NCBI GenBank assembly: GCA_031274995.1
Contig: JAISPJ010000015.1
Coordinates: 43,916-107,915, forward strand
Direction: 5' to 3'
Source: Azoarcus sp.
Lineage (GTDB): Bacteria > Pseudomonadota > Gammaproteobacteria > Burkholderiales > Rhodocyclaceae
Length of the DNA stretch: 64,000 nucleotides
Below the pieces are notes generated by a model. It was not told the DNA's origin. It saw nothing but the letters and a program-made list of their open reading frames with translations, and did no database searches. Positions 1-64,000 of this stretch are shown piece after piece. The position numbers and the translations under genes are program-made. Position 1 is the stretch's first letter; every line of letters begins with the position of its first letter.

Positions 1-27
1 CCTGAATTTTCATCCGGTTATTGAACA

Positions 28-1203
28 ATGATTTTCCGCCGTGCCCTTCAGCGGGAATTTACACATGTGGCGGCGGCAGTGTTCGTTGCATTGTTCGCGG
101 TGCTCATTACCGTGGTGCTCATCCGCCTGCTCGGGCAGGCGGCAGGGGGGCGGGTTCCTGTTGACGCCGTACTGGCGCTGATAGGCTTCGGTTCCTTAAA
201 GGATTTGCCCGTCGTGCTTACCCTGACGGTGTTTCTCGGCGTGCTTTTGTCGTTGTCGCGCGGCTACCGGGATTCCGAAATGGTGGTCTGGTTCGCTGCC
301 GGTTTGCCGTTGACGGCCTGGATCAGGCCGGTATTGCGGTTTGTCTTGCCACTGACTCTGGTCATTGCCGGGGTGACGTTGTTCCTTGGCCCTTGGGCAG
401 ACCAGAAGAGTTTTGAATATCGCGAAAAACTGGAGAACCGCGATGATACGCAGCGTGTCGCGCCAGGAGTGTTCCGGGAATCATCCGGCGCGCGGCGGGT
501 CTTTTTCGTCGAAGTCGAGGCGGGCAAAGACGGCAAGGTGCAGAACGTTTTCGTGAGTGAGGAGAAAGACGGCAGGCTGTCCGTGGTCGCGGCATCGAGA
601 GGCTCGATCCAGACCGACGAAGAAGGTGGCCGCTATGTAATTCTCGAACAGGGCCGACGTTATGACGGCAACCTGGGTACGCCGGAATATCGGGTCATGG
701 TTTTCGACCGCTACCGATTGCGGATCGAGTCGTCGAACAAACAGGTTGCGCCGCCATCACGGGTTCGCACGAAACCGACAATCGAATTGCTCCAGGAGGC
801 GGATGCCCCCAGCCTTGGTGAAGTGAGCTACCGCATCAATACGCCGCTGGCAACATTGTTCCTGGCGCTGTTGGCGATTCCGCTTTCCTTCGTCAATCCA
901 CGCGCCGGACGCGCCAACAACCTGTTGTTGGCGCTGCTGATTTACCTGATCTACAACAACGTCGTCCTCATCTGCCAGACCTGGGTGTCACAAGGGAAGC
1001 TGTCGTTTGCGTCCGGGCTGCTCTTGCCACATCTGGCGGCATTGGTGTTGGCGATACTGTTTTTTTATCGCCGCCTCGTGGTGGTGCCGTTCTGGCGTCG
1101 CCGCGCACCGGTTGCCCTGCCGCCTTCGGTTGCCGGGGAAGCGAAAGCGCAGGAAGACGAAGTGTCCCGTGAAGAGCCGCCGCAGCAGGAACAGGCGCAA
1201 TGA
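28..1203 (+). CDS. lptF: LPS export ABC transporter permease LptF
   Basis: Inner-membrane permease of the LptB2FG complex, which extracts lipopolysaccharide from the inner membrane and passes it to the LptC/LptA bridge. The 391-aa product starts with a cytoplasmic MIFRRALQREF segment, then TM helices at about 15-37, 50-75 and 100-120. A periplasmic beta-jellyroll follows at about 130-265, then three C-terminal TM helices around 275-355. The tail after about 365 is charged and low in complexity (EDEVSREEPPQQEQ). The stop overlaps the lptG start by 4 bp (ATGA), so the two are translationally coupled. Length and order fit the family. Only 27 bp of upstream DNA is in the window, so its promoter cannot be judged. 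Confidence 0.96.
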   Translation: MIFRRALQREFTHVAAAVFVALFAVLITVVLIRLLGQAAGGRVPVDAVLALIGFGSLKDLPVVLTLTVFLGVLLSLSRGYRDSEMVVWFAAGLPLTAWIRPVLRFVLPLTLVIAGVTLFLGPWADQKSFEYREKLENRDDTQRVAPGVFRESSGARRVFFVEVEAGKDGKVQNVFVSEEKDGRLSVVAASRGSIQTDEEGGRYVILEQGRRYDGNLGTPEYRVMVFDRYRLRIESSNKQVAPPSRVRTKPTIELLQEADAPSLGEVSYRINTPLATLFLALLAIPLSFVNPRAGRANNLLLALLIYLIYNNVVLICQTWVSQGKLSFASGLLLPHLAALVLAILFFYRRLVVVPFWRRRAPVALPPSVAGEAKAQEDEVSREEPPQQEQAQ

Positions 1204-2291
1204 ACCGCATCCTGCTCGGCTATCTCGCCCGGGAAATCTATGGCGCGACCTTGACCGTGCTGCTGGCGTTTCTGGGGTTGTTCGCTTTTTTCGATTTCGT
1301 CAACGAACTCGACAACATCGGCAAGAACGGCTATCAGACCTGGCATGCACTGGCATATGTAGTCATGATCGTGCCGACCAGAATGTACGAGTTGTTACCG
1401 GTGGCGGTATTGATCGGTTCGCTCTATGCCCTGACCACGTTGGCGCGTCATTCCGAAATCACGGTCATGCGCGCCTCCGGCCTGTCGATAAGAAGAATGC
1501 TGGGAATGCTTTGCCTGATCGGCATCGTGCCGGTAGTGTTTACCTATGTTTTTGGCGAATACATCGCGCCGCCCGCCGAGAGCGCGGCGCAACAGTGGAA
1601 GCTGACTACGACCAATTCGACCATTTCGCGGCAACTGCGCTCGGGGCTATGGATCAAGGATGGCCCGCGCGTGGTCAATGTGCGCGTCCTGCAACCGGAT
1701 CGCAGCATGGAGCGCGTCCGGGTATACAACTTTGAAGAGGCCGGCGTGTTGAGATCCATTGCCGAAGCAGCGCGCGGCGTCTATGTAGAGGCGAATGAGA
1801 AGAACAAGGGATACTGGCATTTGACCGGCGTGACACGTACCGATTTTTTCAACGATCACGCCGAGTTGGTTTTGCTGGACGAAATGATCTGGGAGTCGGC
1901 GCTGACGCCCGAGGTGCTCAGTGTGCTGATGGTGCAGCCCGAACGAATGTCGGTGACGGCCTTGCTGGCTTACATCGATCATTTGCGCGAAAACCAGCAA
2001 AGTGCGAACCGTTATGAAATTGCCCTGTGGAAAAAGTTAATTGCGCCTTTTGCCTCATTGGTGATGATGATCCTGGCCCTGCCGTTCGCGCTGACCCACG
2101 AACGCAGCGGCGGGGCCAGCGTGAAGGTGTTCCTCGGCGTGATGCTCGGCGTGGCGTTCTACCTGCTCAACGGGATGTTTTCCAGCCTGGGAATGATTAA
2201 TTCGTGGCCCCCTCCGGTTGCCGCAATCACACCGGGCCTGCTATTCCTCGCGGCAGCGGCGGCGATGCTGTTCATGGTGGAACGGCGGTAA
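1200..2291 (+). CDS. lptG: LPS export ABC transporter permease LptG
   Basis: Second permease of LptB2FG, paired with LptF. The 363-aa product has the usual plan: N-terminal MNRILLGYLAREIY, TM helices near 13-35, 60-85 and 100-120, a periplasmic jellyroll at about 130-265 and three C-terminal TM helices at about 275-355. The ATG lies inside the last codons of lptF (ATGA overlap), which fixes the start. A 63-bp gap separates it from ccoI, an unrelated function, so the lpt operon probably ends here, although I see no clear hairpin terminator. Confidence 0.96.
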   Translation: MNRILLGYLAREIYGATLTVLLAFLGLFAFFDFVNELDNIGKNGYQTWHALAYVVMIVPTRMYELLPVAVLIGSLYALTTLARHSEITVMRASGLSIRRMLGMLCLIGIVPVVFTYVFGEYIAPPAESAAQQWKLTTTNSTISRQLRSGLWIKDGPRVVNVRVLQPDRSMERVRVYNFEEAGVLRSIAEAARGVYVEANEKNKGYWHLTGVTRTDFFNDHAELVLLDEMIWESALTPEVLSVLMVQPERMSVTALLAYIDHLRENQQSANRYEIALWKKLIAPFASLVMMILALPFALTHERSGGASVKVFLGVMLGVAFYLLNGMFSSLGMINSWPPPVAAITPGLLFLAAAAAMLFMVERR

Positions 2292-2354
2292 GTTGCAGTA
2301 GGTATTCTCGTCACAAAGGGTTAGAGTTGCGGACTTTCCTGACGCCTGTCACGC

Positions 2355-4823
2355 ATGTCCTGCCCGATGAGTCCAGATGCCATGTCCCCCGCCGATCCGG
2401 CTTGTTATCACTGCGGTTTGCCCGTGCCGCCGCAGGCGGATCATGCCGTGTCTGTGGATGGCAGGCCGCGGCGCATGTGCTGTGCCGGATGCGAAGCGGC
2501 GGCGCGGCTGATTGTCGATAACGGGCTGACCGACTATTACCGCCGCCGCGACGCCATGCCTGAATGGCGACCCGAAGCGATACCGGGCGAACTGCGCGAA
2601 CTGGGTCATTTTGACCATCCTGGGTTTCAGCAAAGTTTCGTGCGCCCGGTCGGTGAGCATGAACGCGAAACTTCGCTGATCCTTGAAGGCATCACCTGCG
2701 CTGCCTGCGTGTGGCTCAACGAACGGCACATTGGTCTCCAGCCGGGAGTTTCGGCGGTGCAGGTCAATTACGCCACCCGGCGCGTCCGCGTGCGCTGGGA
2801 CGAGCGCCGGATAAAACTCTCCGATATTCTTGGAGCCATTCAGTCCATCGGCTATCGCGCTTACCCTTATGATGCCGCGCGCGCCGAGGATGTCGCCGAC
2901 CGCGAGCGGCGCACGATGTTGTGGCGGGTGTTCGTCGCCGGGTTCGGCATGATGCAGGTGATGATGTACGCGGTTCCGGCCTATATTGCGGGCGAAGGGG
3001 ATATGACGTTCCGTGAGCAATTGTGGTTTCGCTGGGCCAGCCTTACTCTGACCCTGCCGGTGGTGCTGTATTCCGCCGCGCCGTTTTTCAGGCATGCCGT
3101 GCGTGACTTCCGCTTGCGTCGCCTGGGGATGGATGTGCCCGTTGCGCTCGGCGTCGGCGGCGCTTTCTTGGCAAGCCTGTGGGCGACGCTCGTCAATGGG
3201 CCGGAAGTCTATTTCGATTCGGTGACGATGTTCGTCTTTTTCCTGTTGGGCGGGCGTTATCTCGAAATGCTGGCCAGGGCGCGGGCGGTGCGCGGAATCG
3301 AGGAACTGGGCAAAATTCTGCCCGCATTCACGGAACGTTTGCCGCATTGGCCTCTTCCCGACGGTGAGCAGGTTCCGGTTTCGCAACTCGTGCCGGGCGA
3401 TTGTGTGCGGGTGAGGCCGGGCGGGGTGATTCCGGCCGATGGGGCCGTGATAGACGGCGCGAGCGAAGCCAACGAGGCACTGCTCACCGGCGAGAGCCGC
3501 CCCGTGCCCAAGAGGGAGGGGTCTCCGCTCACCGGCGGCAGCATCAATGTTTCCAGCCCGCTTGTGATGCGTGTCGAACAGGTGGGAGAAAGCACCCGGC
3601 TGGCGGCGATCCGTCACCTGATGGAACGCGCGGCGAGTGAAAAACCGAAATTGGCGGCGCTCTCCGATCGCTGGGCGACGGTTTTCGTCGTAACTCTGCT
3701 GGCGCTGGCGGTGGCGACGGGGGTCAGTTGGTATTTCATCGATCCGGCGCGGGTCTTGTGGGTGTCCGTGTCCGTGCTGGTGGTGGCTTGTCCCTGCGCC
3801 TTGTCACTGGCTACCCCGGCCGCGCTTACGGTGGCTACCGACGCCTTGGCGCACATGGGCGTGCTGGTGACGCGCGGTTACGCCATCGAGATCCTGGCAC
3901 GGGCCAATCATTATGTGTTCGACAAGACCGGCACGCTGACCGTGGGGCGAATGCGGCTGGAGGAGACGCTGCCCCTCGGCGCGATGGGCATCGAGGACTT
4001 GTGTGTGCTTGCCGCCGCGCTGGAACAAGGCTCCGAGCATCCCGTGGCGGCTGCCTTGCGCGACGCAGCCGCCGGAAAACCGTCGGTCACGGTCAGTGAG
4101 GTCACCGCAGTGACAGGGCATGGGATGGTCGGGCGATACAACGGCGGGGCGGTGTGGATAGGCCGTCCTGATTTCATTGCCGCGCGGGCGGGATTGTCCG
4201 TGCCGGCCGAGACCGCCGGGATGGAAGCGAAAACGGGGACGGTGATTGCGCTGGCCGATGAGCGGGGCTGGCTGGGGCTTTTCCGTTTTGCCGACTTCCT
4301 GCGTCCGGCTGCGGCAGGCATGGTCCGGCAACTCGTGGCAGCGAAAATCCCGGTAACGATCCTCTCTGGCGACGCGCCGGGGGCAGTGGCCGCGGTCGGA
4401 CAACAACTGGAAATTACCGATGTGTATGGCGGGATGACTCCGCAGGGCAAACAGACATTCATTGCCCGCCTGCAAGAAGACCCGGCAAAGGTGGTAGTGA
4501 TGGTCGGCGACGGCGTAAACGACGCGCCGGTGCTGGCACAGGCGCATGTTTCGGTAGCGATGGGCAGCGGGACCGATCTCGCACGTAACCAGGCCGACAT
4601 CGTGTTGCTCGGTGAGGATTTCACCCAACTCGGCGACGGTGCCGGATTGGCCAGAAAAACCTTGCGGATCATCCGGCAGAACCTGTGCTGGGCGTTCGCG
4701 TACAATCTTGCTGCCGTACCATTGGCGATGACGGGACATGTGACGCCACTGATAGCGGGTGTCGGCATGGCAGGCAGTTCGTTGCTGGTGGTTCTCAACG
4801 CGCTACGGCTGCAGCAGAGGTAG
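2355..4823 (+). CDS. ccoI: cbb3 oxidase-associated Cu+ P1B-type ATPase CcoI (FixI)
   Basis: Copper-translocating P-type ATPase needed to supply Cu for CuB of cbb3 oxidase. The 822-aa product has the CcoI-type Cys-rich N-terminus (YHCGL at about residue 18, MCCAGC at 41-46). One HMA domain follows with CAAC at 115-118, then TM helices, the TGES actuator motif, the ion-path ACPCALSLATP helix, the DKTGT phosphorylation site, the SEHP nucleotide-domain motif and GDGVND. The N-terminal Cys cluster and the adjacent ccoS separate it from the CopA-type ATPase at 16.8 kb. ATGs at 2367 and 2382 are alternative starts. Here ccoIS lies upstream of ccoNOQP rather than downstream of ccoGH. Confidence 0.95.
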   Translation: MSCPMSPDAMSPADPACYHCGLPVPPQADHAVSVDGRPRRMCCAGCEAAARLIVDNGLTDYYRRRDAMPEWRPEAIPGELRELGHFDHPGFQQSFVRPVGEHERETSLILEGITCAACVWLNERHIGLQPGVSAVQVNYATRRVRVRWDERRIKLSDILGAIQSIGYRAYPYDAARAEDVADRERRTMLWRVFVAGFGMMQVMMYAVPAYIAGEGDMTFREQLWFRWASLTLTLPVVLYSAAPFFRHAVRDFRLRRLGMDVPVALGVGGAFLASLWATLVNGPEVYFDSVTMFVFFLLGGRYLEMLARARAVRGIEELGKILPAFTERLPHWPLPDGEQVPVSQLVPGDCVRVRPGGVIPADGAVIDGASEANEALLTGESRPVPKREGSPLTGGSINVSSPLVMRVEQVGESTRLAAIRHLMERAASEKPKLAALSDRWATVFVVTLLALAVATGVSWYFIDPARVLWVSVSVLVVACPCALSLATPAALTVATDALAHMGVLVTRGYAIEILARANHYVFDKTGTLTVGRMRLEETLPLGAMGIEDLCVLAAALEQGSEHPVAAALRDAAAGKPSVTVSEVTAVTGHGMVGRYNGGAVWIGRPDFIAARAGLSVPAETAGMEAKTGTVIALADERGWLGLFRFADFLRPAAAGMVRQLVAAKIPVTILSGDAPGAVAAVGQQLEITDVYGGMTPQGKQTFIARLQEDPAKVVVMVGDGVNDAPVLAQAHVSVAMGSGTDLARNQADIVLLGEDFTQLGDGAGLARKTLRIIRQNLCWAFAYNLAAVPLAMTGHVTPLIAGVGMAGSSLLVVLNALRLQQR

Positions 4824-4839
4824 CGGGAGCAAGGCAAAA

Positions 4840-5034
4840 ATGGAAGATAGTCTTACGCTGTTGATTCCAGTCTCGGTGCTGCTGGTTTTTATCATCGGCG
4901 CGTTTTTCTGGTGGGCTTTGCGTTCCGGGCAGTACGACGATCTCGAAGGCCCCGCGTATCGAATCTTGTTCGACGACCGGGATGAGCCGGGACGCGGTGA
5001 AGAAGAAGACGCCGGGGCGACTGTGGGAAAGTGA
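4840..5034 (+). CDS. ccoS: cbb3 oxidase maturation protein CcoS
   Basis: Small single-TM protein (64 aa, MEDSLTLLIPVSV start) required for cofactor insertion into cbb3 oxidase in species where it has been studied. One TM helix covers about residues 6-26, followed by the family-typical segment WALRSGQYDDLEGPAYRIL and an acidic tail. The ATG at 4840 lies 16 bp after ccoI, which favours cotranscription. A reading frame open further upstream overlaps ccoI and is not needed. No terminator follows immediately; the first good hairpin is at 5212. Confidence 0.9.
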   Translation: MEDSLTLLIPVSVLLVFIIGAFFWWALRSGQYDDLEGPAYRILFDDRDEPGRGEEEDAGATVGK

Positions 5035-5083
5035 CAAAAAACTGCGGGATTCAGCGTGAGAGCACGGACAACAAACGTGTGCT

Positions 5084-5124
5084 TTGATCTTCGTCAATGG
5101 AGCGGGAAAGGAACGGGGCATACT
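5084..5124 (+). promoter_or_regulatory. Candidate FNR-activated promoter upstream of a small RNA
   Basis: TTGAT-CTTC-GTCAA at 5084-5097 differs from the FNR consensus TTGAT-N4-ATCAA at one base. Its centre is 5090.5. The hexamer CATACT (5119-5124, 4/6 match to TATAAT) sits where a class II FNR promoter needs its -10 box, which predicts a start near 5132. No ORF with a plausible ribosome-binding site follows before the terminator at 5212-5239. The site lies in the ccoS-ccoN gap. Confidence 0.5.
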
Positions 5125-5131
5125 ACACACT

Positions 5132-5239
5132 GTTGCGGCGAGGCGGTTGGGCGTTGCCTTGAGCGCTGTAAATTCAGTTACTTGGAAAATTTGTCTCTCT
5201 GTTGGGGTTGGGGGTGCGTGTATGCGCACCCTTTTTTTT
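5132..5239 (+). ncRNA. Putative FNR-dependent small RNA (about 108 nt)
   Basis: Inferred transcript between the FNR-like promoter (5084-5124) and a strong intrinsic terminator (5212-5239). It contains a G/C-rich 5' part, a single-stranded-looking A/U- then C/U-rich stretch (AAAATTTGTCTCTCTG, about 5186-5201) that could pair with purine-rich ribosome-binding sites, and a terminator hairpin ending in eight U. E. coli FnrS is the functional precedent for an FNR-activated sRNA; no homology is claimed. The alternative is that 5035-5239 is just a long 3' UTR of ccoS. Confidence 0.45.
5212..5239 (+). terminator. Intrinsic terminator before the ccoN promoter
   Basis: Perfect 7-bp stem GGGTGCG (5212-5218) / CGCACCC (5225-5231) with a 6-nt loop, followed by eight T (5232-5239). 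It ends transcription from ccoIS and/or the putative sRNA and isolates the ccoN promoter. Confidence 0.85.
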
Positions 5240-5338
5240 CGCCCCCCGTTTTTGCCTTCCACCCCCCGTCAGTTCGGCATGCGCAGCCCTGTAGTGCGTG
5301 TGTTCGCGTCGAAGTGGGGTAGAATGCACACTTACAGT

Positions 5339-5379
5339 TTGATCTGTATCAAATTGTAGGTTCAGTCTGAAGGTATTCT
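5339..5379 (+). promoter_or_regulatory. FNR-dependent class II promoter of ccoNOQP
   Basis: A perfect FNR box, TTGAT-CTGT-ATCAA, lies at 5339-5352 (centre 5345.5). TATTCT at 5374-5379 is a fitting -10 hexamer, which places the box at about -41 and the start at about 5387. This is the textbook spacing for FNR-activated promoters. The fnr gene itself is 8 kb downstream in the same island. Confidence 0.85.
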
Positions 5380-5380
5380 T

Positions 5381-5419
5381 CAGCCGTCGAAAACAGTGTT
5401 ACACCGTTTTCGACGGCTG
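5381..5419 (+). promoter_or_regulatory. Stem-loop at the 5' end of the ccoN leader
   Basis: Perfect 14-bp inverted repeat CAGCCGTCGAAAAC (5381-5394) / GTTTTCGACGGCTG (5406-5419) with an 11-nt loop. There is no T-tract, so it is not a terminator. It straddles the predicted transcription start, so the mRNA would begin inside or at the foot of the hairpin. The ccoN ribosome-binding site (around 5463-5470) is about 45 nt downstream. Confidence 0.6.
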
Positions 5420-5477
5420 GTGGTGGTAGCTGGTGGTGGTATCAAGATGTTTCTAACTGATCACGAGGTGACTCAAC

Positions 5478-6911
5478 ATGCAATCGCAAGCGACTTATAA
5501 CTACAAAGTCGTGCGCCAGTTTGCCATCATGACGGTGGTATGGGGCATAGTGGGCATGCTTGTCGGCGTAATAGTCGCGGCACAGCTCATATGGCCCGAA
5601 CTGAATCTGCACGAAATCCTGCAATACGGCAGACTGCGTCCGCTACATACCAACGCGGTCATTTTTGCGTTCGGTGGCTGTGCCCTGTTCGCGACGTCGT
5701 TTTATTCCGTGCAACGAACCTGTCACACAAAGCTGTTTGCTCCGGGGCTGGCCTCTTTTGTTTTCTGGGGCTGGCAACTGATCATTCTCTGCGCTGCGGT
5801 CACTTTGCCGCTGGGTTTTACGACAGGCAAGGAATACGCCGAACTGGAATGGCCGATCGACATTATGATTGCCGTGGTCTGGGTGTCCTACGCGATCGTG
5901 TTTTTCGGTACGCTTGCGACCCGCAAGGTCTCCCACATCTATGTGTCGAACTGGTTCTACGCGGCCTTTATCATCGCCGTGGCCATCCTGCACATTGTCA
6001 ATAGCGCTGAAATCCCGGTTTCCCTCACGACCCTGAAGTCCTACTCGGCCTATGCCGGCGTACAGGATGCGATGGTGCAGTGGTGGTACGGGCACAACGC
6101 GGTGGGTTTCTTCCTGACAGCGGGCTTCTTGGGCATGATGTACTACTTCGTGCCGAAGCAGGCTGATCGTCCGGTCTATTCGTACCGTTTGTCGGTCGTA
6201 CACTTTTGGGCGCTGATCTTCACCTACATGTGGGCAGGCCCGCACCATTTGCACTACACCGCGTTGCCTGACTGGGCGCAGAGCCTTGGCATGTTGTTCT
6301 CGCTGATCCTGTTGGCTCCGTCCTGGGGTGGCATGATCAACGGCATCATGACCCTGTCGGGAGCCTGGCATAAGCTGCGCACCGACCCGATCCTGAAGTT
6401 CCTTATCACCTCGCTGTCGTTCTACGGCATGTCGACATTTGAAGGTCCGATGATGTCGGTGAAGAGCGTCAACGCGCTTTCGCACTACACCGACTGGACC
6501 ATTGGCCACGTGCACTCCGGCGCACTGGGCTGGGTGGCGATGATTTCGATCGGCGCGGTTTATTACCTGTTGCCGCGTCTCTATGGCAAGACCGAGATGT
6601 ACAGCACCAGGCTCATCAACACCCATTTCTGGATTGCGACCATCGGTATCGTGCTCTACGTTGCTTCGATGTGGATCTCCGGCGTGATGGAAGGGTTGAT
6701 GTGGCGTGCGACCAATCCGGATGGCACTCTGACCTACGGGTTCTTCGTTGAGAGCGTCAAAGAGAAAATGCCGTTCTTGGTCATCCGCCTCGTAGGTGGT
6801 GTGCTCTTCCTCGTTGGCATGTTTGTCATGTTCTACAACATGATCAAGACCATCGCCGGTGAGAAAGCCTATAACGCCCCGGTGGTGGCTCCTGCCGCCG
6901 CTCACGCTTAA
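5478..6911 (+). CDS. ccoN: cbb3-type cytochrome c oxidase subunit I (CcoN)
   Basis: Catalytic subunit of the high-affinity cbb3 oxidase, carrying heme b, heme b3 and CuB in the inner membrane. The 477-aa product has the metal ligands in place: H57 (RPLHTNA) for low-spin heme, H206 (WWYGHNAVG) and H256/H257 (GPHHLHY) for CuB, H344 and H346 (IGHVHSG) for the hemes, and Y250 in the position of the His-linked tyrosine. About 12 TM helices are visible. The ATG at 5478 is preceded by CGAGGTGA. It is the first gene of ccoNOQP, under the FNR promoter at 5339-5379. Confidence 0.97.
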
Positions 6912-6925
6912 GCGAAGGAAAAAAC

Positions 6926-7576
6926 ATGGCTCAATCAAAACATGATGCGATCGAGCGCAATGTATTTCTGCTGATCGTCCTCGCCCTGCTTGCTGTCAGC
7001 GTGGGGGGACTCGTAGAAATCGTGCCTCTGTTCTTCCAGAAGTCGACGACCGAGGCGGTCGATGACAAAGGAAATTCCATTGCCGACAAGGTGAAACCCT
7101 ACGACGCGCTTCGCTTGGCCGGTCGCTATGTTTACATCCGGGAAGGCTGCTACAACTGCCACTCGCAAATGATTCGCCCGTTCCGGGCCGAAACTGAACG
7201 CTACGGCCATTTCTCCGTCGCGGGCGAGTTCGTCTATGACCATCCCTTCCAGTGGGGTTCCAAGCGTACCGGGCCGGATTTGGCACGCATTGGTGGCCGC
7301 CGGGATAATGAATGGCATCGCAAGCACTTGCTTGATCCGCGCGCCGTCGTGCCCGGATCGAACATGCCGGCTTTTCCGTGGCTTGACCGTCCGCTTTCCG
7401 TGTCCATCGGGGATCACATGAAGGCGCTGAACATGGTCATAAACGCGGGCGTTGCCAAGCCTTACTCCGAAAGCGACATTGCGGGCGCGCCAGCGGCGAT
7501 TGCCGGCAAGACCGAGCTTGATGCCTTGATTGCCTATCTTCAGGGGCTGGGCTTGGCGCTGAGTAACGTGCAGTAA
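6926..7576 (+). CDS. ccoO: cbb3-type cytochrome c oxidase subunit II (CcoO)
   Basis: Membrane-anchored monoheme cytochrome c subunit that passes electrons to CcoN. The 216-aa product has one N-terminal TM anchor (about 12-35) and a single heme c site C75-YN-C78-H79 within [16 protein letters not shown] methionine in SNMPAFPW is the likely axial ligand. The gap to ccoN is 14 bp, with AGCGAAGGAAA as ribosome-binding region. Length is normal for the family. Confidence 0.97.
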
Positions 7577-7595
7577 AGTGGGGGGTTGCGCCGCG

Positions 7596-7760
7596 ATGGA
7601 TGTCATAAGAACCGTTCTCATGATAGTGTGCCTTTTGTGTTTCCTGTGCCTTTGTTTCTGGGCATACAGCAAGCATGCCAAGGCCGGGTTCGACGAAGCG
7701 GCGCAGTTGCCTCTGGCTGATGATGATCTACCGGCGAGTCCGGCTGACAGGAAGGAATGA
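7596..7760 (+). CDS. ccoQ: cbb3-type oxidase subunit CcoQ (FixQ)
   Basis: Small accessory subunit of cbb3 oxidase, reported to stabilise the complex. It has 54 aa with one TM helix (VIRTVLMIVCLLCFLCLCFW) followed by YSKHAKAGFDEAA, a typical CcoQ continuation, and an acidic tail. I chose the ATG at 7596 over a GTG at 7578, because the GTG would add MGGCAA and the G-rich run at 7580-7585 serves as ribosome-binding site for the ATG. It lies between ccoO and ccoP as in most cbb3 operons. Confidence 0.88.
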   Translation: MDVIRTVLMIVCLLCFLCLCFWAYSKHAKAGFDEAAQLPLADDDLPASPADRKE

Positions 7761-7763
7761 CAA

Positions 7764-8720
7764 ATGGCTGACTTTATCAGCAGTTTCTGGGACTTATACG
7801 TAGCGGGTCTCACTACGTTTGGTCTGCTGCTCTGTATCGTCCTGATGGTTGCAAACATGACGAAGCAGAAACCGGGTGCTTCTCCTCAAATGCAGGGGCA
7901 CGTGTGGGACGAAACCCTCAGGGAATACAACAACCCGTTGCCACGCTGGTGGTTGATTCTGTTCGTGGGAACGGTTGTTTTCTCAATCGTTTATCTCGTG
8001 ATTTATCCGGGATTTGGCAACAGGTTGAGCACCACTCCTGAAAATGATGCCGGTTTGCGCAAGGAGTATGCCGATGAGGTGAAAAAGGCCAATGAGGAAG
8101 TTGGCAAAAAGTTCGCCGCATATAAGGGTACTCCTCTGCTTGCCTTGGCGGGCAACAAGGAAGCGATGGAGACGGGGCAACGCCTGTTCCTGACCTATTG
8201 TGCGCAGTGCCATGCCTCGTCGGGCAAGGGTTCCAAGGGGTATCCAAATCTGACCGACAATGACTGGCTGTATGGTGGTGATCCCGATACCATCAAAACC
8301 AGCATCACGGAGGGCCGGGCCGGGGTGATGACCCCCTTTGCAGGCACGCTCAGTGCAGAGCAGATCGAGGACGCAGCCAACTATGTGCTTACTCTCTCTG
8401 GCCTGGACGCGGATAACGCCAGTGCAGCGCGCGGCAAGGACGTTTTCGCGGCCAACTGTACGGTTTGCCATGGTGCGGACGGAAAGGGCGCTCTCTCGAT
8501 GGGAGCCGCTTTCGGCGCATTGGGCGCTCCCGATCTGACCGACGGCGTCTGGTTATATGGCAATTCCCTGGAAGCCATCAAAGATGGCATTACCAAGGGC
8601 CGCAACTCTGGCCCGGGTTCCTTTGAAAACCGCATGCCGGCCTGGAAAGAGTTTCTTGGCGAAGACAAGATACATATCCTGGCTGCGTATGTATATAGCC
8701 TGAACAAGGATAGGAAGTAA
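7764..8720 (+). CDS. ccoP: cbb3-type cytochrome c oxidase subunit III (CcoP)
   Basis: Diheme cytochrome c subunit and entry point for electrons. The 318-aa product has two TM helices (about 6-31 and 62-81), so it is the two-TM form of CcoP. Two heme c domains follow, with C146-AQ-C149-H150 and C232-TV-C235-H236. It starts 3 bp after ccoQ. A hairpin with a T-run at 8728-8768 closes the ccoNOQP transcription unit. Confidence 0.97.
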   Translation: MADFISSFWDLYVAGLTTFGLLLCIVLMVANMTKQKPGASPQMQGHVWDETLREYNNPLPRWWLILFVGTVVFSIVYLVIYPGFGNRLSTTPENDAGLRKEYADEVKKANEEVGKKFAAYKGTPLLALAGNKEAMETGQRLFLTYCAQCHASSGKGSKGYPNLTDNDWLYGGDPDTIKTSITEGRAGVMTPFAGTLSAEQIEDAANYVLTLSGLDADNASAARGKDVFAANCTVCHGADGKGALSMGAAFGALGAPDLTDGVWLYGNSLEAIKDGITKGRNSGPGSFENRMPAWKEFLGEDKIHILAAYVYSLNKDRK

Positions 8721-8727
8721 GCAACAG

Positions 8728-8768
8728 AAAAAAGCGCCCTGTGGATATACATTCACGGGGTGCTTTTT
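8728..8768 (+). terminator. Intrinsic terminator after ccoP
   Basis: A-run and left arm AAAAAGCGCCCTGTG (about 8729-8743) pair with CACGGGGTGCTTTTT (8754-8768) through 13 Watson-Crick pairs and two G-U pairs. The run of five T follows the stem. The flanking A-run suggests it could also work in reverse. Confidence 0.8.
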
Positions 8769-8813
8769 GCGTGTCGTTGGGAATTTCAGGCAGATTGCAG
8801 GAGTCTACCTCAG

Positions 8814-10280
8814 ATGAGTATGCATAATCACGATACTCCTCCTTCAGAGAGTCCAGCTTCTGATATTCCGGCACCGGTTTCTTCCGCAGTGGAGGAAACG
8901 GGACCGGAAGAGGTGTTGTACGCAGCCCATAAAAAAATCTATGTACGTTCGACCAGCGGCATATTTGCCAGATGGCGCTGGATATTGGTGTGGATAACCC
9001 AAGTTGTTTTTTTCGGATTGCCCTGGCTGACATGGAATGGCCGTCAGGCCGTGTGGCTGAATCTGGTTGAGCGCAAGTTTTACGTTTTCGGCTGGGTATT
9101 CTGGCCGCAGGAAGTGCTTTACCTGAGCGTATTACTGATCATTTCAGCGTATTCGTTATTCTTTTTCACCGCGATTGCGGGACGTTTGTGGTGTGGTTAT
9201 GCCTGTCCGCAAACCGTTTATACAGAAATATTCCTTTGGATCGAAGAGAAAATCGAGGGCGATCATTCTGCGCGGATGAAGCTCGACAAGGCACCGATAA
9301 GTGGCCGCAAGTTCGCTCTCAAAACAGCCAAGTACACGATCTGGGCTGTATTTGCGCTGTGGACGGGGGTCACGTTTGTTTCCTATTTTTCGTCTATGGA
9401 AGGATTGCTGAAGTCGGTTCCGACTTTCGGTTTCGGGCCTTGGGAAAGGTTCTGGATATTCTTCTACGGTACTTTTACTTTCGTGTTCGCGGGGTTCATG
9501 CGCGAGCAGGTGTGCAAGTACATGTGCCCATATGCGCGTTTCCAGTCGGTCATGTTCGATCAGGATACGCTGATAGTGACCTACGACGGGGCGCGCGGTG
9601 AGCCGCGCGGCGTGCGGCGCAAGGGAGAAGACCCGGCAAGCAGGGGTGACTGCATCGACTGCGGGATTTGCGTCCAGGTGTGCCCGACCGGTATCGACAT
9701 CCGTAATGGTTTGCAATATGAATGTATCGGTTGCGCGGCTTGTGTCGATGCCTGTGACCTGATAATGGACAAACTCGACCTGCCGCGCGGGTTGGTGCGT
9801 TACACGACCGAAAATGCCCTCAAGCGGGGATGGGGACCATCGGAAACCCTCAATCATGTGCGGCGGCCGCGTACCCTGATTTACGGGACGATATTGTTGG
9901 GAATCATCATAGCCTTCATATGGGGGCTGGCCACGCGGATGCCATTGCGTTTCGACGTCATTCGTGATCCATTTTCGCTTGGGCGGGAGGTTTCAGGCGG
10001 AATGGTTGAAAACGATTACATCCTGAAGGTCATGAACCTGGCCGAGGAAAAGAGGTCTTTTGTCATTAGTGTGACAGGTCCTGATGGAATACTCCTGGTC
10101 GGCGATAATCAGGTCACGGTCGATCCGGCAGGAAATCTGGAAGTCCTCTTGCAGGCGCGGCTTCCCAAGCCCAAGGAGGGCAGCCAGTCGAGGTCGGATC
10201 AGATTTACTTCGAGGTTGTCTCCACGAATGATCCTAATTTGCAGCGGCGAAAAAAAGCGGTTTTCCTGTATCCAAACTGA
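8814..10280 (+). CDS. ccoG: cbb3 oxidase accessory protein CcoG (RdxA/FixG), 4Fe-4S ferredoxin-like
   Basis: Membrane protein for cbb3 maturation; family members have been implicated in Cu(II) reduction. The 488-aa product has a cytoplasmic N-terminus, five TM helices, Cys pairs in WCGYAC (127, 131) and VCKYMC (234, 238), and two classic 4Fe-4S sets, C280-x2-C283-x2-C286-x3-C290P and C304-x2-C307-x2-C310-x3-C314. A C-terminal Ig-like FixG domain covers about 370-488. The ATG at 8814 is preceded by GCAGGAG 10 nt upstream. The frame is open back to 8760 but would run into the ccoP terminator. Confidence 0.95.
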   Translation: MSMHNHDTPPSESPASDIPAPVSSAVEETGPEEVLYAAHKKIYVRSTSGIFARWRWILVWITQVVFFGLPWLTWNGRQAVWLNLVERKFYVFGWVFWPQEVLYLSVLLIISAYSLFFFTAIAGRLWCGYACPQTVYTEIFLWIEEKIEGDHSARMKLDKAPISGRKFALKTAKYTIWAVFALWTGVTFVSYFSSMEGLLKSVPTFGFGPWERFWIFFYGTFTFVFAGFMREQVCKYMCPYARFQSVMFDQDTLIVTYDGARGEPRGVRRKGEDPASRGDCIDCGICVQVCPTGIDIRNGLQYECIGCAACVDACDLIMDKLDLPRGLVRYTTENALKRGWGPSETLNHVRRPRTLIYGTILLGIIIAFIWGLATRMPLRFDVIRDPFSLGREVSGGMVENDYILKVMNLAEEKRSFVISVTGPDGILLVGDNQVTVDPAGNLEVLLQARLPKPKEGSQSRSDQIYFEVVSTNDPNLQRRKKAVFLYPN

Positions 10281-10295
10281 AATGTGGAAAAGTAA

Positions 10296-10856
10296 ATGGC
10301 AATAGATCCTCAAGCGGTTGTCAATCAACCCGGATATAAGCAAGGCTGGCCGTGGTTTCTGTTTGGTTTGCCCGCCCTTTCCGTGGTAATAGGTATTGCT
10401 TTGTATCTCATTGCCAATTACTGGAATGTGGATAGCATCGTAGCCGGTGATTACTCCAAGGATGGCAAGGGCGTTGAATTACTCGTCGATAGGCAAAAGC
10501 ATGCGCAGAGCCTGGGGTTGTCGGCACGTGCAACGGTGCGTGAGGACGCGGTAAGCGTCAAATTGTCCGCCGCGCAGGAAAAGGATTTGCCCACAGTGCT
10601 TCGCTTGGCCATCATTCATCCCACTCAGGACAGGTTCGATCAGCATTTGTTGTTACAAAGAAGGGAGGATGGCGTGTATTTCGGGCTGATCGAACCCTTG
10701 CATGCCAGCCGCTGGCAGTTTCAATTGGAGGATGAGTCCCGGACATGGCGTATGGCCGGGAGCACTTATCTTCCGGCGGAAACAGAGGTGTCAATCGAGC
10801 CGTTCCAATCGAGCCGTATCAATCAGGCCGAACCAACCAGGCCGTCCAATTCATAG
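10296..10856 (+). CDS. ccoH: cbb3 oxidase assembly protein CcoH (FixH family)
   Basis: FixH-family membrane protein that takes part in cbb3 assembly with CcoI and CcoG. The 186-aa product has one TM helix (about 20-43, WFLFGLPALSVVIGIALYL) and a periplasmic beta-rich domain. Before the TM is PGYKQGWPWFLFG and after it VDSIVAGDYSKDGKG, both typical of FixH. It lies 15 bp after ccoG and 23 bp before a small membrane protein gene, so the three form one operon. Confidence 0.85.
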   Translation: MAIDPQAVVNQPGYKQGWPWFLFGLPALSVVIGIALYLIANYWNVDSIVAGDYSKDGKGVELLVDRQKHAQSLGLSARATVREDAVSVKLSAAQEKDLPTVLRLAIIHPTQDRFDQHLLLQRREDGVYFGLIEPLHASRWQFQLEDESRTWRMAGSTYLPAETEVSIEPFQSSRINQAEPTRPSNS

Positions 10857-10879
10857 TTTTTTGAAGGAGGTGTTCTACC

Positions 10880-11053
10880 ATGGGAGTTTTTTTGGACTTG
10901 TTCACGAGTTTTATTGGGCTGATTAGTCTGTTTACCATTGTTTTCATTATTGCCATGGCTGTTTTCTTCATGCGGTATTTTAAAGACCGTATGGCGGAAG
11001 ACGAGCGTAACTCAGCCAAGCAGCAACAGCGTGAGCGAGGCGCCGGGGCTTGA
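10880..11053 (+). CDS. Small membrane protein, DUF3149-like
   Basis: A 57-aa protein (MGVFLDLFTSFIGLISLFTI start) with a near-perfect ribosome-binding site, AAGGAGGTG at 10863-10871, 8 nt before the ATG. One TM helix covers about residues 9-31, followed by MRYFKDRMAEDERN and a polar tail of Q, R and G. It resembles the DUF3149 family by memory; I cannot confirm this without a search. It is the last gene before the terminator at 11066, downstream of ccoGH, so a role with cbb3 oxidase is an inference from position only. Confidence 0.75.
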   Translation: MGVFLDLFTSFIGLISLFTIVFIIAMAVFFMRYFKDRMAEDERNSAKQQQRERGAGA

Positions 11054-11065
11054 TCGTAAAATCCG

Positions 11066-11095
11066 AAACCCCGGTCTTTTTCGACCGGGGTTTTT
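11066..11095 (+). terminator. Intrinsic terminator closing the ccoG-ccoH operon
   Basis: Perfect 11-bp stem AAACCCCGGTC (11066-11076) / GACCGGGGTTT (11083-11093) with a 6-nt loop and a run of five T on the + strand. It lies between convergent genes and may partly serve uspA on the other strand. Confidence 0.92.
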
Positions 11096-11141
11096 GAGTG
11101 CCTCCGCCAGAAAATAGCGGGGATTAAAATTTGGCGCGTGC

Positions 11142-11585
11142 TCAGCGATAGACGAGCACCGGCGTTTTGCTGTGGGTCAGCACTCTTTGCGCTTCGCTGC
11201 CCAGAAGCAGCCCGGCGATGCCACGGCGACCATGGGACGCCATGAAGATCAGGTCGCAACCATGCCGCTCTGCGGCTGCGATGATGGCCTCATAGGGTGT
11301 CCCACTGATTTGCGAGTCCGTGCTGGCGGGAACATTGGCGGCGTCTGCTTCCGCTTTTGCGCGATCCAGGATGTGCCGGGCTTCTTGCTCTGCGGACCGG
11401 GCGAATTGTTCCGGGGTCGTCGGATCGATCAAGGCGCCTTCGCCGTAAATGGGCATCGGAAAATCGGGCTGCGAATAGAAGAAAATCAATCGAGCGCCTA
11501 TCTCCTTGGCGAAGGCAATGGAACGGGTCACGGCGGTGTCGGAGAGTGGCGACCCGTCTGTCGGTACGAGAACATGTTTGAACAT
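11142..11585 (-). CDS. Universal stress protein, UspA family
   Basis: Single-domain UspA-fold protein (147 aa). It opens with MFKHVLVPTDGSPLSDTAV, the usual beta1 and nucleotide-binding loop, and ends with SHGRRGIAGLLLGSEAQRV, the ATP-binding signature of the ATP-binding subgroup. The function is stress or energy sensing, with no defined substrate. It is convergent with the cco operon and divergent from phaC. USP genes near FNR-regulated genes are common, but I see no good FNR box in its 250-bp upstream region. Confidence 0.88.
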   Translation of the reverse strand: MFKHVLVPTDGSPLSDTAVTRSIAFAKEIGARLIFFYSQPDFPMPIYGEGALIDPTTPEQFARSAEQEARHILDRAKAEADAANVPASTDSQISGTPYEAIIAAAERHGCDLIFMASHGRRGIAGLLLGSEAQRVLTHSKTPVLVYR

Positions 11586-11761
11586 CGTGCGGCTCCCTTC
11601 CTTGTTTGCGACACCTGATTATAGTGAGAGTTGCTCCACGATAGTTGCTCCATTTCCCTGTCTGGACTGATAGTCAGCTATTTGTGTGTCCTGAGGGAAT
11701 AGGTCACGAGCAGGCTGTCAGGTGAAGACGCTCCCCCTGCCGGATGGATTTATCATGCCCT

Positions 11762-11808
11762 AATGCCATATATGCATGAAGATGCATGGCATTCGCCGGA
11801 ATTCGGCG
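11762..11808 (+). promoter_or_regulatory. Two adjacent dyads in the phaC leader
   Basis: The first, AATGCCAT (11762-11769) / ATGGCATT (11786-11793), encloses GCAT-GAAG-ATGC, which gives a 12-bp stem with a 4-nt bulge. The second is CGCCG-GAATT-CGGCG (11794-11808). Both lie 28-74 bp before the phaC ATG. They could be an operator or an mRNA leader structure; the sequence alone does not decide. Confidence 0.4.
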
Positions 11809-11835
11809 TGAGTTATCGAGACGGAGAAAATAGCC

Positions 11836-13629
11836 ATGACAAGAGGAAATGTGCCCGCAACGGGACGGCAGGCGCGCAGCAGGGGCACGCACCATCCGAG
11901 AGATTTTGATTTCAACCCCAAGAGGGTGATTGAAAAAAGTATAAATGCCCTGCACGACGGGGTTGAGGGAACTATCGATCCGATGGGCATAAGTTCGCCC
12001 ATTGTGCATGCACAGTTGGCCTGGTTGTCGCATCCACAGGAATTTGTACAGCGCTGTGTCAACCTTTCCACCGATTTGTGGAAATTGCAGCTTCATACGT
12101 TGCATCGGATGGTCGGGCTCGGCAGCGATGATCCCATCAGCCCGCACCCGGATGATCTCCGGTTTTCCGATCCTGTATGGACGGACTCTGCTTCATGGGA
12201 TTTGGTCAAGGAATGGTATCTGGCTTTCACCCACAACGTGCAGGATATGCTGTACGACACGCCGGGGCTGAATGGGAAAGATCGCCGCCGCGCGGCGTTC
12301 TGGTGGCGCAAGTGGCTCAATGCAGTGGCGCCTACCAACTTCCTGCCCACGAATCCGGTTGCCATCCGCAAGATGATAGATACCCGTGGAGAAAGCATCT
12401 ACAAGGGATTTCAGAATTTCCTTGCCGATTTGCGCGCGGGCACGGTGCGCATGACGAACCCTGATGATTTTAGTGTCGGAGTCAATCTTGCGACGACACC
12501 GGGCGCGGTGGTTTTTCGTAACCGTCTGCTCGAAGTTATTCATTACACGCCGACCCAGCCCAAGGTTCACGCAGAACCGGTCGTGATCGTTACGCCGTGG
12601 ATCAACAAGTTCTACATTCTTGATCTCGTGCCGAAGAAGAGCATGGTTCGTTTTCTGCTCGATCAGGGGTTGGATGTGTTCATCACGAGTTGGAAGAACC
12701 CCGACGCGTCGATGCATGATTGTTCCTTCGACGATTATTTGACCGAAGGGGTACAAACCATCATTGATGTCGCGCGCAAATTTACCGATGCGGACAAGGT
12801 TCACGCAGTGGGGTATTGCATCGGAGGGACCGCGCTTTCGATCTATATGGCTTGGGCCAACAAACACTTTGCCAAGGACGCGGTCCCGGTGGCCGACTGG
12901 ACGCTTTTCACGACTCTGGTCGATTTCCGCAAGCCGGGCGACATCGAGGTTTTCATCGACGAGGCCAGCATCCGTTACATGACCGACAGCATGAACAGGA
13001 AGGGATATCTCGAAGGCAACCAGATGGCTTCGGCTTTTCGCTTGTTGCGTTCCAATAGCCTGATCTGGACATATGTCGTGCATGGCTGGTTGTATGGCGA
13101 GACGCCCGCGCCGTTTGACGTGTTGTTCTGGAACATGGATACAACGCGCATGCCCTATGCAATGCATTCGTGGTATTTGCAAGAGTTGTATCTGCATAAC
13201 CGGTTGATTCACAGCGATGCGCTGACAGTGGCCGGAGAGTCGATCAGCCTGGGGAACATCACTCAGCCTTTGTATTCGGTTTCCGCTGTTGACGACCATA
13301 TTGCGCCGTGGCAGCAGACTTACCGCATCAACAATTTCGTTGTCGGCCCGAAACGTTACGTGCTGTCGAGTTCCGGGCATATCCTCGGCATCATCAATCC
13401 GGTGGTGACGCCGCCCAAGCGTAATTTCTGGGTCAATGATGTGCACCATCGCTCCGAGACGTCCGAATACTGGAAAACGCATGCAAGCGCCCAGGAAGGG
13501 AGTTGGTGGCCGGACTGGATGGAGTGGCTCAAACCACGCGCCGGAAAACTGGTGGATGCGGGGCCTGTGGCCAACAAACAGTTTCCGCAGCTTGCGCCCG
13601 CGCCGGGTACCTACGTGGTTGAACCATGA
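11836..13629 (+). CDS. phaC: Class I poly(3-hydroxyalkanoate) polymerase PhaC
   Basis: Polymerises (R)-3-hydroxyacyl-CoA into PHA at the granule surface. The 597-aa product has a PhaC N-terminal domain and an alpha/beta-hydrolase core. The lipase-like box GYCIGG carries nucleophile C328; the aspartate is in AVDDHIAPW and the histidine in SSGHILGI, giving the full Cys-Asp-His triad. Length suits class I, which works without PhaE or PhaR. The ATG follows GACGGAGAAAATAGCC. No phaA, phaB or phasin gene is in the window. Confidence 0.94.
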   Translation: MTRGNVPATGRQARSRGTHHPRDFDFNPKRVIEKSINALHDGVEGTIDPMGISSPIVHAQLAWLSHPQEFVQRCVNLSTDLWKLQLHTLHRMVGLGSDDPISPHPDDLRFSDPVWTDSASWDLVKEWYLAFTHNVQDMLYDTPGLNGKDRRRAAFWWRKWLNAVAPTNFLPTNPVAIRKMIDTRGESIYKGFQNFLADLRAGTVRMTNPDDFSVGVNLATTPGAVVFRNRLLEVIHYTPTQPKVHAEPVVIVTPWINKFYILDLVPKKSMVRFLLDQGLDVFITSWKNPDASMHDCSFDDYLTEGVQTIIDVARKFTDADKVHAVGYCIGGTALSIYMAWANKHFAKDAVPVADWTLFTTLVDFRKPGDIEVFIDEASIRYMTDSMNRKGYLEGNQMASAFRLLRSNSLIWTYVVHGWLYGETPAPFDVLFWNMDTTRMPYAMHSWYLQELYLHNRLIHSDALTVAGESISLGNITQPLYSVSAVDDHIAPWQQTYRINNFVVGPKRYVLSSSGHILGIINPVVTPPKRNFWVNDVHHRSETSEYWKTHASAQEGSWWPDWMEWLKPRAGKLVDAGPVANKQFPQLAPAPGTYVVEP

Positions 13630-13640
13630 AGAGGCGGGTG

Positions 13641-13706
13641 CTGCCGGATCGCTATCCGGCAGAATGAAGGGAATGCCTGGCCGGTGATGAACCGGTCAGG
13701 TTTTTT
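13641..13706 (+). terminator. phaC 3' hairpins with intrinsic terminator
   Basis: A 9-bp hairpin CTGCCGGAT (13641-13649) / ATCCGGCAG (13654-13662) is followed by the terminator proper, CCTGGCCGGT (13676-13685) / ACCGGTCAGG (13691-13700) with one G-U pair, then six T (13701-13706). It ends phaC just before the convergent fnr stop at 13713. Confidence 0.85.
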
Positions 13707-13712
13707 CCGGCT

Positions 13713-14453
13713 TTAGCACACACTGGCCTGATGTTGGATCATTTTTTTGAGTCTGCCGCTGTCGAGGATGCGGATGTGCTTTTGCTGCACGGAAATCAGC
13801 CCCTCTTTCTGGAAATGGGAAAAAGCGCGTGAGACGGTTTCCAGCTTGAGCCCCAGGTAGGAGCCGATTTCTTCGCGGGTCATGCGCAGGTGAAATTCTG
13901 TCGGCGAGAAGCCGCGTGCGGTGAAGCGCTGGGACAAGTCGAGCAGGAAAGCCGCCAGCCGTTCATTGGCGTGCATCGAGCCAAGCAACATCATCATGCC
14001 CCGGTCGCTCACGATTTCGCTGCTCATGACTTTGTGGAACTGGTGCTGTAGCCCCTCGATGACACGGGCGAGTTCTTCGAGCTTCGTATAGGAAATCACA
14101 CAGACTTCGCTGTCTTCGAGGGCGATGGCGTTGCATGAATGCAGTCCGGTGCTGATGCCGTCGAGACCGAGGATGTCGCCGGTCATATGGAATCCTGTGA
14201 CTTGCTCGCGCCCGTCTTCGAGCAGGATATCCGACTTGAACGAGCCGGTACGGACGGCGTAGACGGCTTCGAACGGATCGCCCGAGCGATAGAGCGGCTG
14301 CTGGCGTTTGATCCTGCGTTGTACGGCGACCAGTTCATCGAGCCGGAGCATGTCCGAATCGCCTATTCCGAGAGGCAGGCACAGCTCGAAGAGGTTGCAT
14401 TGGGAACAGACTTTTTTTAGTCCTGTGGGCGTAACAGCCACTGTTGCCATCAT
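13713..14453 (-). CDS. fnr: Oxygen-sensing transcription regulator FNR/ANR, CRP family
   Basis: Global regulator that dimerises through a 4Fe-4S cluster under low oxygen and binds TTGAT-N4-ATCAA. The 246-aa product has the cluster ligands C16, C19 and C25 (VCSQCNLFELC) and C118 (SEVCVISY), matching E. coli C20, C23, C29 and C122. A cNMP-like beta-roll, a dimer helix and a C-terminal HTH follow, with recognition-helix residues ETVSR that specify FNR-type half-sites. It diverges from hemN across a perfect FNR box. ATG-ATG tandem starts are present; the second would shorten it by one residue. Confidence 0.94.
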   Translation of the reverse strand: MMATVAVTPTGLKKVCSQCNLFELCLPLGIGDSDMLRLDELVAVQRRIKRQQPLYRSGDPFEAVYAVRTGSFKSDILLEDGREQVTGFHMTGDILGLDGISTGLHSCNAIALEDSEVCVISYTKLEELARVIEGLQHQFHKVMSSEIVSDRGMMMLLGSMHANERLAAFLLDLSQRFTARGFSPTEFHLRMTREEIGSYLGLKLETVSRAFSHFQKEGLISVQQKHIRILDSGRLKKMIQHQASVC

Positions 14454-14497
14454 GTAAACTTATTGGTTGGGGGGGAAGATTTTCGTTATGTGAGCGG

Positions 14498-14511
14498 TTG
14501 ATCCATATCAA
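14498..14511. promoter_or_regulatory. Perfect FNR box between fnr and hemN
   Basis: TTGAT-CCAT-ATCAA, exact match to the consensus, centred at 14504.5. It is 69 bp before the hemN ATG and 45 bp from the fnr start. Spacing to hemN would allow activation with a start near 14546, although the -10 there is weak. Control of fnr itself by the same site is plausible. Confidence 0.85.
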
Positions 14512-14579
14512 CCTTGCGATGATAGCTTTCTGCCATCGTTAAAGAAACCTTTGGACGAAAAACCTTTGGACGCACATCC

Positions 14580-15974
14580 ATGACTAGTCAGCACGAGCTT
14601 GTTTTCGACCCTGAACTGATTCGCCGGTTTGATATCAATGGGCCTCGATACACATCGTATCCTACGGCAGATCGTTTCATCGAAGCGTTCAATGCGGATG
14701 CGCTGACAGACTGGCTTGGCAAGCGGGCAACGGGTGGCGGGGCGGATAAACCTCTCTCATTATACTTTCACATCCCGTTCTGTAACACGATCTGCTACTA
14801 CTGCGCCTGTAACAAAATTATCACCAAGGATCATGGCCTGTCCGCGAAGTATCTGGAGTACATGGGGCGCGAGATGGGGCTTCAGGCCGCCTCGATCGGC
14901 GGGACGCGCTGGGTGACGCAGCTTCACTTGGGGGGCGGGACGCCAACTTTTCTTTCTCACGAAGAGTTGCGCCAGTTGATGGCGTCGGTCCGGGCGCATT
15001 TTGAACTCGTTCCCAATGGCGAATATTCCATTGAGGTCGATCCGCGCAAGGTCGATTTCGATACTGTCAGGCTGCTTGCCGAACAGGGTTTCAACCGGAT
15101 GAGTGTCGGGGTGCAGGACTTTGCCAAAGAGGTGCAGGTTGCCACCAACCGCGTGCAGAGCTTCGATGAAACCAGGCTGGTGATGGATGCCGCGCGGGCC
15201 ACGGGTTTCAGCTCTATCAGCATAGACTTGATCTACGGCCTGCCCAAACAGGATATCGCAAGTTTCGACCGAACTCTCGGGCAGGTGCTTGAACTGTCGC
15301 CTGACCGGGTTTCGCTCTACAACTACGCGCATTTGCCCGGTCTCTTCATGCCACAGAGGCGTATCGTGGAAAGTGATCTGCCGACGCCGGAAGTCAAGTT
15401 GCAAATCCTGCAACGGGCGATTCGTCGCCTGACGGACGCCGGTTACGTCTATATCGGCATGGATCACTTCGCCAAGCCGGACGATGAGCTGGCCGTGGCA
15501 CAGCGGCAGGGGCGGTTGCATCGAAATTTTCAGGGTTACTCGACCCATGCCGAATGCGACATGTTGGCATTCGGGGTGTCTTCCATCGCCAGTGTCGGCC
15601 CCGTGTACGCGCAAAACCACAAGACGCTCGAAGCGTATTATGACGCGCTCGACCGCAATGAGTTGCCCGTGCTGCGTGGCATCGAACTGACTGCCGACGA
15701 TTTGCTGCGGCGCGCGATCATCCAGGCGTTGATGTGTCATTTCTCGATTTCCATCGAACCGGTTCAGACTGAGCATCGCATTGATTTCAGGGAGTACTTC
15801 GCGGAAGAGTTGGCCGATCTTGAAGAGATGGGAGCCGCCGGACTGGTTGAGGTGGGGGATGAGCGGATTACTGTGCTGCCTGCGGGGCGGTTGTTGGTGC
15901 GCGCGGTCGCGATGGTGTTCGACCGCTACCTTCGCGCGAATCGTGAGCGCAAACGGTACTCCCGCGTAATCTGA
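14580..15974 (+). CDS. hemN: Oxygen-independent coproporphyrinogen III oxidase HemN
   Basis: Radical-SAM enzyme that decarboxylates coproporphyrinogen III to protoporphyrinogen IX without O2, giving heme under low oxygen. The 464-aa product has the motif C68-x3-C72-x2-C75-x-C77 (FCNTICYYCACNK), the same spacing as E. coli HemN, a GGGTPTFLS glycine-rich SAM site and a C-terminal HemN domain. Length and motif support true HemN rather than HemW. A perfect FNR box lies 69 bp upstream. Confidence 0.95.
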   Translation: MTSQHELVFDPELIRRFDINGPRYTSYPTADRFIEAFNADALTDWLGKRATGGGADKPLSLYFHIPFCNTICYYCACNKIITKDHGLSAKYLEYMGREMGLQAASIGGTRWVTQLHLGGGTPTFLSHEELRQLMASVRAHFELVPNGEYSIEVDPRKVDFDTVRLLAEQGFNRMSVGVQDFAKEVQVATNRVQSFDETRLVMDAARATGFSSISIDLIYGLPKQDIASFDRTLGQVLELSPDRVSLYNYAHLPGLFMPQRRIVESDLPTPEVKLQILQRAIRRLTDAGYVYIGMDHFAKPDDELAVAQRQGRLHRNFQGYSTHAECDMLAFGVSSIASVGPVYAQNHKTLEAYYDALDRNELPVLRGIELTADDLLRRAIIQALMCHFSISIEPVQTEHRIDFREYFAEELADLEEMGAAGLVEVGDERITVLPAGRLLVRAVAMVFDRYLRANRERKRYSRVI

Positions 15975-16049
15975 CGTGACGGGGCTTCTGGGCTAAAATA
16001 TTCACTTGCGCCGATTGTGGCGCGTATTTGTGGTGCGTTATTCATTCCC

Positions 16050-16772
16050 ATGCCTGAAGCGGGCCATCTTGCTGTTTTCCTGTTTGGTCTGGCCGGTGGC
16101 GTGCATTGCGTTTCGATGTGCGGCGGTATCGTCGGCGCGCTTTCCATGCAGGTGGAGCAGCCGCTTGTCCGTGGAGCCGCACCCCGGCGGGTCTGGTATC
16201 TGCACCTTGCCTTCAGCCTTGGGCGTATTTTTTCCTATACTGCCGTGGGCAGCCTGCTGGGCGCGTTGGGTTCCGTGGGTATGCTCTACGATGGCGTGCT
16301 GCCGGTGCAGATTTCGCTTTATGTGTTTGCCAATCTGATGCTTGTTGCGATGGGGCTGTATCTGGCCGGTTTTACACGTTTTCTTGCGCCGCTGGAGCGG
16401 GGGGGGCAAGTGCTGTGGCGTTTCATCCGGCCCGCAACAAGCCGTTTCCTGCCGGTGCGCTCGGTGGCTCAAGCCCTGCCGCTTGGTATGTTGTGGGGGT
16501 TTTTGCCCTGCGGCATGGTGTATGGCGTGCTGGCCCTCGCGCTCATGACCGGCTCCGCCTTGCGTGGCGCGGGTTTGATGCTGGCGTTCGGGCTGGGGAC
16601 CTTGCCAAATTTACTGCTGGCCGGGCTGGCGCTTGGGCGCTTTTGCGATTTCACCCGCAATAACAGGGTGCGCCTGATTGCCGGGTTGCTCGTGCTGGGT
16701 TTCGGCGTGTTCGGGTTGATCCGTGCGCCTGCTCTGGGCGGCAAGCTGTGGAGCGGGCTGGTGTGCACCTGA
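16050..16772 (+). CDS. TauE/SafE-like membrane protein next to copper ATPase
   Basis: Polytopic inner-membrane protein (240 aa from the ATG at 16050) with about six TM helices. The N-terminal motif GLAGGVHCVSMCGG is the H-C-x3-M-C signature of the TauE/SafE-like proteins found beside cco and copper genes; a second cysteine is in FLPCGMVYG. Met/Cys/His in TM segments suggest metal transport or handling, but the substrate is unknown. A GTG at 16017 would add 11 residues; I prefer the ATG because the mature motif starts right after it. The position between hemN and copA supports a link to cbb3 copper supply. Confidence 0.7.
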   Translation: MPEAGHLAVFLFGLAGGVHCVSMCGGIVGALSMQVEQPLVRGAAPRRVWYLHLAFSLGRIFSYTAVGSLLGALGSVGMLYDGVLPVQISLYVFANLMLVAMGLYLAGFTRFLAPLERGGQVLWRFIRPATSRFLPVRSVAQALPLGMLWGFLPCGMVYGVLALALMTGSALRGAGLMLAFGLGTLPNLLLAGLALGRFCDFTRNNRVRLIAGLLVLGFGVFGLIRAPALGGKLWSGLVCT

Positions 16773-16793
16773 TCCCATGAAGGCTTGACAGAC

Positions 16794-19037
16794 ATGCCAC
16801 AGGAAAACGCCGCCCGGGAAACGCTCGAACTCGCCATTACCGGCATGACCTGCGCAGCCTGCTCGGCGCGTCTTGAAAAAGTGCTCAACCGGCTGCCGGG
16901 CGTCGAGGCCGTTGTTAACCTTGCCACCGAACGTGCCACTCTGCGCTTCACGTCCGGTGCGCTGACGCCGGAGGCCGTATGCGCGGCGGTCAGGAAGGCC
17001 GGTTTTGACGCAAGCGTTGCGCAATCGCTCAGCCGCGAACAAGAACGCTCGCGCAAGCGCGGCGAGTGGCAGGCGAGCCTCAAACTCTTCTGGATTGCCG
17101 CTGCATTGACGCTGCCGCTCGCGATTCAAATGCCCGCGATGTTCGGGCTATGGCCGGGAGGAGGTGAGGACATCACGCATGGATTCATACCCCGCTGGCT
17201 GCAATGTGCGCTGGCTACGCCCGTGCAGTTCTGGGTCGGGGCGCGGTTTTACCGTGGCGCGTGGAATGCGCTGCGCGGAGGCGGGGCCAACATGGATGTG
17301 CTGGTGGCTCTCGGCACTTCGATGGCCTGGTTGTACAGCACGGTAGTCACGTTGATGGGTTGGCACGACCTGCACGTCTATTTTGAAGCCTCGGCGATGG
17401 TTATCACCCTCGTGATGCTCGGCAAACTGCTTGAGGCGCGCGCAAAAGCCCGGACTTCCGAAGCCCTCGATGCCCTGCTGCGGCTGCAACCCCGGCGGGC
17501 GTGGATCGAACAGGACGGAAAACTCATCGAGATCGACGTGGATGCGCTGCAACCGGACAGTGTTTTCGTACTTCGCCCGGGGGATGCCGTGCCGGTCGAC
17601 GGAGTCGTCCTCGAAGGCCGTTCCACGCTCGATGAGACCCTGTTGACCGGCGAGAGCATGCCCATCGACAAACAACCGGATGACAGGGTCTTTGCCGCCA
17701 CGATCAACGGGCAGGCCATGCTGCGTTGCCGTGCCACGGGTGTCGGGGCCGACACCCTCTTTGCCGGGATCGTTCGGCTGGTCGGGCAGGCGCAGGGCTC
17801 CAAGGCCCCGGTGCAACGTCTGGCGGATCGCATCGCCGCCGTGTTCGTGCCCGTGGTCGTCGTCATTGCCCTGTTCACCTTTGTGGTTTGGTGGCTGTTT
17901 GGCGATTTCCAGGCTGCGCTCATCAATGCCGTGGCGGTGCTGGTCATCGCCTGTCCGTGCGCCCTCGGTCTGGCGACACCGACGGCGATCATGGTGGCCG
18001 TAGGGCAGGGGGCGTGCGCCGGTTTGCTCATCAAGAACGCAGAAGCCCTGGAATGCGCCGGGCGCATGAAGGTGCTGGCCTTGGACAAGACCGGGACATT
18101 GACGCGGGGCGAGCCTGCGGTCACGGATGTCGTCGTCGTGCCGCCGTGGACTTCCGCTGCCTTGCTGCAATGGGCGGCGGCGGTCGAACATGCCAGTTCC
18201 CACCCCATCGCGCGGGCCATCGTCCACGCGGCACGGGAGAATAAAGGTGAAGAAGACGGAAACCCGCTTGGGAGCGCCAGTGACGTGCGTGCCCTGGAAG
18301 GGCAGGGCATCGAAGGCCGTGTCGGAGGCATGGCGGTGTTTGTCGGCACGCCGGATTTCCTCGCGTCGAACGGCATCGAGGTTCCAGGCGAGGAAGTTTC
18401 CGCCCTTGCCTCGCAGGGAAAGACATTGGCCGGAGTGGCCGTTGGCGGTACCTTTGCGGGTCTGATTGCCATCGCCGACCATTTGCGGGAGGACACCCCT
18501 GCCGCGCTGGAAAGGCTCCGGCAGGCGGGCGTGCGGGTCATCATGCTGACGGGCGACAACCCTTCCACCGCTGCCGCCATTGCCTCGGCGACAGGCATTG
18601 ACGACTGGCACGCTGGCGTGCTGCCTGCGGACAAGGCCGCCGCGGTGGCCGAATTGAAGAAAGAAGCCCGCAATGGCTGTGTCGGCATGGCCGGGGATGG
18701 CATCAACGATGCCCCGGCGCTGGCTTGCGCGGATGTGTCTTTTGCCATCGGTGTGGGCGCGGATGTTGCCGTTGAGGCTGCCGACATCACGCTCGTTCGC
18801 AGTAGCCTGCACGGTGTGGCCGATGCCGTCCATTTGTCGCAGGCCACGCTGTCGAAAATTCGGCAGAACCTCTTCTTTGCCTTCATTTACAACGTGTCAG
18901 GTATCCCGCTGGCCGCCTTCGGCCTGTTGAATCCTGTCGTCGCAGGCGCGGCAATGGCGCTGAGTTCTGTTTCCGTCCTCGGTAATTCCCTGTTGTTGAA
19001 ACGCTGCACTCTAAACCGGAGAGAAAAACATGAGTGA
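16794..19037 (+). CDS. copA: Cu+-exporting P1B-type ATPase, CopA-like
   Basis: Cytoplasmic Cu+ efflux ATPase (747 aa). One N-terminal HMA domain has the GMTCAACSARLEK motif (C20, C23), followed by TM helices, TGES, the IACPCALGLATP transport motif, DKTGTLTRG, the SSHP motif and GDGINDAPAL. Unlike CcoI at 2.4 kb it lacks the extra Cys-rich N-terminus. The ATG at 16794 has GAAGG 10 nt upstream; a TTG at 16785 would add three residues. The copZ gene overlaps its end by 8 bp. Confidence 0.93.
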   Translation: MPQENAARETLELAITGMTCAACSARLEKVLNRLPGVEAVVNLATERATLRFTSGALTPEAVCAAVRKAGFDASVAQSLSREQERSRKRGEWQASLKLFWIAAALTLPLAIQMPAMFGLWPGGGEDITHGFIPRWLQCALATPVQFWVGARFYRGAWNALRGGGANMDVLVALGTSMAWLYSTVVTLMGWHDLHVYFEASAMVITLVMLGKLLEARAKARTSEALDALLRLQPRRAWIEQDGKLIEIDVDALQPDSVFVLRPGDAVPVDGVVLEGRSTLDETLLTGESMPIDKQPDDRVFAATINGQAMLRCRATGVGADTLFAGIVRLVGQAQGSKAPVQRLADRIAAVFVPVVVVIALFTFVVWWLFGDFQAALINAVAVLVIACPCALGLATPTAIMVAVGQGACAGLLIKNAEALECAGRMKVLALDKTGTLTRGEPAVTDVVVVPPWTSAALLQWAAAVEHASSHPIARAIVHAARENKGEEDGNPLGSASDVRALEGQGIEGRVGGMAVFVGTPDFLASNGIEVPGEEVSALASQGKTLAGVAVGGTFAGLIAIADHLREDTPAALERLRQAGVRVIMLTGDNPSTAAAIASATGIDDWHAGVLPADKAAAVAELKKEARNGCVGMAGDGINDAPALACADVSFAIGVGADVAVEAADITLVRSSLHGVADAVHLSQATLSKIRQNLFFAFIYNVSGIPLAAFGLLNPVVAGAAMALSSVSVLGNSLLLKRCTLNRREKHE

Positions 19038-19239
19038 AATCACCATCAAAATAGAAGGCATGAGTTGCGGCGGCTGCGCCTGCAACCTGACCAAGGCGCT
19101 CAAAGCCTTGCCGGGCGTAACTGATGCGGAGATTTCCCTGGAACGGGAATGCGCCGTCATACAATACGATCCCGCCGCCATTGACGTTACGGCAATGCGC
19201 CAGGCGGTGGAGGATGCCGGATTTGACGCGCCGCAATAA
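19030..19239 (+). CDS. copZ: Copper chaperone CopZ-like, HMA domain
   Basis: Single heavy-metal-associated domain (69 aa) with the Cu-binding motif GMSCGGCACNL. The two motif cysteines are in place, with a third cysteine two residues further. The fold order is beta-alpha-beta-beta-alpha-beta, ending at GFDAPQ. The start overlaps the copA stop region by 8 bp, so translation is coupled. The likely role is carrying Cu+ to the adjacent CopA and perhaps CcoI; this is inferred from family and position. Confidence 0.88.
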   Translation: MSEITIKIEGMSCGGCACNLTKALKALPGVTDAEISLERECAVIQYDPAAIDVTAMRQAVEDAGFDAPQ

Positions 19240-19312
19240 CTTGCCTGTCTGAGCTCTCGACATTTGCGTCAAAGCACCGGAAAATAGTGCGGTTTTTTTC
19301 TTGGAATCCACC

Positions 19313-21514
19313 ATGATGTCACCTGGACTTCTTCTGGCGCTGGGGTGCGCCATCGTCGCCATTCTCTATGGCGTCTTTACCATCAGATCGGTTCTTGCCA
19401 AACCTGCCGGTAATGAGCGGATGCTTGAAATCGCTGCCGCCATCCAGGCCGGTGCACAGGCGTATCTGAACCGGCAATACATGACGATCGGCGCTGTCGG
19501 GGTTGTGCTGTTTTTCATCATCGGCTTTACCCCCATCGGCTGGCCGACGGCCATTGGCTTTCTGATCGGTGCCGTGCTGTCGGGCGTGGCCGGGTTCGTC
19601 GGGATGAACGTTTCGGTGCGCGCCAATGTGCGTACCGCCGAAGCGGCGCGTAACGGCATCGCTGCTGCGCTCGATATCGCCTTCAAGGGCGGCGCGATCA
19701 CCGGGATGCTGGTTGTCGGCCTGGGCCTGCTCGGCGTTGCCGGTTACTACGCCGCGCTGAAGGCAATGGATGTGGGCGGCGGCGATCTGCACCATGTCGT
19801 GCAACCGTTGGTCGGGTTGGCTTTTGGCGGTTCGCTGATTTCGATCTTCGCACGGTTGGGCGGCGGCATCTTCACCAAAGGCGCTGATGTCGGCGCCGAT
19901 CTGGTCGGTAAAGTCGAAGCCGGCATTCCCGAAGACGATCCGCGTAACCCGGCGGTGATCGCCGATAACGTTGGCGACAATGTGGGTGACTGTGCCGGCA
20001 TGGCCGCCGACCTGTTCGAAACCTACGCGGTGACGGTCGTTGCGACGATGGTGCTTGGTGCCTTGGCGCTGAAGGGTTCCGGCGCGTCCGACAGCCTCAT
20101 CATCTATCCGCTGGTATTGGGAGCGATTTCAATCATAGCTTCGATCATCGGCACCTTTTTCGTCAAAACCTCCGAGGGCGGCAAGATCATGTCCGCGCTC
20201 TACCGTGGCCTCGCGGTTGCCGGGGTGTTGGCGCTGATCGGCTTCTACCCGGTGACGGTCTTCATGTTCGGCGACGGCATTACGCTGAACAACGGGCAAG
20301 TCACCAGTTTCATCAGTTCCAACGCACTTTTCGGTTCCGCCGTCATCGGTCTGGTGCTGACCGGCGTCTTGGTCTGGATCACCGAGTATTACACCGGCAC
20401 TGGATTCAAACCTGTCAAACACATTGCGGAAGCCTCGACCACCGGCCATGGCACCAACATCATCGCCGGGCTTGGCGTTTCGATGAAAGCAACGGCTTGG
20501 CCGGTGCTGGCGGTGTGCGCGTCGATCTATGCTGCCTACGCACTGGCCGGATTGTTCGGTATCGCCATTGCGGCAACCTCCATGCTGTCGATGACCGGCA
20601 TCATCGTTGCGCTCGACGCCTACGGCCCGATCACCGACAACGCCGGAGGCATTGCCGAAATGAGCGAACTGCCGGAATCGGTACGCGCCGTGACCGATCC
20701 GCTCGATGCCGTTGGCAACACGACGAAGGCAGTGACCAAAGGCTATGCGATCGGCTCCGCCGGGCTGGCTGCGCTGGTGCTCTTTGCCGATTACACGCAC
20801 GCGCTTGAGAGCATCGGTTTGAAGGTCAGTTTCGATCTTTCCGACCACAACGTTATCATCGGCCTTTTCATCGGCGGACTGATTCCCTACCTCTTCGGCG
20901 CGATGGCAATGGAAGCGGTTGGTCGTGCCGCCGGGGCGGTGGTGGTTGAAGTGCGCCGCCAGTTCAAGGAAATCGTCGGCATCATGGAAGGCAAGGCCAA
21001 GCCCGAATACGGTACGGCGGTCGACATGTTGACCAAGGCGGCGATCAAGGAAATGATCCTGCCGTCGCTGCTGCCGGTACTCGTTCCGGTGGTCGTCGGC
21101 CTGTTGCTTGGCCCGAAAGCGCTCGGCGGCCTCCTGATGGGAACCATCGTTACCGGGATTTTCGTGGCAATCTCGATGACTACCGGCGGCGGCGCTTGGG
21201 ATAACGCCAAGAAATACATCGAGGACGGCAACTTCGGCGGCAAAGGTTCCGATGCGCACAAGGCGGCGGTTACCGGCGACACCGTTGGCGACCCGTACAA
21301 GGACACGGCAGGCCCGGCGGTCAATCCGCTAATCAAGATCATCAACATCGTTGCGTTGCTGATCGTGCCGTTGCTGCCGAACAGCGGGCAAGAGTTGTTG
21401 AAAGTTGAAGAGGGTATGGCAGCGCCCATCGCCGCTGTTGTCGCAGTTGTTCAACACTCGGGACAGGATTTGATCCTCGTGGCGAACGACGAACTGAACC
21501 AGGGCAAGCGTTAG
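19313..21514 (+). CDS. hppA: K+-insensitive membrane-bound H+-pyrophosphatase
   Basis: Couples PPi hydrolysis to proton pumping. The product is 733 aa from the ATG at 19313, with about 16 TM helices. Substrate-binding acidic motifs include [32 protein letters not shown], split over about 200-240, and late [31 protein letters not shown] carries Lys where K+-dependent enzymes have Ala, which marks the K+-insensitive class. A TTG at 19301 and a second ATG at 19316 are alternatives. It is convergent with the reverse-strand gene at 21598. Confidence 0.95.
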
Positions 21515-21564
21515 AGCGGTTTTGGTTTGGTTACAGATCGTATGTGAAACAAACAGCCATGCGT

Positions 21565-21593
21565 AGTGCGGGCGGCAATCTGCCGCCCGCACT
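21565..21593. terminator. Strong hairpin between convergent genes
   Basis: Perfect 13-bp inverted repeat AGTGCGGGCGGCA (21565-21577) / TGCCGCCCGCACT (21581-21593) with a 3-nt loop. It lies 50 bp after hppA and 4 bp before the stop of the reverse-strand gene. There is no T-run on either side, so it may stabilise 3' ends or terminate with Rho rather than act as a classic intrinsic terminator. Confidence 0.55.
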
Positions 21594-21597
21594 GGCT

Positions 21598-22713
21598 CTA
21601 GTGCGGCAGGCTGACCAGATGGAAGAAGGTTTCAAGTTCTTTGTGGATCGCCTCGGAACGCATACCGTTGCCCAGGTTGTCTATCACTTGCACGGAATAA
21701 CGGCACTGTTGGCCGCTGTGCCGGGCGATGCTGCGGGCGCGATCTTTGAAACTGGCGTAAGTCTGGCCGCGCGTCGCCAATAGCTGCTTGATGCCGGGTA
21801 TGGCCATGGCGCTGGTTTCACGCGCGGGCGGCCAGGCGGACTTGACAGTGACGTTGTTGCTGGTGCGCGGCAGTAATTCAATGGTGAGCAGGAATTGAAC
21901 CCTGCCGTCGTCATCGAACCAGCAGGGCGGGGCGGTTTTGTCGCCGAGCGTCTCCAGGCGGGCGCGCAAAAAGCTGACTTGCGCGAGCAGGGTGTTGTTG
22001 TTCTCATTGCCTGCCATACGCGGGGTGTTTCCGTTCCCTGCGCCGCTTGTGGTTAATCCGTTCAGCGTCGATTTGAACAGATTCGAATCGGTCAGCAGCC
22101 ATCGTCCCCACACGGGTTCCTGCCCTGGTATGAGCGGTAGTCCGAGTTCCCTTTCGACCAGGGTTTCAATATTTCGTTTGAAGTTGACGGCTGCCAGCGC
22201 ACGGGAAGCAATCTCGCTGTCGGTGAGTTTGGCCACGTTTTGATCGGACATGACCAGAAATTCCTGTTCCAGGCGTGCGCGCAGTTCGAGCGCCGAAGCC
22301 AGCGCCTCTACGCTTGCCCCGTCCAGGACAGGGGTTCTGCTCGCCCGGGTCAGTACTTTTTTTGCTTCGGTTAATCCCGCCAGTTGCGCGCCGAGTTCCT
22401 GTACCCGTTTCTTCTCGGTGGTGAGTTCTGCTTCCACCTTCGACTTGTCGAGCAGGTCATGGATGATTTTGTCGGGATTTGCGCCCATCTCCGCGAGTTG
22501 GGCCTGAAGATCCTTCTGGGCGGATTCGAATACCTGCTGTGTCAGGGGCAGGGCGCCTTCTTGCTGGAGCCGGTTCAGTCGGGCAACCGCCTCCGTGCGT
22601 GCCACGTCTGCGTCGGTATACATCCGGCTGAACGCGATCAACAGGAAACAAATAAGAATAAACGCGATCCCGACCAGGGAAAGCCTGAAAACGCTGTCGC
22701 CGCCTCTATACAT
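21598..22713 (-). CDS. Unrecognised single-TM coiled-coil protein, partner of the long rod protein
   Basis: The product is 371 aa with no family I can name. Visible parts are a short N-terminus (MYRGGDSVFR), one TM helix at about 9-29, a coiled coil at about 35-125 rich in A, E, K, L and Q, a helical middle (about 130-215) and a C-terminal domain at about 260-371. That domain has a PCWFDDDGRVQF motif (C264, W265), a second cysteine C337 in QQCRYSVQVID, and alternating beta-like strands. An OmpA-type peptidoglycan-binding signature is not seen. It lies 38 bp downstream of the 1,234-aa gene on the same strand. A two-component membrane assembly is inferred. Confidence 0.6.
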   Translation of the reverse strand: MYRGGDSVFRLSLVGIAFILICFLLIAFSRMYTDADVARTEAVARLNRLQQEGALPLTQQVFESAQKDLQAQLAEMGANPDKIIHDLLDKSKVEAELTTEKKRVQELGAQLAGLTEAKKVLTRASRTPVLDGASVEALASALELRARLEQEFLVMSDQNVAKLTDSEIASRALAAVNFKRNIETLVERELGLPLIPGQEPVWGRWLLTDSNLFKSTLNGLTTSGAGNGNTPRMAGNENNNTLLAQVSFLRARLETLGDKTAPPCWFDDDGRVQFLLTIELLPRTSNNVTVKSAWPPARETSAMAIPGIKQLLATRGQTYASFKDRARSIARHSGQQCRYSVQVIDNLGNGMRSEAIHKELETFFHLVSLPH

Positions 22714-22751
22714 CAGTCACCCGTTCAAAAAGGATCGTTTGCCTGTTTACA

Positions 22752-25700
22752 TTATTTTTCGTCAGCCGTGCCGCTTGCCTGATCGTAGAAATATCGACGC
22801 ATCGACAGGAGCGCCTGCTTGATGATCGAGAGTTCTTTGTTCGACTGTTGGAGGCCGGCCTGTTGTTGGGACAGCAGGGCGAGCTGTGCCTGAAATGCGG
22901 ATGAGATCTCGTTTTGCTGCGAGTGGGTGGTTTCGATGATCTGTGCCAGGTCACGATTTTGTTCTTCCTGCTGCAAGCGGCTGGCTTCGATGATCTGTTT
23001 CATGGCATGGCTTTGCGCCACGATTGCGGACGAGACATCGCTGTACTGTTTCTGAGTGATTTCGAGTTGTTGGGTCAAGGCTTTGCCCTGCGCAATGACT
23101 GCGGTGGACATTTCGGACTGCCGGGCGCGGCCGGATTCGATCGACTGTCCCTGCTTGGTCATTGCGGTGGATATCTCGGCGTATTGCTTCTGGCCGGTTT
23201 CGATGTGCTGCGTCAATGCCCGGTTCTGGGACATGATCGTACCCGAGATGTCGGCTTGTTGCTTGCGGTTGCTCTCGATTTGTTGAGCCAGGGTTTGGCC
23301 TTGGGCGATGACTGCTTCCGAGATGTCCGCATACCGTTTCTGGCCGTCTTCGAGGTGCGCATTCAGGTTGTCGAACTGCTGCTGGCTGATATCGATCTGG
23401 CGGGCCAGCACCTGAGCCTGGGCAGCGAGCAAGCCTTCCGTGTCCTGGCTTTGTTTTTGTGCTGTGTCAATGTATTGGGTCAAAAGCTGCCCTTGGGCGA
23501 GAATCGCGTTGGACAGTTCGGCCTGTTGCTTCCGGGCAGCCTCGGCGGCCTCGTTTTGGGCAGCGGTTGCGGCGGAAATTTCGCCATATTGCTTCTGGCT
23601 GTTTTCGATCTGGCTGGACAACGCCTGTCCTTGGGCGGCAACTGCGGCAGACATTTCAATTTGCTGTTTGCGGCTGTCAGTGACATGTTGCTCCAACAAT
23701 TGGGACTGGGATTTGGCCGAAGCCGACATTTCGTCATGCTGCTCGCGAACGATTTCGATGTTCTCGGTCAATGCTTTCCCTTGGGCAAGGAGGGCTTGCG
23801 ATAATTCGCCGTAATGTTTCTTGCTGGTTTCTGTGAACTGGAGCAGGGTCTCGTTTTGTGCGGTGATTGCGCTCAGGGTCTCAGTGTGCTGTTCCTGATT
23901 GATCTCGATTTGCCGGGATGCGGCATGGCTTTGGGCGACGACGGCGCCCGACACGTCGGCATACTGGTGGTGGCTGTCTTCGACGAATTGCTTGAGCGCC
24001 TGGTTCTGTGTGGCGAAAGCGGTTGAAACGTCGGCCTGCTGTTGTCGGGAGAGTTCGATGTTCCGGGACAGCGCCTCGGTCTGGGTGACGATGACGGTGG
24101 AGATATCGGAGTACTGCTTCTGGCTGGTTTCGACGTACTGAACCAGGGCTTCGGATTGCGCAATGACTGCCGCCGATGCCTCTGCATGCTGTCGTTTGCT
24201 GCTTTCGACGAATTGCGCAAGTACTTCCTGTTGCTGCTGGCTGGTTTCAATCTGTTGGGTCAATGCCCGCCCTTGTGCGACGACCAGGGACGACAGTTCG
24301 GCGTATTGCTCGCGGCTCATGTCGACGTGTTTTTCGAGGGTTTCGCCCTGTGCCATGACCGACGCTGAGGCATCGAGCATTTGTTTCTGGCTGGACTCGA
24401 TGTATCGAATCAGCATCTGGGCCTGGGTTGCAGCCGAGTCCGTCAGATCGGTCTGCTGTTTGCTTTGGGCGAGCACCGCAGCGGATAGTTCCGCGAATTG
24501 CTCACGATTCGTGTCGACCTGCTGTGCAAGCGATTCGCTCTGCGCGACGATTGCGGCAGAGGCTTCGAGCAGTTGTTTCTGGCTGGTTTCGATGTAACGG
24601 GTCAGCGCCTGGGTGTGAGAGACGACTGCGGATGAAATTTCATTGTATTGCTTTCGGTTGTTGTCACTCTGGCGTTCCAGAACCTGGGCCTGAGCCTGGA
24701 CTGCGGCAATTGTCTGGGCCTGTTGCCCGACATTTTGAACCAGCGTCCTGCTCTGGGCCGAAATTTCGGCCAGAACCGCGTCATGTTGCTGCCGGCTGCT
24801 TTCGATGTGCTTGCTCAGTACCTCGCCCTGGGTGGTGACAGCGCCCGATACCTCGGCATAACTCTGGCTGTTGGCGTCGATGTGCTTGATGAGTGCCTCG
24901 GTTTGGCTGGCGAATGCGGTGGCTGCTTCCGACTGCTGTTGCCGATGGTTTTCGATGGATTCGGTCAGGGCCCGAGTCTGGGCAATCGCCATTTCGGATA
25001 AATCGCCCTGCTGTTTACGGGACATGTCGATCTGCTGTGCCAATGTCTCCGTCTGGACGGAGACTGCGGATGAAAGCCGTGTCTGTTGTTCGATGTTTTG
25101 AGCCAGCGCTTCGCCTTGGACCAACATCATGGCCGACGTGTCGGTGAATTGCTTGTGGTTGGTTTCAATCTGTTCGGCCAGGGCTGCTCCCTGAGTCTTG
25201 ATTGCCTCTGTCATTTCGGACTGCTGTTGCTGGCTGGCGACGACGTAGCGGGACATTTCCTGCGCCTGGGATGTCACCGCCTCCGACATGTCAGTGTATT
25301 GCTTGCTGCTGACGGAGATATGTTTGTTCAACGACTCTCCCTGAGCCTTGATCGAGGCGATGATCGTGTTCTGCTGCTGCTGGCTGACTTGCACGTATTT
25401 GCTCAATACCTCGGTCTGGGTTACAACCGCGGCCGACACCTGATCGATGTTGTCCTGTGCGGAATTCAGGGATTGGGCAATGGCCTCCATCGTTTCAACC
25501 TGCCCCTTGGAATTGGCAAGGATGTTTTCCTGTTCCTTGGCCAGTTCGATGATATGGCCCAGTGTTCCCCCGATTTCGGTGGAGCGTTCGCGTACTTCGG
25601 CCAAGGCAGGGGGGAGGTTGCTGAGAGAGGAGGTTACTTTTTCGGTCAGGGACATCAGGTTTTGCGCTGTTTGCTCGATGCTGCTGCCAAGGGTGTTCAT

Positions 25701-26456
25701 CGGCTTTTCGAGTGTATTGGCGAAATAGTCGTCGGGAAGCTTGATGCCTTCCCGCAAGCGTTTTTCGACCGCTTCCGTGTAGTTGTCCACGGAGCCAACC
25801 AATTTCTCGCTGGCTTTTTCGATGTTGGTGATGGAACTGGTGGTCATTTCCTTGTGCGATTGCGCAAGCCCGGTGAGAGAATTGGTAATCTCCCTGATGT
25901 ATTTCTCCGCCATGTTTGTGATGTTGGAGGAGACCTCTGTGGCACTGCTGGAAATTTGCGTGATTGCTTCGCGGGAGACGCTTCCAATCTGGGTGCTGAA
26001 ATTCTGCATATTTGCCAGCGCCTCGTTCAGTTGCCGGTACAGCTTGCGCGTGGCGCTGATGGCGTTTTCTTCGGCGGTATCCATTGCATCCACGAGGTTG
26101 GGCTTGAAGCCGACGTAGTAGAGCCGGGCAACGAGGCCGAGGACAATATAAGCCAGGGCCGATCCGAATCTCTGCGCGATGACGGACAATTGCATGGAAG
26201 AATCCTGCATGTCGAACAAACAGGCGGCAAGCGAAACGATCGTGGCGATAAAGCCGAGGTAGTAGCACGAGTCGCCGAAGTTCTCGTTTGAAAGATCCCG
26301 CTGATTGGTGAGTTCTCCCAAGAGGATGTACGCAAGGATGACCCCCAGTGGGATAGCCAGCCAGAACCAGAGTTCTGATATACCGAGAACGGTGCCGATT
26401 ACGGCAACGAGGATTTGCGCGAAAACCGCGGAGAGGAAAAAATATTTTGTGTTCAT
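22752..26456 (-). CDS. Giant membrane-anchored repeat rod protein (MotA/ExbB/ZorA-like outline)
   Basis: Not recognised as a named family. From the ATG at 26456 the protein has 1,234 aa; a TTG at 26486, only 4 bp after the argJ stop, would add 10. Four TM helices are predicted at about 5-26, 30-47, 65-82 and 96-116. The third (YYLGFIATIVSLAACLF) and fourth (FGSALAYIVLGLVARLYY) loosely resemble the TM pairs of MotA/TolQ/ZorA-type channels. A helical linker (about 120-340) leads into 34 tandem coiled-coil units at 342-1167, then a 67-residue tail. Methyl-accepting signalling domains are not seen. An ion-driven motor with a cytoplasmic rod is one inference; a scaffold is another. Confidence 0.6.
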   Translation of the reverse strand: MNTKYFFLSAVFAQILVAVIGTVLGISELWFWLAIPLGVILAYILLGELTNQRDLSNENFGDSCYYLGFIATIVSLAACLFDMQDSSMQLSVIAQRFGSALAYIVLGLVARLYYVGFKPNLVDAMDTAEENAISATRKLYRQLNEALANMQNFSTQIGSVSREAITQISSSATEVSSNITNMAEKYIREITNSLTGLAQSHKEMTTSSITNIEKASEKLVGSVDNYTEAVEKRLREGIKLPDDYFANTLEKPMNTLGSSIEQTAQNLMSLTEKVTSSLSNLPPALAEVRERSTEIGGTLGHIIELAKEQENILANSKGQVETMEAIAQSLNSAQDNIDQVSAAVVTQTEVLSKYVQVSQQQQNTIIASIKAQGESLNKHISVSSKQYTDMSEAVTSQAQEMSRYVVASQQQQSEMTEAIKTQGAALAEQIETNHKQFTDTSAMMLVQGEALAQNIEQQTRLSSAVSVQTETLAQQIDMSRKQQGDLSEMAIAQTRALTESIENHRQQQSEAATAFASQTEALIKHIDANSQSYAEVSGAVTTQGEVLSKHIESSRQQHDAVLAEISAQSRTLVQNVGQQAQTIAAVQAQAQVLERQSDNNRKQYNEISSAVVSHTQALTRYIETSQKQLLEASAAIVAQSESLAQQVDTNREQFAELSAAVLAQSKQQTDLTDSAATQAQMLIRYIESSQKQMLDASASVMAQGETLEKHVDMSREQYAELSSLVVAQGRALTQQIETSQQQQEVLAQFVESSKRQHAEASAAVIAQSEALVQYVETSQKQYSDISTVIVTQTEALSRNIELSRQQQADVSTAFATQNQALKQFVEDSHHQYADVSGAVVAQSHAASRQIEINQEQHTETLSAITAQNETLLQFTETSKKHYGELSQALLAQGKALTENIEIVREQHDEMSASAKSQSQLLEQHVTDSRKQQIEMSAAVAAQGQALSSQIENSQKQYGEISAATAAQNEAAEAARKQQAELSNAILAQGQLLTQYIDTAQKQSQDTEGLLAAQAQVLARQIDISQQQFDNLNAHLEDGQKRYADISEAVIAQGQTLAQQIESNRKQQADISGTIMSQNRALTQHIETGQKQYAEISTAMTKQGQSIESGRARQSEMSTAVIAQGKALTQQLEITQKQYSDVSSAIVAQSHAMKQIIEASRLQQEEQNRDLAQIIETTHSQQNEISSAFQAQLALLSQQQAGLQQSNKELSIIKQALLSMRRYFYDQASGTADEK
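22956..25433 (-). repeat. Tandem array of 34 coiled-coil units based on 25 residues (75 bp)
   Basis: Imperfect coding repeats with consensus close to sAVxAQsxALxqxIExSxkQyxeiS. I counted 34 consecutive units covering 826 residues. Of these 26 are exactly 25 residues; the others are 21 (four units), 14, 15, 24 and 39. Lengths of 21, 14 and 39 equal 3x7, 2x7 and 25+14, so heptad phase is largely kept. At the DNA level identity is moderate, so the array is old or diversified. Confidence 0.9.
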
Positions 26457-26490
26457 GTTTTCATGAATGGATTGGAAACGAATCAACGGT

Positions 26491-27729
26491 TCACGAGCGG
26501 TAGTCGGCGTTGATTTTTACATAGTCGTAGGAAAAATCGCAGGTCCATACCGTAGATTTTGCCTGTCCGCGCGCAAGATCGACACGCACGGTAAGTTCGG
26601 CATGTTTCATTATGCGCGCTCCGGTTTCTTCGGCGTAGCCCGCCGCGCGGCCTCCGCGTTCGGCGACGAGAGTTTCTTCTTCCGGGTTGCCGAGCCAGAC
26701 CCGCAGGCGTTCCACGTCGAGATCGTCGATGCCTGCGTAGCCTATTGCGGCAAGGATACGGCCAAGATTGGGGTCGGAAGCGAAGAAGGCAGTCTTGACG
26801 AGCGGCGAGTGTGCTATGGCATAGGCGACCCGGCGGGACTCCTCGCGGCCTGCACCGCCTTCGACCACGATGCTCATGAATTTTGTCGCGCCTTCGCCGT
26901 CGCGGATGATGGACTGAGCCAGCCGGATGGCGACTGAAGTGATGGTGTGGGCGAGCGTGCGGGCTTCATCGCTGAAGGCGTCCGTGATTTCAGCGTTGCC
27001 GGCCTGCCCGGTGGCGATGGCGATGAAGGAATCGTTGGTCGAGGTGTCGCCGTCGACAGTAATACTGTTGAACGAGGCATCCGCCGCTTCACGGGTGATG
27101 GATTCGAGCAGGGATTGGCTGACCGCTGCGTCGCAGGCGATGAATCCGAGCATGGTCGCCATGTTCGGGCGGATCATGCCGGCGCCTTTGGACATGCCGG
27201 TGACAGTGATGGTTTTGCCGTTGAGGGCGATCTGTTCCGAGACAGCCTTGGCGAGCGTGTCGGTGGTCATGATCGCGTGCGCGGCATCGAACCATGAGTC
27301 CGTCCGCAAGTCCGCTACCGCGCACGGCAGCCCTGTGAGCAGACGTTCTGTCGGCAGCGGTTCGAGGATGACTCCGGTGGAAAACGGCAGCACCTGGCAA
27401 GCGTCGATGGCGAGGATTTCCGCCAGCGCCCTGCAGGTGGTGCGGGCGCTGTCCAGTCCTTGTTTGCCGGTTCCGGCATTGGCGTTGCCGGTGTTGATGA
27501 CCAGTGCGCGGATGTTTCCGCCCGGCAGGTGTTCCCGGCATACCGTGACCGGCGCGGCGCAGAAGCGGTTTTGGGTGAAAACGCCCGCCACCCGGCTGCC
27601 GGGGGCCAGTTCGATGACCGTGAGGTCGTGCCGACCAGCCTTGCGGATACCCGCTTGCGTTACGCCGAGTCGCACGCCGGGTACGGGAAGCAGGGCAGTG
27701 GGGTTGGGTGTCTGCAAATTGACGGCCAT
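26491..27729 (-). CDS. argJ: Glutamate N-acetyltransferase / amino-acid acetyltransferase ArgJ
   Basis: Bifunctional arginine-biosynthesis enzyme that transfers acetyl from N-acetylornithine to glutamate. The 412-aa product has the self-cleavage site in [10 protein letters not shown], where T192 becomes the N-terminal nucleophile of the beta chain. Other family motifs are [22 protein letters not shown] and the C-terminal [10 protein letters not shown]. The start is 18 bp after secA, and the next gene begins within 4-34 bp of its stop, so all read as one operon. Confidence 0.95.
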
Positions 27730-27747
27730 GATCGAGCCTCGAATCAG

Positions 27748-30474
<2,727 letters not shown>

Positions 30475-30548
30475 GGAATGAGATCGGACAATACGGGAAA
30501 ATATATAGTCTATCATGTTGAAGCTATCCCGCCGGGAGCGCCTGCCGG

Positions 30549-31004
30549 ATGAGTACACTGTTGCATCGTTACCTTGGAAGCGATACGCCGCTCGCCCGCT
30601 TGCAGGATCACGCCGCCCGCCTCGCGCGGTTGCAGCATGTGCTCATGCCCGCTCTTCCGGCGCAGTGCGCCAATGCCTGCCGCGTCGCCAATCTGAAAGA
30701 AAATGTGCTGACGATCAGCGCCTTCGGCAGCGCGGTTGCGGTACGGCTCAAGCAGATGATTCCCTCTTTGCTCGATCATTTTGCGCGCGCCGGTTATTCC
30801 TTGCAGAGTATCCAGATCAAGGTAGGATTGCCCGAGTCTTCTCCCGCGCGGTCAGAACAGAAGCCAAGAGCAAGAGTCCTCTCAAGTGCCGCGCGCGCGC
30901 AAATCGAAACCTTTGCCGCGACCCTGTCGGCGGATGCCCCTCTGCGCGCTTCGCTGGAAACCTTGGTGCGGCGTTCATCTCCCCCGGACTGGAAACCTGA
31001 GTGA
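30549..31004 (+). CDS. dciA: DciA-like protein (DUF721), helicase loader family
   Basis: The 151-aa product has a DUF721/DciA core at about 1-100. The segment [30 protein letters not shown] follows the family pattern of beta-strand pairs and a helix, here split over about 45-75. DciA is the replicative-helicase operator in bacteria without DnaC. It diverges from secA across 74 bp, a common arrangement, and the next gene begins with a GTG overlapping its stop. Confidence 0.8.
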
Positions 31005-31954
31005 AACGATTATCTTTTTTCCGTCCCTGTCCGGGTTTGACTGCGCTCATGGCACTGGCCTGCCTGACGCTTTTCCCCGGAACAGCCTGTGCGGCGGAAG
31101 ATGTTCGCGTGGAAAGAAGAATAGTCATCACAGATGATTTGACACGACCGACATTCAGAACCCTGACGGTTGGTTCATGCCCCAAGGGGCGCACCATGCA
31201 AGGGGAATGGGTGGTGGACGACAGATACTGTTCCCGTGCGCGGTTGATGTATCCGCGTTATAAAAAGGTTCCTTGGTTGAATCAACTGATTGCCCAATTC
31301 ATCATCCTGCCGATGTTTGCTGATCGCCTGGATGAAAAACCAGTCCGTGAAGGCAGCGAAGCTCTCTACAAAGACAAATTGCTGAACTTGGTGCAAAGAG
31401 GCGGCGCGCGTGGCAGTGTGGAAAAGCCCCCCCTGATTGAATTTACCGCGAAACTGGCTGGCCATGAAAAAAGGCCCATTTCCCCGGCGGGATTGCCTTG
31501 GCCGGATATTTTCGGTTCGTATCTGCAATTCACGTTCGAGCATGAACTGAGCCAGCGATACGATACCCATCCGCCAGGCCCGACGACCAGTTTCATCGTG
31601 ATCGATACCCGGGCGCGAAGGGTTTTGACATTCGACGATCTCATTTTGCCCGGACAGGAAAAGGCTCTTGAAGACCTCCAACTGACGGCTTTTCGCGCAT
31701 GGTTGAAGACGGATCTGAAGTTTCCCGACAGGGCCATCAAGGTACATCTTGCCAACCCGTCGTATGCTTTTCGCCTGAACAGGAATTGGCGCATTGCGGA
31801 AGGCGGGCTGATATTTCGCTTCGCCACTTATGAAATTGGCCCGCGCCCTTTCGGTACTCCTGAAATCTTCGTGGGAAAGGAGCGTTTGCGCGACATCATC
31901 CAGCCGAGCGTCCTGGAGCAGATTCCCGGCGAGGAATTGACGAAAAACAACTAG
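31001..31954 (+). CDS. Exported DUF3298/RsiV-like domain protein
   Basis: The 317-aa product begins with a GTG overlapping the dciA stop. A signal peptide is visible (basic [12 protein letters not shown], hydrophobic core to about 30, cleavage near ACA-AED). The C-terminal third ends in GGLIFRFATYEIGPRPFG followed by EIFVGKERLRDII, the pattern of the DUF3298/RsiV C-terminal domain. A middle region resembling DUF4163 is possible. The function is unknown; family members are periplasmic and one (RsiV) binds lysozyme, but that should not be assumed here. Confidence 0.65.
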   Translation: MKRLSFFRPCPGLTALMALACLTLFPGTACAAEDVRVERRIVITDDLTRPTFRTLTVGSCPKGRTMQGEWVVDDRYCSRARLMYPRYKKVPWLNQLIAQFIILPMFADRLDEKPVREGSEALYKDKLLNLVQRGGARGSVEKPPLIEFTAKLAGHEKRPISPAGLPWPDIFGSYLQFTFEHELSQRYDTHPPGPTTSFIVIDTRARRVLTFDDLILPGQEKALEDLQLTAFRAWLKTDLKFPDRAIKVHLANPSYAFRLNRNWRIAEGGLIFRFATYEIGPRPFGTPEIFVGKERLRDIIQPSVLEQIPGEELTKNN

Positions 31955-32022
31955 AAATCCTCTCCGTTTCATGCTGTACGGGATCAAACAAAAAAACACT
32001 CTGGCTTGCAACGCGGCCTTCC

Positions 32023-32050
32023 GTCATTGCGGGCGAAGCGAAGCAATCCG
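32023..32050. repeat. REP-like intergenic palindrome
   Basis: GTCATTGCGGGCGAAGCGAAGCAATCCG resembles the widespread dispersed repeat with GATTGCTTCGC-type arms: ATTGC and GCAAT flank GAAGCGAAG. Only one copy was noticed in this window. It lies between the convergent genes ending at 31954 and 32065. Confidence 0.4.
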
Positions 32051-32064
32051 GACGCAAACCGTGT

Positions 32065-32562
32065 TCAGGCCGGTTTTGCCAGCAGTGTTTCAAGCAGCGC
32101 ATGCAGCGCGGCGAAATCCGGTGCGCCCAGATATTTGTGCACGATGCGGCCCTGACGGTCGATGAGGAAAGTCGTCGGGGTCATGCGCACGCCCTCGAAA
32201 CCGAGAGCCACCTTGCCATTGGGATCCAGCGCCACCTTGAACGGCAACGCGGCTTTGTCGGCATAGGCGCGTACCTGCGTCTCCGGGTCGTAATCCATCG
32301 CCACGGCGATGATTTCCAGCCCATGTGTGGCGAATTTCTCGTAAGTCTTTGCCAGGTCGGGCATTTCCGCGACGCAGGTCGAGCAGGTCGTGGCCCAGAA
32401 ATTGACCAGCACTACCTTGCCGCGTAACGCCGCAGTGTCGAGCCGTTCGCCCTGCAAGGTTGTGAAGCTCACTTCGGGAGCGAGAGGTTTTTCGTTATAG
32501 ACGAAGGCGCCGGCGACGATGAAGGCGATCACGGCCAAGACAGCGAAGATGCGGAGTTTCAT
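32065..32562 (-). CDS. TlpA-like membrane-anchored thioredoxin
   Basis: Periplasmic thiol-disulfide oxidoreductase (165 aa from the ATG at 32562). It has an N-terminal signal anchor MKLRIFAVLAVIAFIVAGAF, then an AhpC/TSA-Redoxin fold with active site NFWATTCSTCVAEMP (CSTC) and the cis-proline region MTPTTFLID. The frame is open to 32598, but those codons sit upstream of the natural signal anchor. The likely role is cytochrome c or envelope thiol reduction; substrate not known. It lies 28 bp after the PLP decarboxylase gene on the same strand. Confidence 0.85.
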   Translation of the reverse strand: MKLRIFAVLAVIAFIVAGAFVYNEKPLAPEVSFTTLQGERLDTAALRGKVVLVNFWATTCSTCVAEMPDLAKTYEKFATHGLEIIAVAMDYDPETQVRAYADKAALPFKVALDPNGKVALGFEGVRMTPTTFLIDRQGRIVHKYLGAPDFAALHALLETLLAKPA

Positions 32563-32590
32563 GCGGGGGATTATGAAGCCCGGCGCCCCC

Positions 32591-33826
32591 TCAGACAAGC
32601 ACTTCCAGCGGTGGCGGATGACCGAGGAATGCGTGCGGGCTTGCGCTTGCGCCGTAGGCTCCTGACTGGAATATCACGATCAGGTCGCCCGGTTCGGCGC
32701 GTGGCAGGACCATGCGTTCGGCCAGAATATCGAGCGGTGTGCAGAGCGGGCCGACGATGGTGACGGATTCGGCCTTGATCGCGTGCATGCGGCTGCCGAC
32801 GGCGACAGGGTAGTTCTTGCGCAGTACCTGCCCGAAATTGCCGGAAGCGGCAAGGTGGTGGTGCATGCCGCCGTCGACGATCAGGAAGAGTTCGCCGCCC
32901 GAGACTTTGCGGTCGATGACGCGGCACACGTACAGGCCGGCCTCGCCGACCAGATAACGGCCAAGCTCAATGATGACTTCGGCTTGAGGGAATGTTTTCG
33001 CGGCTTCTTCAACGATGCCGGTGAGCGTGGTTCCGATCGGAGTCAGGTCAAGGCTTTGTTCGCCAGGGAAATACGGGATGCCGAAACCGCCTCCGAGGTT
33101 GATGACCTTGATCGGCGCGGGCGCGTCGGCGGTCAGTTCCGTGACGAGGCCGTAGCTCTTGCGCAATGCTTCGGCAATGGCGCCGGCCCGGAGATTCTGT
33201 GAGCCGGCAAAGAGATGGAACCCCTCGAACGCGAGCCCGGCTTCCCCGATGGTTTTCAGCAGTTCGGGCGTTCTGGCGGCATCGACGCCGAAGGGCTTCG
33301 GCCCTCCCCCCATCTTCATGCCTGCGGATTTGAGTTCAAAATCCGGGTTGATGCGCACCGCCACCCGTGCGGGCAAACCCAGTGCTTTCGAGGCAGCCGC
33401 CAGGAGAGGGACTTCGCGGAAAGATTCGATGATGACCAGAACGCCGGCGGCGACGGCCTGAAAGAGTTCGGTATCGTTTTTACCGGGGCCGGCAAAGCTG
33501 ATGTTACGCGGCGCAACGCCGGAATCGAGCGCCACTTTCAGTTCTCCGGCGGAAGCCACGTCACAACCATCGATCTGTGCTGCCATGTGCGCGACCAAGG
33601 CGGGCATCGGGTTGGCCTTGATGGCGTAATGCAACTTCAGCCGGGTAGGCAGCGCGGCGCGCAGTTCTTCGACGCGGCGCGTCAGCAAGTTGCGGTCATA
33701 TACGTAGAACGGCGTGCGCCCGGCACGTGCGACCAATTGTTTCAGGGGAAGCCCGCCAACAATCAATTCGCCATTGACGACGGGGAACAGTTTCATTGGG
33801 GCATGCAGCGGAGCGATCGAGTTCAT
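32591..33826 (-). CDS. PLP-dependent decarboxylase, exosortase A system-associated type
   Basis: Fold-III (alanine-racemase-like) decarboxylase of 411 aa, related to LysA. The PLP lysine is in LKLHYAIKANPMPAL. The substrate loops GGGFGIPYFPGEQ and ELGRYLVGEAG match the Orn/DAP/Arg decarboxylase family. The partner genes next door, an acyl-CoA ligase and an ACP, make it the decarboxylase typical of exosortase-A (EpsH) loci. True lysA is separate at 37.4 kb. The substrate is unknown. An internal ATG at 33796 is an alternative start. Confidence 0.8.
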   Translation of the reverse strand: MNSIAPLHAPMKLFPVVNGELIVGGLPLKQLVARAGRTPFYVYDRNLLTRRVEELRAALPTRLKLHYAIKANPMPALVAHMAAQIDGCDVASAGELKVALDSGVAPRNISFAGPGKNDTELFQAVAAGVLVIIESFREVPLLAAASKALGLPARVAVRINPDFELKSAGMKMGGGPKPFGVDAARTPELLKTIGEAGLAFEGFHLFAGSQNLRAGAIAEALRKSYGLVTELTADAPAPIKVINLGGGFGIPYFPGEQSLDLTPIGTTLTGIVEEAAKTFPQAEVIIELGRYLVGEAGLYVCRVIDRKVSGGELFLIVDGGMHHHLAASGNFGQVLRKNYPVAVGSRMHAIKAESVTIVGPLCTPLDILAERMVLPRAEPGDLIVIFQSGAYGASASPHAFLGHPPPLEVLV

Positions 33827-34102
33827 GATCCCGGACGAGTCCTGTTGTGTGTTCTATCTGGTTTGCAGACTTGGACTGAAACGCCATTTTGCCGGTTTCG
33901 GGTCGCTTCGCCATTTCGACGGGGCGACTCTCCGAAACGGTTCAGTAAAGCCTGTAGCGCCATACATGCTGGTCTCTCTCATCTCGCCATGAACGACGAG
34001 GTCCCGTGAAGCGGCTGAAGAGGGGCTTCCGCTTCATAAACGCTTGTCCTGCTTTATCCTCGCTACGAATGCCGGAGAATAAGGCTCTCGGCACGTTTTC
34101 GC

Positions 34103-35734
34103 TTACTCTACGCGAACTCCCGGGGCTTTTCCGGCTATTTCGCACAGCTTGCGGAATAATCTTGCGCGATCAATTTTACCGTTAGGATTACGCGGTAATG
34201 CTTCTTGCAATACCTCGATCCGGGCCGGGACCATATAGGACGGCAAATGGTGTCGGCACTCATCCGAGAGCCGCGCCACGAGCGTTTCCGGCTTGATTGT
34301 GCAGCCGGGGGCGGGGGTGACGGCCACGGCGATGCTTTGCCCCAGTGTGTCGTGAGGCAGGCCGAAAGCGGCGCATTCCCCGATCAACCCGGTTGCGTGG
34401 AGGATTTCTTCTATTTCGGTGGGACTGACCCGGTATCCCGACGTTTTGATCATTTCATCGCGGCGCCCAATGAAATACAGGAAGCCGTCCTCGTCGCGCC
34501 GCACGGTATCGCCGGAAAAAACCGCGATTTCCGGCCTCATCAGCCCTGCCGCGCGGACGCCGGCGTCCAGGGGCAGGGGTTTGTAGCGTTCGGCGGTTTT
34601 TTCGGGATCGTTCCAGTATCCGAGGCCGACCATTGCTCCGCGCTGCACCAGTTCGCCCGGCTCATTGGGTGCGCATTGGTTACCGTCCTCGCGCAACACG
34701 AGCACTTCGGCATCGGGGACCGCCTTGCCGATGGAACCGGGGCGGCGGTCGATTTCTTCGGGCGGCAGGTAGGTTGCGCGGAAGGCTTCGGTGAGGCCAT
34801 ACATCAGGTAGGGCCGGGCTGAAGGCAGCAGGGCGCGCAGACGATCCAGCGTGGCGCGCGGCATATGTCCGCCGGTGTTGGCGAAATAGCGCAGATATTC
34901 ATCGGTGCCCGCAGGCCACTTGAGTTGCGCGAGTTGTATCCAGAGCGGCGGCACGGCGGTCAGGCCTGTCACGCGCTCGCTTTCCACCGCTTTCAGCACG
35001 TCGCGCGGCAGCAGGTAATTGAGCAGCACCACGCATGCGCCTACGGCAAAGGCCGTGGTCAGTTGCGAGAAACCGGCGTCGAACGACAGTGGCAGTGCCG
35101 CGAGCAGCACATCGTCAGAGCGGTTTTCGAGGTAGTGGGCGACGCTTTGTGCTCCGGCAACCATATTGCGGTGGGACAGCACCACGCCCTTGGGAAGTCC
35201 CGTGCTGCCCGAAGTGTAGAGAATCGCGGTCATGTCGGCGTCGATGACGCGATGGCCGGGAACTTCCGGGGCCAATGCCAGCATCTCGTCCCATCCATGC
35301 GTGGTAAACGCCTGAGCGGTTGGTTCGGCTCCCGATGCGCCGGTCAGAACCAGATGGCGCAGGCCGGGACACGTGGCGAGCGTATCCGCAAGCCCGGCAA
35401 AACGTTCTGGACTGGTGACGAGGACGCATGCGCCGCTGTCGCGCAGGATATGGCTGACCTGCGCGGGCTTGAGCGCCGGATTGGCTGGCACGAACGCGCC
35501 GCCTGCCGCCGCAGCGCCAAAACAGGCGATGACGGTCTCGAATCGCTTGTCGAGCCAGACCGCAACCCGCTCGTTCCGGGCAAGCCCCAAGTGAACAAGC
35601 CCGCCCGCAAAAGCATCGACGGCACTACTAAGCTTTTGATAATTCAAAGAAATATACCGTGCTCTCAAGGCGACGGCATCCGGTGTGCGGGCAGCGGAAG
35701 AGCGAATCAGGTGATGAAGAAGAGTCACGGGCAT
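34103..35734 (-). CDS. Acyl-CoA ligase (AMP-forming), exosortase A system-associated type
   Basis: ANL-superfamily adenylating enzyme (543 aa from the ATG at 35734; a GTG at 35746 is possible). The P-loop-like motif is TAILYTSGSTGLPKGVVLSHRN, seen at about 165-185. YGLTEAF, the hinge GRRDEMIKTSGYRVSP and the C-terminal catalytic NPNGKIDR are also visible. It probably activates an acid for loading on the ACP encoded divergently 154 bp away. The assignment to the exosortase-A subfamily rests on the decarboxylase and ACP neighbours. Confidence 0.82.
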   Translation of the reverse strand: MPVTLLHHLIRSSAARTPDAVALRARYISLNYQKLSSAVDAFAGGLVHLGLARNERVAVWLDKRFETVIACFGAAAAGGAFVPANPALKPAQVSHILRDSGACVLVTSPERFAGLADTLATCPGLRHLVLTGASGAEPTAQAFTTHGWDEMLALAPEVPGHRVIDADMTAILYTSGSTGLPKGVVLSHRNMVAGAQSVAHYLENRSDDVLLAALPLSFDAGFSQLTTAFAVGACVVLLNYLLPRDVLKAVESERVTGLTAVPPLWIQLAQLKWPAGTDEYLRYFANTGGHMPRATLDRLRALLPSARPYLMYGLTEAFRATYLPPEEIDRRPGSIGKAVPDAEVLVLREDGNQCAPNEPGELVQRGAMVGLGYWNDPEKTAERYKPLPLDAGVRAAGLMRPEIAVFSGDTVRRDEDGFLYFIGRRDEMIKTSGYRVSPTEIEEILHATGLIGECAAFGLPHDTLGQSIAVAVTPAPGCTIKPETLVARLSDECRHHLPSYMVPARIEVLQEALPRNPNGKIDRARLFRKLCEIAGKAPGVRVE

Positions 35735-35888
35735 CGGGGAAGGCACGCTACGTTATCTGCCGATTTGATATTTTGGCCGCCCCTTGGCCGGGGCGCGATG
35801 TTGAGCCTGGAAAAAGACTGCCTATAATAACGGCACCCTCACAGATGGGTACCCCCTTTGTGAGCGGGGAGATCGGAGTCGGAAATTG

Positions 35889-36152
35889 ATGGATTTCAAA
35901 TTGGCGGATATTGGTCGGGAAGTGCTGGCAATCATTGACGAAGCATTGGGTCTTGAAGGGCGTGCGCTGTTATTTCAGCCCGGCACGCCGCTCTTGGGCG
36001 CACTGCCCGAGCTGGACTCAATGGCAGCGGTGGGCGTGCTGAACCTCCTCGAAGAACGTTTCGGCTTCATCATCGGTGACGACGAAATCGACGGCACAAC
36101 CTTTGCTAGTGTGGAAACGCTGGTGGCGTTCGTGGAAGGTAAGCTGGCTTGA
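35889..36152 (+). CDS. Acyl carrier protein, linked to the acyl-CoA ligase
   Basis: ACP-like protein (87 aa). The phosphopantetheine serine is in LPELDSMAAVGVLNLLEERFG, split at about residues 40-60, with the D-S-M motif. The C-terminal helix carries FASVETLVAFVEGKL. It is not housekeeping AcpP, which would have the DSLD context and lie in the fab operon. The ATG at 35889 follows GGAGTCGGAAATTG; a TTG at 35886 is also in frame. It diverges from the ligase gene. Confidence 0.8.
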   Translation: MDFKLADIGREVLAIIDEALGLEGRALLFQPGTPLLGALPELDSMAAVGVLNLLEERFGFIIGDDEIDGTTFASVETLVAFVEGKLA

Positions 36153-36165
36153 GCGGTATTTCCCT

Positions 36166-37179
<1,014 letters not shown>

Positions 37180-37211
37180 CTAATATCCAAGCTTTATCGG
37201 AGAAACCATTC

Positions 37212-37370
37212 ATGCGTGCATTGATGGTCGCAGCGGTATGTGCTTTGCTCCTGTCCGCCTGTGGCATCAAGGGGCCTCTTTATTTGCCGCCTGCCGATCC
37301 GGTACCCGTTGGTGTTTCTTCTGTCGGGGAAACTCCCGTTGATCCACCTTCTTCCAATGACCCCGAATAA
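37212..37370 (+). CDS. lptM: LPS translocon maturation lipoprotein LptM (YifL)
   Basis: Short lipoprotein (52 aa from the ATG at 37212). The signal sequence MRALMVAAVCALLLSACG has lipobox LSAC, followed by GIKGPLYLPP, the conserved LptM core, and a Pro-rich tail. It assists LptD maturation in E. coli. The lptM-lysA gene pair (2-bp gap) is common in proteobacteria and supports the call. Confidence 0.88.
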   Translation: MRALMVAAVCALLLSACGIKGPLYLPPADPVPVGVSSVGETPVDPPSSNDPE

Positions 37371-37372
37371 AA

Positions 37373-38653
37373 ATGAGTAAGGAATTCTCTTTTCCCATGC
37401 CGACGCTTGCCCGCAGCTCACGCGGGTTGTTGATCGAGCAGGTTGCCTTGGCCGAGGTCGCCGGGCGTTTTGGTACGCCGGTGTATGTGTATTCTCGCGC
37501 GGCGCTTACGGCCGCTTTCGATGCGTACCGGCGCGCAATCGGGACGCGGCCGGCGTCGGTGTGTTTCGCGCTCAAGGCGAATTCCAATCTTGGCGTGCTC
37601 TCGGTGTTCGCGCGGCTTGGAGCCGGGTTCGATATTGTTTCGGGCGGGGAACTGGCGCGGGTGCTGGCTGCCGGGGGACGCGCGGATCGCGTGATGTTCT
37701 CGGGCGTGGGCAAAAGCCGCGCGGAAATGCGTCAGGCGCTGGAGGCGGGAATTCGCTGTTTCAACGTGGAATCCGCTTCTGAGCTTGAACGGTTGAACGA
37801 AATCGCAGCACAGATGGGCAGGGTGGCTCCCGTCGCGCTACGGGTGAATCCCGATATTGATCCGAAAACGCATTCCTATATTTCGACGGGGTTGAAGAAC
37901 AACAAGTTCGGCGTGGCGTTCAATGAGGCACCGATGCTCTATCGGCGTGCGGCGGTTTTGCCCCATCTGCGAGTCTGTGGCATTGCCTGCCACATCGGTT
38001 CGCAATTGCTCGATTCCGCGCCGATGGTGGAAGCCGCGCGCCGGGTGCTCGATCTCGTCGGACAACTCGCGCAGGATGGTATCCACCTGGAACATATCGA
38101 CCTTGGCGGCGGGTTGGGGATTCGCTACGGAGACGAAACGCCTCCCACGGTAGATGACTGGCTTGCGCCGTTACTGGAACTCTTTGAAGGCAGGCCGGAA
38201 GAGTTGTGTTTCGAGCCGGGGCGCTCGCTCATCGGGAATGCCGGCCTGCTGCTGACGCGGGTCGAGTACTTGAAGCCGGGTGAGGAAAAGAGTTTTGCCA
38301 TTGTCGACGCGGCAATGAATGATCTGCTTCGCCCGTCGCTTTACGATAGCTGGCATGAGGTGGTGGAAATTGCCACACGTGATGTGCCGAAACGGACTGT
38401 CGACGTCGTCGGGCCGATTTGCGAGAGCGGGGACTTCCTCGCGCGCGACCGCGATCTGGCCGTGGAAGAAGGGGATTTGCTCGCGCTGCTGTCGGCGGGT
38501 GCCTACGGGATGAGCATGAGTTCCAACTACAACTCCCGTCCCCGCGCGGCAGAAGTGCTGATCGATGGGCAGGCGGTTCATCTTGTGCGTGCCAGGGAGA
38601 CGTTGGAGTCGCTCTATGCGCTGGAGCGCCCGTTGCCGCCGAGCCAGTCGTAG
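37373..38653 (+). CDS. lysA: Diaminopimelate decarboxylase LysA
   Basis: PLP enzyme for the last step of lysine synthesis. The 426-aa product has the PLP lysine in VCFALKANSNLGVL, GGGLGIRYGDE for phosphate binding, ICESGDFLARDR and GAYGMSMSSNYNSRPR, the DAP-decarboxylase-specific C-terminal block. It starts 2 bp after lptM. Its last 40 bp overlap the tail of a reverse-strand gene at 38614. Confidence 0.96.
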   Translation: MSKEFSFPMPTLARSSRGLLIEQVALAEVAGRFGTPVYVYSRAALTAAFDAYRRAIGTRPASVCFALKANSNLGVLSVFARLGAGFDIVSGGELARVLAAGGRADRVMFSGVGKSRAEMRQALEAGIRCFNVESASELERLNEIAAQMGRVAPVALRVNPDIDPKTHSYISTGLKNNKFGVAFNEAPMLYRRAAVLPHLRVCGIACHIGSQLLDSAPMVEAARRVLDLVGQLAQDGIHLEHIDLGGGLGIRYGDETPPTVDDWLAPLLELFEGRPEELCFEPGRSLIGNAGLLLTRVEYLKPGEEKSFAIVDAAMNDLLRPSLYDSWHEVVEIATRDVPKRTVDVVGPICESGDFLARDRDLAVEEGDLLALLSAGAYGMSMSSNYNSRPRAAEVLIDGQAVHLVRARETLESLYALERPLPPSQS

Positions 38654-38970
38654 GCATCGGTGAAGGCTCGGTCCAATGCCTGCCAGAGCCTGGAACCGGG
38701 GCATGTAATTTGCGCTCCGGTCAGGGCGCTCTGCCGCTCGATGTCGAGAAGCAAGGAGAGAAGCGCATACAATTTGCCCCGGTTCTTTGTCCGCTTATCC
38801 GAGGCATGTAGCATGGCCAAGTGCTGTTCGGATGTGCAGTTCAGGGACTCATCGACCAGCGTTCGCACCTGTGCCGCGTCCGTCCAGTCCAGTTCGAGCA
38901 GGATGCAGCAAAGGGCGATTTCCTTCATGAGTTCCGCAACGGTACGGTCGTAATACCCAAATCCGCTCAT
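38614..38970 (-). CDS. Hypothetical protein, tail overlaps lysA
   Basis: I do not recognise this 118-aa product (MSGFGYYDRTVAELMKEIAL start). It looks soluble, mostly helical and rich in Leu, with cysteines at several positions. Codon choice looks like the neighbouring genes, and AAAGAGTGAA precedes the ATG. The stop lies 40 bp inside lysA on the other strand. It diverges from dacB with a 24-bp gap. A TTG at 38991 would add seven residues but runs up to the dacB ribosome-binding site. Confidence 0.55.
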   Translation of the reverse strand: MSGFGYYDRTVAELMKEIALCCILLELDWTDAAQVRTLVDESLNCTSEQHLAMLHASDKRTKNRGKLYALLSLLLDIERQSALTGAQITCPGSRLWQALDRAFTDAYDWLGGNGRSSA

Positions 38971-38994
38971 TTCACTCTTTGTCAGGAGCAATCA

Positions 38995-40686
38995 ATGGTG
39001 ATGTTGACAGGTTTTAGTGCGATGTTTCTCACATTGCTGCCGTCATCGTTCATGCATGTGTCATCCAGGTTGCATCGTTCCTCTTTTGCATCCGGTTTTG
39101 TGTTGGGCGTACTGACCTTCGCTCTCTTCATTTTGGCTCCGGCAGCGGAAGCCTCCCCGGTGGAGAGCCCGGTGGAGAGTTTACCGCCTGCCGTGGTCGC
39201 AGCGCTTGAAAATGCCCGTATCCCGGCGGAGGCGGTGGCTATATGGGTTCAGCCGGTGGATGCGGAACAACCCGTGTTGGCGTTTAATGCCGAGCGTCCG
39301 ATGAATCCGGCCTCGGTGATGAAGGTTGTCACGACCTTTGCCGCGCTGGAGGCGCTCGGGCCGGAGCGAACCTGGACGACCCGCATCGCAACTACTGGCG
39401 CCCTCCGGGAGGATGGCGTCCTGGTGGGCAATGTTTACCTGGTAGGCGATGGCGACCCGGTGCTGACATATGAGCGCCTCTGGCGGATGTTCCGGCGGCT
39501 GCGCAGTCTGGGATTTTCCACGATTTCGGGTGACATCGTGCTCGATCATTCGGCATTGGCGTTGCCCGCGCACGATCCTTTCGCCTTCGACGGGAAGGGG
39601 CTGCGCCCATACAACAGCGGTGGTGACGGGCTGCTGATCCATTTCAATACGCAGGAACTGGCGCTTTTCCCCGGCTCCCGCCCGCAGGATGCCGTCAATC
39701 TGGTCGCGGAGCCGCCGCTGGCGGGGGTGGAAATCGACAATAAGATTGTGACTTCCGCCAAGAGCTGTGACCCCTGGTATCGTGATCTCGACGCGCAAAT
39801 CGGGCAGAACGGCCGCCTGACGCTCACGGGCAGCCTGCCTGCCAGTTGCGGGCCGCGCATATGGGCTACGTCACCGCTTGCGCCGTCCGATTACGGTGTG
39901 GCGATGGTGCGGGCTTTATGGTGGGAATTGGGCGGTACGGTACGCGGGCGAGTGAAAAACGGTGTTACGCCCGCCAATGCGCAGCCCCTGATTTCTGACG
40001 AGTCCGTTCCGCTGGGCGAGATCGTGCGCACCATGAATAAATGGTCGAGCAACGTCATTGCCCGGCAAATATTGGCTCAGGTGGGGCGTGCCGATGCCAG
40101 TGCCAATGCGGAGGCGTTTGCTGATTCAGGTGCCGACATGGTGGCTGCCGGGGCCATAGCCGCGCGCAAGCGCCTGGCTTGGGCGGACATCGATGTTTCC
40201 GGGCTGGAGGTCGACAATGGTTCCGGGTTGTCCCGCGATGCTCGTATCCGCGCGGATAGTCTCGGAACTTTGTTGATTAGAGCCTGGCAACGCCCGTGGA
40301 TGCCGGATTTCATCGCTTCGTTGCCTGTTGCCGGACGCGACGGCACGGCGCGCCGCCGTCTGGATGGCAGCCCGGCAAACGGGCAGGCGCATCTGAAAAC
40401 AGGCACGATCAACGATGTGAGAGCCATGGCGGGCTATGTGCTCGATCAGAGCGGGCATCGCCATGCCGTGGTGATGATGATTAATCACCCCGAAGCCAGT
40501 TCTTCAAAAAAGGCGCAGGATGCGCTGATTGAGTGGGTTTGGTCGGGGATGCCGCAAGCAAAACCGCAAATAAGCCCAAGCCCGCAAACAAAACCGCAGA
40601 CACAGGCACAGGCAAAACCTCAAACAAAACCGCAGACAAGCCCGCAGGCAAAACCCAAACCCAAACCGTCGCGTAACAAACGTTGA
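38995..40686 (+). CDS. dacB: D-alanyl-D-alanine carboxypeptidase/endopeptidase DacB (PBP4, S13)
   Basis: Periplasmic peptidoglycan hydrolase of the PBP4 class. The product has 563 aa, with a hydrophobic signal region at about 31-52 and catalytic S107-x-x-K110 (NPASVMKVVTTF). The SxN motif is in NKWSSNVIARQ and KTG in HLKTGTINDVRAM. AGGAG at 38984-38988 fixes the ATG at 38995. The C-terminal 45 residues or so are a low-complexity tail of Pro, Gln, Lys, Ser and Thr (KPQTKPQTSPQAKPK), unusual for DacB. Confidence 0.92.
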   Translation: MVMLTGFSAMFLTLLPSSFMHVSSRLHRSSFASGFVLGVLTFALFILAPAAEASPVESPVESLPPAVVAALENARIPAEAVAIWVQPVDAEQPVLAFNAERPMNPASVMKVVTTFAALEALGPERTWTTRIATTGALREDGVLVGNVYLVGDGDPVLTYERLWRMFRRLRSLGFSTISGDIVLDHSALALPAHDPFAFDGKGLRPYNSGGDGLLIHFNTQELALFPGSRPQDAVNLVAEPPLAGVEIDNKIVTSAKSCDPWYRDLDAQIGQNGRLTLTGSLPASCGPRIWATSPLAPSDYGVAMVRALWWELGGTVRGRVKNGVTPANAQPLISDESVPLGEIVRTMNKWSSNVIARQILAQVGRADASANAEAFADSGADMVAAGAIAARKRLAWADIDVSGLEVDNGSGLSRDARIRADSLGTLLIRAWQRPWMPDFIASLPVAGRDGTARRRLDGSPANGQAHLKTGTINDVRAMAGYVLDQSGHRHAVVMMINHPEASSSKKAQDALIEWVWSGMPQAKPQISPSPQTKPQTQAQAKPQTKPQTSPQAKPKPKPSRNKR

Positions 40687-40771
40687 TGAAGACGGAAAAC
40701 GCATCCTCTCCCCAGCCCCCTCTTCCGCAATCTGCCTAGATCGGGGGAGGGGAGAGAAGGCTTTGGCGGGC

Positions 40772-41353
40772 TCAGTTTTTCTTTCTGATGATTTCCGCTT
40801 CGTCGTTGTTGGCGATGCCTGCCGCGTTGGCTTCGTCGGTGTCGATGTGGAACTCGCGGAAGTGGCCTTCGCCCGAACGAATGAGCACGTCTTCAAAAAT
40901 CAGCGGCCTTTTGCCGCTGGTCTTGACGTCGACGAGGTCTTTATCCTGAAGCCCCGCTTCCCTGGCCTGTTCCGGCGAGAGATGAATGTGGCGCAGCGCC
41001 ACGATTGCGCCGGATTTCAGTTCGACCTCACCCTTGGGGCCGACGAGCTTGACGCCGGGAGAGCCTTCCAGCTTCCCGGATTCGCGCACAGGGGGTTCGA
41101 TGCCAAGCGCACGCGCGTCCGTCAGGGAAACTTCAACCTGCGTCTGCGGACGGGTCGGCCCAATGATGCGGATGTTTTTGAATGAGCCCTTGGGACCGTG
41201 GATGTCGACTTGTTCGTTCGCGGCATATTGGCCCGGCTGTATGAGGGTTTTGTACGGCGAGAGTTTGTATTCCTCGCCGAACAGCTTTGCCAGGTCTTGT
41301 TCGGACAAATGCAGGTGTTTGTTCGAAATGCCGATGGGGACTTTGTAACCCAT
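40772..41353 (-). CDS. Phosphotransacetylase PduL-like
   Basis: The 193-aa product is of the PduL type, which interconverts acyl-CoA and acyl phosphate and is unrelated to Pta. Metal-binding histidine motifs are GISNKHLHLS near the N-terminus, VALRHIHLSPEQA in the middle and FREFHIDTDEANAA near the C-terminus. No microcompartment targeting peptide or shell genes are seen. It lies 20 bp after ackA in the same direction, so the pair makes acetyl-CoA and acetate interconvertible. Confidence 0.9.
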   Translation of the reverse strand: MGYKVPIGISNKHLHLSEQDLAKLFGEEYKLSPYKTLIQPGQYAANEQVDIHGPKGSFKNIRIIGPTRPQTQVEVSLTDARALGIEPPVRESGKLEGSPGVKLVGPKGEVELKSGAIVALRHIHLSPEQAREAGLQDKDLVDVKTSGKRPLIFEDVLIRSGEGHFREFHIDTDEANAAGIANNDEAEIIRKKN

Positions 41354-41373
41354 GATTTCTCCGTGAAAGATGT

Positions 41374-42558
41374 TTACAGCTTCAAAACTTCGGCTGTGTA
41401 GCGGGCGATCATGCCTTCTTCGTTGGTGGGCACGATGGCGACGGCAACGCGGCTCTTCGGGCTGTCGATGCGCAGTTTGCTTTCACCGTTGGCGGCAGGA
41501 TCGATGTCGATGCCCAGCCAGGCCGAGAGGGCGCAGACGCGCTCGCGGATGGCGACGGCGTTTTCACCGATACCGCCGGTGAAGACCAGTGCATCCAGTC
41601 CGCCGGCCGCGGCCGCGAGCGAACCGAGTTCGCGTGCGATCCGGTAGCAGAAAAGATCGACCGCCTCGCGGGCCTCGGGCGCGTCCGATTCCAGCAGGTC
41701 GCGCATGTCCTGGCTGATCCCTGAGACGCCCAGCAGACCCGACTCTTTATAGAGCAACTGGGTGAGCGACTTGTAGTCCATGCCTTTTTGGTCGATCAGG
41801 TAGAGCAGGACGCCGGGGTCGATGGAGCCGCACCGGGTTCCCATGAGCAGCCCGTTGAGGGTGGAGAAGCCCATTGTCGTGGCCACGCCCGTGCCGTTGC
41901 GCACGGCGGCCATCGAGCCTCCATTGCCCAGGTGGGCGATGACGATCCCGCCCTTGGCTTTTTCCCCGATGACCTTGGGCAGGGTGCGGGTGACGTAGTC
42001 GTAGGACAGGCCGTGGAAGCCGTAGCTCTTGATGCCGCCCTTCGTGAGCGCGCGCGGCAGGCCGTATGTCTGCGCGACTTCAGGGTTGTGCCGATGAAAG
42101 GCAGTGTCGAAGCAGGCGACTTGCGGCACGTCGGGCAGCAGTTCGAAAATTTCGCTGATTGCGCGCACGTTGTGCGGCTGGTGCAAGGGCGCGAGGGGAA
42201 TGAGAGTTTCGAGTTTGGCCAGAATGGCGGCATCGAGTTTGACCGGGGCACTGTAGTCTTCCCCGCCATGTACCACGCGGTGGCCCGCAGCGGAAATTTT
42301 CAGCTCCGGCGCGTTGGTTTCGAACCAGCGGAACAGATAGGAGAGGGATTCCCGATGTTGCTCGGTCAAATCGCCTGCGAGGGCAACATCTTCCTTGTAG
42401 CGTTTGCCGCCGGATGTTTTGGCGGAGAGTCTGGGAGTGGCCCCGATGCCCTCGATCTGGCCTGAAAGCGCCGGGTGTTCGGCCAGAACGGGTTCCAGCG
42501 GAAAAACGGCAAATTTCAGGCTCGATGAGCCTGCGTTGAGAACGAGAATGGACTTCAT
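41374..42558 (-). CDS. ackA: Acetate kinase AckA
   Basis: Converts acetyl phosphate and ADP to acetate and ATP, or the reverse. The 394-aa product starts MKSILVLNAGSSSLKFAVF, the acetate kinase signature 1. GHRVVHGGEDY and FDTAFHRHNP carry substrate-binding residues, and FTGGIGENAVAIRERVC is the nucleotide-binding end. AAAAGGAGGCACTCAAAC upstream is a strong ribosome-binding site. It is the first gene of ackA-pduL. Confidence 0.96.
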   Translation of the reverse strand: MKSILVLNAGSSSLKFAVFPLEPVLAEHPALSGQIEGIGATPRLSAKTSGGKRYKEDVALAGDLTEQHRESLSYLFRWFETNAPELKISAAGHRVVHGGEDYSAPVKLDAAILAKLETLIPLAPLHQPHNVRAISEIFELLPDVPQVACFDTAFHRHNPEVAQTYGLPRALTKGGIKSYGFHGLSYDYVTRTLPKVIGEKAKGGIVIAHLGNGGSMAAVRNGTGVATTMGFSTLNGLLMGTRCGSIDPGVLLYLIDQKGMDYKSLTQLLYKESGLLGVSGISQDMRDLLESDAPEAREAVDLFCYRIARELGSLAAAAGGLDALVFTGGIGENAVAIRERVCALSAWLGIDIDPAANGESKLRIDSPKSRVAVAIVPTNEEGMIARYTAEVLKL

Positions 42559-42897
42559 GTTTGAGTGCCTCCTTTTAACTTTTAGTTATGGTGGTCGGTT
42601 ATCCGGGCGACAGCGCATCATACGGCGTGTATTTTACTGTATGCATCTGTCGGTACCCGCATGCCCGGCGAGCGCTTTTGCTCCCGGTACGATACCGCCT
42701 ATCAGCATACCGGAAAGATGTTCAGATTTGAAATCATGTGAAAAAGATTTGCTGCGGGGCGGGCTTTTGGGGTCGGCTACCATATTGATTGCATCGAGGA
42801 TGCGTGGCTGACCCTCAGGAACCCGGGGAGTTCGATTGCATTTTGGACTGATGACGGCTTCGGGCGGCGGGGGGGCGTCGGCGGTCAAGCAGGTTTG
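42559..42897. other. Intergenic region between divergent ackA and glmU
   Basis: About 340 bp with no gene I can support. It holds the ackA ribosome-binding site at its left end, and short open frames on both strands that lack start signals. No FNR box or clear sigma70 pair was found. The right end runs into the symmetrical dyad at 42898-42930. Confidence 0.6.
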
Positions 42898-42930
42898 CCA
42901 AGTGTTAAACTTACAAAGTTTGTTACTTGG
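42898..42930. promoter_or_regulatory. 33-bp symmetrical dyad at the glmU start
   Basis: CCAAGT-N3-AAACTT-N3-AAGTTT-N3-ACTTGG, fully symmetrical around 42914 apart from the spacers. It ends 7 bp before the glmU ATG. As RNA it would form a stem of about 15 pairs with two G-U pairs and one mismatch around a 3-nt loop. The only Shine-Dalgarno-like bases (TTGGAAAA, 42927-42934) are half inside the right arm, so it could block translation. As DNA it could be an operator. Confidence 0.6.
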
Positions 42931-42937
42931 AAAATTC

Positions 42938-44299
42938 ATGGAAGTTGTGATTCTCGCCGCCGGGCAAGGCAAACGCATGCGCTCGGTTTTGCCCAAGGTA
43001 TTGCAACTGCTCGCGGGCCGCCCCTTGCTTGCGCATGTGCTGGCGAGCGCCCGTATGCTCGGGGCGCGGCGGATTTGTGTCGTTCATGGCCATGGTGGCG
43101 AGGCGGTGCGTTCACGGCTCGATGCGCCCGGTCTCGTTTGGGTGGAGCAAAATCCACAACTTGGGACGGGGCATGCGGTATTACAGGCCGTGCCGCATTT
43201 GTCCGCCGATGCGCGGGTGTTGGTGCTCTTCGGCGATGTGCCCCTGATCGGCGCGTCTACGCTCGCGCGGCTCAGGGATGCGGCAGGGCAGGACCGGCTG
43301 GCCTTGCTTACGGTCGAGATCGATGATCCGACAGGCTATGGGCGAATCCTGCGCGATGGCGCAGGCCGCGTGACGCGCATTGTCGAAGAGAAAGATGCAA
43401 CGCCCGGCGAATGCCGTGTGCATGAGATCAATACCGGCATACTCGTGGCGCCTGCGGCCAGGCTGCGCGACTGGCTCCAGCGCATCGGCAACGACAACGC
43501 CCAGGGCGAGTATTACCTGACTGATATCGTTGGCCTTGCGGCCAGCGACGGTGTGGAAATCGTCACCGTCGCGCCCGATGACGTTTCCGAAACGTTGGGT
43601 GTGAACAGCAAGGCGCAACTGGCCGCCCTTGAGCGAATATTTCAGGCGTCCGTGGCGCGCGGACTCCTGGATGCCGGGGTGACACTCGTCGATCCGGCGC
43701 GGCTCGACGTGCGAGGCGAGCTTGTTTGTGGACGCGACGTAAGGATTGACGTCAATTGCGTATTCGAGGGCCGTGTCGAGTTGGGTGACGGTGTTATCGT
43801 CGGGGCGAATTGCGTGCTCCGCGATGTTCGGATCGGTAGCGGGACGCGCGTGGCGCCGTTTTCGCATCTCGACGGTACGGTGACGGGCGAAGCGTGCGTG
43901 CTCGGGCCGTTTGCCCGGACCCGGCCCGGAACCGTGCTTGCCAATGGCGTGCACATCGGAAATTTCGTCGAGATCAAGAATAGTGTCATTGATGACGATT
44001 CCAGGGCCAACCATCTATCTTATATCGGCGATGCCGACATCGGTGTGCGGGTCAATATTGGCGCGGGAACGATCACATGCAATTATGATGGAGCCGATAA
44101 GTATCGCACCGAGATCGGTGATGATGCATTCATTGGTTCCGATACCCAGCTTGTTGCGCCCGTGCGGGTCGGCCGGGGCGCAACGCTTGGGGCGGGAACG
44201 ACCCTCACGCGCGATGCGCCGCCTGACCAGCTTACGGTGTCGCGTGCCCGGCAACAAAGTCACGCGGGCTGGGTACGGCCCACCAAGAAGGGCGGGTGA
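42938..44299 (+). CDS. glmU: Bifunctional UDP-GlcNAc pyrophosphorylase / GlcN-1-P acetyltransferase GlmU
   Basis: Makes UDP-GlcNAc for peptidoglycan and LPS. From the ATG at 42938 the product is 453 aa. The N-terminal uridyltransferase domain has [20 protein letters not shown], and the C-terminal left-handed beta-helix has hexapeptide repeats ending with [16 protein letters not shown], the acetyl-transfer site. The frame is open back to 42836, but the standard GlmU start is the chosen ATG. It lies 26 bp before glmS. Confidence 0.96.
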
Positions 44300-44325
44300 C
44301 CTGTTCATTAATTAGAGAGAGACGC

Positions 44326-46170
44326 ATGTGCGGCATCGTTGTTGCTATCGCTTCCCGTAATATCGTTCCCATACTCATCGAGGGTTTGGGCAGGCTCGAA
44401 TATCGTGGTTACGATTCTGCCGGGCTGGCCGTGATCGGTGAACAGGGCAAAGATCCCGGCACGCTCGTTCGGCTGCGGGCCTGTGGCCGCGTTGCCGAAC
44501 TGGCGGCGCGGGTCGAATCCAGCCGCCTGACGGCATCCCTCGGTATTGCCCATACGCGCTGGGCGACGCACGGTGCGCCGTCGGAGCGCAATGCCCATCC
44601 GCATCTGTCGGAAGGCGTGGCTGTGGTGCATAACGGCATCATCGAGAATTTCGAGACCATCCGTGCCGGGTTGCAGGCACATGGCTACGTGTTCGCCTCC
44701 GATACCGATACTGAGGCCATTGCCCATTTGATTCACCATAAACTGCAAACTGTGCCCGATCTGTTTGAAGCCGTGCGCCTGGCGGCAGGCGAGCTGGAAG
44801 GCGCTTACGCGATCGGGGTCATCGCGGACTCCGATCCTGCGCGGGCGGTAGTGGCGCGGCATGGCGCTCCCCTGCTGCTGGGTATCGGCGAGGACGGCAT
44901 GTATGCAGCTTCCGATGTTGCGGCCCTGCTTCAGGTGACGCGAAAAGTGGTGTATCTGGAAGATGGCGACGTTGCCGAACTTTCCCGTAAAGCCACCCGC
45001 ATTGTGCGAGCCGATGGCGAACGTGTGGAACGTCAGGTGCATCTTTCCAGTCTCGTGCCCGAAGCGATGGAACTTGGCCCATACCGGCATTTCATGCAGA
45101 AGGAAATCTTCGAGCAGCCGCAGGCGATCTCGAATACGCTGGGGATGATCCTGGGCAGCCGCTCGGTTTCGGAGAGCGTTTTTGGCACATCGGCCGGAGA
45201 TGTCTTCGCCGGAGTGCGCCGGGTACAGATTCTGGCTTGTGGAACCAGTTATCACGCCGGGCTGGTGGCGCGTTACTGGCTGGAAGCTCTCGCAGGATTG
45301 CCCGTCTCGGTGGAAATCGCCAGCGAATACCGCTATCGCAAACCGGTAGCCGACCCCGCCACACTGGTCGTGGCGGTGTCCCAATCGGGCGAGACGGCCG
45401 ATACGCTGGCTGCGCTCGAGTATGCGCGCAAATTGGGAATGGAACGCACGCTGGCAATCTGCAACGTGCCGGAATCGGCCATCGCGCGTGAAGCGGCCCT
45501 GCGGTTCATTACCCGCGCAGGGCCTGAAATCGGTGTCGCTTCGACCAAGGCATTCATTACGCAACTGGTAGCTTTCGCGTTGTTAGCGTTGGTGTTGGCC
45601 AAACGCAATGGGTGCCTCTCCGGGAGCGAGGAAGAAAAACACTTGGTAGCGTTGCGCCATTTACCCGCCGCAGTACAAAAAGTACTTGAACTCGAACCGG
45701 AAATCGAGAGCTGGGCGCAGCGTTTTGCGGGCAGGGAGCACGCGCTTTTCCTCGGGCGCGGCCAGCACTGGCCGATTGCAATGGAAGGCGCGCTCAAACT
45801 CAAGGAAATTTCCTATATTCACGCAGAGGCGTATGCCGCTGGTGAACTCAAGCACGGGCCACTTGCGCTCGTCGATGAACGGATGCCGGTCATCGCAGTC
45901 GCGCCTGCCGATGATCTGCTCGAAAAGCTCAAGTCCAATTTGCAGGAAGTACGCGCCAGAGGGGGGGAACTTTATGTATTTGCCGACGACGATTGCGGAA
46001 TTGCCGCCTCCGAAGGCACACACATCATGCGAATGCCCGAGCATTACGGTATGTTGTCCCCGGTGCTGCATGTCGTCCCGTTGCAACTGCTTGCCTACCA
46101 TGTGGCTCTGGTACGGGGTACGGACGTCGACAAGCCGCGCAATCTCGCGAAAAGTGTCACGGTCGAATGA
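44326..46170 (+). CDS. glmS: Glutamine-fructose-6-phosphate aminotransferase GlmS
   Basis: Makes glucosamine-6-phosphate from Fru-6-P and Gln. The product has 614 aa. After Met removal the catalytic Cys is N-terminal ([12 protein letters not shown]), which fixes the start at 44326 over the open frame at 44296. The glutaminase domain covers about 1-240, and two SIS domains follow, with CGTSYHAGL and [13 protein letters not shown]. The end, [12 protein letters not shown], is the family terminus. It is cotranscribed with glmU. No glmS ribozyme is expected or seen. Confidence 0.97.
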
Positions 46171-46253
46171 TGTGCAGCGTGGAAACGATGCCGTGGTGCG
46201 CAAGACGCAACGGTAAGCGATAATGACTAGTTGCGTCAGAATGGATATGGCTA

Positions 46254-47510
46254 ATGAAGCGTGTTGATGATTTTCGCCTGCGGCTCGGTTCGCGCGAGTT
46301 GATCCCGATCATGGTGGGCGGCATGGGGGTCGATATTTCGACTTCCAGGCTGGCTGTCGAGGCGGCGCGCCTGGGAGGTATCGGCCATATTTCGGACGCG
46401 ATGGTGCATACCGTCGCCGACCGGCGTTTTCACACGCACTACGTCAAGGATCGGCTCAGGCAGTACAAATTCAACGTCAGCAATCTCTTCGACAAGTCGG
46501 TGGCGCAATTCGATCTCGGCGTGCTCGCCGAGGCGACCCGCCTGCATGTAGGCAGCACGATGGAAACCAAGCGCGGCCCCGGCTTGGTGTTCGTGAACTG
46601 CATGGAAAAACTGACCATGAACAACCCGCGCGAAACTCTGCGGGTCAGGCTGCGTTCGGCGATGGACGCGGGCATCGATGGCATCACACTGGCTGCCGGC
46701 CTGCACCTTGGGTCTTTCGCGCTGATTCAGGATCATCCGAGGTTTTACGATGTCAAGCTTGGCATCATCGTTTCCTCCTTGCGCGCGCTTCAGCTTTTTC
46801 TGAAAAAAAACGCGCGTGGCAGCGGCAGACTGCCCGATTACATCGTGGTTGAAGGGCCGTTGGCCGGTGGGCATCTTGGTTTCGGGGAAGACTGGGCTAA
46901 ATACGATCTTGCGAGCATCCTGGCTGAAATCCGGGACTGGCTGCATGCCGAAAAACTTGATATTCCGCTGATTCCTGCCGGGGGAATTTTCACGGGCAGC
47001 GACGCAGTGAAATTCCTGGAGCGGGGGGCTGCCGCCGTGCAAGTGGCGACCCGGTTTACCGTCACGCAGGAATGCGGTTTACCGGATGACGTGAAACAGG
47101 TTTATTTCCGGGCGACCGAAGATCAGATCGAAGTAAACAATGTCTCGCCAACTGGTTATCCTATGCGCATGCTCAAGGAATGCCCTGCGCTGGGCAGCAG
47201 TGTGCGTCCCAATTGTGAAGCGTTTGGTTATCTGCTTGATGCTTCCGGGCATTGCCAATACGCGGAAGCATGGGGACGTGAAATGGCGAAATTGCCAGAA
47301 GGGCAGAAATCCAAAATATGGGATAAAACTTGCCTATGCACACACATGCGTAATTTCCACTGCTGGACATGCGGTCACTATACGTGGCGCCTCAAAGAGA
47401 CCAGTTTTCAGGAACCGGATGGCCGTTACCGTCTGCTGAGTGCCGAGCATGTGTTCCGCGATTATCAATACAGCGTCGATGACCAGATTGAATTGCCTCT
47501 TCAGGATTAA
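46254..47510 (+). CDS. Nitronate monooxygenase-like FMN enzyme with Cys-rich tail
   Basis: TIM-barrel FMN protein of the nitronate monooxygenase / FabK-like family (418 aa). The N-terminus has IPIMVGGMGVDISTSRLA and the phosphate-binding end is IPAGGIFTGSDAVKFLERGA. GPLAGGHLGFGED contains the family histidine. The last 70 residues or so include TCLCTHMRNFHCWTCGHYT, with four Cys and two His that could bind Zn or an Fe-S cluster; this is outside the usual fold. The true substrate is unknown. Confidence 0.78.
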   Translation: MKRVDDFRLRLGSRELIPIMVGGMGVDISTSRLAVEAARLGGIGHISDAMVHTVADRRFHTHYVKDRLRQYKFNVSNLFDKSVAQFDLGVLAEATRLHVGSTMETKRGPGLVFVNCMEKLTMNNPRETLRVRLRSAMDAGIDGITLAAGLHLGSFALIQDHPRFYDVKLGIIVSSLRALQLFLKKNARGSGRLPDYIVVEGPLAGGHLGFGEDWAKYDLASILAEIRDWLHAEKLDIPLIPAGGIFTGSDAVKFLERGAAAVQVATRFTVTQECGLPDDVKQVYFRATEDQIEVNNVSPTGYPMRMLKECPALGSSVRPNCEAFGYLLDASGHCQYAEAWGREMAKLPEGQKSKIWDKTCLCTHMRNFHCWTCGHYTWRLKETSFQEPDGRYRLLSAEHVFRDYQYSVDDQIELPLQD

Positions 47511-47523
47511 ATGGGAGAATTTT

Positions 47524-47547
47524 TAATATTAAAGTGCTAAAATATTA
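47524..47547. promoter_or_regulatory. AT-rich dyad upstream of the cyclase-FHA gene
   Basis: TAATATT (47524-47530) and AATATTA (47541-47547) form a 7-bp dyad with a 10-bp spacer, 21 bp before the ATG at 47569. It overlaps likely promoter DNA and may be an operator; nothing further supports it. Confidence 0.3.
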
Positions 47548-47568
47548 GTCTCAGTGTTCAACGGCTCA

Positions 47569-48540
47569 ATGAAAATGGAAGCGGATGGTGTTAGGGACGA
47601 CAGTGCGCTGAGACCCTCCGGGCAGGGGGACAAGGCGGTTGTGTTTGCCGATTTGACCGGCAGCACGAAACTTTTTGAGTCCCAAGGCAATACCATTGCA
47701 ACCCAGGTGGTGACACGCTGCACCCAGATGCTTGGCAAACATTTCACCATGTCGGGCGGACGTGTCGTCAAATTCCTTGGCGATGGCCTGCTGGTATTGT
47801 TTGACCAAAGCGAAGAGGCCGTTGAAGCTGCATCCCATACCCGTGACGTGCTCTATGAATGCAATATGGAGCATATCGACAGTATGAATACCCCTCTGGG
47901 ACTCAAAGTCGGAATCGAATACGGCGCAGTCATCGAACAGCGCGGGGATTGTTATGGCGACGCGGTCAACGTCGCTGCCCGTCTAGGTGATCGTGCCGAA
48001 TCCAACGAGATTCTTCTCGGTGAATCTTTGTATACCCGCCTGTCCGAGTCGAAGCGCATGCTTTGTACGGGCATCGATCGTATTGCCATCAGGGGCAAGA
48101 CCGGCCTGTTCAAGGTGTGGCGGTTCGACTGGCGGCATACTGCCGAAACCACGATCACCGGCCCGCTCGACCTGCTCAATGAGCGCCTTGGCATGGCGTC
48201 GACGCAAAGAGCCGACATCGATGTGAATGGCCGCCGTATACAGCTTTTACCCGCGCATGGCGCGCTCGTCATTGGACGTAGCGAAAGTTGCGGGCTGGTC
48301 ATCGACGACAGGCGGGTGTCGCGTCGGCATGCCCGTATCGAGTGGGTTGGGGGGCAGTGCACGCTGACCGATTTCAGTACCAACGGGACTTGGGTTAAGT
48401 TTGGCCGCGAAGCCGAACTGGTGATCCTGAAGCGCGATAATTGCGTGCTGCACGGGCAGGGCATGATCGGCCTGGGGGCGGCTCCTGGGGATTTTACCTC
48501 CGCAACGTTCAGTTTTCAGATTGTCAACGACGAAGAGTGA
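47569..48540 (+). CDS. Class III adenylate/guanylate cyclase fused to an FHA domain
   Basis: The 323-aa product has an N-terminal class III cyclase domain at about 22-190. The metal aspartates are D28 (FADLTGSTKLF) and D72 (FLGDGLL), the purine-selecting residues K68 and D131, and the transition-state pair N134 and R138 (GDAVNVAARL). The full set suggests an active adenylate cyclase. A C-terminal FHA domain (about 220-323) has VIGRSESCGLVIDDRRVSRRH, for phosphothreonine binding. Starts GTG 47554, ATG 47569 and ATG 47575 are all possible; none has a clear ribosome-binding site. Confidence 0.85.
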   Translation: MKMEADGVRDDSALRPSGQGDKAVVFADLTGSTKLFESQGNTIATQVVTRCTQMLGKHFTMSGGRVVKFLGDGLLVLFDQSEEAVEAASHTRDVLYECNMEHIDSMNTPLGLKVGIEYGAVIEQRGDCYGDAVNVAARLGDRAESNEILLGESLYTRLSESKRMLCTGIDRIAIRGKTGLFKVWRFDWRHTAETTITGPLDLLNERLGMASTQRADIDVNGRRIQLLPAHGALVIGRSESCGLVIDDRRVSRRHARIEWVGGQCTLTDFSTNGTWVKFGREAELVILKRDNCVLHGQGMIGLGAAPGDFTSATFSFQIVNDEE

Positions 48541-48570
48541 CACGCGCCATCCCGGTTCCGAATACTTGTT

Positions 48571-49707
48571 TCATGCTGCCCCGGTCCACTTGAAAATAAA
48601 AGAATCACCTTTGTTGCGGCTGGATGTGGCGATTTCTTCAAAGCCGTCGACCACATTGCGGAAGACGTTGATGAGTATTGGGTCAAAATGCTTGCCGTTA
48701 CCATCCAGGATGATCGACCTTGCCACGTCGAGCGGCATTTCTTCCTTGTAGGGGCGCGAAGAAATCAATGCGTCGTAAACGTCGGCAATAGCCATTAGCC
48801 TGCCTTGCAAAGGAATGTCCTTTCCGGCCAGCCCATGCGGATAGCCCGTGCCGTCCCATTTTTCGTGGTGATAGCCGGCGAAACATTTGGCATGATAGAG
48901 AAAACTGTCTTCATGGGTTTCATGCTCGATTCTTTCAATCGCGTCTATGCCGCGTGTGACATGCGTTTTCATGATATCGAATTCTTCCGGTGTCAGTTTG
49001 CCGGGTTTATTCAGAATGGTGTCGCTGATGGCGATTTTCCCCACGTCGTGCAGTTGCGCGGATGGAATCAGGAACGTTAAATCCCAAGATGAGATTTCTT
49101 CGAGATAAACGCCTTCTTTCAGCATTTTTTTGAGTAAGAGCTCCAGATATTGCTGTGTACGCGCAATATGCCCTCCAGTTTTACGGTCACGAAATTCCAC
49201 CAGTTCTGCCACGACATTTAAAATGGCAAATTGCATCTGAATTATTTGCGTGGCTTTTTGATTTACTTTGTCCATCAAATTGGCGTTAAAATTTTTCAGT
49301 TCCTTTTCTTGGGCGGCAGTAAGCAAGTGATTTTTTATCCGTCGCAGCAGTAGCGGTGGAGAAAAAGGCTTGGTGATGTAATCGATCGCGCCAAGCGAAA
49401 GCCCTTCCAGTTCGCTGCCTTCATCATACCGGGAGGTCACAAAAATAACCGGAATTCCTGACAAGCGTTTATCAGCCTTTAATCTCTTGATGGCTTCATA
49501 ACCGCTTATTCCTGGCATTTCAATGTCGAGCAGGATGAGGTCGGGGGTAATTTTTTCCAGTAGATTGAATAAAATTGTACCCGAAGGGAGAGCGTAGGTG
49601 TCGTAATGATTGCGAAGAATATTCCGGGCGATATTCAGAGTGGTCACATTGTCGTCGACCATTACGATTGTCTGCTTGGGAGCAGCGGGTTTGTCTTGTT
49701 CCTTCAT
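48571..49707 (-). CDS. Response regulator with HD-GYP c-di-GMP phosphodiesterase domain
   Basis: The 378-aa product has a receiver at about 12-130 with phospho-acceptor D in LILLDIEMPG and the conserved lysine in DYITKPFSP. An HD-GYP domain follows at about 165-370 with LHDVGKIAI (HD) and HHEKWDGTGYPHGL (GYP). Motifs are intact, so it is probably an active c-di-GMP phosphodiesterase. The start is 4 bp after the receiver-HPt gene, so the two are coupled and the HPt may feed this receiver. Confidence 0.92.
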   Translation of the reverse strand: MKEQDKPAAPKQTIVMVDDNVTTLNIARNILRNHYDTYALPSGTILFNLLEKITPDLILLDIEMPGISGYEAIKRLKADKRLSGIPVIFVTSRYDEGSELEGLSLGAIDYITKPFSPPLLLRRIKNHLLTAAQEKELKNFNANLMDKVNQKATQIIQMQFAILNVVAELVEFRDRKTGGHIARTQQYLELLLKKMLKEGVYLEEISSWDLTFLIPSAQLHDVGKIAISDTILNKPGKLTPEEFDIMKTHVTRGIDAIERIEHETHEDSFLYHAKCFAGYHHEKWDGTGYPHGLAGKDIPLQGRLMAIADVYDALISSRPYKEEMPLDVARSIILDGNGKHFDPILINVFRNVVDGFEEIATSSRNKGDSFIFKWTGAA

Positions 49708-49711
49708 TTTC

Positions 49712-51115
49712 TTATCCTTTTAAGCTTGCTTGTTTTCGTTGCGCGAGCCGCTTGTTTATGGCTAAAAAATCCATTTTGTTGACTTTTTCGCGTAACCAAG
49801 TGACAAGCTCCGTTTGTGTTTCATATTTGAAATATTCAAGTGATTTGATGATTTCCTCCAATTCATCAATGTTGAAATTTGCAGAAGCTTCTTCCATTTG
49901 ATCCAGCAGAGTCTCATCAGGCGCATACTGGCTCTGTTTTTCGTCCATCTCGGCTATGTTGGCCTTGAGCAGTTTGGAAAGTGTGCCTAGGAGTTTTTGG
50001 GCGTTCTCGACGAAAAAAGGGGTTTTCTGGCTCACGAGCCGGAAATTGCCTGCCTTGGCGGCATGTTCCAGTTCTTCGGCCTGTTTGCCGATTTTGTTGG
50101 CTTTGACGCCGTAACTGCTGCCTTTGATGCCGTGGATATGGGTCGCGTAATCAGCAAGCGTCTCCTCGGTGACATTGCATATCTGGGTGATGATGTGCGC
50201 CGTGTTGTCGACATACGAGCGAATGACAGAAAGGTAGGCATCCCTGTCCCCGGCAAAGCAGTTCAGGCCGTCTTGCCAGTTGATGCCTTCGATTCCGGGA
50301 AATTCTTCCTGGCCGGTTTCGTCTGTTTCACTGGCTTGGTCGGCGTTGCCGGACTCCTGTCCTGTTTCGATGTTGCGCATGGGCAGGGAACCATCGAAGG
50401 ATTCGTCCTTTTGATCCCATTCCTTGCCGCATACCCATTGTCGGAGAATGGTATCCATACTTATGACATCGACAGGCTTGCTCAGGAATGCCTGAAAGCC
50501 GTTTTTCAGGAACATTTCTTCGTTGCCGGTGGTTGCGTTGGCTGTCAGCGCAATGATGGGGATGTTCCTGGCGTAATCGCTGCCAATTTCTTCGCGGATG
50601 ATGCGGGTGGTTTCAATGCCATCCATCTCCGGCATCACATGATCCATGAAAACAGCATCGTAAGTGATTTCCGGATTGCGTATGCGCTCGACTGCTTCAA
50701 TGCCGCTGGTGACACAATCGACCTGCATCCCGTAAGGTTTCAGGATGCCTCTGGCAACGTCGAGATTGGTTGGTACGTCGTCCACGATGAGCACCTTGGC
50801 ATAGGGCATTGCGGGGCGCGTAAACTTCCTGGATGGCCGGACGGTGATGTTTGCGACAAAAAAGGCCGCGAGTCCTCCGGCAGCCAGGATGATGATTTCT
50901 GAAGTCAGTAGCGCCTGTTGGCTCGTTCCGTCCCGGTTGGAGAAGGATGTTGCCAGCAGACTCGCGGCGGTAATGATCGCAATAACGGCGATAATGGTGA
51001 GTAGCGGCTTTGTTTTGATTTTCAAGGTGTTCGTCTCGGCGGCAACTTGGGCATCAGGGGGCGGGGCTGGTAAACGCGGGATGCTTTCCTGACGGTATGG
51101 GGGGAGGGATGTCAT
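49712..51115 (-). CDS. Membrane-bound receiver-HPt protein lacking a kinase core
   Basis: The 467-aa product has two TM helices at about 38-58 and 70-92, then directly a receiver domain at about 105-225 with phospho-acceptor in DAVFMDHVMPEMDG and lysine in FLSKPVD. An acidic linker and an HPt domain with phospho-histidine in YATHIHGIKGSSYG follow, then a helical tail. Hybrid kinases normally have HAMP, HisKA and HATPase between the TM and receiver; here only about 12 residues remain. It may be an internally deleted hybrid kinase now used as a tethered phosphorelay adaptor. Confidence 0.8.
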   Translation of the reverse strand: MTSLPPYRQESIPRLPAPPPDAQVAAETNTLKIKTKPLLTIIAVIAIITAASLLATSFSNRDGTSQQALLTSEIIILAAGGLAAFFVANITVRPSRKFTRPAMPYAKVLIVDDVPTNLDVARGILKPYGMQVDCVTSGIEAVERIRNPEITYDAVFMDHVMPEMDGIETTRIIREEIGSDYARNIPIIALTANATTGNEEMFLKNGFQAFLSKPVDVISMDTILRQWVCGKEWDQKDESFDGSLPMRNIETGQESGNADQASETDETGQEEFPGIEGINWQDGLNCFAGDRDAYLSVIRSYVDNTAHIITQICNVTEETLADYATHIHGIKGSSYGVKANKIGKQAEELEHAAKAGNFRLVSQKTPFFVENAQKLLGTLSKLLKANIAEMDEKQSQYAPDETLLDQMEEASANFNIDELEEIIKSLEYFKYETQTELVTWLREKVNKMDFLAINKRLAQRKQASLKG

Positions 51116-51366
51116 TGCGTGTCAGAACAGCGCGATCACATCAATGACGAAATGTCAATTAGTGAAAATGCGATGTTTTATAGCTATTCTCACCAATGCT
51201 TGGCAGCTATGGCGTGACCTTTTCCACGACAAGGGCATCATGGGTGCCGGATTTTGTATGGAAGGTCCTTATGTCCGCAAAAATGCATCTCCCATGGCGC
51301 GCCCGAGGGCTGCCACAAGGGAATGGAATTGTGTTGTGGATATGTTCGGGTGGCCTGTCGGCCTTG

Positions 51367-52812
51367 TTATTTACCGTTGGGCAGCGAACGTGTGCCGGGG
51401 ACGGTGTTCCGTGTTTCCAGCAGGGCATTGATCGTGCGCACGTCTTCTTCGCCCAGGGAACCGGCGGACGCTTTCAGCCTCAATTGGGCCAGCAGGGTGT
51501 CGTAGCGCGCGCGCGCGAGTTTTTGCATGGTTTCGGCAAGTTGGCTTTGGGCGTTGAGAACGTCGATATTGATACGCACGCCAACCTTGTAGCCCAGTTG
51601 GTTGGCTTCGAGCGCCGAGGTGGATGAGACTTGCGCTGCTTCCAGCGCTTGTATTTGCGCCATGCCGCTGGTGACCCCCAGGTAGGCTTCGCGCGCGTCC
51701 AGCGCCGCCGCGCGTCGGGCTTCTTCAAGATAGGAATCGGCCTTGGCCATGAGTGCCGTCGTTTCACGGGCCCGGGATGAGACGTATCCTCCCTGGTAAA
51801 GCGGAATGTCAAGCTGTACGCCTACCGTGTTGACTTCGGTACGTTCGATTGAGAGCGAGGGGCGGGTATTGCGATTATGGCTTGCCACCAGATCAAGGTT
51901 CGGCAGATGACCGGCGCGCACGCGCTGATGTTCGCGCGACGCGATTTCGCGTACCAGCATCTGAGCCTGTACCTTGTAATGCCCCTTTTCGGCGGCATCC
52001 ACCCATGCGCCAATGTTATCCGGTTCCGGGCGGGAAAGCATGACACCGGGTCTGAGCCCCGCCAATTCTCCGGGCGCGTGCCCGATGATGCGCGCCAGTG
52101 CTTCGAACGATACAGTGAGGGTGTTACGGGCAGCTATTTCTTGCGCCGAGGCCAGGTCGAAACGGGATTGCGCTTCGTGTACGTCTGTTACCGTGACCGT
52201 GCCAACCTTGAAGCTGGTACGTGCCAGTTCGAGCTGTTCGGCGGCTGCCGTGCGCAATTGTACGATGGCGCGCAGCGAGTCCTGTGAGTTGAGTACATTG
52301 AAATAGGCTTCTGCCGTGCGCAGGATCAAGTCCTGCGTTTCCTGGTTGAAAGTGCTGTCGGCCAGTTCGGTCTGTAACACGCCTTCCTTATATTGATGCC
52401 AATTCTGCATCCTGAACAAAGGCGCGCTGAATTGTGCCGTGTAGCTGTTGCTGCTGTAGCGCCTGTCTATTTTCGGTGCATTCTGGCCAGTGTTGGGGTC
52501 TCTGGGGGTGAACTCGGCGCTGTTCCGCTGAGCATTGGCGGTGGCTCCCAGTGTCGGCAGCAGGGCGCTTCGCCCCTGTACCCGCTTTTCCTGATCAGCA
52601 TCGTACTGCGCGCGCGAAGCCGAGTAACGGGCATCATGCGCGAGAGCGTCGTAGTAGACCTGAAGCAAGTTGTCGGCGCCTGCCGTGCCTGTTGCCAACA
52701 TGAACACGACCATCGGGCCAGCACGTTTGAGCACGTGCCGCGTACAGCCCGCGTAACGAATGATGGGGCGACTCATCGAATCAGGGTGGTCAGGCGGAGT
52801 ACGGGATTTCAT
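51367..52812 (-). CDS. TolC family outer-membrane efflux/secretion protein
   Basis: Outer-membrane channel of the TolC family (481 aa). A signal-like region is at about 28-46 (KRAGPMVVFMLATGTAGAD), then LLQVYYDALAHDARYSASR, the first TolC helix. Two repeats carry YNQ/EAR-type helix pairs, ending with LRLKASAGSLGEEDV. It would form a periplasmic tunnel for a drug or type I exporter. An internal ATG at 52776 is an alternative. It lies 15 bp after the PCMT-like gene. Confidence 0.85.
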   Translation of the reverse strand: MKSRTPPDHPDSMSRPIIRYAGCTRHVLKRAGPMVVFMLATGTAGADNLLQVYYDALAHDARYSASRAQYDADQEKRVQGRSALLPTLGATANAQRNSAEFTPRDPNTGQNAPKIDRRYSSNSYTAQFSAPLFRMQNWHQYKEGVLQTELADSTFNQETQDLILRTAEAYFNVLNSQDSLRAIVQLRTAAAEQLELARTSFKVGTVTVTDVHEAQSRFDLASAQEIAARNTLTVSFEALARIIGHAPGELAGLRPGVMLSRPEPDNIGAWVDAAEKGHYKVQAQMLVREIASREHQRVRAGHLPNLDLVASHNRNTRPSLSIERTEVNTVGVQLDIPLYQGGYVSSRARETTALMAKADSYLEEARRAAALDAREAYLGVTSGMAQIQALEAAQVSSTSALEANQLGYKVGVRINIDVLNAQSQLAETMQKLARARYDTLLAQLRLKASAGSLGEEDVRTINALLETRNTVPGTRSLPNGK

Positions 52813-52827
52813 AACAGAGACTCGACT

Positions 52828-53481
52828 CTAGAAGTTGAATGCGGGTACTTGCGGGATGTGGCGCAGCATCGGCACGACGGTCTCAAACAGGGAATGGCTC
52901 TGATGAGTTTTTTTATCGTTGCGCGACACTATGCATGCTTTCATTGCAGGGGGAGTGCCGGTGAAAGCGAACAACCGTCCGCCAGGCTTGAGTTGCGCGA
53001 GCAATCCCTCGGGCAGTTCAGGTAACCCGCCAGAAACGACGATTACGTCGTATGGCGCTTGTGAATACCAGCCTTGGGAGGCATCGCCTTCTTCCACAGT
53101 GACGTTGGTAACACCGTTGCGCACAAGGTTGTCCCGCGCGAGCCGTGCCAGTTCCGGGTCGATTTCGACCGTGTGGACATGATCCGCGTTCGCCGCCAGC
53201 AGGGCGGCAAAATAACCGCTGCCTGTACCGATTTCCAGAACCGAGTTGACGTGAAGGGTTCCAATTGTTTGCAGGATGCGTCCTTCGATGGCCGGTTTGA
53301 ACATGGTTTGCCCGCCGGGCAGCGGGATTTCGATGTCGGCAAAGGCAAAGGCACGCATCGCCGGCGGCACGTAATCTTCACGCCGTACCGTCATCAGCAA
53401 GTGACGCACTCTTGGACCAGCCCCCCCCCAGGGCCGAAGCTGTTGCTCGACCATGTTGAAACGCGCGTGTTCGAAGTTCAT
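52828..53481 (-). CDS. Protein-L-isoaspartate O-methyltransferase-like protein
   Basis: SAM-dependent methyltransferase of the PCMT type (217 aa from the ATG at 53481, with GGAGG 10 nt upstream). SAM motif I is SVLEIGTGSGYFAALLA, and the N-terminal MVEQQLRPWG opening is usual in the short PCMT-like proteins found with tolC in beta- and gammaproteobacteria. The usual catalytic Ser/Thr motif near residue 60 is less clear (PGGQTMFKP), so enzymatic repair of isoaspartate is not certain. It forms an operon with the TolC-like gene. Confidence 0.78.
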   Translation of the reverse strand: MNFEHARFNMVEQQLRPWGGAGPRVRHLLMTVRREDYVPPAMRAFAFADIEIPLPGGQTMFKPAIEGRILQTIGTLHVNSVLEIGTGSGYFAALLAANADHVHTVEIDPELARLARDNLVRNGVTNVTVEEGDASQGWYSQAPYDVIVVSGGLPELPEGLLAQLKPGGRLFAFTGTPPAMKACIVSRNDKKTHQSHSLFETVVPMLRHIPQVPAFNF

Positions 53482-53585
53482 CGTAAAACTGCCTCCAGTT
53501 TGAAACCTCATAATCATACACCATATGATGGAGCAGGTGGTTTGGACACGCCACCTGGATCTGGAGGAGAGAGTATCTCGCGTCT

Positions 53586-55520
53586 TCAGCCCACCAGTGG
53601 CCCGGTAAGCCCGTCAAACCCTAGATCAGCAAGAACCCTCTCCTGTTCGAGCCGGTCAATGCCTTCCGCGATCACGATGAATCCGAGCGTATGGGCAAGC
53701 ATGACGAGGCTGCGTACGAAGCTCTGGTTACCCTCGTTCTGGTCGATGTCGCGCAGCAGTGAAGTGTCCACCTTGAGGTAGTCGAGGCCGAGGTCATGCA
53801 GGTCGCCCAGGGAGGAGAAATGCGGTCCGGCATGTTTGATTCCGAGTTTGCTGGCGAACGGTTTGACCGCCAGGCAGAAAGCGCGGAAAGTAGCCGGGTT
53901 GCGCATCGCGGCATCTTCGGTCACTTCCATCCAGAGGCGCTCGACCTGGCCATGGTTTGCGCGCAGCAAAGTCATGAGTTCGGTCACTAAATGCCCATCC
54001 TGGAATGTTTGCGCCGAAATAGTGACGGCAATCGGCCCTTCGCCTTTATTGATGCGGTCGATGGCTGTCTGCACCGCAGCGTAGTCTATGCGCCCGACCA
54101 GGCCAAAACGCGCAGCCCACGGCAGGTAGTCGCCAGTCTTGAATACGGTTCCGTCCACGGACAGGTCGATGACTTCTTCATTGTGTATGAGCGAGCACTG
54201 TATCGTGCGTACCGGATAGAGATCAGCCTGGAATGTGTTTTCGGCCAGCGCCGTTGTCAGTATTTTGCGCCATTGCTCCTGGGTGCGGGCGGGGTGCGCG
54301 TCGTCGCGCTGTTCTTCAATCTTCAGGCCGCGGTTGCCTTCCAGTTCGGCCTGAACCAGCGTCGTGTCGAGCCTGGCCAGGATGGAGGCCACAGCATCGT
54401 TGCGGGAATACGATACAGCGGCTATCGCCAACGCAAACATGTCGGCGTTTTCCTGTTCGTCGGCAATGGCGAAGACGCGCTTGGCCACTGATGCCGCCCA
54501 TGACGAAAATTCAGGCTCGGCAGCCGGTGGCGCGAGCACGGCAAGATCGCTGCCGTTGAGACGGACGCCAACGCTGCCAGAGCCAGACTCGTTTATGAGT
54601 GCCTGAGCCAGCGTGTGGAGCAGTTTATCGGTGACAACCCGTCCAAGATCGCGATTGAGTTCAATGAGCCTGCCGATGCGCAAGATGAGTAAAACGCCTT
54701 GCGCGGGGGCATCCGAGGCGAGCAGCCGGGAAGAGAATGCGTTGAGGAACTGACGACGTTCGAGCAGGCCGGTGACGGCATCTTCGTGTATCTGCCGACG
54801 CAGGTTTTCGAGCCGTTGCGCTTCTTCGGCGAGCATCTGCCGCACCCTGTCAGAAAGCGCATTCATCGCCCGCACCACCACTCTCAGTTCGGCGGTCCTG
54901 GGTTCCGGCGTGGTGATGAACCGGCGTTCGCCGATAGCTTGGGCATGTTTGACGAGGGTGCGAAGAGGCGCGGTGATCCGGCCAAGCAGAATGCTGCCAA
55001 GCCCGCCCGCAATAATCATGGTAATCAAGAACCACCACAACAACTGGAGGGTATTGTTCCACAGTGCCTCGTAGACGTAGCTGCTGTGGCTTTCCACCGT
55101 GAGCGTGCCGAATTGGCCCCAGCCGTTCTGGACATGGGCCGTGCCGGGATGTTCCTTGATGGATACCTGTTCTACGAACCAGGCGGGGACGTTTTTGATG
55201 GGCGCGTCGGAATGAAATTTGGCAATTTCCCTGCCGTTAGGGTCGATCAGGCGAATTTGGCGGTAGTAGCCAATATTGAATTGGGCTTCGAGCATCGTCC
55301 CGGCGATGTTTTCGATATCGCTGTCCGCGTTGACGAGCGTTCTTTCAATCAGCAAGGACTGTATGGCCTGCGCCAGGATGTTGGCGTTGTCGGAGTTTTT
55401 GATGTTGAGTTGTTGTTCGAGATATTGCCGCGCATTCAGCGTGCTTACCACCAGGCTGCCGCTGAGGGCGAGCAGGGTTACGGTCGCGATGGCGATCCAG
55501 AGCTGTTTGATTAGAGACAT
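53586..55520 (-). CDS. lapD: c-di-GMP effector LapD
   Basis: Inside-out c-di-GMP receptor that sequesters LapG at the periplasm. The product has 644 aa from the ATG at 55520, close to known LapD length. TM1 is at about 5-25, a periplasmic LapD/MoxY-type domain at 30-150 and TM2 at about 155-178, followed by HAMP, a degenerate GGDEF (RLNGSDLAVL in place of the GGDEF loop) and a degenerate EAL (HNEEVIDLSVDG). Loss of catalytic motifs fits a binding role. The frame is open to 55592, but RBS and TM1 favour 55520. It is cotranscribed with lapG, 58 bp upstream. Confidence 0.9.
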   Translation of the reverse strand: MSLIKQLWIAIATVTLLALSGSLVVSTLNARQYLEQQLNIKNSDNANILAQAIQSLLIERTLVNADSDIENIAGTMLEAQFNIGYYRQIRLIDPNGREIAKFHSDAPIKNVPAWFVEQVSIKEHPGTAHVQNGWGQFGTLTVESHSSYVYEALWNNTLQLLWWFLITMIIAGGLGSILLGRITAPLRTLVKHAQAIGERRFITTPEPRTAELRVVVRAMNALSDRVRQMLAEEAQRLENLRRQIHEDAVTGLLERRQFLNAFSSRLLASDAPAQGVLLILRIGRLIELNRDLGRVVTDKLLHTLAQALINESGSGSVGVRLNGSDLAVLAPPAAEPEFSSWAASVAKRVFAIADEQENADMFALAIAAVSYSRNDAVASILARLDTTLVQAELEGNRGLKIEEQRDDAHPARTQEQWRKILTTALAENTFQADLYPVRTIQCSLIHNEEVIDLSVDGTVFKTGDYLPWAARFGLVGRIDYAAVQTAIDRINKGEGPIAVTISAQTFQDGHLVTELMTLLRANHGQVERLWMEVTEDAAMRNPATFRAFCLAVKPFASKLGIKHAGPHFSSLGDLHDLGLDYLKVDTSLLRDIDQNEGNQSFVRSLVMLAHTLGFIVIAEGIDRLEQERVLADLGFDGLTGPLVG

Positions 55521-55578
55521 GGCCGAAACTTCCAGAAAGAACCGTGGGCGCAGAGTGAAAAACAGGTCGTGCAAGTGT

Positions 55579-56511
55579 TCATCGTTTGGCAATCCTCTGT
55601 GGCGACGGTCGATATTTTGCCGTTTTCACCTTGATTTTCGCAGGTTCGGATGCGATCTTTTCAGGGTTGGCCAGATATTTTTCCGTCATTTTTGCCGGAA
55701 GCGGGGGTTTGGCCGCATTTTGTTGGGACAAGCGGGATTTTTGCTGTTCCCGTAATAGCGATGTCCGGCTGCTGAGCTGTATCAGGGACGGGTCGATCCC
55801 TTCGCGGCGCATGCGCTGAAGCACGTCACGCCAGCGGGACAGCCGCGATGTAGGATCACCGGTGGATCGCCCTTCCGCTCCCATCCAGATACCTTCGTGA
55901 TTAAAGCTGAATACCGGGAAAAGGTCGGTGCGGCGTTTGGCCGGAAGGATTGTGTCGACCAGGTTGTCCAGGATCAGCGGATCGGACGTGGGAGTCTCGT
56001 AGTAGCTCAACACCAGATGCGCCACGGTCTGCGATCCCATGCGCGCACGCGCGTAAACCAGGCGCAATCTCTGCACGGGAACATCCATCAACAACAGGGA
56101 GACGTATTTTGCGATAGCGTAGTCTTCGCAATCGCCCCTTCCCTTGCCGAAAAGTTCCAATGGGGTTGCCCAGTAATCCTCAACCCCCCACACGCTCATG
56201 TCACTTGCGTATAATATGCGGTCATTGACGAAAATGTTGGTGCGTTCGAGCTTGGCAAGATCAGGCTGCGTCCGGTTTTTTTCGATCATGGTGCGCCAGG
56301 CTTTGACTGTGGCAACGGCGATTTGTCCGTATTCCGTTGCAGCCAGTTGCTCCATGCGATCAAAATCGGTGCGCGCACTCGCTATTTCCGGCAGGATGAG
56401 GAGAAAAACCACAATAACCCTGCCCATCCACACTGTCCAGAAAGGTGGCGGATAACGCTTGGGACGGGCAGGTATGCCGCAAGTCTGCCCCTGGATCATT
56501 GCTGTAGCCAC
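55579..56511 (-). CDS. lapG: Periplasmic cysteine protease LapG
   Basis: Bacterial transglutaminase-like cysteine proteinase (310 aa) that cleaves the N-terminus of LapA-type adhesins when c-di-GMP is low. The triad C128 (GRGDCEDYA), H165 (VAHLVLSY) and D182 (LILDNL) is complete and spaced as in Pseudomonas LapG. A signal region is at about 28-46. The C-terminal 60 residues or so are Lys/Ala/Pro-rich, longer than usual. The next ATG, 12 bp in, is also possible. It is divergent from lapE. Confidence 0.9.
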   Translation of the reverse strand: MATAMIQGQTCGIPARPKRYPPPFWTVWMGRVIVVFLLILPEIASARTDFDRMEQLAATEYGQIAVATVKAWRTMIEKNRTQPDLAKLERTNIFVNDRILYASDMSVWGVEDYWATPLELFGKGRGDCEDYAIAKYVSLLLMDVPVQRLRLVYARARMGSQTVAHLVLSYYETPTSDPLILDNLVDTILPAKRRTDLFPVFSFNHEGIWMGAEGRSTGDPTSRLSRWRDVLQRMRREGIDPSLIQLSSRTSLLREQQKSRLSQQNAAKPPLPAKMTEKYLANPEKIASEPAKIKVKTAKYRPSPQRIAKR

Positions 56512-57085
56512 TTTTTATGACGTATGGCAGATAAACGGATCCCACATCTTCACCTATTCAATCTCCAGAGGTGGTGATGTGCTTCACGTGCAGGTAAAGA
56601 AGCCATGTTTTTGAAGTCAACGTTTACTTGTTGTCAATACTTTCAGAAAAACTGTAATACAGCCAGTGATATAGCGATGCCGGATACTTTCGAAGGTATG
56701 TTTGTTGTTTCAATACAACAAGCACGTCTCGTGTCGTGACGCAGGCACGGCAAGCGGTTTTATGAGGATGGCTCTGCTTGCATTGATATTTTGTGAATAT
56801 TCTGTTTGAATCAGCGCATGGGCCGTTATATAATGTACATACATAGCCATCGCAAAATGCGGCGAGTATATGCCGCATGGAATCGGTGCCATGAAAATAG
56901 AAGGTAGGGTTTACGCGGAGAGTGTTGTACTAACAGCAGAACTTTGCGCCGAAGTTAAAAAATGATTGGCACTATCCCCGTACCGGGTGTAAACTCGGCG
57001 CGCTTATGAATCAAACCATTAAACCGACACAAGACCGGATTTGAGTGATGCGCAGGAAAGGTTTGCAATTACTTGGAGATACCAC
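56512..57085. other. 574-bp intergenic region between divergent lapG and lapE
   Basis: AT-richer than the flanks. It holds a good sigma70 promoter toward lapE (56806-56834), a possible 24-codon ORF at 56891-56965 without a clear ribosome-binding site, and a lapE leader of more than 200 nt. No recognised riboswitch was found; a GEMM c-di-GMP fold was looked for by eye and not seen. Confidence 0.5.
56806..56834 (+). promoter_or_regulatory. Sigma70 promoter upstream of lapE
   Basis: -35 TTGAAT (56806-56811), 17-bp spacer, -10 TATAAT (56829-56834, perfect). The predicted start is near 56841, which gives a leader of about 245 nt before lapE. Confidence 0.65.
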
Positions 57086-58543
57086 ATGAACAAGATGAAA
57101 ACATTGGTCTGCCTAGCGGTTGCCTCTGCCCTGCAAGTCTTATCCGGAGTCTCTGGCGCGCAAGAGATTGGTGAGGCGTCCAGGGGGGTATTGCTGGATG
57201 CTGTGCGCAAGGCCGTGGCCAATAACCCCGAAGTTCAATCCAGCTGGCATGGATACTTGGCCGCGTCAGCGGCGCGGGAAGCCGCCCGTGGCGGCTATCT
57301 CCCGCAGATCGACCTCAATGCCGGCATAGGGCACAGATGGCGCAAGGATCCCAAACAGTCCAGCGACGACTGGAATTTTTGGGGGCTTGGGCTCGATCTC
57401 AAGCAGATGGTCTATGATGGCTTTGCCACGAGCAGCGAAGTCAAACGCATGAGCTATACCCGTCTCATGCGTTATTATGGATTGCTTGAAGCTTCGGAAA
57501 ATGCCGGTCTTGAAGTCGTGCGTGCTTATGCCGACGTTCAGCGGCAACGTGAGCTGGTCGAAGCCGCCAAGACGAATTACGCCATTCACAAGCAACTTCA
57601 TGATCGCCTCAATGACCGCGCCTCGGCAGGCGTGAGTCGGCGTGTGGACCTCGACCAGGCAGTCGGGCGGTTGGCTCTGGCCGAATCCAATCTGCTGACG
57701 GAGCTTTCAAACCTGCACGATGTCAGTGCGCGTTATCAGCGTTTGGTCGGCGATCTGCCGCCTGACGCGATGCCGCCGCTCGCGGGTAATTTCAACGACG
57801 CGCAGATGCCGGAAAACGTCGTTGCCGCGTTGAACACGGCTTATGTGAGCAACCCGGCGTTCAATGCCGCGATTGAAAACGTGCGCGCCAGCCTGTCCAA
57901 TCGGGATATGGCACGTTCCAACTATCATCCCAAGCTCAATCTGCACGCGAGTACGGGAGTTGACCGCAACATCAACAACGTAGATCCCGATACCAATTCT
58001 TCCGGCCTCAAAGGCAACAGGCGTGAGAGCGCGCTTGAATTGCGGATGAATTTCAACCTCTTCCGTGGCGGTTCCGATACGGCCCGTGTCCGTCAGGCAG
58101 GCGAGGAAGTCGAGCAGGCCAGAGACCTGCGCGAAAAGGCTTGCCGCGACCTGCGTCAGACTTTGGTGATCGCGTATCAGAATATCAACAGCCTGAACGA
58201 ACAGATAGGTTATCTTGAGCGCCATTATCTGATGACCGGCAAGGCGCGTGACGCTTTCCGTCAGCAATTTGAGATCGGGCAACGTACCCTGCTCGACTTG
58301 CTTGACACCGAGAACGAGGTCTTTACTTCTCAACGGCTCCTTACGAATGCGCGCTACGATCTGCTGGTCGCGCAGGCCCGTACCTTTGCCGAGATGGGTC
58401 AGTTGTTACGTACCCTTGGTGTCGTGCGTGAGGATTTGCCCTCGTTGAAGGATATCGGGCAGGATCGTGACACTGTCGACCCGGCGGATATGTGTCCGGC
58501 TGACGCGCCTGTTCAGGTCGTGGTTGACAAGAAGAGGCTCTGA
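57086..58543 (+). CDS. lapE: TolC family outer-membrane protein, LapE-like
   Basis: The 485-aa product has signal peptide MKTLVCLAVASALQVLSGVSG (from the ATG at 57086, GGAG 7 nt upstream) and two TolC repeat halves, with GYLPQIDLNAGIGHRW and NYHPKLNLHASTGVDRN as strand segments. FEIGQRTLLDLLDTENEVF is the type I secretion outer-membrane signature. Its position divergent from lapG-lapD points to LapE, the pore for LapA-like adhesin export. The inner-membrane lapB and lapC genes and the adhesin are not in the window. Confidence 0.85.
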   Translation: MNKMKTLVCLAVASALQVLSGVSGAQEIGEASRGVLLDAVRKAVANNPEVQSSWHGYLAASAAREAARGGYLPQIDLNAGIGHRWRKDPKQSSDDWNFWGLGLDLKQMVYDGFATSSEVKRMSYTRLMRYYGLLEASENAGLEVVRAYADVQRQRELVEAAKTNYAIHKQLHDRLNDRASAGVSRRVDLDQAVGRLALAESNLLTELSNLHDVSARYQRLVGDLPPDAMPPLAGNFNDAQMPENVVAALNTAYVSNPAFNAAIENVRASLSNRDMARSNYHPKLNLHASTGVDRNINNVDPDTNSSGLKGNRRESALELRMNFNLFRGGSDTARVRQAGEEVEQARDLREKACRDLRQTLVIAYQNINSLNEQIGYLERHYLMTGKARDAFRQQFEIGQRTLLDLLDTENEVFTSQRLLTNARYDLLVAQARTFAEMGQLLRTLGVVREDLPSLKDIGQDRDTVDPADMCPADAPVQVVVDKKRL

Positions 58544-58611
58544 TTCCGCTGAATCCGGCATCGGGCAGATAGAAGCAAAAGCCGGATTCGCGCAGGGCGC
58601 GTATCTGGAAG

Positions 58612-58645
58612 AAAATGGCGCAACTTTCCGTTGCGCCATTTTTTT
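58612..58645 (+). terminator. Intrinsic terminator after lapE
   Basis: Perfect stem AAAATGGCGCAAC (58612-58624) / GTTGCGCCATTTT (58630-58642) with a 5-nt loop, running into seven T (58639-58645). It separates lapE from the rpsB promoter. Confidence 0.92.
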
Positions 58646-58702
58646 GGGTTTTGAACACGTGTCGAACGCAATCCTCACCATTCCTTTCCTGTTCATATCG
58701 GC

Positions 58703-58732
58703 TTGAGGGCACTGCCAGCAAGGTGCTATAAT
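58703..58732 (+). promoter_or_regulatory. Sigma70 promoter of rpsB
   Basis: -35 TTGAGG (58703-58708), 18-bp spacer, -10 TATAAT (58727-58732, perfect). The predicted start is near 58739, leaving a leader of about 150 nt before the rpsB ATG. Confidence 0.75.
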
Positions 58733-58779
58733 AAAAAACTTGTCTTTGCGGGGCTTCTTGCCGGGAAGATAAATTCACA

Positions 58780-58859
58780 CGCCGGATTGATCGGGGTGCG
58801 CTGTCTTCTTATGTGGGCGGTGTCACTGGCAGGAGTTGGTGCTCCTGCGCGATCCGGCG
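58780..58859 (+). promoter_or_regulatory. Structured rpsB leader, possible S2 autoregulatory element
   Basis: Outer 8-bp stem CGCCGGAT (58780-58787) / ATCCGGCG (58852-58859) encloses a 7-bp hairpin GCAGGAG (58829-58835) / CTCCTGC (58842-58848). It ends 32 nt before the rpsB start. S2 is known to repress rpsB-tsf through the mRNA leader in E. coli; whether this fold is the same element is not shown. Confidence 0.45.
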
Positions 58860-58891
58860 GAGGCCAAACCCTGAAAACCGGAGTTATACGA

Positions 58892-59647
58892 ATGTCAGTC
58901 ACAATGCGCCAGATGCTTGAAGCAGGCGTCCATTTTGGTCATCAGACCCGTTTCTGGAACCCGAAGATGGCACCGTACATTTTCGGCCACCGCAATAAAA
59001 TTCACATCGTCAATCTTGAAAAGACGCTGCTCAAATACAATGAGGCAATGGATTTTGTGCGCAAGATTGCAGCCAGGCGCGGCACGATCCTCTTCGTGAG
59101 CACCAAGCGCCAGGCGCGTGAAATTCTCGCCGAAGAAGCGGGCCGCGCCGGGATGCCGTTTGTCAACGAACGCTGGCTTGGCGGGATGCTTACCAACTTC
59201 AAAACGGTCAAACAATCGATCAAGCGCCTGAAAGATCTCGAGGCGATGTTCGAAGACGACTCGGTCGAGCGCCTGTCCAAACGCGATGCGCTGATGACGC
59301 GCCGTGAGCTGGAAAAGCTGCACAAGTCGATTGGCGGCATCAAGGACATGGGCGGGCTGCCCGACGCACTGTTCGTGATCGATGTCGGCTATCACAAGAT
59401 AGCCATTACGGAAGCGCAAAAACTGGGTATCCCGGTGGTGGCGGTGGTCGATACCAATCATTCGCCCGAAGGCGTGGATTACCTGATCCCGGGTAATGAC
59501 GATTCTTCTCGCGCCATCCGCCTTTACACCCGAGGCGTGGCCGATGCCGTATTGCAGGGCCGTAGCCAGGTGCAACTGGAAATCGTCGAGGCGGGCAGCG
59601 AGGAATTTGTTGAGGTCCAGGAAGAGAGCGATCAGGCCGGAGTCTGA
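58892..59647 (+). CDS. rpsB: 30S ribosomal protein S2
   Basis: The 251-aa product from the ATG at 58892 ([20 protein letters not shown]) has CGGAG 8 nt upstream. [20 protein letters not shown] and the [20 protein letters not shown] block, both split over their positions, are S2 hallmarks. The frame is open to 58703, which overlaps the promoter. It is first in rpsB-tsf-pyrH-frr. Confidence 0.97.
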
Positions 59648-59721
59648 TCCCGTGCCATATCCGTCGCGGCGGGCTTGCCCCGCCGCCGCAAGAAAACGAG
59701 TAGAGTAGTCAAGGAGTTAGC

Positions 59722-60627
59722 ATGGCGGAAATTACCGCGAGCATGGTCAAGGAACTGCGCGAGAAAACCGACGCGCCGATGATGGAGTGCAAGAAAGCTT
59801 TGTCGGAAGCCAACGGGGACATGGCCAGGGCCGAAGAAATTCTGCGGGTGAAACTGGGGAACAAGGCGACGAAGGCCGCCGCCCGCGTCACCGCCGAAGG
59901 AGTGGTGGCCGTTCATATCTCGAATGACGGCAAGCTGGGTGTGATACTGGAAGGCAACTGCGAGACCGATTTTGTCGGCAAAAACGAGGATTTCATCGCG
60001 CTGGTCAGGGATACTGCCGCACTGGCGGCGGACAGGGCTCCTGCCGACGTGGCCGCATTATCAAATCTGCCGATGGGCGAAGGCACGGTGGAATCGACCC
60101 GTACCGCGCTGGTGGGCAGGATCGGCGAAAACATAACTTTGCGCCGCTTCCAGCGCGTCGAAGCCAGGGGCCGACTTTATTCCTACATCCACGGTGGCGC
60201 GAAGATCGGCGTGCTGCTCGATCTGGCCGGTGGCGACGCGCAACTGGGCAAGGATTTGTCCATGCACATCGCCGCTTCCAAACCGAAGGCGCTGGATGCC
60301 GGCGGTGTGGATGCCACTCTGATCGACACTGAGCGCCGTATTGCCATCGAGAAGGCCCGCGAATCCGGCAAGCCCGATAATATGCTGGAAAAGATCGCCG
60401 AAGGCACGGTACAGAAGTTCCTCAAGGAAGTCACCCTGCTTGGCCAAATCTTCGTGAAAGCCGAAGACGGCAAGCAGACCGTGGAACAACTGCTGAAAGC
60501 CAGGGGCGCGACGGTTGCGGGCTTCACACTTTACGTGGTCGGCGAAGGCATCGAGAAAAAGACCTCCGATTTTGCCGCTGAAGTGGCTCAACAGGCTGCA
60601 GCGGCTGCTGCTGCGAAAGAGAAGTAA
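59722..60627 (+). CDS. tsf: Translation elongation factor Ts
   Basis: Guanine-nucleotide exchange factor for EF-Tu (301 aa). The N-terminal UBA-like domain ends in the signature [20 protein letters not shown]; a central [10 protein letters not shown] motif contacts EF-Tu. The C-terminus is Ala-rich. It lies 74 bp after rpsB, with AAGGAGTTAGC before the ATG. Confidence 0.97.
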
Positions 60628-60645
60628 GCAAAGGAATCTTCCTCC

Positions 60646-61365
60646 GTGTCCGCTACGCCCGTCTATTCCCGTATCCTGCTCAAACTCTCGGGTGAAGCCT
60701 TGATGGGCGAAGACAGTTACGGCATCAATGAAACCGTGGTGTCGCGCATCGTCTCGGAGATTGCCGATGTCACGCGTCTTGGCGTGCAACTCGGGGTAGT
60801 GATTGGGGGAGGCAACATCTTTCGCGGCATGTCGGGCGCGGCGGGAGGCATGGATCGTGCCACTGCTGACTACATGGGAATGCTTGCCACGGTGATGAAC
60901 GCGATGGCGCTCGCGGACGCGATGCACCGCGCGGATTTGCCTGCTCGCGTGCAATCGGCGTTGCGGATCGATCAGGTGGTCGAGCCTTACATCCGTGTCC
61001 GTGCCATTCGTCACCTCGAAATGGGGCGAGTGGTGATCTTCGCCGCAGGCACGGGTAATCCGTTCTTCACCACCGACACCGCAGCCGCCCTGCGCGGAGC
61101 CGAAATTGGCGCACAGATCGTGCTCAAGGCGACCAAGGTGGATGGCATCTATACTACCGATCCCAAGAAAGACCCTTCAGCGCGGAGATTTGCCCGCATC
61201 AGTTTCGACGAAGCCATTGGCCGCAGCCTGGCCGTGCTTGATGCCACCGCGTTTGCGCTGTGCCGTGACCAGAAACTGCCGATCAAGGTGTTTTCCATTT
61301 TCAAGCCGGGCGCGCTCAAGGCCGTGGCGCAGGGCGCCGACGAGGGCACGCTGGTGCATGTTTGA
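60646..61365 (+). CDS. pyrH: UMP kinase PyrH
   Basis: Phosphorylates UMP to UDP (239 aa), amino-acid-kinase fold. [15 protein letters not shown] is the N-terminal phosphate loop and [10 protein letters not shown] the substrate loop; [15 protein letters not shown] and [10 protein letters not shown] are typical. It starts with GTG at 60646, 18 bp after tsf, with AAAGGAATC upstream. Codon use is still like the upstream genes. Confidence 0.96.
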
Positions 61366-61381
61366 TCGACGGAGCATTGCC

Positions 61382-61942
61382 ATGACCATTGCCGACATCA
61401 AGAAAAACGCGCAGGGCAGGATGGACCAGTCCATCGGCGCTTTCAAGAGCAACCTGACCAAGATCCGCACCGGCCGCGCCAACCCGGCGCTGCTGGACAC
61501 CATCCACGTCGAGTACTACGGCAGCCACGTTCCGCTGTCGCAGGTGGCCAACGTGGCGCTGCTGGACGCGCGCACCATCAGCGTGCAGCCGTGGGAAAAG
61601 AACATGGGCGCCAAGATCGAGAAAGCGATTCGCGAAAGCGATCTGGGTCTCAACCCGGCCAGCCTGGGCGACCTGATCCGCGTGCCGATGCCGCCCATGA
61701 GCGAGGAGCGCCGCCGCGAGATGACCAAGCTGGTGCGGCAGGAAGGCGAAGCGGCCAAGATCGCCGTGCGCAACCAGCGGCGCGACGCCAACGACGCCAT
61801 CAAAAAACTGGTCAAGGACAAGGCCGCCACCGAAGACGAACAAAAGCGCACCGAGGCCGACATCCAGAAAGCCACCGACAAGCACGTTGCCGACATCGAC
61901 GCGCTGGTGGCGGGCAAGGAAAAGGAAATCATGGAAGTGTGA
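61382..61942 (+). CDS. frr: Ribosome recycling factor
   Basis: Releases ribosomes after termination together with EF-G. The product has 186 aa from the ATG at 61382, with GGAG 7 nt upstream. The [19 protein letters not shown] signature and the long three-helix bundle sequence [20 protein letters not shown] are both present, the second at about 110-130. From here on third codon positions become mostly G/C, unlike pyrH 17 bp upstream. Confidence 0.97.
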
Positions 61943-62050
61943 GCGGCGTATGGCTGAGTGTTTTGTGTTGGGCGTCCGGCGTGCCGTGTTGACCGAACCC
62001 AGCGCTACGCCGTAGCACAGGCCACGCAGAACGCTCAACGCACAACGCAA

Positions 62051-62773
62051 ATGTCCATCCCCCGCCACATCGCCATCGTCATGGACGGCAATGGCCGCTG
62101 GGCCAAGCGCCGTCTGCTGCCGCGCGCGGCCGGGCACCGGCAAGGCATGGAATCGCTGCGCCGCTGCATCCGAGCGTGCCTGGCGCGCGGCGTGCAAGTG
62201 CTGACGGTATTCGCGTTTTCCTCGGAGAACTGGCGGCGGCCCGCCGACGAGGTCAATCAACTGATGGAATTGCTGGCCAAGGCGCTGGCGCGCGAAGTGC
62301 CGGAGCTTGCCGAGGCAGGCGTGCGCATCCATTTCGTCGGCGACCGGCCCAGCCTGGCCGAGCACGTCCGGCAAGGCTTGGTGCAGGCGGAGGCGGACAC
62401 CGCGCACAACGGCAAGCTCACGCTCAACGTCTGCTTCAACTACGGCGGCCGCTGGGACATCGCGCAGGCGGCGGCGCAGCTGGCCGAACGCGGTCAATCC
62501 ATCACCGAAGCGGCACTGGCCGGCGCGCTGGCGCTGGCGCACGTGCCCGACCCCGACCTGTTGATCCGCACCGGCGGCGAGCAGCGCCTTTCGAATTTTC
62601 TGCTGTGGCAATGCGCCTACAGCGAACTGTTTTTCAGCGAGCGCTTGTGGCCCGACTTTGACGAAGCAGCGCTCGACGAGGCCATTGCCGCTTACGGTGC
62701 GCGCGAACGGCGCTTTGGCCGTACCACCGAACAGGTGCAGGCGCAGCCGCCCGCCGCGTCCGTGGCGGTTTGA
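62051..62773 (+). CDS. uppS: Undecaprenyl diphosphate synthase UppS
   Basis: cis-Prenyltransferase that makes the C55 lipid carrier for peptidoglycan and LPS. The product has 240 aa from the ATG at 62051. The catalytic aspartate is in HIAIVMDGNGRWAKRR; TVFAFSSENWRRP and LLIRTGGEQRLSNFLLWQ are family motifs. The 108-bp gap after frr contains inverted sequence (TTTTGTGTTGGGCG and CGCTCAACGCACAACGC) that loosely pairs. GC is high. Confidence 0.96.
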   Translation: MSIPRHIAIVMDGNGRWAKRRLLPRAAGHRQGMESLRRCIRACLARGVQVLTVFAFSSENWRRPADEVNQLMELLAKALAREVPELAEAGVRIHFVGDRPSLAEHVRQGLVQAEADTAHNGKLTLNVCFNYGGRWDIAQAAAQLAERGQSITEAALAGALALAHVPDPDLLIRTGGEQRLSNFLLWQCAYSELFFSERLWPDFDEAALDEAIAAYGARERRFGRTTEQVQAQPPAASVAV

Positions 62774-62783
62774 AAATCCGTTC

Positions 62784-63644
62784 ATGCTCAAACAGCGCGT
62801 CTTGACCGCCGCCGTGCTGCTGGCGGTGTTCATCGCGGCGCTGTCCGCGCCCACCCCCATGCCGTTTCTGGCGCTGACCTTGCTGCTGATTGCCGCCGGG
62901 GGCTGGGAATGGTCGCGCCTGGCCGGCTGGCCGGGTTGGCCCGCTTGGGGCTCGGGCGCGTTGTGCGCGGCGCTTGGCTTGGCCGCGTGGCAGGCACATT
63001 GGCCCGGCGACATGCTTGCGCCGTGGTGGATCGCGGGCGTCGCTTGGATCGTCGGCGGCAGCTGGCTGCTGCGGCGCGGCGTGGCGCGCTGGCCGGCGCT
63101 GCCGCGCTGGCTGCGCTGGGGCATCGGCATGGTGATGATGCTCGCCGCCTGGCTGGCGATGGCACAGGCGCGCGCGCGCGGCGTCAACTTTCTGCTGTCG
63201 GCGCTGGCGCTGGTGTGGGCGGCCGACATTGCCGCGTATTTTTGCGGCCGCGCGTTGGGCGGCAAGCTGACCGGCGGGCGCAAGCTCGCGCTCGCCATCA
63301 GCCCCGGCAAAAGCTGGGAAGGCGCGGCGGGCGGTTTCATCGGCGTGCTGCTGACGGGCGCCATCTGGATAGGGGTAGACCATGCCTATCAGTTGTCGCA
63401 CAGCCTGTACACCATCCTGTGGCAACGCGGTCCGGTCTGGTTCGCTGGCGCGCTGGCGTTGCTCACCGCCATGAGCATCGTGGGCGACCTGACCGAATCG
63501 CTGGTCAAGCGCGCCGCCGGCGTCAAGGATTCAAGCGCGCTGCTGCCCGGACACGGCGGCGTGCTCGATCGCATGGACGCGCTGTTGCCCACGCTGCCGC
63601 TGGCGCTGGCCATCACAGGGTTGGCGGCGGGAAGGTTGTCATGA
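62784..63644 (+). CDS. cdsA: Phosphatidate cytidylyltransferase CdsA
   Basis: Makes CDP-diacylglycerol for phospholipid synthesis. The product has 286 aa from the ATG at 62784 and about eight TM helices. The C-terminal signature KRAAGVKDSSALLPGHGGVLDRMDAL is present at about 235-260, here split in two blocks. It starts 10 bp after uppS, and its stop overlaps the dxr ATG by 4 bp. Confidence 0.95.
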   Translation: MLKQRVLTAAVLLAVFIAALSAPTPMPFLALTLLLIAAGGWEWSRLAGWPGWPAWGSGALCAALGLAAWQAHWPGDMLAPWWIAGVAWIVGGSWLLRRGVARWPALPRWLRWGIGMVMMLAAWLAMAQARARGVNFLLSALALVWAADIAAYFCGRALGGKLTGGRKLALAISPGKSWEGAAGGFIGVLLTGAIWIGVDHAYQLSHSLYTILWQRGPVWFAGALALLTAMSIVGDLTESLVKRAAGVKDSSALLPGHGGVLDRMDALLPTLPLALAITGLAAGRLS

Positions 63645-64000
63645 GCACCCAGCCCTCCCGGTTGCGCTTGGCGGTACTGGGTTCCACCGGCTCGATCGGC
63701 GCCAACACGCTGGACGTGGTGGCGCGCCACCCGGACCGCTTCGAGGTGGTGGCGCTGGCTGCCGCCACGCAGGTTGACAAAATGCTGGCGCAATGCGCGC
63801 GCTTCCAACCCCGCGTGGCCGTGCTGGCGAGCGCGCCGCACGCCCGCGAACTGGCCCGCCGGATCGCCGATGCCCAGCTACCGACGCGCGTCGCATCAGG
63901 CCCAGAGGCTATCGAAGAAATAGCAAGCGCGCCGGACGTGGACGCGGTAATGGCCGCCATCGTCGGCGCCGCCGGCTTGGCGCCGTGCCTGGCGGCGGCG
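63641..64000 (+). CDS. dxr: 1-deoxy-D-xylulose 5-phosphate reductoisomerase Dxr, 5' part
   Basis: First 120 codons of the MEP-pathway enzyme; the window edge cuts it. LRLAVLGSTGSIGANTLDVV is the N-terminal NADPH-binding glycine motif (GSTGSIG), followed by DAVMAAIVGAAGLAPCLAA, which matches the region before the substrate domain. The ATG overlaps the cdsA stop (ATGA). The order frr-uppS-cdsA-dxr is standard. Confidence 0.93.
   Translation, partial: MSTQPSRLRLAVLGSTGSIGANTLDVVARHPDRFEVVALAAATQVDKMLAQCARFQPRVAVLASAPHARELARRIADAQLPTRVASGPEAIEEIASAPDVDAVMAAIVGAAGLAPCLAAA

What the first reader, a model, noticed from the sequence alone, without database searches (positions are those of the whole stretch)
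22752..26456. Four-TM protein with a cytoplasmic rod of about 120 nm, encoded behind secA-argJ
The sequence shows four N-terminal TM helices, a helical linker, then 826 residues of uninterrupted coiled-coil repeats and a short tail. TM3 and TM4 loosely resemble MotA/TolQ/ExbB/ZorA channel helices. If the repeats form one continuous helix, the rod would be about 120 nm (0.15 nm per residue). Zorya ZorA is the closest concept known to me, a channel with a long cytoplasmic tail, but the usual ZorB (OmpA domain) and effectors are absent. With its 371-aa partner it could be a new ion-driven or force-transmitting assembly, a cell-length scaffold, or a defence component.
Basis: partly seen in the sequence, partly recalled or inferred. 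Interest (0 to 1): 0.8.

Follow-up and report, generated by a model that had tools for sequence, protein, structure and literature searches.

The report
Proton motor remade as giant rod
Two neighbouring bacterial genes encode divergent relatives of the TolQ-TolR type of membrane proton motor that lack the acidic residue on which proton drive would depend and carry a far longer tail than their relatives do, so the pair is predicted to work as a passive, envelope-anchored rod about 140 nm long, which would be a natural case of a molecular motor turned into a scaffold.

Summary
In detail: on the minus strand, a 1234-aa protein with four predicted membrane helices and a tail of 25-residue repeats, then a one-helix 371-aa partner. 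In other Proteobacteria the pair is half of a patchy four-gene cluster (g1-g2-g3-g4) whose pooled neighbours match many defence models and which in 7 of 21 loci adjoins a thermonuclease-type gene (fused in one alphaproteobacterium). There g3 aligns with TolQ at both pore threonines, and g4 has a membrane glutamate where TolR has aspartate. In the window's genus the pair is core (12 of 12 good genomes), g2 is gone, the glutamate is glycine in 50 of 50 rows, an arginine or lysine stands five residues before it, the TM4 threonine is lost in 10 of 14, and the rod protein measures 1043-1342 instead of 403-615 aa. One branch unites these copies (100/100); dN/dS is 0.10-0.37. I read it as a likely de-energised stator kept as an anchored rod; stoichiometry, straightness and function are untested. 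The ancestral cluster looks like an undescribed Zorya-like defence system.

The parts
22752..26456 (-). Rod gene, 1234 aa: divergent TolQ/ExbB/ZorA-type subunit with giant cytoplasmic tail
26103..26456 (-). Residues 1-118: four predicted membrane helices; 7 residues between helices 2 and 3 (no cytoplasmic domain there)
   Evidence: AlphaFold2 helices; alignment
26145..26150 (-). Residues 103-104 (Tyr-Ile) where the relatives have Ser/Thr-Thr (the TolQ-type TM4 pore threonine)
   Evidence: T109 of L033: 24 of 24 E-type, 4 of 14 G-type
25467..26096 (-). Residues 121-330: helical linker that aligns with the short relatives
   Evidence: alignment A1
22815..25466 (-). Residues 331-1214: 25-residue repeats, no proline, 17% glutamine
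21598..22713 (-). Partner gene, 371 aa: TolR/MotB-type subunit, one membrane helix, helical stalk, C-terminal domain
22669..22671 (-). Gly15 of the partner, in place of the membrane Glu of the relatives
22684..22686 (-). Arg10 of the partner, Gln in the relatives
21601..21936 (-). Partner residues 260-371: C-terminal domain with Cys264 and Cys337 invariant in 52 sequences; closest solved fold TolR
26491..27729 (-). argJ, upstream neighbour on the same strand

Best explanation
The rod and its partner are a divergent TolQ/ExbB-type and TolR/MotB-type pair that lacks the membrane glutamate its short-tailed relatives carry, so it likely cannot be driven by protons and likely works as a passive, envelope-anchored complex holding a predicted rod of about 140 nm in the cytoplasm. 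Shown by sequence: the kinship of the relatives with TolQ, Gly and Arg/Lys where the relatives have Glu and Gln, the absence of g2, the 25-residue repeat and the longer protein, the fixation in one genus, and purifying selection. Predicted from models: four membrane helices, helical tail, TolR-like C-terminal domain. Inferred by analogy with ZorAB, TolQR and ExbBD: five rods around two partners, the tails bundled into one fibre, the partner fixed to the cell wall or outer envelope. Inferred without a test: that the fibre's job is mechanical or positional (a membrane-tied strut or tether reaching into the cytoplasm), that it no longer rotates or conducts, and that it came from a defence machine whose other genes were dropped.
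Confidence: 0.5

Rival explanations
1. It is still an ion-driven motor: the conserved acid at position 6 of the partner, the clade-specific acid at rod position 85, or another site has taken over, and the long tail transmits torque or senses load deep in the cytoplasm.
For: Asp/Glu at partner position 6 in 50 of 50; charged residue at rod position 85 in 11 of 14 against 1 of 24; purifying selection; YYLGFI, Gly112 and Arg116 (L033 numbering) of TM3-TM4 still conserved.
Against: Position 6 is, by eye, also acidic in the E-type copies that have the Glu, so it is not a replacement; position 85 lies outside the predicted helix (57-83); the same scan lists no other clade-specific charge within the rod's helices; Arg/Lys stands at partner position 10; the TM4 threonine is gone in 10 of 14.
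Confidence: 0.2
2. It is a defence sensor, Zorya-like, whose long tail meets incoming phage DNA or proteins and calls effectors encoded elsewhere.
For: Neighbours of 18 four-gene loci match 187 PADLOC families in 146 proteins, and nucleases adjoin some clusters; the ZorA extension is needed for Zorya defence (PMC11890865).
Against: In the window's genus the pair is core, not patchy (12 of 12), lacks g2 and has no nuclease homologue within the stretches held; the neighbours of 14 related loci match 7 PADLOC families in 106 proteins, among them MzaA, a type II methyltransferase and a reverse transcriptase.
Confidence: 0.15
3. The tail is not one straight rod: it folds into antiparallel bundles or stays dynamic, and its length is tolerated rather than used.
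For: AlphaFold confidence at the start of the tail is only 54-72; the protein varies from 1043 to 1342 aa in the genus, and 5 of 14 copies have a proline beyond residue 300.
Against: No proline after residue 283 in the window copy and a steady 3.56-residue hydrophobic period; dN/dS 0.10-0.32 beyond residue 330 in six pairs.
Confidence: 0.15

Closest known systems
TolQ-TolR / ExbB-ExbD
   Same: TM3-TM4 sequence and both pore threonines align with TolQ in the relatives tested; partner helix pattern and C-terminal fold closest to TolR
   Different: Extra first membrane helix, no cytoplasmic domain before the TolQ-like helices, giant C-terminal tail; partner lacks the acid and has a long helical stalk; no TolA/TonB partner looked for or seen beside it
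Zorya ZorA-ZorB (types I, II, III)
   Same: Long cytoplasmic C-terminal tail on the stator subunit; relatives have an OmpA-family partner, defence neighbours and a nuclease
   Different: PADLOC ZorA models match only the coiled coil; no Zorya effector model among the 7 families of related loci; window copy has no membrane acid, and no OmpA domain was found by Pfam
MotA-MotB / PomAB flagellar stator
   Same: Superfamily PF01618 in the relatives; one-helix partner with a C-terminal domain
   Different: No torque-generating cytoplasmic domain between helices 2 and 3; alignment with two MotA-type proteins of the host at or near chance in 7 of 8 E-type comparisons
GldL-GldM (type 9 secretion; recalled, not tested)
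   Same: 5:2 motor in which charged residues are arranged differently from TolQR
   Different: Different domains; here no acid was found to have moved into a helix of the rod subunit

Membership tests
MotA/TolQ/ExbB superfamily (PF01618) | Match to the family model above its curated cut-off | tested here: not met
   Window copy: no match listed. Relatives just below the cut-off: 21.8, 19.4 and 17.5 bits against 22.9; 30 of 38 match at E 0.5 or better, best 2.1e-6, bits not shown
MotA/TolQ/ExbB superfamily (PF01618) | Pore threonines in the last two membrane helices | tested here: inconclusive
   Kept in 24 of 24 E-type relatives at both sites; window keeps the TM3 Thr (residue 72) and has Ile at the TM4 site; G-type 8 of 14 and 4 of 14
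TolR/ExbD/MotB/ZorB partner | Acidic residue near the start of the membrane helix | tested here: not met
   Gly15 in the window and in 50 of 50 rows of its clade; Glu in 22 of 22 relatives
TolR/ExbD partner | TolR/ExbD periplasmic fold | tested here: inconclusive
Zorya | ZorC/D, ZorE or ZorF/G encoded beside ZorA-ZorB | tested here: inconclusive
   No Zorya model among the 7 PADLOC families in 106 neighbours of 14 related loci; the window's own neighbours (argJ, secA and hppA by reading) were not scanned
Zorya | ZorA membrane core | tested here: inconclusive
5:2 rotary motor | Five stator subunits around two partner helices | not testable with these tools
   No multimer prediction available; no structure
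Zorya-like four-gene cluster of the relatives | g1 and g2 beside the pair | tested here: not met
   g2 in 1 of 21 genomes of the genus, not this one (G212 rings as positive control). g1 not found in the own genome, without a positive control in that call, and not labelled beside the 16 other window-type loci read

The most novel reading that the evidence does not exclude
Evolution switched off a 5:2 proton motor from a Zorya-like defence machine with a periplasmic nuclease, removed its ion-carrying acid, and kept it in one whole bacterial genus as a membrane-anchored fibre of about 140 nm: a motor-derived bacterial cytoskeletal rod.
Probability: 0.4. Interest if true: 0.82.

Novelty: new variant of a known kind. 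Interest (0 to 1): 0.62.

Why it matters
The well-studied TolQR, ExbBD, MotAB and ZorAB complexes depend on a membrane acid (established knowledge; passages). A natural, selected, genus-wide copy without it would let one ask what a stator does when it cannot turn, and would separate the structural from the motor role of ZorA-like tails. The relatives also point to a cluster whose g1 and g2 have no convincing Pfam or PADLOC family (two members tested), in which a Zorya-like motor is tied to a nuclease; the Rhodospirillaceae fusion of partner and nuclease would place that nuclease in the periplasm, where phage DNA enters (inference).

Tried and rejected
Profile-profile comparison of the family with TolQ and MotA alignments gave nothing; direct alignment and Pfam did better, so I rest on those and report both. 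In one search the host's ExbB-type proteins gave mixed results (first one: 0, 2, 9 and 90 of 200 shuffles as good; second: 88, 105, 9 and 17) and the MotA types were at or near chance except one of eight (0 of 200). Sequence search of solved structures gave no relative (no match; best E 0.043, mostly helical or coiled-coil chains). Foldseek gave nothing significant. PADLOC ZorA hits on the rod were rejected as evidence because they lie in the coiled coil. Odd hits (HeR, RipC, C5_CUB, apolipoprotein and others) were set aside as membrane or coiled-coil composition. A search for rods of similar length found only two relatives, both 1044 aa. One search's plasmid hits first looked like coiled-coil noise; (g2) hit the same genera and several of the same records, and searches showed four-gene clusters. 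A viral contig scan with g2 found no relative. The idea that the host lacks normal Tol/Mot motors was dropped: five PF01618 proteins over the cut-off in the own genome. Paper searches (titles and abstract openings of what was listed) named no such cluster; preprints are not held. Of PMC12505986 I saw passages only; one search was a listing.

Rows dropped: P0003 (fragment of the window's own protein) and L042 from the acid count; the L024, L032, L041 and L043 partners were not in that count because of split frames or divergence (L024 and L043 read Glu, L041, L042 shows a membrane Glu without formal alignment, L032 was not resolved). L013, L063 and L068 rods were left out of the rod alignment (two cut by contig ends, one not picked up in the listing; L068's partner has Gly). 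Of 155 predicted neighbour proteins from 20 four-gene loci, 146 from 18 loci were scanned, to fit the limits.
Full report
OBSERVATION. AlphaFold2 on residues 1-300 with 38 sequences gives four helices of membrane length (3-24, 29-49, 57-83, 90-117; blocks of pLDDT 75-95) and then long helices at lower confidence (54-72). The tail repeats every 25 residues: identity autocorrelation 0.26 at 25 and 0.23 at 50, where 200 shuffles reached at most 0.137; the hydrophobic period is 3.560 residues, between the heptad's 3.5 and the straight helix's 3.6, so a nearly straight coiled coil is expected (inference). There is no proline after residue 283. At 0.15 nm per residue, 284-1234 would span about 142 nm if continuous (inference). 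The DNA shows no tandem array of that period.

WHAT FINDS IT. Pfam and NCBIfam give the window's two proteins no match near a curated cut-off; PADLOC ZorA models hit only the rod's coiled coil, and nothing hits the partner in PADLOC. The partner has 36 matches at E 1e-3 or better (7997 candidates scored; one is a fragment of the window's own protein), several named Azoarcus sp. or Betaproteobacteria bacterium MAG. In whole genomes of the family the partner is found in 7 of 199, five of them in the window's genus. In that genus the partner is in 18 of 21 genomes and the rod's N-terminus in 17 of 21; in both cases 12 of 12 of the genomes at least 90% complete and at most 5% contaminated. 17 genomes, the window's included, carry the window type of partner, each with rod sequence beside it (the rod is cut by a contig end in G173 and G213); secA and/or argJ was labelled upstream in 7 of the 17, and some of the other contigs end too soon to tell. 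One genome of the genus (G212, 87% complete) has the other type, below.

THE ANCESTRAL CLUSTER. A scan of 84,980 species genomes with a short relative gave 27 loci. In 21 beta- and gammaproteobacterial loci the pair is the second half of a four-gene run: g1 (about 478 aa), g2 (about 268 aa), g3 (the rod homologue) and g4 (the partner homologue), some with split frames. Alphaproteobacterial L041 and L043 have the same order (their g4 read). Four loci have g3-g4 only: Propionivibrio L022, Sulfuritalea L017, Rhodocyclaceae L018 and the divergent Caulobacter L042; g2 was not found in the genomes of the first three (L042 not tested). g2 occurs in 9 of 369 genomes of the class, some matches partial or weak, so the cluster is patchy. 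On annotated alphaproteobacterial plasmids the four-gene order recurs in the four regions read, with g4 annotated as OmpA family protein in three of four and a thermonuclease family protein within 1 kb in two of four.

DEFENCE SETTING OF THE RELATIVES. 146 neighbour proteins of 18 four-gene loci match 187 PADLOC families at E 1e-10 or better; the 25 shown include Hachiman HamB, LmuB, PD-T4-1, TmtA and a type III methyltransferase (one protein can match many models). 106 neighbours of 14 window-type loci match 7 (MzaA, a type II methyltransferase, two reverse-transcriptase models and others). Flank lengths, genomes and my crude gene calling differ between the sets, and the window's own neighbours were not scanned, so this is a strong contrast but not a matched test. 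Pfam finds staphylococcal-nuclease homologues in 6 of 146, Endonuclease I in 2 and integrases in 3. My homology scan places a nuclease of that type directly beside the cluster in 7 of 21 beta/gamma loci (L020, L024 split, L027, L031, L035, L037 cut short, L038); several have a signal-like N-terminus by eye. None was found in the window or the window-type stretches held. In Rhodospirillaceae L041, g4 is one 670-aa frame with a membrane helix, a coil, a stretch that I read as OmpA-like (recalled motif) and a C-terminal nuclease match at residues 517-666. That fusion puts the nuclease on the periplasmic side if the topology is as in TolR (inference).

WHAT DIFFERS IN THE WINDOW'S CLADE. Partner position 15 is Gly in 50 of 50 clade rows and position 10 is Arg in 48 and Lys in 2; the rows overlap between the protein search and the genome loci, and the loci plus window alone give 16 of 16. 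In 22 of 22 E-type rows the sites are Glu and Gln. Alphaproteobacterial copies also have Glu (L116-L119; L043; L041), so Glu is probably ancestral (inference). In the rod, the TM3 threonine is kept in 8 of 14 and the TM4 threonine in 4 of 14, against 24 of 24 and 24 of 24; Phe76 of L033 is Ala in 12 of 14. The one clearly clade-specific charge found in the rod is at residue 85, just outside helix 3 (11 of 14 against 1 of 24); none was listed inside a helix. The rod protein is 1043-1342 aa in 14 clade members and 403-615 aa in 27 others; its first 330 residues align with the short relatives, so the growth is mainly in the repeat (inference). A maximum-likelihood tree of 42 partners puts all 19 Gly rows on one branch (100/100), in a group (100/99) with E-type four-gene copies from the same genus and from Betaproteobacteria bacterium MS502-43. 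dN/dS is 0.10-0.37 in 24 comparisons (six pairs, four segments), so the genes are maintained.

HOW IT LIKELY WORKS. For Zorya, print says that ion flow through the motor, peptidoglycan binding and the structured ZorA tail are important, that the ZorA extension is required against all tested phages, and that the ZorB aspartate packs against a ring of serine/threonine (PMC11890865, abstract and section 6 part 1; I did not see the stated outcome for the D24N construct alone). The window pair lacks the acid and one of the two threonines. The simplest account is a stator core that can no longer conduct, kept because its tail and its C-terminal domain are useful: an inner-membrane anchor carrying a long, slightly acidic rod without Cys or Trp beyond residue 330 (net charge -39 over 904 residues), which argues against simple DNA binding. 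What the rod holds or spaces is not known; I commit to a passive strut or tether at about even odds.

NOVELTY. It is a new variant of a known kind: the superfamily is known, but a clade-wide absence of the motor acid together with such a tail was not named in the listings. The ancestral cluster, if confirmed as defence, would be a finding of its own.

Noticed in passing
L041:2714-4726 (+): A single 670-aa frame joins a membrane helix with a Glu, a coil, an OmpA-like stretch (by eye) and a C-terminal staphylococcal-nuclease match: a fusion that ties the motor partner to a nuclease.
   Followed up: partly
L019-L021, L023-L040, L116-L119: Unnamed four-gene cluster (g1-g2-TolQ/ZorA-like-TolR/ZorB-like), in part with a thermonuclease-type neighbour and, pooled, among defence genes; a candidate anti-phage system.
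   Followed up: partly
g2, for example L033:7201-8007: About 268-aa protein with one apparent membrane helix and invariant residues around CP..G, a D.T motif, two cysteines and SD (19 sequences); no Pfam or PADLOC family at E 0.1 in the two members tested.
   Followed up: no
L020:12570-13634, L027:3933-5015, L028:7974-9035: Similar 353-360-aa proteins, by eye, near the cluster in three hosts; the L028 copy has a weak PtuB/HNH-like patch and a HIT-domain neighbour (only L028 tested).
   Followed up: no
window 32591-35746: A PLP-dependent decarboxylase-like gene beside an AMP-binding ligase-like gene, which recall suggests could belong to an exosortase-type polysaccharide locus; names not tested.
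   Followed up: no
window 62001-64000: GC rises to 0.698, against 0.49-0.63 in the rest of the window.
   Followed up: no
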